Source: Artemia franciscana (lineage: Eukaryota; Arthropoda; Branchiopoda; Anostraca; Artemiidae). Taken from it: 64,000 bases of DNA. Under the pieces are notes generated by a model. The model had not been told where the DNA came from, did no database searches, and saw nothing but the letters and a program-made list of their open reading frames with translations. Positions 1 through 64,000 of this stretch are shown one piece after another. The stretch spans positions 21,216,755 through 21,280,754 of the forward strand of contig NC_088871.1 in assembly GCF_032884065.1 (NCBI RefSeq), in the 5' to 3' direction. Made by a program: the position numbers and the translations under genes. The number at the start of each line of letters is the position of its first letter. Position 1 is the stretch's first letter.

Positions 1-1720
1 AAAAGTATAATATACAGGTGATGAAAAGAAACATTGCGCTCTGAGTTTGTAGGTCACATATTTTTGTCAGTTATGCAAGGATTTAAAATTTGTGGGTTAT
101 TGTTTGTAAATTTCTGAAATCACTACAGTGATGCACATTACTGGAACATAAAATTTTTTTTCTGCTTCATACAAATTAGTATTAAGTAACTGTGTAGGCC
201 ACAAAACATGGGAGAACTGAAAAGAAGTACTTTCCTTAGAGCACACCTTGCACTGTTCACTGTTTGAATTTCAACATTTAAACTATTGGAATAATGCAAA
301 ACAAAGCACTGCTTATACAAACTATTCAAAACTTTGGCTATTTTATGCCTTTTTTTTTTAGGTCCATTAACTTCTAGCAAAATTCAAATAACTGGTTTAC
401 ATGTCAATAGCAAGATTTGCTGCTAACACTTGTGGGAGTACAATGCACATAAAAAATACTGAATCATGGTTAGCACAAATATCAACAATGGGGTTCTGCT
501 GGCAGGTTTAGAATGTGACATTAAATTTGGGCTTCTGGTATTTAAAGTCTGTTTATGGAATTAAGGAATCAGGTTGCATTGTCATTATAGCAATGATGGC
601 TCTTATCATTTGTCTGGTTTGGTGAGTGGGGAAGAGCTCTAACCACTACTGCAGCACTATGCCATTTTAATGCACATTTTCGAGAGATCCCTCCATCCAG
701 GTGTCCATTTTAATAAATTTCCTTCATTGTCTATTTCCAACATTAATCTTAGGAGTACTCAAAGTTTCAGTTATTATTCACCTCAACTATATCTATAGTA
801 TTATCCATGATATTTTCCTTTTTCGAACAATACAGTTCGGGGCTAAATGTAAAATGAGAGCCAGAATACCTACTCAGGTGTTTACAAGGACCTTTAATTA
901 GCTAATTGGCTGTTAGTAACAGGATAACTGCACTGTGAAAAGCTATACTACAAGAAGCCTGGTTAAACAAGAAAATTACCAGTCGGCCTATTACAATAAC
1001 TCTGAGATGCCCCTGTAAACCCAATGAAAACTTTATAGCCTGCGTAGTTGTATAGTAATTTTATAAAAAAGTTGCATGTCTTGATATGCAATAGTACAGA
1101 ATACTTTACTTTGATGTGCCTCACACAGTGCTACTTATGCAGTAGTATTCAGAAGCATCCCCACCCAGGGGCGTCCTGACACCTTCCTGATTTGGGGGGG
1201 GGGGTGCAGTTTCATAATTTTACCGGAATTTTTCTGGAAGTTTTACCGGGATTGGTCGAGGCTTTACCTGAGCAAAATTCCAGTAGATTCCCTGAGCAAT
1301 AATCTCGTAGATTCCCTAAAAATCATCAAGTTCAGGTGGATTTATCAAATTTTGACTGGCACGGCTTCACTGCACCAGTCAAAATTTACCAGATTTTTTA
1401 CCAACAGACCTTCTTGGGGGGAGGGGCTGTAGTACCTCCTCCCCCCTTGGGATGCCCCTGTCCTCACCATATTCCCGTAACACCCAATCTTGCTATAGTC
1501 TGTTACAGTCATATCAGCATGTTCCTTTCACAAACCACTTCATACTACTATTTGGAGATAATTTTTCATTTGGAACAGCCTGGTAGTATGTGCTTGTAAG
1601 AATGGACATTGATCTTTGTGTTTGTATGCATAGGTTTACTCTTACTAACAGTATATTTTAAAGCTATACTACCTTGCCATTCACAAATCCTAAATTTTTC
1701 CAACAATGGCGCTCCAAAGC
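1..1720. other. non-coding stretch, no gene seen
   Basis: AT-rich sequence with only short open frames that show no splice signals or family resemblance. A run of about a dozen G bases lies near 1,194 and a C-rich/G-rich patch at 1,420-1,460. I see no RNA gene and no recognisable transposon protein here. Confidence 0.5.
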
Positions 1721-1785
1721 CTGGGTATTCCCTAATGTATGGGCATTGATCTTGTACAATAAGGCCCTGCAGCAAGGGCATACTA

Positions 1786-2350
1786 TGGTAAATTTATAGC
1801 AAACCATATAACTGGCTTTTGTATAAAGTGAATATACCACTCGGTGCATTTTTTATGCTCTTTATGAATATAATATTCACTTCTGCCGCAAATTCAGATT
1901 TAAGCACTTTTTAATCTAACCTAACGTAACCTTATTATAAAGAATTTTAGCACTGAGAAAATGTAGTATTCTTTTGTCAAAAGCGGCGCGGAGAAAATGT
2001 AGTATTATTTTGTCGGAAATGACGGATAACTTGTACTTTAATTGAAAATTCATCATTTTTAAGAGCTTAAAAAGTGCTTAAATTTGAATTTGTGGTAAAA
2101 GTGATTATTATATTCGTAAAGAACATAAAAAGGCATCAAGTGGTATGTTTGCTTTATTGGTAAGTCAGTTATATGAACTGTCATAATTTTTTGAAAATTC
2201 GCCATTGTTAAGTGCTAAAAAAGTGCTTAAGTCTGAATTTGCGGTAGAAGCGATTATTATATTCGTAAAGAGCATAAAAAAAGGCATCGAGTGGTATATT
2301 ATCTTCATACGAAAGCCAGTTATATGGTTTGCTATAATTTTACCCATACT
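1786..2350. repeat. fold-back repeat, MITE-like
   Basis: The segment at about 1,786-1,914 is an imperfect inverted repeat of 2,220-2,350: both contain the AAAAGTGCTTAA-type block, a TTCGTAAAGAGCATAAA-type block and the CAGTTATATGGTTTGCTATAA block in opposite senses. A third copy of the right-arm sequence, in direct orientation, lies at about 2,060-2,190. GGCATAGTAGT-type sequence flanks both sides (about 1,770, 2,450 and 2,495). No protein is encoded. It is a non-autonomous fold-back element or a nest of two; the family is not known to me. Confidence 0.6.
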
Positions 2351-2880
2351 ACCCCCATAACAATCTGTTTGAAAGCAAATTTAAATGTTATGTACTAAAA
2401 TTAAATCATTTTGGTGCTATAACCTGCCATTGCTGCAGGGCATAGTAGTACCCCAAGGTATGAGGACCATGCCTACACATTGGGGCACTACTATGCCTGA
2501 AATTCAAGGATTTGTGTACAAGTGATACTTTCCACCGAGTATTCAGGGATAGGCCTGCACTAGGCTAGACTGCATTACACAGCCTCTTTACCAAGAAATG
2601 GAAATGTACCATACAGTAATGGTACAGTATGCTCATTTGAACATTTGTATACTTTGCACTGTGCCATTTTCATAATCATGCACTTACTATGACTAAAGTT
2701 AACAACTTAGATAATAGCCAAGTAGATAATTAATGGCATCTGTATTTTAAAAAATCATCCTGCCATTTGTCCAAAACTCCGCTGTTTACATTTAAGTTTC
2801 AGTGACAGTTCAAATAAGCATGGCTCTATTATACAGTACAAAAGTAAAGTACTTACATAAGTTTGTTCTCTCTCTCTCTG

Positions 2881-3012
2881 TAGTTAAAAAAGTCGTCGTT
2901 CTGATCTCCACTTTTGTTCTCCAACTTTTTGTATTTCTTCTTCCTCTTCAAAGTCGAACGTGGCTTGAGCAAAATCGCCCACAGATGGCACAGACAATAG
3001 AGCGTCCGTAGT
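2881..3012 (-). other. possible terminal exon, unidentified
   Basis: On the minus strand an open frame follows a TACAG acceptor near 3,025 and ends at a TAA near 2,885. It would encode an acidic tail with an EEEEE run and a C-terminus SERRLF. No ATG is present in frame, and I see no upstream exon, so this is only a candidate. It could equally be chance open sequence. Confidence 0.15.
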
Positions 3013-3060
3013 TACAGCTGTACTCACTTGGAGAGGCTATATAGGACTAAATAAAAATTG

Positions 3061-3175
3061 GCGGCAATTATTCATCAGCGGGCCGCCGCCGGCGCGCCTA
3101 TATGTTTTCGGCGGAGGCCCGGTGAGTTATTTTCGGTGGCGCGCCGCCGACTTTCGGCGCGGCTTCGGGGATTAC
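3061..3175. other. GC-rich island with inverted GGCGCGCC motifs
   Basis: About 115 bases of strongly GC- and CpG-rich sequence inside AT-rich surroundings. CGGCGCGCC (about 3,090) and GGCGCGCCG (about 3,141) can pair around the intervening TTTTCGGCGGAGGCCCGG segment. It may be a promoter-type CpG patch between divergent units or the terminal hairpin of a transposon; the sequence does not decide. Confidence 0.4.
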
Positions 3176-3258
3176 TTCAGAGCTATATTTGACTGTACCC
3201 TCATAATCATTGAGGTTAGCTGTCTTATTCTTCCAAACTGTTTTTAACTGTGAAAATT

Positions 3259-3650
3259 CTAGCTGCATCCTTCCAGATCTTCGGCAATTTTATCCATGGC
3301 TTCCACTTCACACCTCCTTATTTCATATTTAATGCTTTCTCCACTGTCTACATTCCTTTTGTTTTCATATGATGTATCACTCAGATAATTCTTGTGCAAA
3401 CCCCTTCTCCTCTCTATTAAACATAAAGCTTTTTCTCTAATATTCCTAGCTGCAGTCTTAACTTCCTTCCCTAACACATCATCAACTTCACAAATCATTT
3501 TTCTTAAATTATTCCAACAACCTTCCGCATTGTCACATTTTAAACTCTCAAGTTTGGTATTCAACAGTTCATGGAAAGTTTCTCAAGTTTCTCTCAAAAT
3601 CTCAAAGCCTAAACAAAACTTAGGAGCTTCCTGTCTCATCATAAGCCTGC
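3259..3650 (-). mobile_element. LINE ORF2 fragment (endonuclease-RT linker)
   Basis: A minus-strand open frame of 101 codons (3,259-3,564), continuing upstream with frame breaks to about 3,650, matches the region between the endonuclease and reverse-transcriptase domains of non-LTR retrotransposons. Telling phrases are GKEVKTAARNIREKALCLI, ERRRGLHKNYL and EVEAMDKIAEDLE. No catalytic domain is present. It is a dead, truncated insertion just downstream of SEC61G. Confidence 0.7.
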
Positions 3651-3783
3651 TCCCTGTCTAAATGTGTGGTAAATATCTGTTGATTTACCAAAATATTATT
3701 AATCAGCCATGTTTTATAAAATGTTACAAAGAATAAATCATTCAACACTCGAGACAGCTGTCAATGTACACGTCAAACTAGGA

Positions 3784-3990
3784 TTACGAACCCATAATGA
3801 TATTATTGATTGGAATATGGATAAGCTTGACAAAGAAACCAATGAAGCCCATTATAGCAAATCCAATTGCTGTGGCTAAGGCTGTTTTCTGGAATTCTCT
3901 TTTATCTGGTTTAGTGCATCTCTTAATGAATCGGTAGCTATCTTTGGTGAACTGCTTCACAGGTTTGGCAAACTGAACAATTTGATCCAT
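3784..3990 (-). CDS. SEC61G: protein transport protein SEC61 subunit gamma
   Basis: This encodes the small tail-anchored subunit of the SEC61 translocon, which clamps the SEC61 alpha channel in the endoplasmic reticulum membrane. The 68-residue product starts [14 protein letters not shown] and carries the family signature [20 protein letters not shown] followed by a single hydrophobic helix ending in [14 protein letters not shown], nearly identical to the human C-terminus. The usual family length is 68 residues, so I chose the ATG at 3,990; an in-frame ATG lies 17 codons upstream, but the extension is not conserved in the family. The coding region has no intron. No poly(A) tract or flanking target duplication is visible, so I prefer a real gene over a retrocopy, although expression cannot be judged. 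A LINE fragment lies downstream and a Penelope-type 3' end upstream. Confidence 0.93.
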
Positions 3991-4084
3991 TTTGAAACAA
4001 GTAGGTTTCAAAACAAGTTGGTTATATAAAAGGGTCATCATATTTTAGTTTTGGGTTTTGTTTTAGGGTTTGGTTTTTTTATAT

Positions 4085-4142
4085 TTTTATCAGTTTATTC
4101 TGCACTGAGGACGGTCAAGCAGAGGTTTTGACTGAAATATTT
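4085..4142 (+). ncRNA. Penelope-element 3' end with hammerhead-like core
   Basis: CTGAGGA (4,105-4,111), a stem GGTCA (4,113-4,117)/TGACT (4,129-4,133) and GAAA (4,134-4,137) follow the hammerhead pattern CUGANGA-stem II-GAAA. The same arrangement recurs at 43,826 downstream of a Penelope-like GIY-YIG domain. Penelope-like retroelements are known to carry hammerhead motifs. One extra C before stem II and unclear stems I and III leave activity in doubt; this is likely a remnant. Confidence 0.45.
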
Positions 4143-4394
4143 GTATAATTTTCAATTTTTTCACTGGCTGTTAATTGTCCTTCTTCTTCGTCTCTTTTCG
4201 ATTTTGTGTTTTGTTTTAGCATTTCTTATGACGTCATATAAGCATTTTCTTATATGACTTCATGCACAGCATAAATAAGACTGTTGAGTTTCCAATTGAT
4301 CAAGTATGTATGCTATCTTTATAAGTGAGCAATAATCGCGTATTTTTTCTCGAAACACCTACTTTTTTTGGGAGAATTAGTATCTTGGGATAGT

Positions 4395-4494
4395 ATTAGT
4401 CAGAATCTAAGCGTTTTTTATTAAACATCAGAAAATATAACTCATATTTCCAAATGACGTCGTTTGGTGCCCAAATCGAAAATCAAGATCAATA
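4395..4494 (+). mobile_element. Helitron transposase fragment in a deletion derivative
   Basis: This segment is a near copy of 5,678-5,770 in the longer Helitron: the same SESKRFL and MTSLGAQIEN-coding DNA, including the TGACGTCGTT(A/T)GGTGCCC stretch. It then breaks off directly into the CCGGGACAC minisatellite, so the Rep and most of the helicase have been lost. The left end of the element was not resolved. Confidence 0.65.
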
Positions 4495-4680
4495 CACCGG
4501 GACACAGGGAATATAAACGTACACCGGGACACTCAAAGAGAAATTACAGACCGGGATGGGACACAAATGACGACCGGGACACAGGGAATATAAATGACGT
4601 CCGGGACACAGGGACACAACTACAACGGGAACGCCGGGGGCACAGGGGGATATATAAATGACGACGGGGACACAGGGAAT
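4495..4680 (+). repeat. CCGGGACAC minisatellite replacing Helitron core
   Basis: Irregular tandem array of units built from ACCGGGACACAGGGAATATA and AATGACGACCGGGACAC, about 27-30 bases each, with variants such as GCCGGGGGCACAGGGGG. It sits between an N-terminal Helitron fragment and the helicase C-terminus. The mirror-image derivative at 10,676-10,990 carries the same array on the minus strand. Confidence 0.8.
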
Positions 4681-4878
4681 ATTCGATTATCAATCACCAT
4701 CAACAAAGCTCAAGGGCAATCATTAGAAAAATGCGGTATAGATCTGAATACGGATTGTTTTTCCCATGGACAATTATATGTTGCATGTTCAAGAGTCGGT
4801 AAACCTGACACTCTATTTATATGCACAGACAATGGGACAGCGAAGAATGTTGTATATTCGCAAGTTTTACGTAGTTAA
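4681..4878 (+). pseudogene. Helitron helicase C-terminus
   Basis: The frame encodes the last part of the PIF1-type helicase domain of a Helitron transposase: SITINKAQGQSLEKCGIDL (the conserved motif near the end of superfamily 1B helicases), then GQLYVACSRVGKPDTLFI and a stop after SQVLRS. Only this C-terminal piece remains, fused upstream to the minisatellite. It marks the 3' end of the first Helitron copy on the plus arm. Confidence 0.85.
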
Positions 4879-4879
4879 A

Positions 4880-4881
<2 letters not shown>

Positions 4882-4918
<37 letters not shown>

Positions 4919-4932
4919 TCTATATATATAAA
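4882..4932. repeat. (TA)n microsatellite
   Basis: About 18 TA units, then TCTTC and more TATATATA, directly after the helicase stop codon. A shorter TA run occupies the matching place next to the Helitron end at 10,335. Confidence 0.9.
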
Positions 4933-5180
4933 AATAAGTTGTCTGTCCGTTACGCCAGATTATATCTTATCTATATATAAAAATGAAACTAAACTGAAAA
5001 GCAAACTGAAACTAAAAATGTAGAAACTGGGAATTGCATAAATATTTCTATATATTTTGACAATAGATTAAAGTAATTCGAAAACCTTATAACAGATATT
5101 TATAATTTTGAGGTTTATTATAAATTGTTGAGTGTTAGCATGCTTGGCACGTAAAATTTTTTCTAACAGTCAATGTTAGA

Positions 5181-7834
5181 ATGAACACTGACAAATTGAA
5201 AAACATTGAAAAAGATAGAATGTTACCAAAAAGCAAAACCAGGCTTGCGGTTCAAAGAGAAAGGGCCAGATTAAGAATGTGCAATTTACGTCAACGAAGG
5301 CGTGTCGAGGAACTACCAGAGCAACGCGAAACCAGACTTGCTTCTGAAAGAGAAAGTAAAAAAAGAAGGCGTGCCGAGGAATCACAAGAACAGCAAGAAA
5401 ACAGGCTTGCGGCTGATAGAGAAAGTAAGAAAAGAAAGCGTGCCGAGGAATCACAAGAGCAACCTGAAAATTATCGCCTGGCATTCAGGTACAGCCCAGT
5501 CGATGATTATAGTAGATGTGTTCAAATCGGGACTATGTGTAAAATTTGTCCCTATTGCAAGGCCTTGAAATTCAATGGTGAAACAATGGGAATGTGTTGC
5601 GCCTCAGGAAAAGTTAAACTTCCTCTATTGGCTGCACCACCAGAGCCATTGAAAACTTTGCTTACTGGAACTACGTCAGAATCTAAGCGTTTTTTATCAC
5701 AGATCAGAAAATATAACTCATGTTTCCAAATGACGTCGTTAGGTGCCCAAATCGAAAATCCAGATCAATTTATGCCTACTTTCAAAGTAAAAGGGCAAAT
5801 TTATCATAAAGCAGGGTCCCTTCTACCATTCTCAGGCGAGAATCATAAATTTTTACAATTGTACTTCATCAGTGATAGAAATTCTGAATTGAATGCACGT
5901 TGTGAAATTTCTCCCAACGTTGAAAGGACAATCGTTTCCCAATTGCAACATCTTTTCCACGAAAATAATATTTTAGTGCGTCTGTTCAAAACAGCCATCG
6001 ATTTGATGCCTACTGATACGCATAAAATTGTTATTTCCGCTGACAAAACGCCTCCTGGCCAACATGTGCGTAGATACAATGCTCCAACTATCGACGAAGT
6101 GGCAATCGTTATGGTCGGTGATCAGTTTTTATCTCGAGATATTATTCTTTATAAGCGAAACGCTCAGTTGGTAAGAATTGCTGAAACTCATCGATACTAC
6201 GATGCCCTACAATACCTATCATTTTTTGGGATGGAGCCGACGGCTATCACTTTAATATTAAATTGATGAATCCAGCCACTAACAAAGAAATGAATAAGAA
6301 ATGCAGTGCAATGCATTATTATTCCTATAGACTAATGATTCGGCAGGATGAAGATAATTACATTTTAAAATGACGCCAATTGTTTCACCAATATGTCGTT
6401 GATATGTATGCAAAAATTGAATCAGAACGTTTGCTATATATCCGCCTGAACCAGACCAAGCTCCGCTCTGAACAATACATTCATTTGCGAGATGCAGTTG
6501 TAAATGACGGTAATACCACAAACGTTGGAAGATTAACGATTTTACCTTCGTCATATGCTGGCAGTCCCCGTCATATGCATGAATATGCTCAAGATGCTAT
6601 TGCGTATGTTCGTCTCTATGGTCGTCCAGATTTATTTATTACATTTACATGTAATCAATCTTGGGACGAGATACAGCAGCTTTTACTTCAAGGACAATCG
6701 GCGGTTCATAGACATGACATTACGGCCCATGTCTTCCGGCAAAAGTTGAAATCACTGATAAACTACATAGTAAAACTTGAAGTATTTGGGTCAGTGCGAT
6801 GCTGGATGTACTCAGTGGAATGGCAAAAACGAGGTTTGCCACACGCACATATACTAATCTGGCTACATAATAAAATTACGTCTAACGAAATTGATGATGT
6901 GATTTCCGCTGAAATACCTGATGAAAATATCGATAAGGGGTTATATGATGTTGTTGTAAAAAATATGATACATGGACCTTGCGGTGCATTGAACGAAAAT
7001 TCACCATGCATGGCCAAAGGAAAGTGCACAAAGCAATATCCTCCAATTTTAGTATCCAACACAATTACTGGCAATGATGGTTGCCCACAATATAGAAGAA
7101 GATCTACTGAAGATGGCGGTAAAACAGCAATAATAAAGAAGCGTAACGGTACCACCATCGAAGTAGATAACCAGTGGGTTGTTCCATATTCCCCATTATT
7201 ATCAAAAACATTTAATGCACACATAAACGTTGAATACTGTAACTCCGTAAAGGCAATCAAATACATATGTAAATACGTCAACAAAGGCAGTGACATGGCA
7301 GTTTTTGGCTTGCAGTCCGAAATCAAAGATATCGACGAAATCGTAAAATATCAGGCTGGAAGATACATCAGCAGTAATGAAGCTGTTTGGCGAATTCTTT
7401 CATTTCCGATACATGAACGTAGTCCAGCTGTTGTTCACTTAGCGGTACATTTACAGAATGGTCAACGTGTTTATTTCTCGGACACCAACGTGCAACAAAG
7501 AGCCCTGAATCCACCGGATACAAAGTTAACTGCTTTCTTTTCGCTATGCAAAAATGATTATTTTGCAAAAAAACTGCTGTATACTGAAGTGCCTTCGTAT
7601 TACACGTGGAATACTAAAAATAAAGTATTTGAACGTCGAAAACAGGGTAAGTCAGTCGACGGCCAACCTACCATCTTCAAAGATACCACGATAGGAAGAC
7701 TCTACACCGTTCACCCCAATCAACATGAATGCTTCTTTCTACGCCTGCTTTTGGTGAATGTACCCGGTCCAACGTCCTTTGAGTATTTGAGAACTGTAAA
7801 CGGTACTATACATGACACTTACCGTAGTGCATGC
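5181..7834 (+). pseudogene. Helitron Rep transposase, N-terminal two thirds (plus copy)
   Basis: This is a decayed Rep/helicase transposase gene for rolling-circle transposition. The N-terminus (5,181-6,212) has a basic repeat (RESKKRKRAEESQEQ type), a CxxC cluster near CKICPYCKALKF and the Helitron-like N-terminal domain. The Rep nuclease shows the HUH motif in RGLPHAHILIWL (about 6,830) and the paired tyrosines in KYICKYVNKG (about 7,260-7,290). Two lesions kill it: a one-base loss near 6,214 (the frame resumes at WDGADGYHFN) and an in-frame TGA at 6,371-6,373. The remainder (6,380 on) is open until 7,834, where the sequence abruptly continues as the minus-strand copy; the helicase is therefore missing from this arm. 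Confidence 0.9.
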
Positions 7835-8940
7835 CAGAATCAGTTTTATCACAAACGTTTTACCAGTACCTCCTGGCGCATCCAAAAAGAAAATTTCTCC
7901 AACGTTGTTTTCGACACAATGCATTATCCTATCATAAATGTCTTCTTGTTCCGACGTTAACTTGGAAATGTTATTTTGTACATACGACAATAGATCACTC
8001 TTACTGTAACTTTGTTCACGATCCAATTCTACACATGTCGAAACAGCAGCGGTACGATTAGGTGAAGGCATTCCCAAATCCTGAAGAGGTTTGTTTGCCA
8101 TACATACGCACAAATCTTCTATAATAACTAAAGTGTAGTTATAAATTTCTGATGTAAAATCAAAAGTCATATCCGACGTCTCTAACCGTTTTCGATGGAG
8201 TATATCTTCGGACATTTTCGATTTATATTTTCCCCATAACTCTGTAGGAGCTGAAGGAGAGCAAGTTGTTAGAATGATTCCAAACAATGCACGAATTTGA
8301 CTTGGAGTTGACGTTTCGCACACGTCATTGATGCAGTTATCCCAGTGTTGGTCATTCTCCAATAAATTCAGAGCTTGGCATGCACTACGGTAAGTGTCAT
8401 GTATAGTACCGTTTACAGTTCTCAAATACTCAAAGGACGTCGGACCGGGTACATTCTCCAAAAGCAGGCGTAGAAAGAAGCATTCATGTTGATTGGGGTG
8501 AACGGTGTAGAGTCTTCCTATCGTGGTATCTTTGAAGATGGTAGGTTGGCCGTCGACTGACTTACCCTGTTTTCGACGTTCAAATACTTTATTTTTAGTA
8601 TTCCACGTGTAATACGAAGGCACTTCAGTATACAGCAGTTTTTTTGCAAAAAGAATCATTTTTGCATAGCGAAAAGAAAGCAGTTAACTTTGTATCCGGT
8701 GGATTCAGGGCTCTTTGTTGCACGTTGGATCCCGAAAAATAAACACGTTGACCATTCTGTAAATGTACCGCTAAGTGAACAACAGCTGGACTACTTTCAT
8801 GTATCGGAAATGAAAGAATTCGCCAAACAGCTTCATTACTGTTTATGTATCTTCCAGCCTGATATTGTACGATTTCGTCGATATCTTTGATTTCGGACTG
8901 CAAGCCAAAAACTGCCATGTCACTGCCTTTGTTGACGTAT
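7834..8940 (-). pseudogene. Helitron Rep tail and helicase Walker A (minus copy)
   Basis: Read from 8,940 down, this copy matches the plus copy's 7,265-7,834 (VNKGSDMAVFG through SACQ) and then goes on into the helicase. The Walker A motif DAPGGTGKTFVIK lies near 7,860. A one-base change near 8,645 shifts the frame between the two open segments (8,625-8,918 and 7,739-8,659). The remaining helicase motifs are absent because the sequence turns back into the plus copy at 7,834. Confidence 0.88.
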
Positions 8941-8944
8941 TTAA

Positions 8945-9549
8945 TTTATTTATAACCCACTAAGTACATTAAACTGTGGAGTAAATACACAAAAAAAGAA
9001 AAAACAAGACAAAAAACATAACAACATAAATAACAGCAGCATAACAACATACAACATAAATAAATTACCTCCATTCAAAAGATGGTCAAAAACACCGATC
9101 ATTTGCCGAGTTTTAAGACATATATCTTTAGATAAATGTTTCAGTCGCGAGGGCGCATCAACGATGTCAAATTTAGAGACGACTGTATGATTCCGATACC
9201 ACCGAGGCAGACGTAGCAAATACTTGCAATACTTAAAATATCCTGAGCGTATTTTCTGTGTATCCTTCTTGCGAAGGAGGAAAGCAAAACCAGAAAGATA
9301 AAAAACAGCAGGGGCACAAAAACTAGAATAAAGACGGCATAGTCCATTTCGGTTATATCGACCACGATTTGATGAAATTTTCGCGTATCCAACCCGCATA
9401 CTTTTCAGCACGCTGGACGTAATAGCGGAGCAAGTAGACGAAAGTGACGTGGAAAAAGAGAGACCCAACCATTTAATACTTGCTGAACATGGTATAGCTG
9501 AAGAACCCAAGCAAAGAGGTGATGCTGGTGGAGGACTCCCAAAACACAA
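8945..9549 (-). mobile_element. LINE reverse-transcriptase C-terminal fragment inside the Helitron
   Basis: A 199-codon minus-strand frame resembles the thumb and C-terminal part of a non-LTR reverse transcriptase: IKWLGLSFSTSLSSTCS, SMRVGYAKISSNRGRYNRNG and KYLLRLPRWYRNHTVVS. No palm motifs (YADD type) are present. It interrupts the minus Helitron between the AHINV and KYVNKG codons of the Rep domain, removing the segment with the first catalytic tyrosine. It is therefore younger than the Helitron copy or was captured by it. Confidence 0.7.
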
Positions 9550-9561
9550 AAATGCACACGT

Positions 9562-10211
9562 TTATGTGTGCATTAAATAATTGCCAGTAATTGTGTTGGG
9601 CACTAAAAGTCGAGGATATTGCTTTGTGCACCTTCCTTTGGCCATGCATGGTGAATTTTCGTTCAGTGCACTGCAAGGTCCATGTATCACGTTTTTTACA
9701 ACAATATCATATAACCCCTTATCGACATTTTCATCAGGTATTTCAGCGGAAATCACATCATCAATTTCGTTAGAAGTAATTTTATAATGTAGCCAGATTA
9801 GTATATGTGCGTGTGGCAATCCTCGTTTTTGCCATTCACTGAGTACATCCAGCATCGCACTGACCCAGGTTGCTATTGTGATTCCTCGGCACGCTTTCTT
9901 TTGGTGATTTGTCTTTGAGACGCAAGCCTAATTTCACGCTGTTGTTGTGATTCCTCGGCACGCTTTCTTTTCTTACTTTCTCTATCAGCAGCAAGCCTGT
10001 TTTCTTGCTGTTCTTGTGATTCCTCGGCAAACCTTCTTTTTTCACTTTCTCTTTTAGCAGCAAGTCTGGTTTCGCGTTGCTCTGGTAGTTCCTCGGCACG
10101 CTTTCTGTTCTTACTTTCTCTATCAGAAGCAAGTTTTTTGGCATAGACTCTTTGAGCAGCTTCCTCGGCTGTTGCCATTGTAGGTTCTTCAGTCATTTTA
10201 CAATTAAACAT
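9562..10211 (-). pseudogene. Helitron N-terminus fused to Rep by deletion (minus copy)
   Basis: From 10,211 down: an ATG-initiated frame with four basic repeats of the RESKKRKRAEESQ type (10,211-9,873), then, after a break, the Rep core with the HUH motif RGLPHAHILIWL (9,855-9,562). About 1.3 kb that separate these in the plus copy is absent, so the N-terminal repeats run almost directly into the codons for GSVRCWM. The LINE fragment follows at 9,549. Confidence 0.85.
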
Positions 10212-10347
10212 TTTTCCGTGAACGAATGTCTAAAATACCTTTAATGACGTCATCGTCATAACAAAAATGACGACAACTAACTTCATGACGACATGATGAC
10301 ATGACGTCAGTAGACAGACACACAGACAAACAACATATATATATATA

Positions 10348-10470
10348 CTAGCTATTGGGGTGGCCTTTCGCGCCACCCCAACACCTAGTTGGTGGGGCCT
10401 TTCGCGCCCCCCCAAGCCCTCCCGCGCGCGTAAGTCGTTACGCGCCATATTAGTTACGCGCCATTGTAGT
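10348..10470 (-). mobile_element. Helitron 3' terminal hairpins ending CTAG
   Basis: On the minus strand the helicase C-terminus is followed by GGCGCGTAACGACTTACGCGCG, a GGGGGGCGCGAAAGGCCCC hairpin, GGTGTTGGGGTGGCGCG/CCACCCCAAT and a terminal CTAG at 10,348-10,351 next to a TA run. GC-rich 3' hairpins closing on CTRR beside T are typical of Helitrons and Helentrons. The next copy begins on the far side of the TA run. Confidence 0.75.
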
Positions 10471-10522
10471 TGTGTCCCTGTGTCCCACCTGTGAATAGAG
10501 ATAGATATAAATATATGTTTTT

Positions 10523-10670
10523 AACTACGTAAAACATGCGAATATACAACATTCTTCGCTGTCCCATTGTCTGTGCATATAAATAGATTGTCAGGTTTAC
10601 TGACTCTTGAACATGCAACATATAATTGTCCATGGGAAAAACAATCTGTATTCAGATCTATACCTCATTA
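10523..10670 (-). pseudogene. Helitron helicase C-terminus (minus derivative)
   Basis: Reverse-strand counterpart of 4,730-4,878: it encodes SHGQLYVACSRV-like and NGTAKNVVYS sequence and the same stop before AAAACATATAT. It lies between the minisatellite (10,676-10,990) and the terminal hairpins, so this derivative keeps N-terminus, minisatellite, helicase tail and 3' end. Confidence 0.8.
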
Positions 10671-10675
10671 TTCTA

Positions 10676-10990
10676 ATGATGTGTCCCTGTGTCCGGGTCG
10701 TCATTTATATTCCCTGTGTCCCGGTCGTCATTTGTGTCCCGGTGTCCCAGATTGTAATTTCTCTTTGAGTGTCCCGGTCGTCATTTATATATCCCGCCTG
10801 TGCCCCCGGCGTCCCCGTTGTAGTTGTGTCCCTGTGTCCCGGTCGTCATTTATATTCCCTGTGTCCCGGTCGTGATTTGTGTCCGGGTGTCCCAGTCTGT
10901 AATTTCTCTTTGAGGTTCCCGGTCGTCACTTATATTCCCTCTGTCTCGGTCGTCATTTGTGTCTCGGTCTGTAATTTCTCTTTGAATGTT
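10676..10990 (-). repeat. CCGGGACAC minisatellite, minus orientation
   Basis: Tandem units of GTGTCCCGGTCGTCATTTATATTCCCT (given in parts: GTGTCCCGGTCGTCATTT, then ATATTCCCT) with variants, the reverse complement of the array at 4,495-4,680. About ten units are seen. The spurious open frames over it reflect unit lengths divisible by three. Confidence 0.85.
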
Positions 10991-11108
10991 TTTTCTTTTT
11001 AGTTTTTTTTATAGTTTTTTACCTTTTTTCTTTTTTCAGTTTTCTTTTTCTTTTTTATTTTTCAGCGTCACTATGAAGTACATATCGACGAACCTTTGCT
11101 TTTTTAAC

Positions 11109-11489
11109 TTAAATCTGGTAGGCATTGATGACCTTATCCAAGTCAAAATCCCAAAGCCAATCATCATCGCTATCATTTTCAGTTTTGATATGTTTTGACT
11201 CTCGCTGTCCAGGTGGATTTTCATCTAACTGCGCGGTTTTGCGTTCTTTAGCCGCAAGCCTGTTTTCTTGCTGTTCTTGTGATTCCCCGGCACGCTTTCT
11301 TTTCTTACTTTCTCTATCAGCTGCAAGCCTGTTTTCTTGCTGTTCTTGTGATTCCTCGGAACGCTTTCTTTTCTTACTTTCTCTATCAGCAGCAAGTTTT
11401 TTGGCATAAACTCTTTGAGCAGCTTCCTCGGCTGTTACCATTGTAGGTTCTTCATGTAAATGTAAGAGCAAAATGTAGAGCAGACACAC
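11109..11489 (-). pseudogene. Helitron N-terminal region (minus deletion derivative)
   Basis: Starts with EEPTMVTAEEAAQRVYAKK, as does the copy at 10,211, followed by three basic RESKKRKR repeats and an acidic tail NDSDDDWLWDFDLDKV. It then ends in low-complexity A-rich DNA and the minisatellite. The Rep domain is absent. It is a non-autonomous deletion derivative. Confidence 0.8.
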
Positions 11490-11700
11490 ACGGTTAAAAG
11501 ACTTGCAACACCAAGCATGTTAGCAAGTGAAAATGAAAATGAAAAGCAAAGACACACGCGCTTAGAAGAGGTAAAACATCAAATATGTGAGTGAGTCTAT
11601 GAAAATCAACCTGGACAGCAAGAATCAAAACATGTCAAAATTGAAAATGATGGCAACACTGATTGGATTTGGGATTTTGACATGGATAAGGTCATCAGTG
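11470..11700 (+). mobile_element. Helitron N-terminal fragment, opposite orientation
   Basis: Plus-strand frame encoding PGQQESKHVKIENDGNTDW and DFDMDKVISAYH, homologous to the acidic tail at 11,109-11,224 but on the other strand. The two fragments are head to head around 11,460. It has several frame breaks. Confidence 0.65.
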
Positions 11701-12060
11701 CCTACCATATTACTACTACTACTAACTACTAACAATTCACCACAGCACCAAGCCGCCTGAGGCCAACACAGCTTCGCACGTTCCTCCTCCATCCCAATCT
11801 ATTTAAAACCTTTATCTTTACACCTCCTAGGAAGTTCCGATTTTCTTTAAATCCTTCTTTATGACATCCTCCCATCTCAGACGAGGACGACCTGCTTCCC
11901 GTTTAGCCCTAGACGGTTGGCCGAAAAGGACTATCTTTGGCAATCTGTCATTCTTGATCTCCAGAATGGGACCTAGCCATCTCAACCTTGCTTTCATTAT
12001 AGCCTTAGAAAGCGGGATTGAACCACACTTTACGCACAGTCTATTGTTTGTACAGTCTAA
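11690..12060 (-). mobile_element. LINE-B 3' end with (TAG)n tail
   Basis: 5'-truncated non-LTR element. The reverse strand encodes a RLRWLGHVLRM-like C-terminus and ends with GGCCTCAGGCGGCTTGGTGCTG followed by TAGTAGTAG repeats (TTACTACTACTA on the plus strand at 11,699). The copy at 17,464-17,833 has the same 3' end and tail. Confidence 0.75.
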
Positions 12061-12244
12061 GTTTATTTTAGGCCAGAATATAGCAGGATGCTAATTTTCT
12101 CGAAAAAATATGGAACCAATTTTCCCGAAAAATATGGAAAATATGGGAATGTTGTATTCACTCTTCAGAAGGAAAAAAAACATAATTTAATTTAGTGCCA
12201 AATTTAACTGTTGTTTTCGGCAGTAATTCTTTTCTCTATTTCAG

Positions 12245-12395
12245 GGTATCAAATCATCCTAGGCTATATTGGGATAACAGCAGCTTCTGCTTGGTATTAT
12301 TTTCAAGGTAAAAAGAGAATGAATAGAGATTTTGTGGAAATGCATAGCTCACATTTAGCAGTATTGCCTATGCTGGTAGCCGAACAGGACCGAGC
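12245..12395 (+). CDS. NDUFA13: NDUFA13 internal exon (transmembrane)
   Basis: Acceptor TCTCTATTTCAG ends at 12,244 and donor GTGAGT begins at 12,396. The exon starts with the last two bases of a split codon, encodes the membrane helix, the basic QGKKRMNRDF segment and LPMLVAEQDR, and ends two bases into a codon completed by G at 19,029. Confidence 0.88.
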
Positions 12396-15300
12396 GTGAG
12401 TAACTAAACACATAACTTTGAAATGATTGGTTTATTTTAGTATTGGTTTATTTTGCTTGATTAAAAAGATAGTAATGAATAAATCAGTTTTCATTCAGCG
12501 GTCATCGGGTGAACATCGTCTAAAAAGCAATATTTCAAGTGAAACAATTTTGTACTCATCAGATACTATGCTGGTATGTCTTTTAGCAATTAAATAAAAT
12601 AAGCGTTTTTTTACCTGCAAGTAAGGAGCAGCATTGAAACTTAAAACGAACAGGAACTATTACGTATGCGAGAGGGATTGCCCCCTTCTCAATGCCTTGC
12701 TCTTTACGCTAAAGTTTGGCTCTTTGTTACAGCTCTACTTTTCAAAACAACAAAAAAAAACTTTAGCGTAAAGAGCGTGGCGTTGAGTGGACAACACCTT
12801 TCATATACGGAATAATTTCTGTTCGCTTTAAGTTTTAATGTCGCTTCTTACTTGCAGTTAAAAAAACTTGTTTTTTTTTATTTAATTCTGAACGTTTTTG
12901 AATTAACGCATGTTTTGATTTTAACTCACCGCACATGAATAAATAAAACGACATTTGCATATTAATTTTTTTTTTGGCCAAATGGTTTTCTAATAGTTTT
13001 GATTGGACGATAATGATGAAAAAAAAAAGGGTAGTTGCCCTCCAATTTTTGGTTACATAAAAATGCAACTAGATTTTTTAACGGAAGTTTTTGTTAGCAA
13101 TAAACATACGTACCTTACGAATTAACTGACGTAACGAACTTCTACATTTGTGTATTTTTATTACGCATATTTGGGGGTTCGCCCCCTCGTCAATACCTCG
13201 CTCTTTATACTAAAGCTTGAATTTTGTCCCAAATCTTTAAGAATGACCCCTGAATCACAAAGGCCGTAGAGCAACTAGTTAAAATTACTATAACTACTTC
13301 AGCGTAAAGAGTAAGGTATTGTGGAGGAGACGAACCCTCGTATATACGTAATATTTTATGTTCGTTTTAAGTTTCAATGCTGCTCATTGCTTCCAGTTGA
13401 AAAAAAAAATTCTCATTGTTTTTTTTTAAATAATTTTAGAAAATCCTGCACCCCCTTCATGGAAAATCTCTTCCCTCAGGAGAAATTCCTCCATGGAAAG
13501 ATCCCACCCTAACCCCAACACGAAAAAGTCCCCCTGAAAACGTCTGTACACTTCATAATAACTATTACTATGTGTAAACAATGGTCAAAGTTTGTAACTT
13601 GCAGCCCCTTCCCCGGGGACTGGGGGGATTAAGTCATCTTCAAAGACATAGTTAATTAGGTTTTCGTCTTATTTGAACAGAATGGCTGCCTCAAAATTTT
13701 GATCCAGTGACTTTGGGGAAAAGTGTGTGTGGGAGGGGGCCTATGTGCCCTCCAATTTTTTGGTCACTTAAACAGGTCACTACAACTTTTAATTTTTGTT
13801 AAAATGAGCCCTCTCGCGACATTCTAGGACCACTGGGTCGATACAATCACTACTGAAAAAAAAAACAACAAATAAACACGCATCCGTGGCAAAAATCTTT
13901 CTTCTGGCAAAAAATACAAAATTCCACATTTTTGTAGATAGTAGCTTGAAACTTCTATAGTAGGGTTCTCTGATACCCTGAATCTGATGTGTGATTTTCT
14001 GTGACTTTTAGTGGGTGTTTCCATTGATTTGGTAAAATAAGGCAAATTTTCTCAGGTTCGTAACTTTTGATGGGTTAGACTAAACTTGATGAAACTTATA
14101 TATTTAAAATTAAAATTCGATTCTTTTGATGAACTTTTGGTATCAAAATTCCGTTTTTTGGAGTTTCGGTTATTATTGAGCCGGGTCGCTCCTTACTACA
14201 ATCGTTACCACGAACTGTTTGATTACGCATCAACATCGATTAAATCTGCGATGAATATTGAAATTTAGAATTAATAGTTAGTAATGAGTTATATCAGAAT
14301 TAGTAAAAAAAGATTTAGTCTTCGGCGGTCGTGTGTTAAAGGATATTGCTACTATTCCCTTAAAAATTAATTTTTTCTTGAAATGTCTATTGAAGGAGAA
14401 GCGAGCGCTCAGTTTTTAGGAGAAATTAATTTGAAGTTGGACCTTTGGCAGGAAATGCATGAGCTAAGGAAGAGATGAAAAAGAAATCGCAGTATTGAGA
14501 AAGTACTTAAGCGCAGCTAGTCAACGCTCAGATGATTTAGTTAGAAGGTCAAATATAGTTCTCTAACTTTCCTCCCATTAATACGGCAGTGAATACTCAG
14601 AAAGAAGAAATTCTTAAGACTCTTAATAAGTAGATACCCAATTTAGGCATTTCTCGCTATGGCGTGAAAGATGTGTTTAGAATTCGTTCTGGTCCAGCGG
14701 TATTAAAACTAAATTCAGTTGAAATATGTGGTATTATTTTGAGATCTAACCCTCTATTAAAGAGAAGTGTGATATCAGCAGCTCCAGATTACCACCAAAG
14801 GTAAAGGGAGGCGCGCAAGCATTTGAAATTGGTCTTAAATGATGCCCTTTCTCAGCGCCACCAAGCAAGGCTGAGGGGAGAAAAATTGTTTATAGACTGC
14901 AGAATGTTCATTTTAAACTTCTCCTCTAAGTGCGTGAAAGAGGTAGTATCCAACAGGGAAAACGTTAAGCCAAACTGGCAGAATAGAGAAATGTTAACAA
15001 AAAGAAATAATCCGGTTGAATCAGTGGCTGAAAGAATAGGCTTTTTTAAGACTTGTGAGTCGGTATCAGAAAATTCTTAGAGTGATACCGAAACACTGGT
15101 GGAGCTTAATAGAAAAGATCCTTCACCACGACTCTCCAAAAGCACATCAAGGTCTACTGAAAAAAAACTAGAAAATCTCCTAAAGCTACGAATAATAAGG
15201 AGAAAAGATTTAGAAAAGTTAGTGACATCATTAGTCCAGAAGAAAAGAACCGCTGTGACATTCGTAATGTTGTGAGAAGAGAAGTTAACTATAAATGTCC

Positions 15301-18300
15301 ATCAAAGGGCCCGGCTACTGCATATACCAGTGGTTACTATTGACTTTCGTTCCCACATAGTGAAGATCCCGTCTCATTGTACGTCCTACCAGCACATGAT
15401 GTTTTATTGCCAAGGGAATAGGGAGACTACGGTCATTCTACCCTTTGCGGTTAGCTACACGGAATATCCAAAGGGTAAATAATAAGGCAGACCATATATT
15501 ACAAGATGTATATGGTCTGGATGTTATTGCTTTAATTGAAACGTGGCACAGTGAAGATTCAGTGCCAACTTTCAGAGATTATTCAGTAGAAAAATTGTTA
15601 ATTAAGCAGGGTTGTTTATAAAATTATTTACGTATTTCTAGCAATTCAGAAAACATTGTATGGGTTCGAATTCCCCTTACAAAGGGCAAAAGATTGATGC
15701 TTGGAGTGGTATATATAGCTCCTCAGAATAGCTATATAGTAATGAATCAACATGGGATCTGCTTGAAGAAGAGATGAGACATTTACGTTGTCGATACAAA
15801 AATGATTATTTTTTAGTTGTGGGGGATTTTAACTCTTGTGTTGGGATGTGTAATGAAATGAATGAAGCTTCTTTTGTAGGAACGCGAGATTTGTTACTGG
15901 CTATTTATAAAACATCTAGAAGTAGCAAGGCCTAAAAAAAATTTTAATTGTTGGGGTAACAGACTTCTAGAGCTATGCTCTGATTGCGCTCTTGTGGTTG
16001 GAAATGGACGATTTGGTAAGGATGCAGAGGTTGGTGAGTTTACCTGTCTGCCAGGGAAAAATCTAAGCATAATAGATTATATATTGGTTGGGATCGAGCT
16101 TGTGAAATACACAATGTGCGTTGAGGTTCCAAGTATCATAGGGTCTCATCATTTTCCAGTTGAGGTTAAACTAAGCCTTATAACGGGAATCGTGGGAAAA
16201 ACAAATGTAGTGAAGAAGAATAATGATGATTTTGAAAAAAAATGATTATTATAAGAAGCCTTTAAAGACCGAGTGGAGTGTTGAGGAGCTGGAGTTGTTT
16301 GGAAATGAACTTTTAAGGCCTAAGACAATTGAAAGGCTTGGAATTATGTACAGATCATCAGTGAGTGTTGATATGACTCTGAGCGAATTGTGCTCAATTA
16401 TTTATAATTGTGCTCAAAAGTCTGAAAGGTTAAATAAGAAAATAAATGTAAATTTCTTTGACAATGAGTGTAAAGTTATGAAAAATTTCTTTAGAAGATT
16501 TACTAAAGGCAGTTAAAAATTACTCTTCATCTGACGAAAATCACGAATTATTGTTGAGCTTAAAAAAAATAAGAGAATATAAAAGGTTGATAAAAAGAAA
16601 AAAATGGCAAAAGCTTAGAGAAGAACAGAAGGAGCTTGAGCAAGCTTTTAATCTAGGTAATACAAATGATTTCTGGTCAAAAATGAAATCAAATGATAAT
16701 AAAAGAGGCCCTATCAGATATCCCAGCGGCCGGTACTTGGTCAAGTTGTTTAGAAAGTATAGAAGGAGAATGTATAGAATTAAGTAATGAAAGTAGGAGC
16801 GATTTTGTGTTGTTCCCTATGAGAGAAAAGGATTATGATTTGGTAAGAGAAGTTTCGTCATAAGAAATTAGGAAATTTCCCAGAAATATGAAAGGAAGGT
16901 CTGGACCAGGAACAGATGGAATACCAGCAATTTTGATAAACAGGTCACTTATTGTGATATTGCCTCTGTTAGTTTGTATATTTAATAGAATTATTAGTAA
17001 TGGAGTATGGTCTTCTACATGGAGGACATCGATAATGGTACCTATATTTAAAGGGGGGAGTCCCAGGGATCATGAGAGTTATAGGGTAATAGCCTTAGCT
17101 CCTATTTAGCAAAATCAAATGCCCATCCTAAATTACGGAGCAGAGGTGTGGGGGCATGTGAAAGCGGCTCAGCTAGAGAGTGTTCAATTAGGATATTTTT
17201 TAAGAGATTGTTTGGGCTGCATAGAACTATTCATTCCTAGTTTTTAAATGGCGATCTAGATATATGGCCACTAATAAATTACAGACTAGTCTCAATGATT
17301 AAATTTTGGTTGAGAGTCGTCCAGTTACCGAGTGACAGGTTGCGTAAGGCAGCTTATGAAGATTTACTCTCGCAGGGGAAAAAAGATCATGGCCACTAAA
17401 AACAAAAGGAATTTTATACAAAATAGGGTTTTCATTTGTTTGGAATGAAGGTAGAGGACCAATACGGATTGTTCTGGGTACCCGGCTGACTGACCGTATT
17501 TCAATCAGTAGGTTGTACGAAAAATGTGGTTCAATACCGCTTTCTACGGCTATAATGAAAGAAAGGTTGAGATGGCTAGGCCACGTTCTACGGATGAAGG
17601 ATGACAGATTACCGAAGATTGTCCTTTTTGGCCACCGTCTGGGACTACACGGAAAGCAGGTCATCCTTGTCTGGGTTGGGGGATGTCATAAGTAAAGATT
17701 TAAAGGAAATGGGAATTTCCTGGGAGGGTGTAAAGAGGGGGGCTTTAAAAAGATTAGGTTGAAGGAAGAGCGTGCATAGCTGTGTTGGCCTCAGGCGGCT
17801 TGGTGCTGCAGTGGGTTATTAGTAGCAGTAGTAGTAGAGGACCAATGAATATAAATGCAAATTGGGAGAATGAGATTAAGATAGTATCAGAGAATCAAAT
17901 GATATAAAAATGGAGTGACCAGATAAAAAAAATCAGAAATATTAAAGTCTTGTAAGGATCTTAAGGTGGTTTATGGGCAGGAGTTCTACTTTAAGCTGAA
18001 TTTACCAGCTAGATATTTGACGTTGTGGATGCAGCTCAGGGCTAACTGCCTGCCAATTAGTGCAAGATTAAAAAGATATTCTAAAGAAAGATGTTCCAAT
18101 GGAGACAGGTATACTTGCCCACTTTGCAGAGTGAGTAGCAATTTATTTGGAAATTTTGTTAAATAAAAAAAAATATAAAATAAATAAAAAATCTCAGTAT
18201 AAAGTAAATGTAATGTTTTATTTATGTATTTTTCCAAGTGTTAAATGTTCTTTTCAATAACCGCTTTTTCAAGTATTAAGTACTAGTATTAGGTTAGTGC

Positions 18301-20552
18301 AGTGTTTCTTTTAGGTGTTTTATGATGATCGCTGATCAAAGTTTATGTTATTTGTGTCTTTCGTTTATGTTATTGTACTGTATTCATGGCCATATATTTG
18401 GCTTTAAAATACACTTATTTATCTATCTATCTAAATAAGTGAGAAAGCAGCCATTGTAAGATGTTTTTTACGCCAAATAAATGATTTTATACATTTTTTG
18501 AAAACCCACTGAAAAATAATGGTCATTTTAACTAATTTACTAAAGATAATGTCATATAGAGTTGCCGAATAAGTTGATAAAATTTGAACTTTGTTTGGTA
18601 TAAAAGGCCATTGAATTTTTTTGGTGGAAGAAGCTAAATGATTTTACTGCATTCATTTTATGCTGTAATCTATTCTAGATTTAAGTTTATGCTTGTAAAA
18701 ATATTTGATTTGGAAGGGGGCAAGTAGTGTTTATCAGAATTGTATATTCAAGCTCAAATTCTCTTCTTATTCTTTTTTGCCACTATTAATATTACTCTTG
18801 TACGTTCACACAACACAAATTTTTGGTTAAGGAAGGAGAGGGAGGAATGTATTTAAAGGCTTACGCTTTCCAATTTCTCCTTTATTTTCAAGTATTTTTG
18901 GAGTATTTTGCATATTACGATGACTTACTATTTTCAGTTTTTGTGTAATATGTTCTTTGGAGGTAATTCGCCAAGTTAATCGAATCAACAACTATTCACT
19001 CTCATATAATGTTTTTTTATTCCTTTAGGTACTTAAAGCATCTAAGAAAAATTAGAGACGAAGAATCAAAACTGATGGCAAATATTCCTAACTGGCAGGT
19101 ATGTGTTCAGACTATTAAAAGCTTTCGCCATTGTCTCTTCAAATATATACAAATTCGATCCTTAGGAAACAAAGACATGTCAGAGGCCATTTTTGGGCTG
19201 GATTGAGTCAAAAAGAGAGATTTTTAACCATAAATAGCCCTGCATTATTCCTGGAGGTTCTCTTGGCCAATTTTGGAAGGGGAGAGAGTTCCACCTATAT
19301 CCATCTCCCTCATTTTTGGATTCTTCTGAGGGGTAAAGTTGATTTTTGGATTCTTCTGAGTGGTAAAGTTGATTCGCCAGTTTAAAAAAAATTGGTATGT
19401 AACTTTGTTTTGCTCTTACAATTTTTTAATTCTCCTTTGGAGTTTCGCATGTGAGTCACCAGGCCATTATAACTTTCAACTTTCATTTACAAGCTTGGAT
19501 TTCCTGCTTTACTTTTGACCTACTTCAAAATAAAATTATTTGATTTGATTTATTAAGGCAATGAAAAGAAATATTACTAGCAGTGTTACTCCTTCAGTGT
19601 AATGTCATCGTTACTATTACTTGGCAAAGCAAAGGTTTACCAATATTGCTTTGCCTTGTATTCATTCTGTTCAAATAACAGAAGTGTTATTCTGTTATTT
19701 GACTGTAGCTGCATCTATCATGAAAGTAATCGGAGATGTTCGGAGCTCTTTTGATTCGTGGTCAGTATCTAGCAACTGCATCTGTAGGTTTGTAGCTTGC
19801 TGTTTGTGTATGCTCTTTATTCTCTTAACCACAAAGAATACAAAATATTATCTCAATCTGAAATACTTATTGTCAGTGGAAACTAAAGGATGATACGGAT
19901 TTTTACAGGCGAATAAGAAAAGAAATTGCATCTAAAATCAAATTTTGCCCTTTTTTGGCAGCTATCGATAAACAACTCCCTTTTATGCCTCTGAAGTACA
20001 GTAAAATCAAATCTGATAACAGAAACGCGAATATCGAAGATAATTTTGCAAAGGAGACAATGAATTTGTGAAGAATCAAAAACCTTTAGATGTCTTGAGA
20101 ACAAAAAAGGTGCTAGCAATTGGATTAAAACATTGAATCCAGTATACTTTGTTTATGATAGTGTGAAGGGGAGGGGGATATGAATACTAATTTTCGAGAG
20201 TGGAATTACTTAGCGAATCGAGGGACCATGAAAAGGTGATCCAAAAACTAATCCACGAAGGCCGTCAACCCACCAAATGTATTACTCTTTTTGTTGTGGT
20301 TATGTTAGATGTAAAAAGCCTCTTAAATATAATATTTATCTATTTTAAAATTAGTTTTATTGTTTTCGGCTTTTTCTGAATGTTAGTTTTCAGTGTTTCG
20401 TTTTTCCCTTGCAGGTTGGTAAGCTTTACGATGAGCCAGTTTACAAAACTCTTGACAAGGATGATTGGATTGATTTAAGTCTCCATGAATATTATACTCA
20501 CAGTAGATGGTGGGACAAATATTCAAAGGAACATTTTAGTGATTACCTTTAG
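12245..20552 (+). CDS. NDUFA13: NADH dehydrogenase 1 alpha subcomplex subunit 13 (GRIM-19), 5' partial
   Basis: NDUFA13 is a single-pass accessory subunit of mitochondrial complex I in the inner membrane, needed for complex assembly. Three exons are visible: 12,245-12,395, 19,029-19,098 and 20,415-20,552. Together they give about 119 codons with a membrane segment (IILGYIGITAASAWYYF), the conserved LPMLVAEQDRAYLKHLRK, RDEESKLMANIPNWQVGKLY and a C-terminus EYYTHSRWWDKY. This order and wording agree with insect NDUFA13, which is about 150 residues long. Introns have GT/AG ends (phases 2 and 0). The exon with the start codon and the PPPGGY-type N-terminus was not found upstream in the window; it may lie beyond the Helitron complex or outside. 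The second intron is 6.6 kb and filled with element A and LINEs. Confidence 0.88.
12588..14222 (+). repeat. fold-back element A, full copy 1
   Basis: About 1.6-kb non-coding element, seen many times in the window. Order: TTAAATAAA-type end, GTAAGGAGC-containing palindrome 1 (arms around CTTTACGCTAAAG / CTTTAGCGTAAAG, 12,610-12,860), an AT-rich middle, palindrome 2 (about 13,165-13,370), a G/C-rich block (CTTCCCTCAGGAGAAATTCC region) and an end GCCGGGTCGCTCCTTACT followed by the hairpin CGTTACCACGAACTG. No protein domain. It sits in the NDUFA13 intron. Confidence 0.8.
14380..17450 (+). pseudogene. LINE-A retrotransposon, 5' and middle part
   Basis: Decayed non-LTR element with two ORF remnants. 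An ORF1-like region (14,383-15,080) has a coiled-coil-like start (MSIEGEASAQFLGEINLKLD) and a REARKHLKLVLNDALSQR segment. An endonuclease region (15,480-16,190) has ADHILQDVYGLDVIALIETW, LMLGVVYIAP and the terminal IIGSHHFPVEV motif. The linker follows, then RT motif 0-1 sequence GPGTDGIPA and MVPIFKGGSPRDHESYR (16,888-17,110). The palm with its catalytic aspartates is missing; the frame jumps to the C-terminal LNYGAEVWGH (17,125 on). Many stops and frameshifts. It continues after the LINE-B insertion at 17,847. Confidence 0.8.
17464..17833 (+). mobile_element. LINE-B insertion with 13-bp target duplication
   Basis: A 5'-truncated LINE inserted in LINE-A. It encodes LTDRISISRLYEKCGSIPL and RLRWLGHVLRMKDDRLPK, ends with GGCCTCAGGCGGCTTGGTGCTG and a TAGTAGTAG tail. 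GTAGAGGACCAAT occurs immediately before (17,451-17,463) and after (17,834-17,846). Removing the insert rejoins the LINE-A frame as VWNEGRGPMNINANW, confirming the duplication. Confidence 0.88.
17847..18440 (+). mobile_element. LINE-A 3' part with (ATCT)n tail
   Basis: Continuation of LINE-A: a C-terminal frame with LNLPARYLTLWMQLRANCL and a zinc-knuckle-like CPLC (about 18,117), then an untranslated region ending in ATCTATCTATCT at about 18,420-18,435. The short tandem tail marks the 3' end of the element. Confidence 0.7.
18441..19028. other. NDUFA13 intron, no feature
   Basis: AT-rich intronic DNA between the LINE-A tail and the next exon. Nothing recognisable beyond the polypyrimidine/AG acceptor at 19,027-19,028. 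Confidence 0.5.
19029..19098 (+). CDS. NDUFA13: NDUFA13 exon (YLKHLRKIRDEE)
   Basis: Acceptor TTCCTTTAG ends at 19,028 and donor GTATGTG starts at 19,099. The exon completes the split alanine codon and encodes YLKHLRKIRDEESKLMANIP followed by NWQ, in frame with exons on both sides. Confidence 0.88.
19099..20414. other. NDUFA13 last intron
   Basis: Intronic AT-rich DNA. A 30-base unit (TTTTTGGATTCTTCTGAG...AAAGTTGA) is tandemly duplicated at about 19,314-19,373. No transposon protein or RNA gene was recognised. Confidence 0.5.
20415..20552 (+). CDS. NDUFA13: NDUFA13 terminal exon
   Basis: Acceptor CCCTTGCAG ends at 20,414. The exon begins in phase 0 with VGKLYDEPVYKTLDKDDW and ends HFSDYL and TAG at 20,550-20,552. 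VG(K/T)LYGEPVFKTL is the corresponding conserved stretch in insect orthologues. Confidence 0.9.
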   Translation, partial: VGKLYDEPVYKTLDKDDWIDLSLHEYYTHSRWWDKYSKEHFSDYL

Positions 20553-20970
20553 ATCAATTTCACTAACTTTTGCAGTTATAGCCGTGTACCATATTGTAAA
20601 ACAATATACTAGTTAAATTTAAATTACCTGCCTTTGGAATATAACGATTAAGAAGCTTATTTTTGCAATATTCTTCTTATGCAAAAGAATGATGTAGTTG
20701 GGAAAAGTCTGGATTTCTTAACTTTTTTCTTTCTTTATGGTTAATAATGGTAGAAGGTAATAAGCCTACCTAAACTATGGATGTCGGGTGATTGATTTTT
20801 TCAAACGAAAATTTCGACAGGACCTGTACCTGTCATCATCAGGTTCAAATTCAGATTTGAATTCTACCATCTACCATTATTATGTATAAGAGTCAGGTTG
20901 GCCCCAGAGAATATATTTCTTTATGGTGCGATGAAACAGGCCTACTTGATAATATATTGCTAGTCTCGTC

Positions 20971-21323
20971 ACCTCTGGAAAAAAATAAAGACACATCCGT
21001 GACCTTTCTTCTGGTAAAAAATACAAAATTCTACATTTTTGCAGATAGGAGCTTGAAACCTCTACAGTAGGGAGTTTTCTGATTCGCTGAATCTGATGGT
21101 GTAATTTTCATTAAGATTTTGTGACTTTTAGGGGGTGTTTCCCCCTTTTTCGTAACCTTTGATGGGTAAGATTAAATTTAATGAAACTTATATATTTAAA
21201 ATCAGCATAAAAATCAAATTCTTGGGATACGTCTCTTGGTATCAAAATTCCGTTTTTTAGAGTTTCGATTACTATTGAGCCGGGTCACTCCTTACTTAGA
21301 GTTCGTTACCACGAATTGTCTGA
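20971..21323 (+). repeat. element A, 3' end only
   Basis: Truncated copy containing the CTTCTGGTAAAAAATACAAA, GGAGCTTGAAACC and GAGCCGGGTCACTCCTTACT blocks and the closing ACCACGAATTGTC hairpin half. It lies directly downstream of NDUFA13. Confidence 0.75.
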
Positions 21324-21496
21324 AAGAATTAAGTCTTAAGAAATGTAAGAACTAAAATGTATTTTATGCAGGTTAAACCTCTGAATGATTCATTGCATAC
21401 CCTGTTTATTGAAGACAATCTGCCATTTCCGTATCTCGAAAATTTGTGATGATTTCAGATATTTTTTTCAAATTTAACCAATTTTATTCTATCAGT

Positions 21497-21571
21497 CCTT
21501 GCGACACCGAGGATTGAACTTCCCACCCATTGAACAGGATGCACATGTTCATCCACTACGCCATCGCAAGG
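21497..21571 (-). repeat. tRNA-like module (SINE or tRNA pseudogene)
   Basis: Minus-strand 75-nt unit with a perfect 7-bp acceptor-type stem CCTTGCG/CGCAAGG, an A-box-like TGGCGTAGTGG and a B-box-like GTTCAATCC. The anticodon stem CATCC/GGGTG closes an 8-base loop, and the T-stem is mispaired. It therefore looks tRNA-derived but unlikely to be a working tRNA. Confidence 0.5.
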
Positions 21572-21595
21572 TAAATCATTAAATTTTTTGTTTTT

Positions 21596-21654
21596 AGGCT
21601 CGAACTCATGACCCTACGATTATGAAACTTACGCTCAACCGACTGAGCCACCCA
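21596..21654 (-). repeat. tRNA-Met-like 5' module, truncated
   Basis: Minus strand: GGTGGCTCAGTCGGTTGAGC (D-arm and A box), an anticodon loop TTCATAA (CAT, Met) and B box GAGTTCGAGCC, after which homology stops within the T-stem. The acceptor 3' strand is missing. It lies 24 bases 5' of the second tRNA-like module, suggesting a composite SINE head. Confidence 0.55.
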
Positions 21655-22780
21655 AGCTTTTTAAATTATTTTAGAAATAATTTTAGAAGAAAGTGTAGCT
21701 CTGTCCACAACGTCATCCCAAGGTTATTATATACACATATTTACATATTAAAAACCCCGTCAATGCATAAAGACCGTAATACCGTTTTATATTACTTTAT
21801 GTAAGGGGGACGATAACGGAATCGCCGGATGGTTCATGTAAAGGTAACCAACAAACCAATATACACAATTTATAATGGATCTTCATCATCAGTACTAGAC
21901 TTAGTACCTCCTCCTCCTCCTGACAAGAGTCCAGTGGACTCATCTAACTTCTTTTTCTGTTTTTCTGCTTCTAACTTCTCTCTTTCTTGCATTGCCTTAT
22001 ACTGCTTTTGAAGTTGCTCAGAATCTGATACAATACTTCAATTTGAGCTCTGCACTTGCCTCAGAGCAAAGTTGAAGGAGGCTGTTTTGCCTAGTTCAAC
22101 GAGGGATGACAAAAGGAAGACGAATGCAAAAACGTAGTTTTGTTGAACGAGTCAAGTACGAACACACATATCAATGTGGACAGATGATTTTCTTCCAGCT
22201 CTTGTCCAAGCAAAAAAGGGCTCTAAATATATATTGAGTCATATGCTGGCATCACAAAATTAGAAAGAGTACCTGAACAACGTTGTTCATTTATTCATGT
22301 CTGTTCGAGAAAATTGAAAATATTGTACTATTGTTTTGAAATTGTCCTCAATGACCTGTTCCTAGACTGGCGGTGGCACTCCTAGGGGACATTTTTAATC
22401 CTTTGGGAGGGAACAAGCAGTTCTTAAAAAGTATCAATAGTCCTGAAAGGGGACATAAATAGGTTTGTTTCTCGATAATTACTGCTTTTTATAAGGAACT
22501 TAGATTTTGAGAAAGTGGTAGGCAAAATTTTCTTAACAAAATAAGAGATGGGTCAAAAAACCAGGAAATATTATTAGGACCTGGGTCTTGTATCTTGTTC
22601 TCTCTTTTTTTTTTTATCAGGTACCAACATTTTTCACTGGTTCTTAATGGAACAATATGAAATTTTTACAATATACGGAAAAAGCGCGCATTGTTTACGT
22701 AGAAATAGATTAATTTCTTTAAAAAGAACTTGATCAAGAAAAGTTAAAGTTAATTTCTGAAGATACACGTTATTATTTTT
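21655..22780. other. intergenic, no gene seen
   Basis: AT-rich DNA with a (CCT)n patch near 21,907. No convincing exon, RNA or transposon was recognised. Confidence 0.45.
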
Positions 22781-22785
22781 TATAA

Positions 22786-23115
22786 TAATACTAGCTGTTG
22801 GTGAGGCACTTCACACCACACCAACACCTAGTAAATATTTTATAAGGATGGTTGACATCGTGCGTAATATTTTAGACAGGATAGAGGTGTCTGGTAATGT
22901 GTTTTCTTCGTTTTTAATGCAAAGTCGTGTTCGGACAATTATCAGGGCTGCTAACCAGCCACATTTTATGTCAAGAGGTTACATTCTCATGTGCCGGGAC
23001 ACAATGACATCAAAAGGCAAAAAAAGTGACACGTTTTAAAGACACGGGACATAAAATGGCAAAAAAAGGACGCATTTCAAAATGCGTGACATAAGACGAA
23101 ACATTTCTCAAATGG
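22786..23115. mobile_element. Helitron-type terminal hairpin remnant
   Basis: CTAGCTGTTGGTGAGGCACT and CACCAACACCTAG (22,791-22,832) reproduce, with substitutions, the CTAGCTATTGGGGTGGCC...CACCCCAACACCTAG end at 10,348. The flanking 300 bases contain GCCGGGACACAATGACATC, similar to the Helitron minisatellite unit. It is probably a short non-autonomous relic. Confidence 0.5.
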
Positions 23116-23328
23116 ATATATATTTTGGTTGGAATATGTAACTTTTCACCAAAGTATTGTTTTTCTTGGTATTTATTTTCTTTTTTTTTGAGTATCCAAG
23201 TTTTGCTAGAGATGTTGTAAGTAAAAGTCTTTCTCTGAAGTAGGGGATTTATATGTTAGTATGGATTTCGTGTTTTCACACCGAGCAATTTTTTATGAAT
23301 GTTTTACATGGATTTTTTTTCGTTTTCA

Positions 23329-23390
23329 CTATATTTGATGTTAATTGGTAGTTTTGAATATTTGATGTTAATTGGTAGTTTTGAAAGTGG
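23329..23390. repeat. 28-bp tandem duplication
   Basis: The unit ATATTTGATGTTAATTGGTAGTTTTGA-type is repeated twice head to tail. Simple local duplication in intergenic sequence. Confidence 0.7.
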
Positions 23391-23673
23391 TTTTCTAATA
23401 TAATACAATATGGACAATAGTGAAACTGGTAAAGTGGATACCTCTAGTTTTTAAGAGTTCAAGATGAACCCTTTTTAGCAAAAAATTACAAATTTTGGAG
23501 GCTCAGGGATAGATAAAAAAGTTGGCAACCCTGAAAATTATTCCAAAAACTATAGAACCCTATCTAATGTACAAAACCAATTTTTCAACTCTTCATATTA
23601 ATCCTTCTATACAGGTTTCATACTAATATCTGGAATAAACAAATATATATTTGATTTTAGACGAGAACATCAT

Positions 23674-23867
23674 CTAAAAACGAAACACAACGCCATTTTT
23701 TGGTTTAACTTCTTCTTTTTCCCAATCCGGTTGAACTGTTTTTAACTCTTCTACTGCTGGGATTTTTTCATCTATTGGCGATCTAGGTCCATCGTAGTCT
23801 AACTGTTCTTGTGAGATATATTCTGCAATTAAGGCTGTTTTCTCTGAATCTTCGTAAGTGGGGTCGT
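23674..23867 (-). CDS. neurensin-like gene, last exon
   Basis: Acceptor CACCTTTCAG ends at 23,868. The exon completes the split Asp codon and encodes DPTYEDSEKTALIAEYISQE, a proline/glutamate-rich tail and the stop TAG at 23,674. It is the cytoplasmic tail after the second membrane span. Confidence 0.65.
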
Positions 23868-26800
23868 CTGAAAGGTGCTTATATATAATCTATTTATTTT
23901 TGTAATGTAAAGCCTAAGAAATAATAATAAACATCTAAACAGAAGAACTGGCTCAATATTTGAAGAGCAATTTTCAGATGAAAGCCAAAACTAGATGTAA
24001 CCTGTTTCTTGCTATCTCGTTATTGTTTATTGCCTGGTGTAAATGACTGTTGAGTGGGGCACAAGCTAGGATGAGGGGAATTGACTCCCTAGAGTTTGGA
24101 AATGCTTTTTTTGTATTTTCATTGGAAAACCAATCATGATATAGATTTTGAAAAATACCTCTTGTGTCTTCATTTAAAACATTCAAAAAAGGTCCTTGCC
24201 CACCCTAGATTTTCGTGAATTTGCATCCTTGCTCTTGGTCAGTCAGTTAAAGTTTCTCAACAATTTAATTATTCATAGCCGCAATACAGTTATGATTCAA
24301 CTTGTTTTTTTCTGACTAAACTTAAATTGTAGTGTATCTTAAGATGCCTCAATGAATACCTATTACACTCATTTCCGTCACTGTGTTCATTTACACCGAA
24401 GGAAGCGGATAGAAGAAGAATTGCCAACCGACACCCTTCCTCCTTCTCAGAATACATGTAGCGTAATTTCCGCTATCAATCATTATTTATCTTTTGGCAT
24501 GTAGCACATGTTTGTCCAAATACAAAGCTCGGTTGGCTGTATGGAAGAACAAATTAGAAAATCATTAATTAAAAATACACCTAAATTGCATTGATTTTTA
24601 ACTTCTAGCAAGGAGCGACATTAAAACTTAAAACTAACAGAAATTATTCTGTATATGAAAGGGGTTGTACCCTCCTCAACGCCTGGCTCTTAACGCTAAA
24701 GTTTGACTCTTTCTCATGACTCTACTTTTTAAAACAATAAAAACTTTAGCGTAAAGAGCGAGGCGTTGAGGAGGGGACAACTCCGTTCATATACGGAATA
24801 ATTTCTGTTCGTTTTAAGTTTTAATGTTGCTCCTTACTTGCAGTTAAAAAACTAGTTTTTTTTTTATTTAATTTCGGAACGTTTTTGAATTAATGCACGT
24901 TTTAATTTTGGGTCATCGCACATAAATAATTAAAACAAAATTTGCATTTTAATTTTTTTCGGCTAAATGGCTTTCTCATAGTTTTGATCGGACGATTTTG
25001 ATTAAAAAAAAGGGACGGGGGAAAAGGCCTAGTTGCCTTCTCATTTTTGGAATTCTAATTTTTTTACAAACGTTTTTATTAGTAATAAATATACGTAACT
25101 CACGAATTAACTGACGTAACGAACTTCTATATTTGTATATTTTTATTACCTTTATGAGGGGGCTCGCCCCCTCGTCAATATTTCCCTCTTTACACTAAAG
25201 CTCTTTACCCTGAATCACAAAGGCCGTAGAATAAATAGTTGAAATTACTAAAATACTTTAGCGTATAGAGCGAGGTATTGTGGAGGAGACGAACCCCCTT
25301 ATATACATAATAATTTCTGTTCTTTTTAGGTTTTAATGCTGCGCCGTACTTCCAGTTGAAAATTTCTTTTATTTATTTTCTCATTGTTTTTTTTAATAAT
25401 GCTAGAAAATCCTGCAGCCCCTTCATTGAAATTCTCTTCCCTCATGACAAATTCCTCCATGGAAAGATCATCCCACGTAACCCCCTCCCCCGAACCATCC
25501 CCCACCTCAACACGAAAAAGTCCCCATGAAAACGTCTGTACACTTCCCAATAACTCTTACTATATGTAAACAATGGTCAAAGTTTTTAACTTGCAGCCTC
25601 TCCCCCGAGGACTGTGGGGGATTAAGTCGTCCCAAAAGACATAATTATCAGGTTTCTCGACTATGTTGAACAAAATGGCTATCTCAGAATCTTGATCCGG
25701 TGACTTCGGGAAAATTAAACGTAGGAGGGGCCTAGGTGCCCTCTAATTTTTTTGTTCACTTAAAAAAGGCACTAGAACTTTTAATTTTCGTTAGAATGAG
25801 CCCTCTTGTGACATTTTAGGACCACTAGGTCAATACGATCACCCCAGGAAAAAAAAACAAACAAACACACATCCTTTATCTGTCTTCTGGCAAGAAATAC
25901 AAAATTCCACATTTTTGTAGATAGAATACGCTGAATTCAATGGTGCGATTTTCATTAAGATTCAATGACTTTTAGGGGGTGTTAATAAGGCACATTTTTC
26001 AGGCTCTTAACTTTTGATGGATAAGACTAAACTTGATGACAACTTAATTTAAAATCAGCATAAAAATGCGATTCTTTTGATGTAACTAGTGGTATCAAAA
26101 TTCCGTTTTTTAGACTTTCGGTTACTATTGAGCCGGGTCACTTCTTACTACAGTTCGTTACCACGAACTGTTTGACCAAGGTATTATTTAATAGATCAAT
26201 GTTTTTTTCTCAATAAATGACGGTTTTCATCAGATTTTTCAAGAAACATTTACTTATAAAGCTTGACTTTTAGTTTTAGATTTTTTTAAGGGGAAAACAC
26301 CTTAATTTTTTTTTTTTACTTTTACGCGGTTGTTATTCTATGTCAAATCTTTTTGTATGTCGAACATAGTTTCAGTTTTTGCCTTGTGAAACTGGATTAG
26401 CTCATATTTTATATTCAAGTAAAGGGAGTGATGTTCTGCTATGACAAGCTGGTGTTTTCAGCAATGACGTATAAAATCAACATTGAATTTCCAGTGATAA
26501 AATACGTTGCAAATATTGTCTCCAAATAAATTTATTTTACGAAGAAAGTTCTTCGTAGAACCGGCCCTTTTTCATTGGCATGACTTTCTCAAAATGCTCT
26601 CAATATGAAAGATCTAAATGTTTCATCTTTTAGATTTTTCTTTCTTTAGTTCGACTATTCTTTTTTTCGTTTTTTTTTCTATCGCTTAATCAGGGCCTAA
26701 CAGTTACAGGTCTTTTGAACAAAACATCAATATTAATTCAGTTTTCCTGCTAGTTTTGAAAATGAGTCGGTTCAAAAAAGAATGTGTACTTTTTCTTTGA

Positions 26801-29800
26801 AGACTTAAAGGGTATTAATAATTGTTATATTCTTGAACTTACTATAGGATATATTCCGTAAAATATAAGAACTGAAATTTAACCATAAGGTCTGCCTTAG
26901 CCCTAGTCTGAATCCTTAAAATAGTATTAGAAACTTGGATTCTGAATATCATTTTTCAGTTATTCTATGTGACCTACTTGATGTGTTTAACAAGTAATTC
27001 AAAACTCAAAACTGATTGTCTGCAAAGGGTTGCGTTACCCAACTTGCCAGCTTGTTACAAATTAGGAAAATCGAAACTTATTCTTGAAAAAAAAAGATAT
27101 TTCATCAATTGGTCGAAAGACGAAGAAATTCAGAATTCTTTTAAAATTAAATTTTGAGTTACCTGTAGGAAGCAGGGAAATTATAGTGAGAGATATGGCT
27201 GCTAGAGTTCCTCCAAGGCAGCCAAATCCAACGCCAAAAATTATGGAAATTTCAAGAAGATTGTTGAATTCAATAGCTGTTTTATCGTGAACTTCAATCG
27301 ATGCTTCTTTTTCAACTACTACAGTTTTTCGAGGTAACAGGTATCCTGCAAATGAATTTAACTATGTAAGATTAATGTAGGATTAAGTACATTTTCTTTA
27401 GGTATCGTAGAGCCGTAATACTGTGTATAGTCGCAGTAGGGGTACAAATGATGAGAATCTAGAGGGCCATGCTCCTCTCCTCATTATCCAACAACACTTT
27501 AAGCTCTTTGACGAGAAAGTGGGATCTGAACACGGTCTTTGTGAAATAGTGTTCCAAAACGGTTTTCCCATGTGATTATAACTAAAATGTGATTACTAAC
27601 ACCTAGAACTGTTTACCAGTTTCAATTATTCAGAGTGAAGGTCGGCACTTAAATGCGCCTTTATTCTAATTGATTGAAATTTAGAAAAGTTTCTTGGGCT
27701 TACACATCAATGTTTCCACTATCTAATGGAAACACCTCTTAAGTAATTAATTTGAATAATATTGTTATAATAGTTTGAGATAATCTATTCAAGTGACTTA
27801 TAATACAGATTCAACTGCCTCAGAAGTGGACTAGGGCAAAGTTAAAAGAATGTAGCCGTAGGATGCACTATAAGCTAATGTTTTATCTAAATAGTACTAC
27901 TATCTCATACTGTTTCAAGGATTTCCATATTTCAACGAAAACTATTTTATAAAAAATTATGTTAAGATTGCTCAAATCTGTATTCATTTGATTTTTATAA
28001 CAAATAGCAACAAATACAAAAAGAGGAATGACTAGAAAGAAGAGGGTAAACGCAAGTATCAAGAAACTGTAGGTGAAATTTCAAGATTTTTTTACCCTCA
28101 AGACTTAATTAGCAAATGCTACATTTAGAGTTTTTATCAGAGGCAATTTTAGGTACGAGACACTTGCCCTGGTTGCAGAAATTTTAGGGGTGCAGAATTT
28201 CAAACAAGTAATATAATGGTTATAATCGTTTGGTGAATTTGTTTAAATGATAAAATCAATACTAATAAAATGTTAATTATTAATTAGTAAATTGAAAATA
28301 ATGTTGTTAATAAATCAAAGTTTTGTTAAAATTTGGCCCGAAAATTTTGTAGACGATAGGGTGGGGGGATTATCAAGATTTTGCCCCAGGTGCAAGAGAG
28401 GCCATAACCACCACTGGTCGTGGTGGTTACGGCCTCCACAAAATCTGATGTCTCTGAGATTTGAGATGCCATCACAAAATCTGATGTTTCTGAATTAACA
28501 AAGACATCACCATGTGTTTGTTAATTCAGTCTGAAAAGTGACCGTAACGTTTAATTTTTCTCTATTGCTTTGATAAGTTTGAAATAAGGGTGTACACCAA
28601 GGAAGGAGTAACCCCCGTCGCATGTTAAGGTAAATTTAAAATTAGGAGTTTGGAAAAAGGAAATTCGATCACGTTGCATTTTACCCATATTCCAAATATA
28701 TAACTTTCCTAATAATACAAGATACCCACGAAAAATAATTTGCATAGGATTGTCGATTTGATGGAACAAAAAGAGGTACCCCGCGCTCTCCGGAGGAGTA
28801 ATAAAAATTTTATAAACTTACTTCCAGTGACTTCGTCATGTCAGTATAGTCTTAGTTCGACTTTTGAACGCCTTCTTAAGTAATAAGTATTTTTCTCGTA
28901 ATCACTCTTGGCTTATATTTTCTTTTTCTCCAGAGGTTATCTTATCGAATTGACGGTCTCAGAAAGTTGCAGGAGAGGACGCAGGAAACAAAATTGTGGG
29001 CTCTTGTGTCCTGTTTAAGCATTAAATAAAAAAAGTTTTTCTTTTAACTGAAAGTCAGGGGTGACATTAAAACTTAAAATGAACATAACTTTTTCCGAAT
29101 GTGAAAGGGCCTGTCCCCTCCTCAACGCCCCTTTCTTTGACCTAAAGTTTGACTCTTTCTCACAACTTAGCTTTTTTTAAAAATTAAAAACTTTAGCGTA
29201 AAGGGCGGGACGTTGAGGAGGGGGCAACCCTTTTCATATACGGAATAATTTCTGTTCGTTTTAAGTTTTAATATCGCTCCTTATTTTCAGTTAAAAAAAA
29301 CTTGCTTCTTTTTGTTTAATTTCTGAACGTTTTTATGGCACTTGGTATTTACCAAGTGACATATAACGATCGCAAACTCAGTCGGTCTGGCTGTCTGTCT
29401 GACTCTCAGTCTGTCGGTCCCTTTTTGCTAGTTTAGGGACTTCCAGATAAGCTAGAACGATGAAATTTGGCAGGTGTATCAGGGGCCAGATCAGATAAAA
29501 TTAGAAATAGCTGTTTCCCCGATTCGACAATCTGGAGGGAGGAGTGGGGGGACGGTTAATTCGGAAAAATTAGAAAAATAAGGAATTTCTAACTTACGAA
29601 CTGCAGATCAGATCTTAAATGAAATTTGATATTTAGAAGGATATCATGTCTCAGAGCTCTGATTTCAAATTCTGACCAGATCTGGTGACATTGGAGGGGA
29701 GTTGGAGGGGGAAACCTAGAATCTTGGAAAACACTTAGAGTGGAGGGATTGGGATGAAACTTGGTGGGGAAAATAAGAATAAGTCCTAGATACGTGATTG

Positions 29801-32800
29801 ACAAAACCGGGACGGATCCACTCTCTTTGGGAGAGTTGAGGAGGGAGGGTTAATTCCGAAAAATAAGGTATTTTTAACTTATGAAGGAATGATCGGATCT
29901 TAATGAAATTTCATATTTAGAAGGACCTCGCAACTTAGACCTCTTTTTTAAATCCCGATCGGATCCAGTGTCATTGGGGTGAGTTATGGGGGGGTGGAGC
30001 CGAAAATCTTGGAAAACGCTTTGAGTGGAGATATCAGGATGAAACTTGGTGGGAAGAATAAGCAGAAGTCCAAGATACATGACTGACATAACCAGACCAG
30101 ATCCGCTCTTTTTGGGGGAGTTGGGGGGGGGGGGGGTAATTCGAAAAAATTAGAGAAAATGAGGTATTTGGAACTTACGAACGGGTGACCAGATCTTAAT
30201 GGAATTTGATATTTAGAAGGATCTTGTGCTTCAGAGCTCTTATTTTAAATCCCGACCAGATCCGGTGACATTGGGGGGAGTTGGAGGGGGAACCGGAAAT
30301 CTTGGAAAACGTGAAAATTGAGGTATCTTTATCTTACGAATGGGTGGTCGGATCTTAATGAAACTTGATATATAGAAAGATCTTATGTCTCAGATCCTCC
30401 ATTTTCAATTCGAATCGGATCCGAGGACATAGGGGGTTGGAGAGGGAAATGGAAATCTTGGAAAACGCTTAGAGTCGAGAGGTCGGGATGAAACTTGGTG
30501 AGAAGAATAAGCACAAGTTCTAGATACGTGATTATCATAATTGGAACGGGTCCACTCTCTTTGGTTGGAGTTGGGGGAGGGAGTGCTTTGGTGAGTTCGG
30601 TGCTTCTGGACGTACTAAGACGATGAAAATTGGTAGGCGTGTCAGGGACCTGCACAAATTGACCTGATAACAGTCGTTTTCCTGATTCAACCATCTGGGG
30701 GGCTGGAGGGAGAGGAAAAATCGAAAAAATTGAGGTATTCTTTACTTACGAATGGGTGTCTTAATGAAATTTGATATTTAGAAGGACCTCGTGTCTCAGA
30801 GATCTTATTTTAAATCCTGACCGTATCCTGTGATATTGGGGGAGTTTGAGTGGGAAACGGGATATCTTGGAGAACGCTTAGAGTGGAGAGATCGGGATGA
30901 AACTTGGTGGGAAGAATACGTACAAGTCCTGGATACGTGATCGACATAACCGGACTGAATCTGCTCTCTTTGGGGGAGTTGGGGGGGAGGGTATTAATTC
31001 GGAAAAATTAGAAAAAAATGAGGTATTTTCAACTTACGAGTGGTTGATCGGATTTTAATGAAATTTGTTATTTAGAAGGACCTCGTGTCTCAGAGCTCTT
31101 ATTTGAAATCCCGACCGGCATTAAGCTTCTGATTTTCCTTTTTAAATCATTCTATTGATTCTTAGAATTTTGCTAGAGCTCATGCCATATGAGATCTTGG
31201 CTCTTAACTCTTCTGACCTCGTCACAAGTGCCATATGAGCTCTTAGCTCTTGTTGAATTAGTGCAGGTTTTGAATTTGGCTCACCGTACATGAATATTTC
31301 AAACGAAATTTGTATATTAATTTCATTTTTTTTAAACTAATAATAACCTTAAAATAAACTAAGTTTGATCTTTGTTCCAGTTGCTTAAGAATGATTTTTG
31401 AATCACAAAGGGTGTTTAATTAGAATAATTAAACTTTAGCGTAAGAGAAAGCTATTCAGGTGAGGCAAAACCCCTCATATGCGTAATATTTTCTGTTCGT
31501 TTTAAATTTTAATGTTGCTTCTTACTTTCAATTTAAAAAACTTGTTTCTTATTTAATTGTTTGTCATTTCTTAAGCATAGTCGGGAGACTATGCTTAAGC
31601 CTCCATTAAAAATTCCCTCCTCCCACAAGAAATTTCTCCATAGAAATATTCTCCCACGTAACTTAAATTAGTGATATTTGCAGAACTAATTTTGTAAGGC
31701 ATAGTAACAAAATGGTCAAAGAGGTCGAAACTATTTTTATGAAAATGAAAATCTCAAGTAGAGCAATTCTCAAATGAATGAAAGAAAAGACCTTTAAAAG
31801 ATATGCGTAATAATTTATGTTCGTTTTCAGTTTTAATGTTATTAAATAAAAAACAAGTTTTTTTTAGCTGAAAGTAAGGAGCGACATTAAAACTTAAAAC
31901 GAACAGAAATTATTCCGTATAGTAAAGGGGTTGACCCCTCCTCAACACCTCACTCTTTGCGCTAAAGTTTGATTCTTTGTCACAACTCTACTTTTTAGAA
32001 CCATAAAAAAACTTTTGCGTAAAGAGCGAGGTGTTGAGGAGGCGACAACCCCTTTACTATACGGAATAATTTCTGTTCTTTTAATTTTTAATGTCGCTCC
32101 TTACTTTCAGTTAAAAAAAAACTTTTTTTTTTATTTAATTTCTGAACGTTTTTGAATTAATGCATGTTTTGTTTTTGACTCTAAACTAATTAAACTAAAT
32201 TAAAACTAAATTTGCATATTTAGGACATTTTTTGTATATTTGACTCTAAACTAATTAAACTAAATTAAAATTAAATTTGCATATTTATTTACACATTTTG
32301 CATATCTCATAAATATTACGAATTAAAACTAAATTTGCATATTAATTTTTTGGCTAAATCGATTTCTCATAGTTTTAATCGGAAGATTTTGAGAAAAAAG
32401 TAGTGGGGGAGGAGGCCTAGTTGCCCTCCAGTTTTTTGATTACTTAAATAGGCAACTAGAACTTTTAATTTTTTACGAACGTTTTCATTAGTAAAAAATA
32501 TACGTAACTTACAAATTGACTTACGTAGCGAACTTCTATATTCGTATGTTTTATTACGTATATGAGGGGGTTCACCCCTTCGTCAATACATCGCTCTTTA
32601 CACTAAAGCTTAAATTTTGTCCCGATTCCTTAAGAATGACCCCTGAATCACAAAGGTCGTAGAATAAATAGTTGTAATTACTAAAAATACTTTAGCGTAA
32701 AGAGCGAGGTATTACGAGGAGGTGAACCCCTCATATGCGTAATAATTTCTGTTCGTTTTAAGGTTTAATGCTGCTCCTTACTTTCCGTTGAAAAAACTTG

Positions 32801-35800
32801 TCATATTTATTTTTTATTATTATTTTTTAATAATGCTAAAAAATCCTGCGCCCATTTCATTGAAATGAAAGGGGCCCCCATGACAAATGCCTTCTTCCCC
32901 CATGACCAATTCCTCCATAGAAAGATCTTCCCACGTAACCCCCCTTCAACTTCTACCCCCCTCAAACCAAAAAAATCCATGGGAAAACGTCTGTACACTT
33001 CCCAATAACCATTACTATATGCAAACACTAGTCGAAGTTTGTAACTTGCAGCCACTCTCACGGGGACTGTAGGGGAGTAACTCGGCCCCAAAGACATAGT
33101 TAATAGGTTTTTCGACTATGGTGAATAACATGGCTATCTCAGAATTTTGATCCGGTGACTTTGGGGAAAAATGAGCGAGGGAGGGGGCCTAGGTGTCCTC
33201 CAATTTTTGGTCACTTAAAAAGGGCACAAGAACTTTTAATTTCCGTTAGAATGAGCCCTCTCGCAACATTCTAGGACCACTGAGTCGATACGATCATCCC
33301 TGGAAAAAAAAACAAATAAACACGCATCCATGATCTGTCTTCTGGCAAAAAATGCAAAATTCCACATTTTTGTAGATAGGATCCTCTGATACGCTGAATC
33401 TGATAGTGTGATTTTCGTTAAGATTCTATGACTTTTTCGACTACTCCCCACAGGGGCTGACTTGACCCCCCCCCCCCCCACAGTCCCCGAAGAGGGGCTG
33501 CAAATTACAAACTTTGACCAGCGTTTACATACAGTAATGGTTATTTGGAAGTGTACAGACCTTTTCAGGTTTTTTTTTGGTTTGGGAGGGGGTTTAGGGG
33601 AGGGAGCTACATAGGAGGATCTTCCCATGGAGGAATTTGTCATGGGAGAAGAGAAATTCCATGGGAGAAATGGGAGAAGAGAAATTCAAATGAAAAAATA
33701 AACGTGAAAAAGTTTTTTCCACTGAAAGTAAGGACCAGCATTAAAACTTAAAACGAACAGAGATTATTACACATATGGGGGGTTCGTCTCTTCATAAATA
33801 CCTCACTCAGCCTGTGTGATTCAGGGGTCAAATCTTAAAGAATTGGGACAAAATTAAAGCTTTAGTGTAAAGAGCGAGGTATTAACGAGGGGGAAGACCC
33901 CCTCATATACATAATACAAATATACGAATATAGAAGTTCGTTACGTAAGTTAATTTGTAAGTTACGTATATTTTTTACTAATAAGAACGTTCGTTAAAAA
34001 TTAAAAATTCTAGTTGCCTTTTTAAGTAACCAAAAAATTGTAGGGCAACTAGGCATCCTCTCCCACCCTTTTTCTCAAAATCGTCTGATCAAAACTAACA
34101 GAAAACCATTTAGCAAAAACAAGAAATTAATACGCAAATTTCGTTTTAATTATCCATTTGCGGAGAGCCAAAATCAAACATGCATTAATTCAAAAGCGTT
34201 CGGAAATTGAATTAAAAAAAAAAGAAGTTTTTTAACTTAAAGTAAGGAGCGACATAAAAACTTAAAACGAACAGAAATTAGAACAGAAATCCTCAACGTC
34301 CCGCTCTTTACGTTAAAGTTATTTACTGTTTTATAAAGTAGAATTGAGAGAAAGAGTCAAACTTTACCGTAAAGAGCGAGACGTTGAGGAGGGAACAGCC
34401 CCTTTAATACACGGAGTAATTTCTGTTCGTTTTAAGTTTTAATGTTGCTCCTTACTTTCAGTTAAAAAACTTGTTTTTTTTTTATTTAACCATCTCCCAT
34501 AACAAGCAGTAAAGCTTCTTGGCCCGAATAACTTTTTACGTTTGTAATAGTTTTTTAGTATTAATAAAATGATTGATTGATCTTTCTTCAGGCAAAAATA
34601 CAAAATTTCACTTTTTTGCAGAGAGGAGCTTGAAACCTCTACAGTAGGGTTCTCTGATGCGCTGAATCTGATGGTTTGATTTTCATAAAGATTCTATGAC
34701 TTTTAGGAGTGGTTTTCATTTTATCCAAAATAAGGTAAATTTTCTTAGGCTCGTAACTTTTGATGGGTTGAACTAAACTGGATGAAATTTATAACTTTAA
34801 AATCAGCATAAGAATTCAATTCTTTTGATGTATCTGTTGGTGTCCTGTTTTTTAGAGTTTCTGTTATTATTGAGTTGGATCACTTTTTACTCACAGTTCG
34901 TTACCACGAACTGTGTGAAAGAAAGTAGTGTTGTTTTGCGCAATTTTGTGCCACCGAACAGTACTTCGAGACTATAAGGGCCAATTTGGCATCGAACTAT
35001 GTCATTTTAACGACAATGTATGACAAGATGGTGCTTGTTACTTCGTACCATATAACTGAAATCCACGTAAAATGAAGGGTTTGCACAGGCTATAATTTGT
35101 TAGAATGTTATAAAATCCCCCGTGCCTCTCCAAGAACTGTGTTCCCGAACAAATATAAAACCTTTCTACCTTAACGGTCAGATCTGGGTGTAGGAAAGCA
35201 CACAACTTCATCGTCGAAATGAGACTCGAGGAGAAAATCTAAGTTGATAATCTTAAAGTAAAATAGTGCATCTCCGAATATTCTTGCCTTTTCTGTCTTC
35301 TTTTTTTTCCACCCCTAAGAAACTGGTGCGGAAAAGGGCCAACCCAAGATGCCAATGATTGGAATAAGGGGATAGGTACCACTCGCACAGCGAACATTTA
35401 TTTGAGATGGCTCGCTTGTAAACCAGGCTCCAATTCATAAGCGCGAAGGCCCTAGTTTACTGCCTTTGCGAGGCAAGAGTCAGTTACGGTAAATGCGTTT
35501 ATGCCAAAGACTTGTGATAGAAAAATGATAAAGACTCTACCCCTATATTGGAGTTACACAAATAAAGCAAATCGAAACTTTTTATCGACGTATTGCAATT
35601 AAACAATTATATGATTGCTTCTACCTTTAAGGCAGCATTGTGAGAAGATTTTCGAAATTTAAGTGCAATATTTTTAGAAGACTTAGCGAAACATAGCGTC
35701 AGCCTAAGCGGGCCGAAGACAACTCGTGGGCCATATTTTGAAAATACCTACTCTAGTAGAATCAAAAATACTATAATTAATTATGACAGGCATAAAAAAA

Positions 35801-38800
35801 ATGTACACTTTTGCTAAAAAATCAAATTGTATTATTCCAGGACCGTACCCAAAGGAGCTAAGTTTGCGGATATCAAATATAAGAAAGCTTTAAGCCACTA
35901 AGGTGGGTACAGGCGCAGAGATACAGCCAAGGCTCAATGAAAACTGGTAGGTTTTATCATACACATTATAAGATATTACAGGGAGTTTTCGCTATGAGGC
36001 AAAACTCACGGTTTTAATCACACATGCGTGGTTGCCTTTACTTGGCAATGGTGATAATCCTCTGAGGCCGGATTAAGGGTCTTAATGTCTTCGCACGCTT
36101 CACCAACCTTTGATCCGCTCAACAGCTGTTTTTTTTTTAATTTACAACATTTCGTCAGAGAGGCTCGTCAAAGGTTTTGACAGAGAAGTAGATATTCTTG
36201 TTCAAAAACTTTTGAATTATATAGTTATTCTTATCTTGAAATGCAATATTTACCGAATAATATCAAAGCTATCCCAAAAATGGTCGTTATAATTCCAACT
36301 ATTAGGCAAAACTGACAAAGGCCGTTCCATCTTTTAGACCTGCGACTTGAAGTTGGCGCACCAAGTTCCTAAAAAATAAGTATTTTATAGATAAAAAAAT
36401 AGAGTTATATTGGAAAAAGTAGGATATAGAGTTATATTGGAACTACGTGGCTATATTGCAAAAAGCAGAAATCCAATTTCCCGTAGAAAGATGTGTTATC
36501 GTCTGTAAATTTCGAACCATAAAAGCCAATGTTTCAGATGAATTCTCTTGGGTATAAAAAGGGAACAGATTTCTTATGGACCCAGTGATATTTTTTTTCA
36601 TCATAGCCATTGCAATAACAATGGACAAGTAAAGAGTGATGCATCTCCAATGTATTCTATTTTCCAGCCACCTAAAATGGAAAAGGTGGTCTTAGAAACT
36701 CAGGAGGAGGCTCATTTGACATAAAGTTGAAAGTTCCTGTGCCTTTTTAAGACGCAAAATACTTGGGACGTACCAAGTACGTGTCTCAGAGCTCTTATTT
36801 TAAATCCCGACTGGATCTGGTGACACTGGGGGGGGGGAAGAAACCTAAAATCTCGGAAAACGCTTAGAGTGGAGGGATCGGGACGAAACTTGGTGGGAAA
36901 AATAAGCCAAAGTCAGAGATACGTGATTGACATAACTGGAACGGATCCGCTCTCTTTGGGTTAGTTGGGGCGAGGGTTAATTCTGAAAAATTAGAAACAA
37001 ATGAGATATTTTTAACTTACGAACGGGTGATCGGATCTCAATGAAACTTAATATTTAGAAGGTTATCGTGTCTCAAAGCTCTTATTTCAAATCGCGACCG
37101 GATCTGGTGACATTGGGGGGATTTTGAGGGGGGAGGACCTAAAATCTTGGAAAACACTTAGAGTGGAGGGATTGGGATGAAACTTGGTGGGAAAAATAAG
37201 CAGAAGTCTTAGATACGTGATTGACATAATCGAAACGAATCCGCTCAATTTGGGGGAATTGGGGGGGGGAGGGTTAATTGTGAAAAAATGGCGCATTTTT
37301 ATTTTACGAAGGAGTGATCGGATCTTCATGAAACTTCATATTTAGAAGGATCTCGTAACTCAGATCTCTTATTTTAAATCCCAACCGGATCCAGCTTCAT
37401 TGGGGGGGGGGAGGCAGTTGGGGGGGGGAATCTTAGAAAATGCTTAAAGCGGAGAGATCAAGATAAAACTGTGTGATAAGAATTAAAACAAGTCCAAGAT
37501 ACGTGACTGACATAACCGGACCAGATCCGCTCTCTTTGGTGGAGTTGGGGGGGGGGGGGGGTAATAATTCGGAAAAATTTGAAAAATGAGGTATTTGTAA
37601 CTTACGAACGGGCGATCAGATCTTAATGAAATTTTATATTTAGAAGATTTTTGTGCTTTAAAGCTCTTATTTTAAATTCTGACATTCTGACAGAAATCTT
37701 GGAAAACGCTTAGAGTGGAGAGATCGGGATGAAACTTGATGGGAAGAATAAGCACAAGTTCGAGATACGTGATTGATATAATTTGAACGGGTCCGTTCTC
37801 TTTGGAGGAGCTGGGGGTTGTTCATTTTGAAAAACTAGAAAAATTATTAACTTATGAAATATATAACTTATTAACTTATGAATTATTAACTTATTTAACT
37901 TATAACTTAAAAACTAGAGTTATTTTTAATTTATGAATGGGTGACCGGATCTTAATGAAATTTGTTATTTAGAAGGAACTGATGTCTCAGAGCTCTCATT
38001 TAAAATCCCGACCAGATCTATTGACATTGGGGGGAGTTGGAGGGGGAAATCGGAAATCTTGGAAAATGCTTAGAGTGGAGGAATCGGACTAAGTTTGGTG
38101 GGTAGAATAAGCAAATGTCGTAGATACGTGATTGACATAACCGTACTGGATTCGCTCTCTTTGGGGGAGTTAAGGGGTGGGGATCAGTGCTTTGGCGAGT
38201 TTGGTGCTTCTTGACGTGCTAGGACGATGAAAATTGGTAGTCGTGTCAGGGAGCTGCACAAATTGACTTGATAAAGTCGTTTTCCCTGATTCGACCATCT
38301 GGGGGGCTGAAGGGAGAGGAAAAATTAAAAAAATGAGGTATTTATAACTTACGCGTGGGTGATCGGATCTTAATGAATTTTGATATTTAGAAGGACATCG
38401 TGACTCAGAGTTCTTATTTTAAATCCCGACCGACACGAAGACTCTGATTTTCCTTTTAAATCAATCTATTGATGCTTAGAATTTTTTTTAGAGCTCATAC
38501 CATATGAGCTCTTGGTTATTCCGGCCTCGTCACAAGTGCCATATGAGCTATTAGCTCTTGTTTAGCTTGTTTTTCTTCCGATTTAGGTTATGCTCAGCAG
38601 GGCCATATCCAGGATTTTGTTCGGAGAGGGGGGGAACTTAAAAACGGATCAAAAATAGCCTGTATGAGAGGATGCAGTCCCAAAGTTGCTGTCATGCGGA
38701 TGTCTATCAAACGAGGCTACTTGATTCAAACCAAACTTTTGGGGAAGGAAGGGGGTGTAAAGTTATGTCATGACGATATCTACCAGAAGAGACTCTTAGA

Positions 38801-41206
38801 CTTACTTAGACTTAGGTCCTCCCACGCCCGAAGGCGCGTTTCGAGGTACACTCACTTAACATTCCTAGTCCGTGTTTTGACTTGTTTATTGAGACGCTTA
38901 TACTGCGCTTTTAGATCATCTGGATATTCTCTAGTGCATGTCGTGTTATGCTCATGCCTATCTGCGAAAATTTTGACTTCTGCCAATTGATCAATGATAT
39001 CCCAGGTACTTTCAGATATCCACTGCTCTTTCTTCTTCCTGTTATATCCCACAGCTTCCTGTGCCGCTTCTTTCAGGGACTCGGCGATCTTTTCCCATTG
39101 ATTATCAATTGACAACTCATCGCTTAGTATGGAAAACTTATTTGACAAAGTAGATGTATACTTTTGTAATACATACGGGTCCTGCAGTTTTCTCACATTA
39201 AATGTTTTTACTGACCGCTGGGGCTTTATGACAAATGAAACAGTAAAAGATCTACATATGTCTTGGGGTTATATACACCGTCAGACTTCGTGGTGGGATG
39301 TGGGGGGGGACTTTAAGTTCTTGTATTCAGGGTATTTATCAGAAACGATTGTCTAATCCCACCCAAGATTGTTGGGAATAACAGTTAGTGTCTAAGTTAT
39401 GCTTTTTGGTGGGAGGGAGGGGTGTCTGGACCGATCCGACAACTGTGGAGAAGGAAAACAAGAGACATGTATAAAGTTTAGCTACCAAGAAATTTAATTG
39501 AAGTTAGCATATTTCAGCAAAACGTGATGGGAAGTAAGATTAAGTGTCCTAGTTATGATTTTAGGGGTTTCACACTCATCCAAACCTCTATGTAGGACGG
39601 AGGGTTGTCTAATTTTTTTCATCAAAACACTTACCAAAAGATAGTTTCCTATCTTAACCAAGCTGATGAGGAGGAACTAACTAGTGTTTTAGAGTAGTGA
39701 GTTATCAGGAGTGCATAAAATCTGGCAGTTAGCATTACCAAAAGGGGCTGTCAGGTTTCGGAAAAAATCTTGGTTAGAGTTAACAATTAATATTAAAGTT
39801 ATGCATTTCAGAATCCAAAATCGATTGTACCCTGGATGACAGGAAGTCGTTGAATTTTTGTCGTAAGTAGTCTATATCTACTAGGAAGGGACATCATATA
39901 CTAGCCAAAATCATTGGTGGAAGTCAGTTTTTGGCAACTAACTGTGCATTTTAAGGGCCTACACTGGTCAGAACCCTTTTATCGAGAAGTAGATGACGAA
40001 ATCCCCACTCATTATCCCACTTAATTTTCATCTTGGCGAAATTTTTTAACCCCAACCCGGTCAAGAGCTACAGTTATAGTTCTGGAGACACGTGTTCAAT
40101 TATCCTTCTGTAGGCGAAGCCTACATGCTTGTCATCCAAATTCTCTGAAGAAACTCATTTGTTGAAAAAGAAAGCAATATCCCTACCATTTGGCAGGAAT
40201 TACTAGTTAGGGTTTTTGTTGCACCTTTAGTTTGAGCCTCATCTGAAAGCTTATAGAGCATTTCCTGCTAGAAGAAAGTGTCTTATGAGCTACTAGATTT
40301 TGTTTTATTTTGATTAATGTGTTTCTTCTGTATATCTGCGGGTGAAGTCTACATACTTGTAATCCAAATTCTCTGAAAAAACTCATTTGTTGAAAAAGAA
40401 ATCAACATCCCTACCATTTGGCAAGAATTACCAGTTAGGGTTTTTGTTGCACCTTTAGTTTGAGCCTCATCTGAAAGCTCATAGAGCATTTCCTGCTAGA
40501 AGAAAGTGCCATATGAGCTACTAGATTTTGTTTTAATTTTGGCTAATGTGCTTCTTCATGTATGTGAACCAATAGATTTTTCTCCATGCTGGAACCAATG
40601 CTGGTTCAATGGAACCAGTCCCTAACCACAGAAAACCATCAGGATCATCAAACACTTCATTAATGCAAACAAATGTAATAGTAAAAGCCAATATGTCGTA
40701 TCCTTGCTTTGTGCATTTAAAAATGGTTCTGACGTTATTTGATTTCACGGCTAATACCATACATGAAATGCAGTATATTATTTTTTGTTCAGAAAACATA
40801 GTCGCACAGCTCACTCCACAGCTGTGACCAATAGCTCACGGCTGCTGGCTCACTTCACAAGGTGTCGGCACCATGGGTCTTGATTATTCTTGTAAACTTA
40901 TTATTGCTTACGTTCACACGCCAAGTTAGTTCTTGATAAAGAAGAAAAGGGGAAAAACATAATAAATCAAGTATCTATGTAACGCACCTTTTCTAGTTCT
41001 TCGCTATCCTTATAGTTGTTTTTCTCGTAGAATAAAGGAAGATGGTTTTTAACACCAACAAAGTTTGTTTTTTCCGTCGTGCTGCACCTAGGCTCTTCCG
41101 AAAGGATCTCCATGGTCGGCTTGGAAAAACTTCGAGCTCGAAAAAACTTTGCTTTTCCTATAGCCCTTGTAGGGATACTCCCATGATTGGGATCAGTTGG
41201 CATTAG
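23674..41206 (-). CDS. neurensin-like membrane protein
   Basis: Four coding exons on the minus strand: 41,206-40,988, 36,368-36,254, 27,345-27,163 and 23,867-23,674. All have AG/GT junctions and matching phases (0, 1, 1). The product is about 235 residues from the ATG at 41,203: a polar N-terminus, a membrane span (FCLIVGIITTIFGIALILFG), YLLPRKTVVVEKEASIEVHD, the loop AIEFNNLLEI, a second span (GVGFGCLGGTLAAISLTI) and an acidic tail ending NGVVFRF. The RW...two spans...VVV-H-A-EFN...CIGG arrangement is that of neurensins, vesicle membrane proteins of neurons. An acceptor three bases upstream of the ATG implies a further 5' exon outside the part I could assign. Introns are full of elements A and B. 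Confidence 0.72.
23960..24597. other. intron, no feature
   Basis: Intronic DNA of the neurensin-like gene. Only short unsupported frames. Confidence 0.45.
24598..26174 (+). repeat. fold-back element A, full copy 2
   Basis: Complete copy with palindrome 1 (24,605-24,850), palindrome 2 (about 25,150-25,320), the CTTCCCTCATGACAAATTCC block and the terminal GAGCCGGGTCACTTCTTACT plus ACCACGAACTG hairpin. Opposite in orientation to the gene whose intron it occupies. Confidence 0.8.
26175..27162. other. intron, no feature
   Basis: AT-rich intronic DNA with several T-runs. Nothing else recognised. Confidence 0.45.
27163..27345 (-). CDS. neurensin-like gene, third coding exon
   Basis: Acceptor CATTTGCAG, donor GTAACTC. 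It encodes YLLPRKTVVVEKEASIEVHD, AIEFNNLLEI and the second membrane span with CLGGTLAAIS, the core by which I recognise the family. Confidence 0.72.
27346..28399. other. intron, no feature
   Basis: Intronic AT-rich DNA. No exon or transposon recognised. Confidence 0.45.
28400..28529. repeat. pair of perfect or near-perfect hairpins
   Basis: GGCCATAACCACCAC-5 base loop-GTGGTGGTTACGGCC at 28,400-28,434 (one mismatch), and CTGAATTAACAAA (28,490-28,502) with TTTGTTAATTCAG (28,517-28,529), 13 perfect pairs. A direct repeat ACAAAATCTGATGT lies between them. They are probably ends of a small transposon. Confidence 0.7.
29020..29334 (+). repeat. element A copy 3, 5' part (palindrome 1)
   Basis: Contains both arms of palindrome 1 and breaks off at TCTGAACGTTTT, where element B is inserted. 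The rest of this A copy resumes at 31,255 with GAATTAGTGCAGG. Confidence 0.8.
29335..31254 (+). repeat. element B array of ~290-bp units, inserted in element A
   Basis: Starts with the hairpin CACTTGGTATTTACCAAGTG (29,339-29,358) and a (GTCTGTCTGTC)-like patch, then about six tandem units of roughly 290 bases. Each unit carries GGATCTTAATGAAA, a ...TCAGAGCTCTTATTT block, a G-rich run, TTGGAAAACGCTTAGAGTGG and GATACGTGATTGACATAA. It ends with GTCACAAGTGCCATATGAGC and TTAGCTCTTGTT. No open frame is conserved between units. It splits element A exactly between CGTTTT and GAATTA. Confidence 0.8.
31255..31700 (+). repeat. element A copy 3, continuation, with 13-bp hairpin
   Basis: Resumption of the split copy, shortened and diverged. 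Includes a perfect hairpin CTTAAGCATAGTC-GGGA-GACTATGCTTAAG at 31,570-31,599, not seen in other A copies. Then the CTCCCACAAGAAATTTCTCC block. Confidence 0.65.
31841..33437 (+). repeat. element A copy 4 (plus)
   Basis: Palindrome 1 at 31,850-32,120, with AT-rich direct repeats (AAACTAAATTTGCATATT) inflated at 32,180-32,350, palindrome 2 at 32,560-32,760 and the G/C block. It runs to 33,437 and then folds directly into a minus copy. Confidence 0.75.
33438..34489 (-). repeat. element A copy 5 (minus), fold-back partner
   Basis: Reverse-orientation copy starting at a C-tract (33,466-33,480) next to CAGTCCCCG and running through palindrome 2 and palindrome 1 to GTTTTTTTTTTATTTAA at 34,489. Together with the plus copy it makes a large inverted repeat. 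Confidence 0.75.
34578..34918 (+). repeat. element A, 3' end only
   Basis: Truncated copy with CTTGAAACCTCTACAGTAGG and the terminal CAGTTCGTTACCACGAACTG hairpin. It may be the remainder of copy 4 displaced by copy 5. Confidence 0.7.
34919..36253. other. intron, no feature
   Basis: Intronic DNA of the neurensin-like gene with only short open frames. No repeat or RNA recognised. Confidence 0.45.
36254..36368 (-). CDS. neurensin-like gene, second coding exon
   Basis: Acceptor TTTTTTAG, donor GTAAATATT. It encodes ELGAPTSSRRSKRWNGLCQF and the first membrane span up to ILF, leaving one base of the Gly codon finished at 27,345. Confidence 0.7.
36757..38562 (+). repeat. element B array, second copy
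   Basis: Starts near ACTTGGGACGTACCAAGT and has about six ~290-bp units with long G-runs (for example 37,546-37,560). It ends with the same CACAAGTGCCATATGAGC tail as the 29-31 kb copy. An extra AACTTATTAACTTATGAATTA slippage patch lies at 37,850-37,920. Confidence 0.78.
38790..39230 (-). mobile_element. LINE ORF2 fragment
   Basis: A minus-strand 114-codon frame (38,852-39,196) with QYNR-like linker motifs: WEKIAESLKEAAQEAVGY, KKKEQWISESTWDIID and YKRLNKQVKTRTRN. This is the endonuclease-to-RT linker of a non-LTR retrotransposon. A GCGCCTTCGGGCGTGGGAGG hairpin segment follows at about 38,820. Truncated at both ends. Confidence 0.75.
39231..40104. other. intron, no gene seen
   Basis: Intronic sequence with scattered G-runs. 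No recognisable feature. Confidence 0.4.
40105..40560. repeat. 228-bp tandem duplication
   Basis: Two head-to-tail units offset by 228 bases share ATCCAAATTCTCTGAA, CTCATTTGTTGAAAAAGAAA, GTTTTTGTTGCACCTTTAG and ATGAGCTACTAGATTTTG, with scattered substitutions. Confidence 0.8.
40533..40814 (-). other. unassigned open frame
   Basis: A 93-codon minus-strand frame with an ATG (40,814), containing FDDPDGFLWLGTGSIEPAL. No family recognised and no splice sites stand out. It lies in the first intron of the neurensin-like gene and overlaps the end of the tandem duplication. It may be chance or a relic of a mobile element. Confidence 0.2.
40988..41206 (-). CDS. neurensin-like gene, exon with start codon
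   Basis: Acceptor TTTATTGACAG ends at 41,207; ATG at 41,203-41,201; donor GTGCGT at 40,987. It encodes 72 residues (MPTDPNHGSIPTRAIGK...NYKDSEELEK) of polar N-terminus. The upstream acceptor implies a non-coding or short coding first exon further right. Assignment to this gene rests on matching phase and orientation. Confidence 0.6.
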
Positions 41207-42865
41207 CTGTCAATAAAAAAAGAATAATAACTCTTAAAGAAAAAAAAAAAAAAATACTGAATACGAAAACTGAGCGGTCAAAATAAATCGATCGGTACCA
41301 TGATGAATATTCTTACACTAAAAACAGCCCTGAAAAATTAACCGACTAGCCAAGAATGCCCAACAAAACTTTTCTAAGGGGGGGGGGGGTTAAAAAATAT
41401 ATATTAAAAAAAAATTATCAAATATTACAGAATTTGCAGTTTTTTGCTGAGGGCGCGATAAAGCCCCCTCCCCGGCCTCTGGGCACCCTTGAGACTAGCA
41501 GCAGGTATATAGAATATTTTTATTTCTAAACGTAATAATATTACCGCACTAAAAAGAACAGGCTGAATCAATTGATAAATGTACAAAATGCTCTAGGACT
41601 GATTGTTTACACTGATAATAATATACTGCTTGAGCATTGGACATATGTGAGCACAAGAACACAGGCATTCTCTCTGGAAGGGGAGAGGAAGCTGGCAGGC
41701 TATCTTGATTATAAATAATAAAAAAACAATTCTTGGTAGATATGTTTCATAGTTGTCACCGACACTACAACATTTTCAGCTTCCCATTAAGTTTTGGTCG
41801 TCTTGTGGAGCGGAGAGGGAAAACAACTTTCATCCTTCTATGACAAATTTTTGTCTTGTTCAACTGAATTAATTAACATAAAAACATTTGGAATGCGATA
41901 TATGGCACCCTGATTTAAATATATTACACCAGTTTACAAACTTGTCAGATGTTTGCTTCCACTATAGGTATAATCTAAACTATTAGCTAAAAAATCATAA
42001 TCTTTAAGTGAATTTCTTAAATAATGAAGAATACATCTTTGCACTTTGGTTTGCCACTAACACAATATTCGCATATTTGGATATCTGGTAACCTTGACAA
42101 GAAATGAAACTAAAAATCCATTTGAACTTTCAATTTGAGAGTTTGACTAACGTTTTATTCGGTAACAATAAACAAGGCAACAGTTTACACTAATAGTCCT
42201 GGAATTAGCGAGAACCGTGAGGTAGTGACAAATGCAAGACTCACTTGATAAAAAAGCTTAAAAATTTAAATAACTGAACATGAACTTAAAAAATAACTGA
42301 CATGTTTATTTGTTTTTTTTTATAATGATTTGCAGCTCTCACTGGTCTAGAGTTTTCAACTCAAATTTTTCGTTTTTTTCTTGTTTCCATTTTTTTCCAG
42401 CAAATTTCGGCTATTGTCATATAGTTTTTGTAATTGTGAAAGTGGAATAAACCCGCTCTCTCGATAAGTAATATACCAATATTACTTAAAAGTAACTTTA
42501 TCACTGAAAACAGTATGCATAAGAAAAACCATGAAAACAAACCTAGGTCCAAGAACCTATGGGACGAGAGGGGGTATATCTATATGACTAGCTAAAGCCT
42601 AAGAAGATTTCAAACATTTCAAACGACATTTTTATATTTCTTTTTTTCAAGGCGGTTGGCCCATGAATGTGTCCTTAAATTAACGATTAGTTGAAACTTC
42701 CAAGTAGAAAAAAAAATATTCAGAGGGAGCAAGTTATTGCATAAGAGACGAAATTTCAAATGCAGCTTAAACAGCGACATTTTAAGCAGTGAATATTTGA
42801 AATAAATTATTCCTGAAATTCTGAGTAACCCATGGGCACAGAGAGTGACATTTTGGCTTTCACAG
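41207..42865. other. upstream region, no gene seen
   Basis: AT-rich, with an A-run near 41,242 and a G-run near 41,380. The first exon of the neurensin-like gene may lie here, but I could not identify it. Confidence 0.4.
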
Positions 42866-43072
42866 CATGGTTGCCAACGATCACTCTCCTGTGCTTTTGT
42901 GGAACCTTTTTGGTCATTGTTGTACTGTAATACGTACGACACCGAAAACCGCACTTTTCCATGGAAAATTGAAAAGTGTCGCACAAAAGGCTACGTTTTT
43001 CGTATGTTAGAAAATTGTCTTCAATATGTGAAAGAAAATAAAATTGCCAACAGCAACCTTTCTGTTTTTGAG
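42866..43072 (+). other. candidate internal exon, unidentified
   Basis: Acceptor TTTGGCTTTCACAG and donor GAG-GTATGA bound exactly 69 open codons in phase 0 at both ends. The peptide is cysteine-containing (HGCQRSLSCAFVEPFW, EKCRTKGYVFRMLENCLQYV). No family recognised and no neighbouring exon seen. Confidence 0.25.
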
Positions 43073-43218
43073 GTATGACTAGAATATAGCGTCATCTGTA
43101 ATTTGTTGACAGTATGCCAGTTTAAGCAATTTGATCAACTAATAAAGAATAAATAACGCTCGCCGAGAAAAAAGAACCTGAAACATTTGAAATTTAGATT
43201 AATAAGCACTAAGTGAAT

Positions 43219-43542
43219 TTTCACTGTGGCAAATTCTATGTTGGGAGAACCCCCCAGAATTCCGAGAAACGCCTACAATAGCATAATGATATCACCAAAG
43301 CTCTGAATTGTAACATTACTTCTGTTACTTTTGATTCTAATTTAAGTAGCCATGTTTTTGAAAATCCTAGCCACAAAATACTTTTTGAAGAATCCGCCAT
43401 TATTAGCAATGACCTAGGCATAAAGCAAGTAGTTCGAGAAGCAATTGAAATCACACTTAAGATTAATAATAATATTTCCTCAAATAGGGACTTGGGAGAA
43501 TATTCACTAAATGCTCTATACACAAATTTAATTAAAAAATGA
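43219..43542 (+). pseudogene. Penelope-like element GIY-YIG endonuclease
   Basis: About 107 codons with one internal stop (TAG near 43,279). CGKFYVGRT is the GIY-YIG core; SSHVFENPSHKILF, GIKQVVREAIEI and the end NALYTNLIKK match the C-terminal domain of Penelope-like retroelements. The reverse transcriptase is not present. The element's 3' region follows. Confidence 0.78.
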
Positions 43543-43799
43543 TCTCAAGAAATATTATAAAAAATCAAAAGATATGAACACAGAACCTGTCACAAATAGA
43601 CCTATGAGATCAGCAGCCAAAAAAGCGAGGCTGGCATTAAAACTGTGTTTTTAAATCATTCCTTTTCATTTCAATGAATTGCCTCGTTTCATCACAATTT
43701 ATTTATCAGTTCTGGCTGAACTTCGCTGAGATAAGGATGTTGGAACGGTTTTGAAAAACTTTTCGTTTTAGTTTTATTGATTTTATCCTGTCGTAAGTT

Positions 43800-43870
43800 A
43801 TTTCTTCTTGTATATTTTTGTAGTGCTGAGGACGGTCCTTGGACATAGGGCCGAAATATTCATACTAATT
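43800..43870 (+). ncRNA. Penelope 3' region, hammerhead-like core
   Basis: CTGAGGA (43,826-43,832), stem GGTCC (43,834-43,838)/GGGCC (43,848-43,852) and GAAA (43,853-43,856). Located 280 bases after the GIY-YIG stop codon, as expected for Penelope-type hammerhead motifs. An extra C precedes stem II, and I could not place stems I and III confidently. Confidence 0.5.
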
Positions 43871-43899
43871 TGTTTCCCACTGTCTTGAGAAATTTCCTA

Positions 43900-44527
43900 T
43901 TGTTCTTTTGTTTTTGGAATTTTATCTCTTGTGTTCAGTCATGGATCGAAGTAAGAACCAACAAAAAGAAGAGAAACAAGAAAGGTTAAAGAAAGTTTTT
44001 AACGCATCAACATCAAAATTCTAGTAGGCTATAAACTAAGTATTAGCGTAAGGTGTTAGCTAGGTTAGCCTTAGTTACTAGGTGACTTAACTTTAAGCAT
44101 TGTACATTAGTTAAGATTATGGGAAGTGTTGTTCCTTTTACTAAGCAAGCATACCAACAAAAGGATGGCAGATTTCAACATAAAATAGCTAGAATGAGAT
44201 TGAATAGATTACTTACTTGATGCTGTTTTTATGCTCTTTTTTATTTCAATCATTGATTTATCTCAATTTGTTTATTTATTTCAATAGATTAATTTCAATA
44301 AATCAATTAATTTCAATATTTCAATTTTATATCAATTTTGAGGAAATTCTAGTTTGAGCCCTTAAAGGGAATAAGAGGGTTCAGAGTAGCGCATCATAGC
44401 CTAAGCGTGTTTCTAAGAAAAAGCTGTATAGGCAGAAAAAATTGCTATTTCGGAAAATTTAAAGTTTTCAAGGTAATTAAGCAAGGCTGAAAACCAATTC
44501 ATCACTTGATGCCTTTTTATTTTACAG
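43900..44527. other. intergenic, low complexity
   Basis: AT-rich DNA with an ATTTCAAT-type slippage patch at 44,235-44,340. No gene seen. Confidence 0.45.
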
Positions 44528-44806
44528 TTGGTGGTAACGACTTGTAAGTAAGGGGTGACGCGGCTCAATAGTAGCCAAAACTCTAAAAATGGAATCTTGA
44601 TACCAATAGATATATCAACAGAATCTGCTTATTATGCTGATTCCAGATATACAAGATTCATTATGCTTAGCGTTTGATGCTCAAAGCATCAAATGCAAGA
44701 GCCTGAGAAAATTTGCCTGATTTTCAAAAAAAGGGGGGGGGGGTGATATCCTCTAAAAGTCGAAGAACCTCAATGAAAACTACAATGTCAGATTCGGCGT
44801 AACTTG
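44528..44806 (-). repeat. element A, 3' end (minus)
   Basis: Reverse copy of the terminal region, from GGTAACGACTT through AAGTAAGGGGTGACGCGGC to TCAGATTCGGCG. Truncated internally. Confidence 0.7.
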
Positions 44807-44812
44807 TCTGCG

Positions 44813-44957
44813 ATTAAATAAAAAAAACAGGTTTTTTTTAACTGAAAGTAAGGAGCGACATTAAAACTCAAAACAAACAGAAATTATTCCGAATAGGAAA
44901 GGAGATGTCCCATCCTCAACGCCCCCCTCTTTACGCTAAAGTTTTTTATTGTAAAAC
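44813..44957 (+). repeat. element A, half of palindrome 1
   Basis: The 5' arm only: TTAAATAAAA end, AAGTAAGGAGCGACATTAAA and CTCTTTACGCTAAAGTTTT, then unrelated DNA. The second arm has been lost. Confidence 0.75.
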
Positions 44958-45793
44958 TGTCTCAATTCTAATTTTTGTTTATTCTAATTCTAAGTTTATT
45001 TATTTATTTTTCTTGTGCTATTTAGTAGACTGTACTTTATAGCTGTATTTTGATATATTCTTTGTGTTGTGTTTTGTAGTTTAGGTAGTGAAATACTCTA
45101 TACGAGTTTAGTCACTGAATAAAATCATTCATTAATGGGCATAGTTAAAGATGTTATCTAGAATCTGTCGCGGCACGAACAGGTTGGATCACAGGACTTT
45201 GACATTTCAAATATACGAGTTTTTCATTTAAGAAAAATAATTAAGACTCTTAAATGAAGCTAAACCAACGTACTTATTATTGAGAAGCTTTTTGATGGTA
45301 ACACCGGTCGTTATGATAGAACAGAGAATGTTATGGTTTGTTTTGAAACTGGGCATTAGATAGTGAGAATTTGATCCTCCGAAATCGATTGGAAAGTGAA
45401 AACTTTGATCTACTTTTTTCAGATAGTTCAGGAGAGCAGAATCACCTTGCGAAAAGGAACACTAAACATTCACGCATCTTGACGCAGATTCGACATAAAT
45501 GAATAAATGATTTGCCCGCAAAAAAGCAGATACGATACATGAGTGGCGATGTATAAAGGTCTTACCTTTTGGTTTTGTTTTCTATCCTCTTTAACTAATT
45601 TAGCTTAATGCAGTAAAAGAGCTCCTGGACTGCTATGGATAAAAGCAGGTTGATGCAGAACAAAACACTTCCTATAATTAAATTTTAAAACACGACAGAA
45701 AATTGAGATAATGGCAAACAAATACCTTTCAAGCCAATAGTTCCATTTAATCTTCTTTCATTGAACTGTTACAATAAATGGGACACATTTTTC
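44958..45793. other. intergenic, no gene seen
   Basis: AT-rich DNA with no recognisable coding or repeat features. Confidence 0.4.
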
Positions 45794-46222
45794 TCAGCGG
45801 ATGACGTCAAAGTTTTTCTTACGGCGCAAGAACAGGATAAATCCAAATAGTCGATAGAAACTTGGTGGTAATCGAGGGCGGAAATTTCCATCATATTTGC
45901 ATTCCTTTCTGTCAGTGACCTTTGAGGCAGCAGGTGACATAAGTAATAGAGTACTGCTTGCTGTTATACTAATGATTATATGGCGCATAAGTCAGACGAA
46001 ATCTATTATCAATGGTGTTGGACAAAAGATGATGTAGACAGCTATCATTTGCAATTGAAAGCTGTTAATCAGAGAAAAAGCTTCTGCATGTAGGCGGAGT
46101 TTTGTTTCTCGAGGTGGAGGGACGTGACCCCAATGCCAAAAACAATACTTTCTTCCGGAAGTTTCAGACCAGAATCCAATATAAATGATGCAGTTGTATT
46201 TTCTCCGTAAATTGGCTACCAA
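45794..46222 (-). other. open frame interrupted by one TGA, unidentified
   Basis: One reading frame runs from about 46,220 to 45,794 with a single TGA at 45,994-45,992. The downstream part has a true ATG (45,988) and a hydrophobic start (MRHIIISITASSTLLLMSPA) with a basic C-terminus; the upstream part has SETSGRKYCFWHWG and another hydrophobic stretch. It may be a decayed membrane protein or two unrelated frames. Family not recognised. Confidence 0.2.
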
Positions 46223-46369
46223 TATTTTTTTTCATGTTTCAGTTATTCGCTACCAGCAGAACTATTCCCCTCTAATCTTATCGTGGACGTTGGATTTTCC
46301 TGTATCTGTAGAATCTTGTCAGACACCGATCTGGGTGGCAAACGAGGTCCGCACGTATCATTGCGGTCG

Positions 46370-47925
46370 CAGGGATCACAAATTCTGTTGGTCAGTCGGT
46401 CTGTCTGTCCCGGTTTTGCTACTTTAGGCACTTCCAGGTAGGCTGGAACGATGTAATTTGGCGGGCGCTTCAGGAACCAGACCAGATTAAATTTGAAATT
46501 GTCGTTTCCCCGACTCGACCAACTGGGGGGGGGGGAGGGCTAGTTGGATGGTTAAATCAGAAAAATAAGAAAAAATGAGGTATTTTCAACTTGAAATGAA
46601 ATTTGATATTTGGAAGGATATCGTGTCTCAGAGCTCTTATTACAAATTCTGACTGGATCCAGTGACACTGCGGGGAGTTTGGGGGGAACCTAAAATCTTG
46701 GAAAACGCTTAGAGTGGAGGGATCGGGATGAAACTGGGTGGTAAAAATAAGCAAAAGTCTTAGATATGTGGTTGGCATAACAAAACCGGATCCACTCTCT
46801 TTGGGGGAGTAGGGGGGGGGTTAATTCTGAAAAATAAGAAAAAATGAGGTATTTTTAACTTACGAAGGAGTGATAGGATCTCAATGAAAATTCTTATTAA
46901 GAAGGACCTCGTAACTCAGATCTTTTATTTTAAATCCCGACCGGATCCAGTTTCATTTGGGGGGGAGGAGGAGACCAGAAATCTTGGAAAACGCTTAAAG
47001 CGGAGAGATGAGGATGAAACTTGGTGGGAAGAATAAGCACAAGTCCAAGATACGTGACTGACATAACCGGACCAGATCTGCTGTCTTTGGTCGATTTGGA
47101 GGGGGACAGGGGAGTACTACGGAAAAATTAGAAAAAATGAGGCATTTGTAACTTATGAACGGGTGATCAGATCTTAATGAAATTAGGTATTTAGAAGGAT
47201 CTTGTGCTTTAGAGCTCTTATTTTAAATCCCGACCAGATCTGGTGACATTGGGGGAGCTGATGTGGGAACCAGAATTTTTGGAAAACATGAAAATTGAGG
47301 TATCGTACGAATGGGTGATCGGATCTTAATGAAACTTGATATGTAAAAGGATCTTGTGCCTCAGATGCTCCATTTTTAATTCGAATCCGATCCAGGGACA
47401 TAGGGGGTTGGAGGGGGGAAGAAACATTGGAAACCGGAAATCTTGGAAAACGCTTACAGTGGAGAGATCGGGATGAAACTTGATGGGAAGAATAAGCACA
47501 AGTTATCGATACGTGATTGACATAATTGGAATGGATCTGTTCTCTTTGGAGGAGATAGGTGGTGTTAATTTGGAAAAATTAGAAAAATTGAGGTATTTTT
47601 AACTTAAGAACAGGTGACCGGATCTTAATGAAATTTTATATTTATAAGGAACTCATGTCTCAGAGCTCTTATTTCATATCCCGACCAAGTCTGTTGACGT
47701 TGAGGGGAGTTGGAATGGGAAACCAGAAATCTTGGAAAACGCTTAGAGTGGAGAAATCAGGATGAAACTTGGTGGGTAGAATAAGCAAATGTCGTAGATA
47801 CGTGATTGACGTAACCGTACTGGATCAGCTCTCTTTGGGGGAGTTAGGGGCTCAGTGCTTTAGCGAGATTGGTGCTTCTGGACGTGCTAGGACGATAAAA
47901 ATTGGTAGGCGTGTCAGGGAATAGG
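46370..47925 (+). repeat. element B array, third copy
   Basis: Begins with TCAGTCGGTCTGTCTGTCCC and the CACTTCCAGGTAGGCTGGAA leader and contains about five ~290-bp units. It stops at GTGTCAGGGA near 47,921 without the CATATGAGC tail found in the other copies, so it is 3'-truncated. Confidence 0.75.
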
Positions 47926-49106
47926 TGTGTCATTTGTGTAATGAGCAGAATACTATAGAGTTTGGCCATTTTGTTTTCATGTTTCTTTTGAAGATGGATC
48001 TTATTTGTTGCAAATAAACTAGTGAATATTTTGCTAGTGAAGCACCAGCACTTCCAACACCCAGATCCAGTTCCAAAGGTAAGAATAGCTTTTGTTGTGT
48101 TTGTACTTCTTAAACCAAAAATTAACAAATATGGGAGAGGGCGAAGAAGCTTCTCTCTGGGTCTTCCCTCTCGGCGGTCCTGAATCCGGGTGGGAGTACG
48201 GGCGAACGAGAAATGCAAATTGACACGCCTATTTTAAAAAGCCCCTTTTAGAGATAATTGTTATTAGTATTGCGATAGGATTCACATTAAATTGAGTCAA
48301 GGCTCAGACCAAAAATTGCCTAGTGTCCCTCCTCATAAGTCGATGATTGTATTTCTTAGTACATTAGGTAGAAAGATTCTCTCAAATATGAAAGCCATAA
48401 AATAAAAAAATGTCAAAATGGAATTTTCGAGACGGATCGGTCATGGCACGATTGTCACCGAGGACTTTTTTTTTAATAACCCTTTTCACCTACTAGAATC
48501 ACCTGATTCCGATCCATTAGACTAAATTAATCAATTTAAAGATTGAGCTAAGAGATAAATGACCTAAGAGGTTTAAAGATTAAAGAGGTAAATAACTCCA
48601 AAGACCTCACAGAGGAGGAAAAGAAAATAAATACCTTTGATTTTTTGTATGTTTACGAGCGTGGAAAAGAGGCTCAGAAATTAACTAGTGATGCATTTAA
48701 ACTGAAAATATCAAGAAATTTTTTTAAACGACAAATCATAATGGAAATCCCTTGAAACGTTTCCAACATTCAGGTCTACAAACATACCAGCAATATACCT
48801 CCAGCTCTTGGCTTAGTTGTACCTGCAGTATCTGGATGTTTCACCTTCAGCTTTTGGCTTAGTTGTATACACCATATCCTAGAAAAGTTTACCGATGATA
48901 ATATTGCCACTAAAGCTAAGGCTACTAATATTAATTAATATTGCAGTTACTAAGAGCTAGAGTTTGTTCTTTGTTATAATTAAGCGAAGACAGTACGCCT
49001 CTATCGACTGCTCAACGATCATTTTCGGCTGCTCTGTGCTTTTGCGCAACCCCTTTTATTAGCAAAGGTACTGATTCAAATTTTCTGGAAATGACTCTTT
49101 TCTTTG
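47926..49106. other. intergenic, contains a duplicated ~100-bp segment
   Basis: The stretch at 48,885-48,990 (CACTAAAGCTAAGGCTACTA...AATTAATATT...TTATAATTAA) recurs diverged at 50,435-50,530, just before an element A copy. No coding feature is certain. Confidence 0.5.
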
Positions 49107-49563
49107 TCATAAGTAGAAGGTTTCTGAATCTGATTGCGCTGCTTGTGAGCCAGTTGTAAACGTTGGCATTGCAGTTGAAGCCCCATTTGCTGAAGCAATA
49201 CTTTGCATCGAACGTGCGAAAGGACTGCCGAAATATGACACAGTAATTGTGAAAGAGGATATAGTTTTATAGAATAAAGATTCCTCTGTTACAGACAAAA
49301 GTGCTCCTGACTCTTCAACTATTTTCATGCCCACAGCCTTTGTAAAGGCTGTTTGAACTCTGCATTTCGTCTGTCGTCGATTTCTCTATCTTTTTTCAAG
49401 TCTTCAGCCGATACAGTTCTCCTTGATTGGGTAGCAACATTTTCTGGCTCGGCTCTAGTTCAGGTGATAACACGTTCTGGTGTCTCTGACCTCTGATCTG
49501 TTTGTAGCCTTAAGCTCTGCCCAAAATCTTCTTCCAGGGTTGGTACAATTTTTTCCTCTTCCA
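49107..49563 (-). pseudogene. decayed coding sequence, unidentified
   Basis: After the acceptor TATTTCAG (ends 49,564) an ATG opens a frame MEEEKIVPTLEEDFGQSLRL that meets a TGA after 34 codons. It continues in the same frame with SRRTVSAEDLKKDREIDDRR to about 49,340 and, after a one-frame shift, as AVGMKIVEESGALLSVTEES to a TGA at 49,107. Composition is coding-like throughout. It could be a pseudogene or exons with unrecognised junctions. Confidence 0.3.
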
Positions 49564-50517
49564 TCTGAAATACATAATTTTCTATGTATTTTTTAATAAG
49601 TACTTTTGTCTAGACCATCACTTTATATAGTACAAATGACGTCATAATGGTCTCAGTGCTGTTACATCTACAACTGAATAACCTTGTACTGTCCGCACTG
49701 CTGTGATGTTTATAACTAAAAATGATAACATGCTATCTGCACTGCTAAAACACTTATACAATTTGAAATGGCTTCATAACAAACCTCCTTAGGCCACACA
49801 GCTCTTCTCTTAAAACTAAATCTACAGCACCTCTAGGTCTAAAAAGCATCATCTTACTAAGCGATTTGCTTCCTACAGAGACCAAGCTAATACGTCTGTA
49901 ATTACCACACTCACAATTATCACCTTCCCAATAGAAGGATTTAAATAGAGTTTTCCTAAAATTACTAGGTACTTACCCTTTAAATTCTTCAGGTATTTTT
50001 TTTTTGTTTCACTTGAATAGGTGGAATTGTTGCTAAGACACTATATACACATTTCTACATCTTAATAATTATCTGGCTGAAAGATAAGTGCGTGTCGTAT
50101 CACCATGCATATGGTGATTTATGTTAACATTTAATTTTTCAATGATGGTTACAAACGGAGAAAAGCCTGTGGCTTTTACTTAGTTGAAATAGTAAGAGAC
50201 AAATTTTAGAGAATCAGGCTGCTAAATAAGTAAAAGGTGGCACCATACCCCAGAAAAGAAGATTTTCATAATATGCGTGTAATATCTAAACTTTTAGTTA
50301 CCATATCCCGTGATTTGTTCTTTACTAGGTTTTTAGCAGTCCCTACAACTATGATCCTACTGAAACGTACATAGTTCCCATTTATATTGAACTATACCGT
50401 TCCTTTCTGAAGCCATCTTTTAGAAACGTTTATTGATTATAATACAACCCACTAAAGCTAAGACAACTACTATTAATTAACATTTTAGTTGTTATGATCT
50501 AGCGTTCGCTGTTTATT
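49564..50517. other. intergenic, no gene seen
   Basis: AT-rich. Includes the second copy of the ~100-bp duplicated segment at 50,435-50,530. Confidence 0.4.
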
Positions 50518-52209
50518 ATAATTAAATAAAAAAAACAATTTTTTAAAATGAAAGTTAGGAGCGACATTAAAACTTAAAACGAACAGAAATTACTCCGTAT
50601 ATGAAAGGGGCTTTTCCTCCTCAACGCCTCGCTCTTTACGCTAAATTTTGACTCTTTCTCTTAACTCTACTTCTTAAAACAGTAAAAAAAACTTTAGCCG
50701 AAAGAGCGTTGTGTAGAGGAGGAAAAGCCCCTTTCATATACGGAGTAATTTCTGTTCGTTTTAAGTTTTAATGTCGCTCCTTACTTTCATTTAAGAAAAA
50801 CTTGATTTTTTTATTTAATTTCTGGACATTTTTAATTAATGCTTGTTTTGATCTTGGCTCTCCGCAGATAAATAATTAAAACGAAATTTGCATATTAATT
50901 TTTTTTTTGGATAAATGGTTTTCTCATAGTTTTAATCGGAAAATTTTGAGAAAAAAGGAGAGAGGGAGGAAGCCTATTTGCCCTCCAATTTTCGATCACT
51001 TAAAAAGGCAACAAGAACTTTTAATTTTCGTAGTTTATTAAAATACGTAGTTTACGAATTAACTTACGTAACGAACTTCTATATTCGTATGTTTTTATTG
51101 CATATATGAGGGAGTTCACCCTTCTTCAATACCTCGCTCTTTACACTGAAGCTTAAATTCTGTCCCAACTCTTTAAGAATGACCCTTGAATCACAAAGGC
51201 CGTAGAATAAATAGTTGAAATTAATAAAAATACTTTAGCGTAAAGAGCGAAGTATTACGAGGAGGTAAACCCCTCATAAGCGCAATAATTTCTGCTCGTT
51301 ATAAGTTTTAATACTGCTCCTCACTTTCAGTAGAAAAAAACTTATCATATTTGTTTTTTCATTGTTTTTTTAAATAATGTTAAAAAATCCTGCGCCCCCT
51401 TCATTGAAAGTCTCTTCCCGCATGAGAAGTTTTTCCATGGAAATATTCTCCCACGTAACCCCCCCCACCTCAACTCTTCCTCCCAAACCATAAAAATCCC
51501 CCTGAAAACGTCCGTACACTTCCCAGTAACTATTACTATATGTAAACACAGGTCAAAGTTTGTAACTTGCAAACCCTCCCACAGGGACTGCGGGGGAGTA
51601 AGTCGTCCCCAAAGACATAGTTATGAGGTTTTTCGACTATGGTGAATAAAATGGTTATATCAGAATTTTGATCCGGTGACTTTGGGGAAAAATGAGCGTG
51701 GGAGGGGGCCGAGGGGCCCTCCAATTTTTGGTCATTTAAAAGGGGCACTAGAACTTTTAATTTCCAATAGAATGAGCCCTCTCGCGACATTCTAGGACCA
51801 ATGGGTCGATACGTCACCCCTGGGGAAAAAAAACAACAAAAAAACAAATAAACACGCATCCGTGATTTGTCTTCTGGCAAAAAATGCGAAATTCCACATT
51901 TGTAGATAGAAGTTTGAAACTTCTACAATAAGGTTCTCCGGTACTCTGAATCTGACGGTGTGATTTTCGTTAAGATTGTATGACTTTTAGGGGGTGTTTT
52001 CCCCTATTTTCTAAAATGAGGCAAATTTTCTCAGGCTCGTAACTTTTGATAGAAAAGACTAATCTCGATGAAAGTTATATATTTAAAATTAGCGTTAGAA
52101 TACAAATTTTTTGATGTAACTATTGGTATCAAAATTCCATTTTTTAGAGTTTCGGTTACTATTGAACCGGGTCGCTCCTTAGTACAGCTCGTTACCACGA
52201 GCTGTCTGA
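50518..52209 (+). repeat. fold-back element A, full copy 6
   Basis: Full-length copy: palindrome 1 at 50,540-50,800 with the private sequence GGGGCTTTTCCTCC in one arm and GGAGGAAAAGCCCC in the other; palindrome 2 at 51,100-51,290; the G/C block; the end GAACCGGGTCGCTCCTTAGT and GCTCGTTACCACGAGC, in which the terminal hairpin also carries matched changes (AGCTCGT/ACGAGCT). Confidence 0.82.
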
Positions 52210-54326
52210 TAGATGTGACAGATTCCCGATGCTAATAACATAAGCTACTACAGTGTTATAGAAAAATGTTGTTTTTCGTAAAAATTGATTATATTTTATA
52301 AAATATCTTTTTTTAATCGCAAAAAGTTTTTGACCCAATCAATTTCCTTTAAAATGAGCCATTGAAAAACTCTCCACGATGTTCCAGTGCTTAGCTATCA
52401 GAGGAGAAAAAGAAACGAAAAGAAAGAAAAAAGATACCGTACATGCAGAATATCGCGGTTGCTGTCAGTTTTCTTGATTTTCAAAGCCAATATATTTTCC
52501 TCGTTATTCAAGCCAAGGGATGGTAAGTTTTCTATATAGAGGTTTCGGACAAGGAGGTTCTAATAGTGCGCTTCTTGTTTTGATCAGACACTATTTTTAG
52601 AAGTCACGAGTTGTTATATTTCTTAGTATTGGAAGTGATTGTCTCTTACTAGGCTGCTAGCTACCACCGCAACCCAGATAGAGATTCAGAATTTCCTAAG
52701 TAAGTTTAAAATGAAACTAATGTATTGTTTCTTAAATATTAAGAAAGATTTAGCCACGCTTGAACCATTTGAAAAATATAAACGAATCTCTGAGTTATTT
52801 ATTCTTAGTTAAACCTACAAAAAGAAACCGGTATGAATTTTAGATACAAAAACTATTCCTGAAATTATTCATTTATTGTAGGAACAATTTAGAATTATTG
52901 GTAATGTCAAAATACCCCAAAGCAAGATCTACATGTTAAAAATTGATGGCGTCATTTCTATAAGTTTAAAACTAAGCGCATAATTTTCATGTCTGGAACA
53001 GCGCTCCTCTCAAATAGCTAAATTGCAAACTAGTTTCATGCTATGAAATCAAAGTGGTTACGATTAAAGCGATAATATATAGCTTAGACTAGTTATTGGC
53101 GGGCGGTATTATAGTCACTAAAAGTCACTTATCGGTAAAATCAGAATTACACACGATTACAGCGCCAATCATGCATGAAGTTCATAATATCTTGAGGTGA
53201 GCATTGCTAAACTTTCAAGCATAGAAATTTTATCGATCTATCAGAGTCAAGAATAACTGCATAATTTTGAAATTTCAAAAGACGGAAGTTTAGAACAGTA
53301 GTGTTTTTTATTTTCATTTTTTTCATCCGTAATAAGGATCTGGCAAACTAGGAAGATGTTGTATTAGTAGAAAAGCAGCTTAAACAAATTAGCGTTGGTA
53401 ACCCTCTTAGTAAGCTATACGCATCTGAACGCTGCTTCTAATAACGATAGAACGGCAGAATAAGCGAGATAACGGTAGAACGTGCGGAATAACAAAACCG
53501 CTATAAAGACGTACAACAACAAAACGATTAAGCAACAATTCACTTCCAACAATGAGTCCATACAACAATCAGTATCTATTTTGATTTCAATATGCAAAAT
53601 CTATTTAAAGAAATTTATGTTTCACAGCCTAGACCATCCAACGTGATAAGATAATCTTTTCAAGCCAATTTATTGCCCTTTTTGTTCTTCACTTCTGACA
53701 TACAAGTTTAACGCAGAAAAAAACTCCATACTATTCATAAAATTGGGCTTTTTTATCAGCTGATACGACCATAGCGTGGTTGGGATATTACATTTTAACA
53801 AGTGGTAATCGGCTAATTTCTTGTTGATGTTTACAAATCTGCGACGAAAGAGTTTTACGATCTCTTTGTTGATTATACAGGTTACAAACGATAAAGAAAA
53901 AAAGAAGTATTCTTTAGTTCAGCAACACATCCAAACAATTAAACAAATCAATCAAAAACATAGAATTACCTTCACGTGCGTAATCCACATACGCTTTTTT
54001 TAAAGCAAAATTTATAAAGAATAAGCCAAGTCTATTTTCAACTTGGCGGAGTATCTAACCTATTACTCATTACTCTTATGGTCTTGTAACTAAAGGACTT
54101 CTTGCATGTAGATATTTGCATGATATATTTAATATACTTGAAAACAAGACACAAAAAGTTGTTTCGTCATTTGAGTAATTAAATGCTGTAGCGTAAGTTG
54201 CATATTACAAGACATTAGCACGACTGAGATCACGAAATTTCTACGGCTATGAAATGTTATAATTTAGAATATATTCTGTCAGAAACATTAAGTAACTTGT
54301 AAACAAAGTTTTCACTATGAGAAATA
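52210..54326. other. intergenic / 3' flank, no gene seen
   Basis: AT-rich DNA with several short open frames lacking splice context. No recognisable repeat of the window's families. Confidence 0.4.
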
Positions 54327-57300
54327 TCAATGCATTCTTTTATATTTTTCTTCTTGTTTACTATCCCGTTTATTCACATTGCTCAAGTCCCTCTTGTTAT
54401 TGATATTACTTGAATATCCCAATGCATCCTCATTTTGTTTATTAGAAACTCCATTCTTCTGTTTGTTTATAAATCCATTGTTATTCGGACTTTTTCTTCC
54501 ACTTCTCATACCTTTAGACTCATATCCTATCACGTTGGGCAGATGTGTATTTTTTTCTGAATCTTTATTAATTGAGTAGCTGGCTCGACTATTCGGTTCG
54601 GTTTCAGCGTAATTTTCATCGTATTTCGACTTCGACCTATTATCTTCTTGTTTAACACCGTGCTGTTTTCTACTTCCTTCCCTAGCATTGGTTCCTGAAT
54701 AGAGTTCGGGCTCTTTGTCTTCAAAAGTTCTCCTGTTCAAACTACTCTTACTATGTGAAAAATCACTTGCTTTTTCTTCTGCTGGATCTTTAATTCGACT
54801 TCTAGACTCTGCTAAAAGGGTATAACCATCTTTTGTGTCTTTTCTTCTATATCTATAAGCTGATTCTGCTCTCTGATTCTTCCCCAAATGGATATTGCTA
54901 TTTTTAGAAGAACGGTCATTGACTGGTATCCCATTTCTACTATTTATTTCACTAGAAAGAGAAAATCGTCTACCATTTTCAGTTTTAAGTCCTGAATCTG
55001 GGTTTATCGAGGGGCCTGCGCTACTTTCTTCAATTTCTTCATAAATATGATCATATTCATTAGCTATAGTAGGGGCATTTTGAGAATTTGCATTAGTAAA
55101 GGAGCCTTGTGCGTTTGATTTGGTGTTGTTCGTTGATCCCATTGGTGTTCCAAACTTATTAACATAAGGTTCAATAATTTGAGATTCTAATTCAGCCATC
55201 TTTTGTTTGCTTGAACCACCATCTGCTTTGGCAATATCATTTTCTTTACCCTTTCTAGCTTTTATGCTGTAGAAAGATCCTCTGGGAAAATCTTCTTCTT
55301 CAGATGCATCTTTTTCAGGGTAACTCTTCTCCTGACTTTTTGGCTTTTGGTAGTTTTGTTGGTTATTTTTATTAATTATTTTAAACCGCGGATTGTCTTG
55401 CATTGAGGAATGGTTTTCCATTGTGTTTGTTCCATCATATTGTGAAATATTTAAATTATGTTGATGTGTCATCCTTCCTTCATCGGTGAATTCTTTGCTG
55501 TTACCATCTTCACCGGTCCAAAAATAACGATTCTTTTGCTTTGCTCCTTTTTCATTCTCGTTTCTATTCCCATGTAAATGATTTTTTCTATATTCTCCAG
55601 ATTCTTCAGTATCACTATAATTATTTATGTTATTATCACCACCATTATGTATCTTCTCTGTCTTGTTGCTTTTGTCAGACGGTTTTTGGGTTGGCATCCC
55701 ATTTGAGTTTGCAAATCTTCCCGATGAAAACCCTTTAGAATCATTTTCATCTTGACTATCTTCTGATTTCTCATTTAACGCTTGTTGTTTTCTACTTCTA
55801 TTCTTGTTTGTGCTATTATTCTCGTTGTTAGCTTGATCAGCGGTGTCTCTTGAGCTTTCGTGATATTTCCAAGACAAACTCGATTTTGAGCGGCTTTTTG
55901 GTCTTTTCTGATTTTTGTGAGTATCGCCTTCATCGCTTGTATTATCACTTCCATTTTCATTTACCTTTTCCTTTGCAAAATTTTCTCGCTCATTTTTAGT
56001 GCTTATAAGATTTGATTTTTTGTTTCTGTTATTTCTTTCAGTTTTGTTTGAGCTATTCTTCTCATTATGATCTTCTCCCGCCTTATTATTACTTTCTTCC
56101 GGTTCTGCAGCATTTCTACATTTAAAGATGTCATTTTCAGCTTTTCCTGAGTATTTTTCATTATCTTCCTTGGCACCATATGAAGAGGCTGATGATTTCG
56201 ATGTAAAGTTTTCTTTGTCGTCATTTTTCAACTTATTTTCATTTAAATTTGAAACAACTGATTTGTCACCCTTTAATATATTTTTACCGTTTTTCTTTGA
56301 TTCAGCTTTAACCTCGTTAAGACTAGATGTCTCTGGTATTGAATTTCGTCCTCCATAGTCAGGGTAATTGTCATCATTATGGTCTGCAAATGTGTTTTTT
56401 GGCTGATATTGCAAATTACCTTTTGCTGCTTGTTTGTGTTCAGCACTTTCATTCTTACTAAGAAAATTATTTTGTTCTTTTTCATATGTAGGTCTTAAAA
56501 AAATGCCATCAGAATTATTCGTGTTTTTTTCTTTATTCTTCGAAGATGGATCTACGTATGTCATCGATTGATCAGAGTTTCCCCCGAACCGCAGGTTTGA
56601 TTCACCATAAGTACTTTCAACTTCTTCTTGAATCTTGTAAATAAAGTCTCCACCATTTACAGGAGGTAGTTCACTGTCCACGACGGAACTCTTTGAGTAT
56701 GATATATCTAATTTTGACTGATCAGTTGGATATAGTCCTCCTGTGACGTCTCTTGGACTGCTTTGCAATTCTCGAAAGTTTCTACCAGCTCTCCCATTGC
56801 TCTTTATACCGTTATCCACACCGTGACGCTGATTATAACTCTGCTTCTTAGATTGGCTGGAGTTGAAGCTATCTTTCGAAACATTTTCTTCTTGATTTTC
56901 CATGTTTGACATTTTTCCGTATCGATCAGCGTTACCATTTTGATATTGAGTCTCTTCTTCAAACCCAATTGATTTTGAGCTACCATCTCTTACTGTTTCT
57001 TGGTCATTTTCTTTCGAAGAACCGCCAACATTTCGATTGTGCTGTCCTAGATCTTGTTTGTAAGATTTATTCAATAATATTGCATATCCTTTTGATCGTG
57101 CTTTTTGGTCTTCATTTAGTGAATACATACTTCCATCTTTGCCTCCATAATCGCTTTCATCTGAATTTGAACGAAGATTTTTAAAATCATTAGACCTCGT
57201 TCTCTTTTCTTTTGAAGTTTTATCATAACCTTCATTCGACAAATTTTTATTCTCTTCTTCATCATACTTATTATTTTCTTCTCCATCGTCCTGTTTACTT

Positions 57301-57551
57301 TCTTTTCTATATTTATCACGACTGCCCTCGGAATTTCTGTCTTCAGATTGACTGGATTGGGCGCTTCCTTTTCTCGATTCTTCTTCACTTGAAGAGTTTT
57401 GAGCCTCATCGTCTGAATCTTCAGAAACATATTTATCACTCGTAGGAGGAAATACAGCAACCTTAGATTTATCCTTTGAGTGTTTCAATATTCCCATGAC
57501 TTCTTCGTACAAATCTCCAAAAATTTCTTCATGCTGTCTATCACCAGACAC
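54327..57551 (-). CDS. large disordered Ser/Asn/Lys/Glu-rich protein, exon with stop
   Basis: One uninterrupted exon of 1,074 codons. The frame opens at GTG, immediately after a strong acceptor (poly-T then AG at 57,553-57,552), so the true start lies in an unseen upstream exon; the stop TGA is at 54,327. The protein is dominated by Ser, Asn, Lys, Glu, Asp and Gln with almost no Cys or Trp, no signal peptide and no membrane span, and looks intrinsically disordered. Ordered islands are the N-terminal EEIFGDLYEEVMGILKHSKD, GGDFIYKIQEEVESTYG and NEYDHIYEEIEE (Tyr-837). YEEV (Tyr-15) and YEEI resemble SH2-binding sites. I recognise no family. Its conservation of frame over 3.2 kb argues strongly that it is real. 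Confidence 0.75.
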   Translation of the reverse strand: MSGDRQHEEIFGDLYEEVMGILKHSKDKSKVAVFPPTSDKYVSEDSDDEAQNSSSEEESRKGSAQSSQSEDRNSEGSRDKYRKESKQDDGEENNKYDEEENKNLSNEGYDKTSKEKRTRSNDFKNLRSNSDESDYGGKDGSMYSLNEDQKARSKGYAILLNKSYKQDLGQHNRNVGGSSKENDQETVRDGSSKSIGFEEETQYQNGNADRYGKMSNMENQEENVSKDSFNSSQSKKQSYNQRHGVDNGIKSNGRAGRNFRELQSSPRDVTGGLYPTDQSKLDISYSKSSVVDSELPPVNGGDFIYKIQEEVESTYGESNLRFGGNSDQSMTYVDPSSKNKEKNTNNSDGIFLRPTYEKEQNNFLSKNESAEHKQAAKGNLQYQPKNTFADHNDDNYPDYGGRNSIPETSSLNEVKAESKKNGKNILKGDKSVVSNLNENKLKNDDKENFTSKSSASSYGAKEDNEKYSGKAENDIFKCRNAAEPEESNNKAGEDHNEKNSSNKTERNNRNKKSNLISTKNERENFAKEKVNENGSDNTSDEGDTHKNQKRPKSRSKSSLSWKYHESSRDTADQANNENNSTNKNRSRKQQALNEKSEDSQDENDSKGFSSGRFANSNGMPTQKPSDKSNKTEKIHNGGDNNINNYSDTEESGEYRKNHLHGNRNENEKGAKQKNRYFWTGEDGNSKEFTDEGRMTHQHNLNISQYDGTNTMENHSSMQDNPRFKIINKNNQQNYQKPKSQEKSYPEKDASEEEDFPRGSFYSIKARKGKENDIAKADGGSSKQKMAELESQIIEPYVNKFGTPMGSTNNTKSNAQGSFTNANSQNAPTIANEYDHIYEEIEESSAGPSINPDSGLKTENGRRFSLSSEINSRNGIPVNDRSSKNSNIHLGKNQRAESAYRYRRKDTKDGYTLLAESRSRIKDPAEEKASDFSHSKSSLNRRTFEDKEPELYSGTNAREGSRKQHGVKQEDNRSKSKYDENYAETEPNSRASYSINKDSEKNTHLPNVIGYESKGMRSGRKSPNNNGFINKQKNGVSNKQNEDALGYSSNINNKRDLSNVNKRDSKQEEKYKRMH

Positions 57552-57553
57552 CT

Positions 57554-57846
57554 AAAAAAAAAAAAACTTATTTCAGGACAAGGCAACCCCAAGCATGAAA
57601 ATCTTTCGTTTTGCTATGCAAGCAATTATTATTATTAGTAGATAAAGTTGTTAGATTAGTTTGTAAAATGAGTACTAAAGACTAGAGTATTTACTCAGAA
57701 CATAAGTTTATATATCACAGAACTTTCCTTTGAAATATTTCCAACCCTATTGTTGGCTATCACTTTTTGCAAGCGTTTATTATTTATCAGACTGTTTTAC
57801 GAAATAGATCATAGGTTATTATCACTGATTAGGTTTCACGACTGTT
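57554..57846. other. intron 5' of the large exon
   Basis: Polypyrimidine tract (12 T on the minus strand) adjoining the acceptor, then AT-rich DNA. No exon recognised. Confidence 0.45.
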
Positions 57847-59287
57847 TCAAACAGTTCGTGGTAACGAACTGTAGTAAGGAGCGACCCGGCTCAATAGTAA
57901 CCAAAACTCTAAAAAATTGAATTTTGATATCAATAGCTACATCAAAAGAATCGCATTTTAATGCTGATTTTAAATATATAAGTTTCATCAAGTTTAGTCT
58001 TACCCATCAAAAGTTACGAGCCTGAGAAAATGTGCCTTATTTAGGAAAATAGGGGGAAACACCCCCTAAAAGTCGTAGGATCTTAACGAAAATCACACCG
58101 TCAGATTCAGCGTATCAGAGAACCCTACTGTAGAAGTTTCAAGCTCCTACCTACAAAAATGTGGAATTTTGTATTTTTTGCCAGAAGACAAATCACGGGT
58201 GCGTGTTTATTTTTATTTTTTTTTTTTTTTCCAGGGGTCATCGTATCGACCAAGTGGTCCTAGAATGTCGCAAGAGGGCTCATTCCAACGGAAATGAAAA
58301 GTTCTTGTGCCCTTTTTAAGTGACCAAAAAAATTGGAGGGCATCTAGGCCCCCTCCAACGCTCATTTTTTCCCAAAGTCAACGGATCAAAACTTTGAGAT
58401 AGCCATTTTGTTCAGCATAGTCGAAAACCATAATAACTATGTCTTTGGGGATGACTTACTCCCCCACAATCCCTGGGGGAGGGGCTGCAAGTTACAAACT
58501 TTTACCAGTGTTTACATATAGTAATGGTTATTGGGAAGTGTACAGACGTTTTCAGGGGATTTTATTTTGTTTGGAGGTGGGGCTGAGGAGAGGGGGCTAA
58601 TTTGGAGGATCTTTCCTTGGAGGAATCTGTCATGGGGAAGAAAAATTCAATGAAAAGGGCGCAGGATTCTCTAGCATTACTATAAGAACACAATAAAAAA
58701 TAAACATGAAAACGTTCTTTCAAATGAAAGGAAAAAGTAGCATTGAAACTTAAAACGAAGAGAGATTATGACGCATATGAGGGGTTCTAAAAATACTTTA
58801 GCGTAAAAAGCGAGGTATTTAGGAGGAGATAAATACCTTGCTCTTTATGCTAAAGTATTTTTAGTAATTTCAACTATTTATTCTACGGCCTTTCTGATTC
58901 AGGGGTCATTCTTAAAGAATTGGGACGAAACTTACGATTTAGTGTAAAGAGCGAGGTATTAACGAGGGTACAAACCCCCTCGTATACATAATAAAAATAT
59001 AAGGTTATGAAAGTTTGTTACGTAAGTTAATTATTAAGTTACGTTTATTTTTTACTAATAAAAACGTTCGTTAAAAATTAAAAGTTCTAGTTGCCTTTTT
59101 AAGTAACCGAAAAATTGGAGGGCAACTAGGCCTCCTTCTCCACCCTCAAAATCGTCTGATCAAAACTAAGAGAAAGCCATTTAGCCAAAAAAAGAATTAA
59201 TATACAAATTTCATTTTAATAATTTATGTGCGGAGAGCCAAAACCAAACATGCATTAATTCAAAAACGTTCAGAAATTAAATAAAAA
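57847..59287 (-). repeat. fold-back element A, copy 7 (minus)
   Basis: Starts with the terminal hairpin CAGTTCGTGGTAACGAACTG and runs through the G/C block and palindrome 2 (about 58,770-58,990) to the TTAAATAAA end. Palindrome 1 at its far end has collapsed (see 59,288-59,335). Confidence 0.8.
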
Positions 59288-59335
59288 ACTAATTTTTTTA
59301 GCTGAAAGTAAGGAGCGACCTTACTTTCAGCTAAA
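59288..59335. repeat. collapsed palindrome 1
   Basis: TTTAGCTGAAAGTAAGG and CCTTACTTTCAGCTAAA are separated by only AGCGA here, whereas other copies have about 250 bases of hairpin between them. The hairpin body has been lost, leaving its base. Confidence 0.8.
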
Positions 59336-62300
59336 AAAAACTGACTTCGATTTTTGGGTCCCAAGGTCGGACGTCTCCAGACCATAAAGTTGGGGTAGCA
59401 GCTTGCTAATTACGGCATCAAAGGAATATAGAACTATCTCAAAATGGGACAACTATTGTTGATTTCGGTACTCAGGAGATCGATACTCAGTAAAGTAACG
59501 TAAATAGCAAAATAGTATCTCTGTGTGTACTGGATACTGGTGGAATCATTGTTTGCTACAACCGTTATGCTACAAAAACGTAAATTAATAGTATAGGTGG
59601 GAGGAAATTGGGGACAAACTTATTTGGATTTACTGCTTCCAAACCTCCCCCATTCCCGCAAAAACCGAAACAACAAATTCTTAAGCCTCCAAAATTTTTG
59701 CTAGTAAATATTCCTGGCTTCTCTACCTTATTTACAGAAATATACTACCATGCTTTGCATTTGTATGTTGGTTTTCTAAGTCTGCCACTATTAGCAAGGG
59801 TCTTTTCTCGACTTTAGATGAGTTTATGCCCCTAAATTAGCAGGCTGCTATTCTTAATCCGGATCAAAATGAGTGCCGATCTGGGTAGTGAAGGCCCGAT
59901 TGTAGTCAAGGCAGTTCAAGTATTTAACATGCCAAAGTATTGTCTTACGCTTAGGTAAACGGTTATTATTTCTAATTAACATATTAATAGAAATATGTTT
60001 ATTCATTTTTAACTGTTGCTGCTAATTTGGGTAATTTTGTAAAGGACCCCTTATAGAAAACAATTATGTGAAATACCCGTAAAAAAATTGAACTTAACAT
60101 TATAGTCTGTAATTTAAGTCCTTTTGGATCAGTCCATGCCAAATCATCTAAAACCGCAAGGTACATCTACAAAACTAATTCAAATAAACTGACTCGTTCC
60201 GATATTTGTAGAATATTAAGAACTAGTGCTTTACTGAAAACATAAAACCGAGCCAACAAAATAGTATGTTTCCTTCAGGGCAAAAATTCCCTAAGTAGCC
60301 ACCGGAAAATAAAAGACTAAATTACAAAGCTCTCGATAGTCTTTCACTAGTCATAATGTTGATAACTTTTAGTATACAGTTATAATTGTCAAAAAAACTC
60401 AAGCAAGCTCTGTTTTCGTTTTTGCAGTTCGAAAGATACAATCATTCCAACTTTGGAACAATTTAGCAGAGAATTCCGACAAAGCCATAAAGTAAGATGA
60501 TTAACAAGCCAGAACTAGAAAAATAAAATTGAAATTAAAAAACAACAAAAATTTAAAAACAAATTTTAACTTATTCAAATTACCTCTATGCCTTTATGAA
60601 CTTTATAGGGTATTCACTCTGTTCACGGGGTGGCAAGGGCAACTCTAAAGTTTGGATAGCAGTCCCCATAGGATATTCGCGACCAGCCTGAACGAGGTAA
60701 AATTGGGGCACCCTGAATCAGGAGTCTCAGAGGGACCAGGTGCAGCATTTCTTTAATTCCAAAAAGTGTATTGCCAGTTTTCTTTTCCTGTGGTCGAAAT
60801 AAATTTTACTTCAATCTTTTTTATTACTTCTTTTTCCACTGAATCGAAAGTTTAATAATGGTACAAAAAGCCACGCAGCATTTGCTTACTCATTGCACAC
60901 TTCGAACAAATACTTTGTGCTTAATGTCCTGATGAATTGTCCTCTCCCTCCTCCCACAAAAAAAGAAAGATATAGGCTCCCATCGCAAATACATGTAGAC
61001 ACTCCTTAAGAATTTTTAAGGCAGATTTTTGTATGTTCTTATTGATCTCTACACTTTTTTTGCTACAGTAGATTACATTTAGTAGATTTTTCCTCCATCC
61101 CTAAATTATGACCACTCTATATGAATCATTGTTTACGTGCCTGTAACTGCAGTAAAAAAAGTTGAGAATTCCTTGCCTATATCATACGATTTAAGAAGGT
61201 GGTTGTAAGAGAGCTAGAGTAGACATCTGAATTAACAAGCCTTTACCTAAACATAGAGCAATCCTCGTTTAAAATTAAATAAAAACACTAATTTTTTCAG
61301 CTGAAAGTAAGGAGCGACATTAAAACTTAAAACGAACAGAAATTACTCCGTATATGAAAGGGTTGTCCCCTTCGCAATCCCTCGCTCTTTACGCTAAAGT
61401 TTGACTCTTTGCCACAATTCTACTTTTTAAAACAATTAAAAGCTTTAGCGTAAAGAGTGAGGGATTGCGGAGGGGACAACCCATTTCATATACGGAGTAA
61501 TTTCTGTTCGTTTTAAGTTTTAATGTCGCTCCTTACTTTCAGCTAAAAAAATTAGTTTTTTTATTTAATTTTAAACGAGGATTGCTCTATGTTTAGGTAA
61601 AGGCTTGTTAATTCAGATGTCTACTCTAGCTCTCTTACAACCACCTTCTTAAATCGTATGATATAGGCAAGGAATTCTCAACTTTTTTTTACTGCAGTTA
61701 CAGGCACGTAAACAGTGATTCATATAGAGTGGTCATAATTTAGGGATGGAGGAAAAATCTACTAAATGTAATCTACTGTAGCAAAAAAAGTGTAGAGATC
61801 AATAAGAACATACAAAAATCTGCCTTAAAAATTCTTAAGGAGTGTCTACATGTATTTGCGATGGGAGCCTATATCTTTCTTTTTTTGTGGGAGGAGAGAG
61901 AGGACATTTCATCAGAACATTAAGCACAAAGTATTTGTTCGAAGTGTGCAATGAGTAAGCAAATGCTGCGTGGCTTTTTGTACCATTATTAAACTTTCGA
62001 TTCAGTGGAAAAAGAAGTAATAAAAAAGATTGAAGTAAAATTTATTTCGACCACAGAAAAAGAAAACTGGCAATACGCTTTTTGGAATTAAAGAAATGCT
62101 GCATCTGGTCCCTCTGAGACTCCTGATTCAGGGATTGCCCCAATTTTACCTCGTTCAGGCTGGTCGCGAATATCCTATGGGGACTACTATCCGAACTTTA
62201 GAGTTGCCCTTGCCACCCCGTGAACAGAGTGAATACCCTATAAAGTTCGTAAAGGCATAGAGGTAATTTGAATAAGTTAAAATTTGTTTTTAAATTTTTG

Positions 62301-63515
62301 TTGTTTTTTAATTTCAATTATATTTTTCTAGTTCTGGCTTGTTAATCATCTTACTTTATGCCTTTGTCGGAATTCTCTGCTAAATTGTTCCCAAGTTGGA
62401 ATGATTATATCTTTCGAACTGGAAAAACGAAAACTGAGCTTGCTTGAGTTTTTTTGACAATTATAACTGTATACTAAAAGTTATCAACATTATGACTAGT
62501 GAAAGGCTATCGAGAGCTTTGTAATTTAGTCTTTTATTTTCCAGTTGGCTACTTAGGGAATTTTTGCCCTGAAGGAAACATACTATTTTGTGGGCTCGGT
62601 TTTATGTTTTCAGTAAAGCACTAGTTCTTAATATTCTACAAATATCGGAACGAGTCAGTTTATTTGAATTAGTTTTGTAGATGTACCTTGCGGTGTTAGA
62701 TGATTTGGCATGGACTGATCCAAAAGGACTTAAATTACAGACTATAATGTTAAGTTCAATTTTTTTACGGGTATTTCACATAATTGTTTTCTATAAGGGG
62801 TCCTTTACAAAATTACCCAAATTAGCAACAACAGTTAAAAATGAATAAACATATTTCTATTAATATGTTAATAATTCATAGAAATAATAACCGTTTACCT
62901 AAGCGTAAGACAATACTTTGGCATGTTAAATACTTGAACTGCCTTGACTAAAATCGGGCCTTCACTACCCAGATCGGCACTCATTTTGATCCGGATTAAG
63001 AATAGCAGCCTGCTAATTTAGGGGCATAAACTCATCTAAAGTCGAGAAAACACCCTTGCTAATAGTGGCAGACTTAGAAAACCAACATACAAATGCAAAG
63101 CATGGTAGTATATTTCTGTAAATAAGGTAGAGAAGCCAGGAATATTTACTAGCAAAAATTTTGGAGGCTTAAGAATTTGTTGTTTCGGTTTTTGCGGGAA
63201 TGGGGGAGGTTTGGAAGCAGTAAATCCAAATAAGTTTGTCCCCTATTTCCTCCCACCTATACTATTAACTTACGTTTTTGTAGCATAACGGTTGTAGCAA
63301 ACAATGATTCCACCAGTATCCAGTACACACAGAGATACTATTTTGCTATTTACGTTACTTTACTGAGTATCGATCTCCTGAGTACCGAAATTAACAATAG
63401 TTGTCCCATTTTGAGATAGTTCTATATTCCTTTGATGCCGTAATTAGCAAGCTGCTACCCCAACTTTATGATCTGGAGACATCCGACCTTGGGACCCAAA
63501 AATCGAAGTTAGTTT
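59332..63515. repeat. 4.2-kb near-perfect palindrome
   Basis: The left arm (59,332-61,42x) is repeated in inverse orientation in the right arm (to 63,515). Examples: CGATTTTTGGGTCCCAAGGT at 59,349 and 63,480s, and GTATCTCTGTGTGTACTGGA at 59,514 and 63,310s. Arms differ by scattered single substitutions (for instance GACCATAAAG versus GATCATAAAG, and AATTGGGGAC versus AATAGGGGAC), so they are not identical. The symmetry centre, near 61,421-61,423, falls inside a fold-back MITE. No gene is recognised in the arms. Confidence 0.92.
61272..61572. repeat. MITE form of element A (palindrome 1 alone) at palindrome centre
   Basis: 300-bp unit from AATTAAATAAA to TTTATTTAATT. Stems include CTCCGTATATGAAA/TTTCATATACGGAG and the private pair GCAATCCCTC/GAGGGATTGC, with a loop near TTTGCCACAATTCTAC. 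It has no coding capacity. Confidence 0.85.
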
Positions 63516-63540
63516 TATTGCACCTGTGCAATTGCAGCAG

Positions 63541-63566
63541 GCCAGGCGTTTTTCGCCTCGCCTGGC
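63541..63566. repeat. short GC hairpin
   Basis: GCCAGGCG and CGCCTGGC form 8 pairs around a 10-base loop, just outside the right end of the large palindrome. Function unknown; it could be an RNA hairpin or chance. Confidence 0.4.
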
Positions 63567-64000
63567 ATCTGAAATTTAGATGTCTCGTGGAAACTTGTTT
63601 AACCGTAAACTCCCCAGATTCACGGTGGCTGAGCCCACAGAGTCAAACCCCTGGATGCCATCCCGACCCAAAGGATTGGCTTTACCTAGAGTCGAATACC
63701 TGTCCCAAACACTTCAATGTAATTGGACGAATAAGTTAAGCCCTTGTTTACTTGATAAACACTTGTTTAGACAATATTATATATTTGTTCTATTTAAAAT
63801 AAAAGTAATATTTGGTTCAATTCATTTATTTTTATCCAAAATTAAAATTTAAAGAACGCTTTACTAAAAAATTGTATTCTATAGTTAGGTTGCTAACCCT
63901 ATAGTTTTTGCAAAAAAAACGAAACGACTTAGTACTTACAAAAAAACTTATGTTTTTTTAACGAGTTAAAAATTAACTCGTTTTTTAATCGATAAGCACT
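63567..64000. other. window end, no gene seen
   Basis: An open frame at 63,580-63,852 lacks splice context and similarity. The last 60 bases contain an AACGAGTTAAAAATTAACTCGTT palindrome (63,961-63,983). Confidence 0.4.

Follow-up and report, generated by a model that had tools for sequence, protein, structure and literature searches.

Fold-back inverted duplications have been studied mainly in yeast systems and in human disease. They have been attributed to the pairing of a strand with itself and its subsequent extension (PMC3907307; PMC7467729), and the inverted copies described in these papers flank a spacer which is bounded by short inverted sequences. The palindrome of Artemia franciscana analysed here can be described in the same terms, with the stem of a hairpin as the inverted sequence and its loop as the spacer. 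However, the cases in these sources are terminal or involve a large duplication and are resolved by secondary rearrangement (PMC3907307; PMC7467729), whereas the Artemia case is interstitial, appears to come back to the element it left within 1.9 kb, and is seated in a transposon end. Short-range template switching in great apes is also similar, as a reverse-strand copy is made before the original template is resumed, and such events are enriched at poly(dA:dT) runs (PMC7954356), the kind of sequence at which the Artemia junction lies. The inverted copy number variants generated by ODIRA (PMC4689423, PMC10766183) can likewise be regarded as template-switching kin of the Artemia case. Unlike in these template-switch systems, the arm is 1.9 kb long in Artemia and the turn is fixed at a preformed stem of about 125 bp; at a second locus (L058) the arm is 76 bp. 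In FoSTeST, or gap-filling transposon duplication (PMC8277862), nearby host sequence is written into a DNA transposon by template switching, as seems to be the case here, and the product is a transposon-filler-transposon structure made without transposition. The FoSTeST hosts are TIR transposons with fillers, and the passages describing them do not mention a hairpin, whereas in Artemia the filler would be the element's own 3' flank, inverted, with the turn at the terminal hairpin. Among papers screened by title and the opening of the abstract, we found none that deals with palindromes of flanking DNA at the hairpin of a Helitron or Helentron, PMC8277862 being close in spirit. Fold-back inverted duplication, template switching and template-switch filling of transposons are known kinds of event, and what appears to be new is that the event sits in the terminal hairpin of an element which is abundant and rolling-circle-like, that it seemingly returns into this element, and that it apparently recurs.

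The palindrome was confirmed in the window, by which we mean the whole 64,000-base stretch of DNA that was analysed (C9:21216755-21280754). A sequence-only reading had placed it at 59332..63515 with arms 97-98% alike, and both its coordinates, within a few bases (59337-63516), and its estimate of identity proved right. In the self-comparison of the window, the inverted match pairs 59337-63519 with 63516-59334 at 97.4% identity over 4,196 columns, hairpin loop included. Outside the hairpin, the left arm (59337..61271, minus strand) and the right arm (61572..63516, plus strand) differ at 29 of 1,933 aligned positions (1.5%), 18 of these substitutions being transitions, and by 4 internal indels, and the differences are scattered over the whole arm length rather than clustered. 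Homology at the outer ends stops at a T-run, at about 59337 and 63516, and the last three bases up to 63519 are a partial match by eye. The right flank (63520..64000, plus strand), which opens with an old dispersed repeat of about 100 bp from about 63532, has no counterpart left of the left arm. A single sequence that was merely read back on itself, a possibility which the sequence-only reading had set aside because of the point differences between the arms, is disfavoured by the divergence of the arms together with the two different flanks. When the arm was used as a query against the 1.27-Gb genome, two of the 40 scored places were these arms and all the others matched only an old dispersed repeat of about 260 bp, which lies inside the left arm at 60155..60421 (no strand assigned) and is 69-84% identical to its other genomic matches. 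Apart from this repeat, the arms are single-copy DNA among those scored places, and therefore no transposon family has the shape of the 4.2-kb palindrome. A paralogue of the left flank was sought in the genome as an empty site, and the focal locus was the sole match. An Rfam scan of the window gave no match at gathering scores.

As the sequence-only reading had stated, the symmetry axis lies inside a hairpin of about 300 bp. This hairpin (61272..61571, plus strand; 300 nt) folds as DNA at -139.2 kcal/mol compared with a shuffle mean of -27.3 (z -29.4), and none of 200 shuffles was as good. It is a complete 3'-terminal hairpin of a transposable element without the element body, and its loop is in the element's own orientation, the forward one, at 18 of 18 diagnostic mid sites. 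In the consensus, the stem measures about 125 bp and, outside its A/T-rich base, is asymmetric at one site. We had considered whether the self-complementarity of about 91% reflects unhomogenised hairpin halves; this was wrong, as nearly all asymmetric sites sit in the loop. The central hairpin differs from the consensus at 4 of 297 positions, all of them in the left stem, a one-sided placement that, few as the sites are, counts against the fold-back reading given below. As in fold-back inverted duplications, the inverted copies are split by a single-copy spacer with inverted edge sequences, the arms abut the stem, and the arms are otherwise single-copy local DNA.

The axis repeat had been called a MITE, and this name could not be kept. 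A free-standing MITE is a short element with terminal inverted repeats and a target duplication, but in all 70 other copies examined the hairpin is the 3' end of an element of about 1.74 kb with the element body beside it, and none was free-standing. The search with 61272-61571 listed 39 other copies (95-98% identity), all of which were retrieved, and 31 of 39 other listed copies of a second subfamily were added; the 70 were thus selected for intact hairpins with the closest match rather than drawn at random. The family is dispersed, with thousands of first-look candidates in each genome search. The element starts with TCAAACAGTTCG at its 5' end and ends with TTTAA, and its consensus is non-coding, with no open frame above 74 aa. 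An exact 13-bp subterminal inverted repeat lies at consensus positions 27-39 and 1698-1710, at distances of 26 nt and 33 nt from the 5' and 3' ends, respectively. The non-coding body and the 3' palindrome are shared with HINE/DINE-1 (PMC4067079) and Helitrons (PMC4778049), as these are described there, and the subterminal repeats may be a further likeness. The HINE repeats are 11-15 bp and, in mites, lie at distances of 2-4 and 38-60 (PMC4067079), compared with 26 and 33 nt here. The 3' palindrome is of the Helentron/HINE kind, although its stem is about 125 bp compared with 5-10 bp in mite HINEs (PMC4067079) and a 19-bp palindrome in Helraiser (PMC4778049). The ends are not those of a canonical Helitron: the 5' TC is present, but the 3' end is TTTAA and not CTRR or like it, and the base before the 5' end is mostly A rather than part of a TT context. 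By eye, A precedes the 5' TC in 12 of 15 readable other copies, and T follows TTTAA in all 15. A lack of target duplication, another possible likeness to HINEs and Helitrons, was seen by eye at the sole site where it can be read, L033, where a tandem repeat surrounds the element and A and T are the neighbouring bases. By its sequence features, the element appears Helitron/Helentron-like and resembles HINE/DINE-1, short of a firm classification.

The window holds two young pieces of this element. A full-length copy with a collapsed 3' hairpin runs from 57847 to about 59336 on the plus strand, has the 5' end TCAAACAG, and joins the left arm inside an A-run at 59333-59340. Its collapsed, truncated hairpin (59267 to about 59336, plus strand) contains a perfect 33-nt palindrome at 59300-59332. 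As the sequence-only reading had stated, a collapsed copy of the axis repeat lies at the start of the left arm. The body piece 57847-59323 corresponds to consensus 1-1494 at 97.1% and the central hairpin piece 61266-61566 to consensus 1436-1739 at 97.4%; all remaining window matches longer than 120 bp to the young consensus are at 75-91%. The body at 57847 differs from the consensus at 27 of 1,427 positions, and both focal pieces (27/1,427 and 4/297) fall inside the range of the 13 copies used to build the consensus (body 1.4-4.2%, hairpin 0.3-2.7%). Both pieces have the same orientation and lie at opposite ends of the left arm. No other young copy is present in the window, and the two therefore look like a single element that is interrupted by its own 3' flank, copied in inverse orientation. 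The arms are 1.5% apart pairwise, or about 0.75% each, which suggests that the palindrome is younger than the element insertion.

Other features of the window were also noted. On the minus strand at 54327-57551, a frame of 1,074 codons runs without interruption and ends about 300 bases before the element; its product is rich in Ser, Asn, Lys and Glu, and no Pfam match was found for it. A second inverted duplication (7259-7836 vs 8376-8951, 97.4%, with a spacer of about 540 bp) sits in a Helitron with Rep and PIF1 domains (5139-8683), and its axis differs from the focal hairpin. Weaker inverted matches (90-95%) occur in the region 4496-10957 outside this pair.

We consider it likely that fold-back synthesis at the hairpin copied about 1.93 kb of flank and then rejoined the element at a 4-nt T-run. 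The starting state would be one young element whose body begins at 57847 and which ends in its 3' hairpin, followed by the right arm as the original 3' flank and then by the right flank. Synthesis entering from the flank, or begun at a break in the hairpin, would fold back at the stem of about 125 bp, where a 3' end inside the stem could prime on itself and the adjacent flank would serve as template. The copying strand would then return to the element's own hairpin at the T-run common to arm and element, which is TTTT by eye at the outer junction, and would leave a collapsed hairpin there. The product would be element, collapsed hairpin, inverted flank, whole hairpin, flank and right flank, with the left arm as the copy under this one-element model, and the arms would have diverged by 1.5% after the event. 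That there was one event and that copying ran this way is our inference; a return of the copying strand to the same element is indicated mainly by the collapsed repeat at the left, which the sequence-only reading had mentioned but not used. The remnant palindrome at 59300-59332 may have arisen by deletion during hairpin bypass or by another snap-back of small size. As the agent, a fork template switch with return and snap-back break repair with microhomology joining are about equally plausible. The symmetric stems prevent a choice between these two, and the stem asymmetries were likewise uninformative on which stem templated which.

Inverted sequence abutting both sides of the hairpin was found at 3 of the 70 other copies (L058, L074 and L080), compared with none of 400 random 300-bp axes in retrieved genomic sequence, which serve as a chance control and not as a genome-wide base rate. 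The sequence-only reading had suggested a search for further palindromes centred on this repeat. One of the three, L058, has the same layout as the focal locus; 67 of the 70 copies have no abutting inverted sequence of this kind. At L058 (wider context L106), an element (1-1515) with an intact 5' end is followed by 83 nt, the whole hairpin and the flank. The 83-nt segment holds 76 bp of inverted 3' flank at 96% identity, and the return junction has about 7 nt of filler and no microhomology. Only the focal locus and L058 have this exact architecture in common. L074 runs in the opposite direction: beyond its hairpin lies an inverted copy of 86 bp of the element body, at 100% identity. At L080 (context L105, 2388-5043), two elements of different subfamilies lie tail to tail with one hairpin in common, an arrangement that may reflect recombination or nested insertion rather than fold-back. 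Given the smaller example of L058, the sequences suggest that fold-back at the hairpin occurred more than once in the genome.

Several further loci fall outside this count. At L092, an inverted match to the element body starts 258 bases from the hairpin. L107 and L108 were considered as partial fold-backs and rejected, since each is a tail-to-tail pair of elements in which both members have a hairpin. These two loci, at C15:20.60 Mb and C15:19.89 Mb and thus 0.7 Mb apart, share 1,051 bp at 99.9% identity, which reflects either a recent segmental duplication or an unpurged haplotype. At L065 (352-649), the 3' hairpin points the other way with respect to the element body, which gives the appearance of a stem-loop inverted in place. 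L048 (4324-4796) has a small inverted pair with arms of about 155 bp (97.5%) and a spacer of about 160 bp, away from the hairpin copy.

An artefact of the assembly or library, with the hairpin as the site of a false head-to-head join of two haplotypes or of a fold-back read, appears unlikely. The assembly is a purged diploid one, built with Peregrine from PacBio reads of 20-kb libraries, with haplotig purging and polishing (PMC11492255), so the 1.5% divergence of the arms could be allelic, and the near-identical pair on C15 shows that duplicates in the assembly may be uncertain. However, with different flanks on the two sides, the assembly would have to be wrong at two independent junctions, of which one lies in the hairpin of the same element, and the window contains no N. 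Arms produced by such an artefact would be identical or would differ by sequencing error, but, haplotype differences apart, the reported QV of 47.62 (PMC11492255) predicts 0.07 errors over both arms compared with the 29 substitutions and 4 indels seen. In addition, L058 repeats the layout within about 500 bp, well under the length of one long read. The L058 layout also bears on a hairpin-capped break, in which a cruciform is cut at the hairpin and replicated into a dicentric palindrome, and a second break is joined back to the element. This route is known at long inverted repeats (PMC7467729; PMC3907307) and predicts the same axis. It requires a dicentric intermediate, however, and the second break must fall only 1.9 kb out and rejoin the very same hairpin, while the 76-bp arms of L058 are hard to obtain in this way; we regard it as quite improbable. 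The origin first proposed, by hairpin-capped or template-switched replication at the repeat, is therefore kept in part: the palindrome is best explained by fold-back or template switching at the hairpin, and a hairpin-capped chromosome is conceivable but not required.

The two young pieces could instead be independent elements, one a hairpin inserted in the middle of an older palindrome, the other an insertion that hit the outer end by chance, as the family is dense in the window. This reading is disfavoured by the lack of free-standing hairpins among the 70 copies, by the same layout at L058, and by the fact that both pieces belong to one young subfamily, in the same orientation, exactly at the ends of one arm, and it is very improbable in our judgement. 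That the whole 4.2 kb is a single transposon with giant terminal inverted repeats is suggested by the shape alone; it is contradicted by the lack of any other full or long arm match among the 40 scored places in the genome, and hardly deserves any weight. Fold-back synthesis from the terminal hairpin of one element is the reading that we prefer for the focal locus.

Going beyond this locus, the 3' hairpin may be a recurrent fold-back primer in Artemia which writes inverted host flank or its own body beside itself, a generalization that we put forward tentatively and hold somewhat doubtful. If it is true, the hairpin would produce new 3' ends of the element as well as palindromes that range in size from tens of bases to kilobases, possibly with the aid of single-stranded rolling-circle intermediates. 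A dispersed family with a long, near-perfect hairpin may hold a germline record of fold-back, with arms of varied length and age, from which the rate, polarity and return rules of fold-back could be tabulated across the genome. In addition, such a family would illustrate how the end of a transposon duplicates adjacent single-copy host DNA without moving it.
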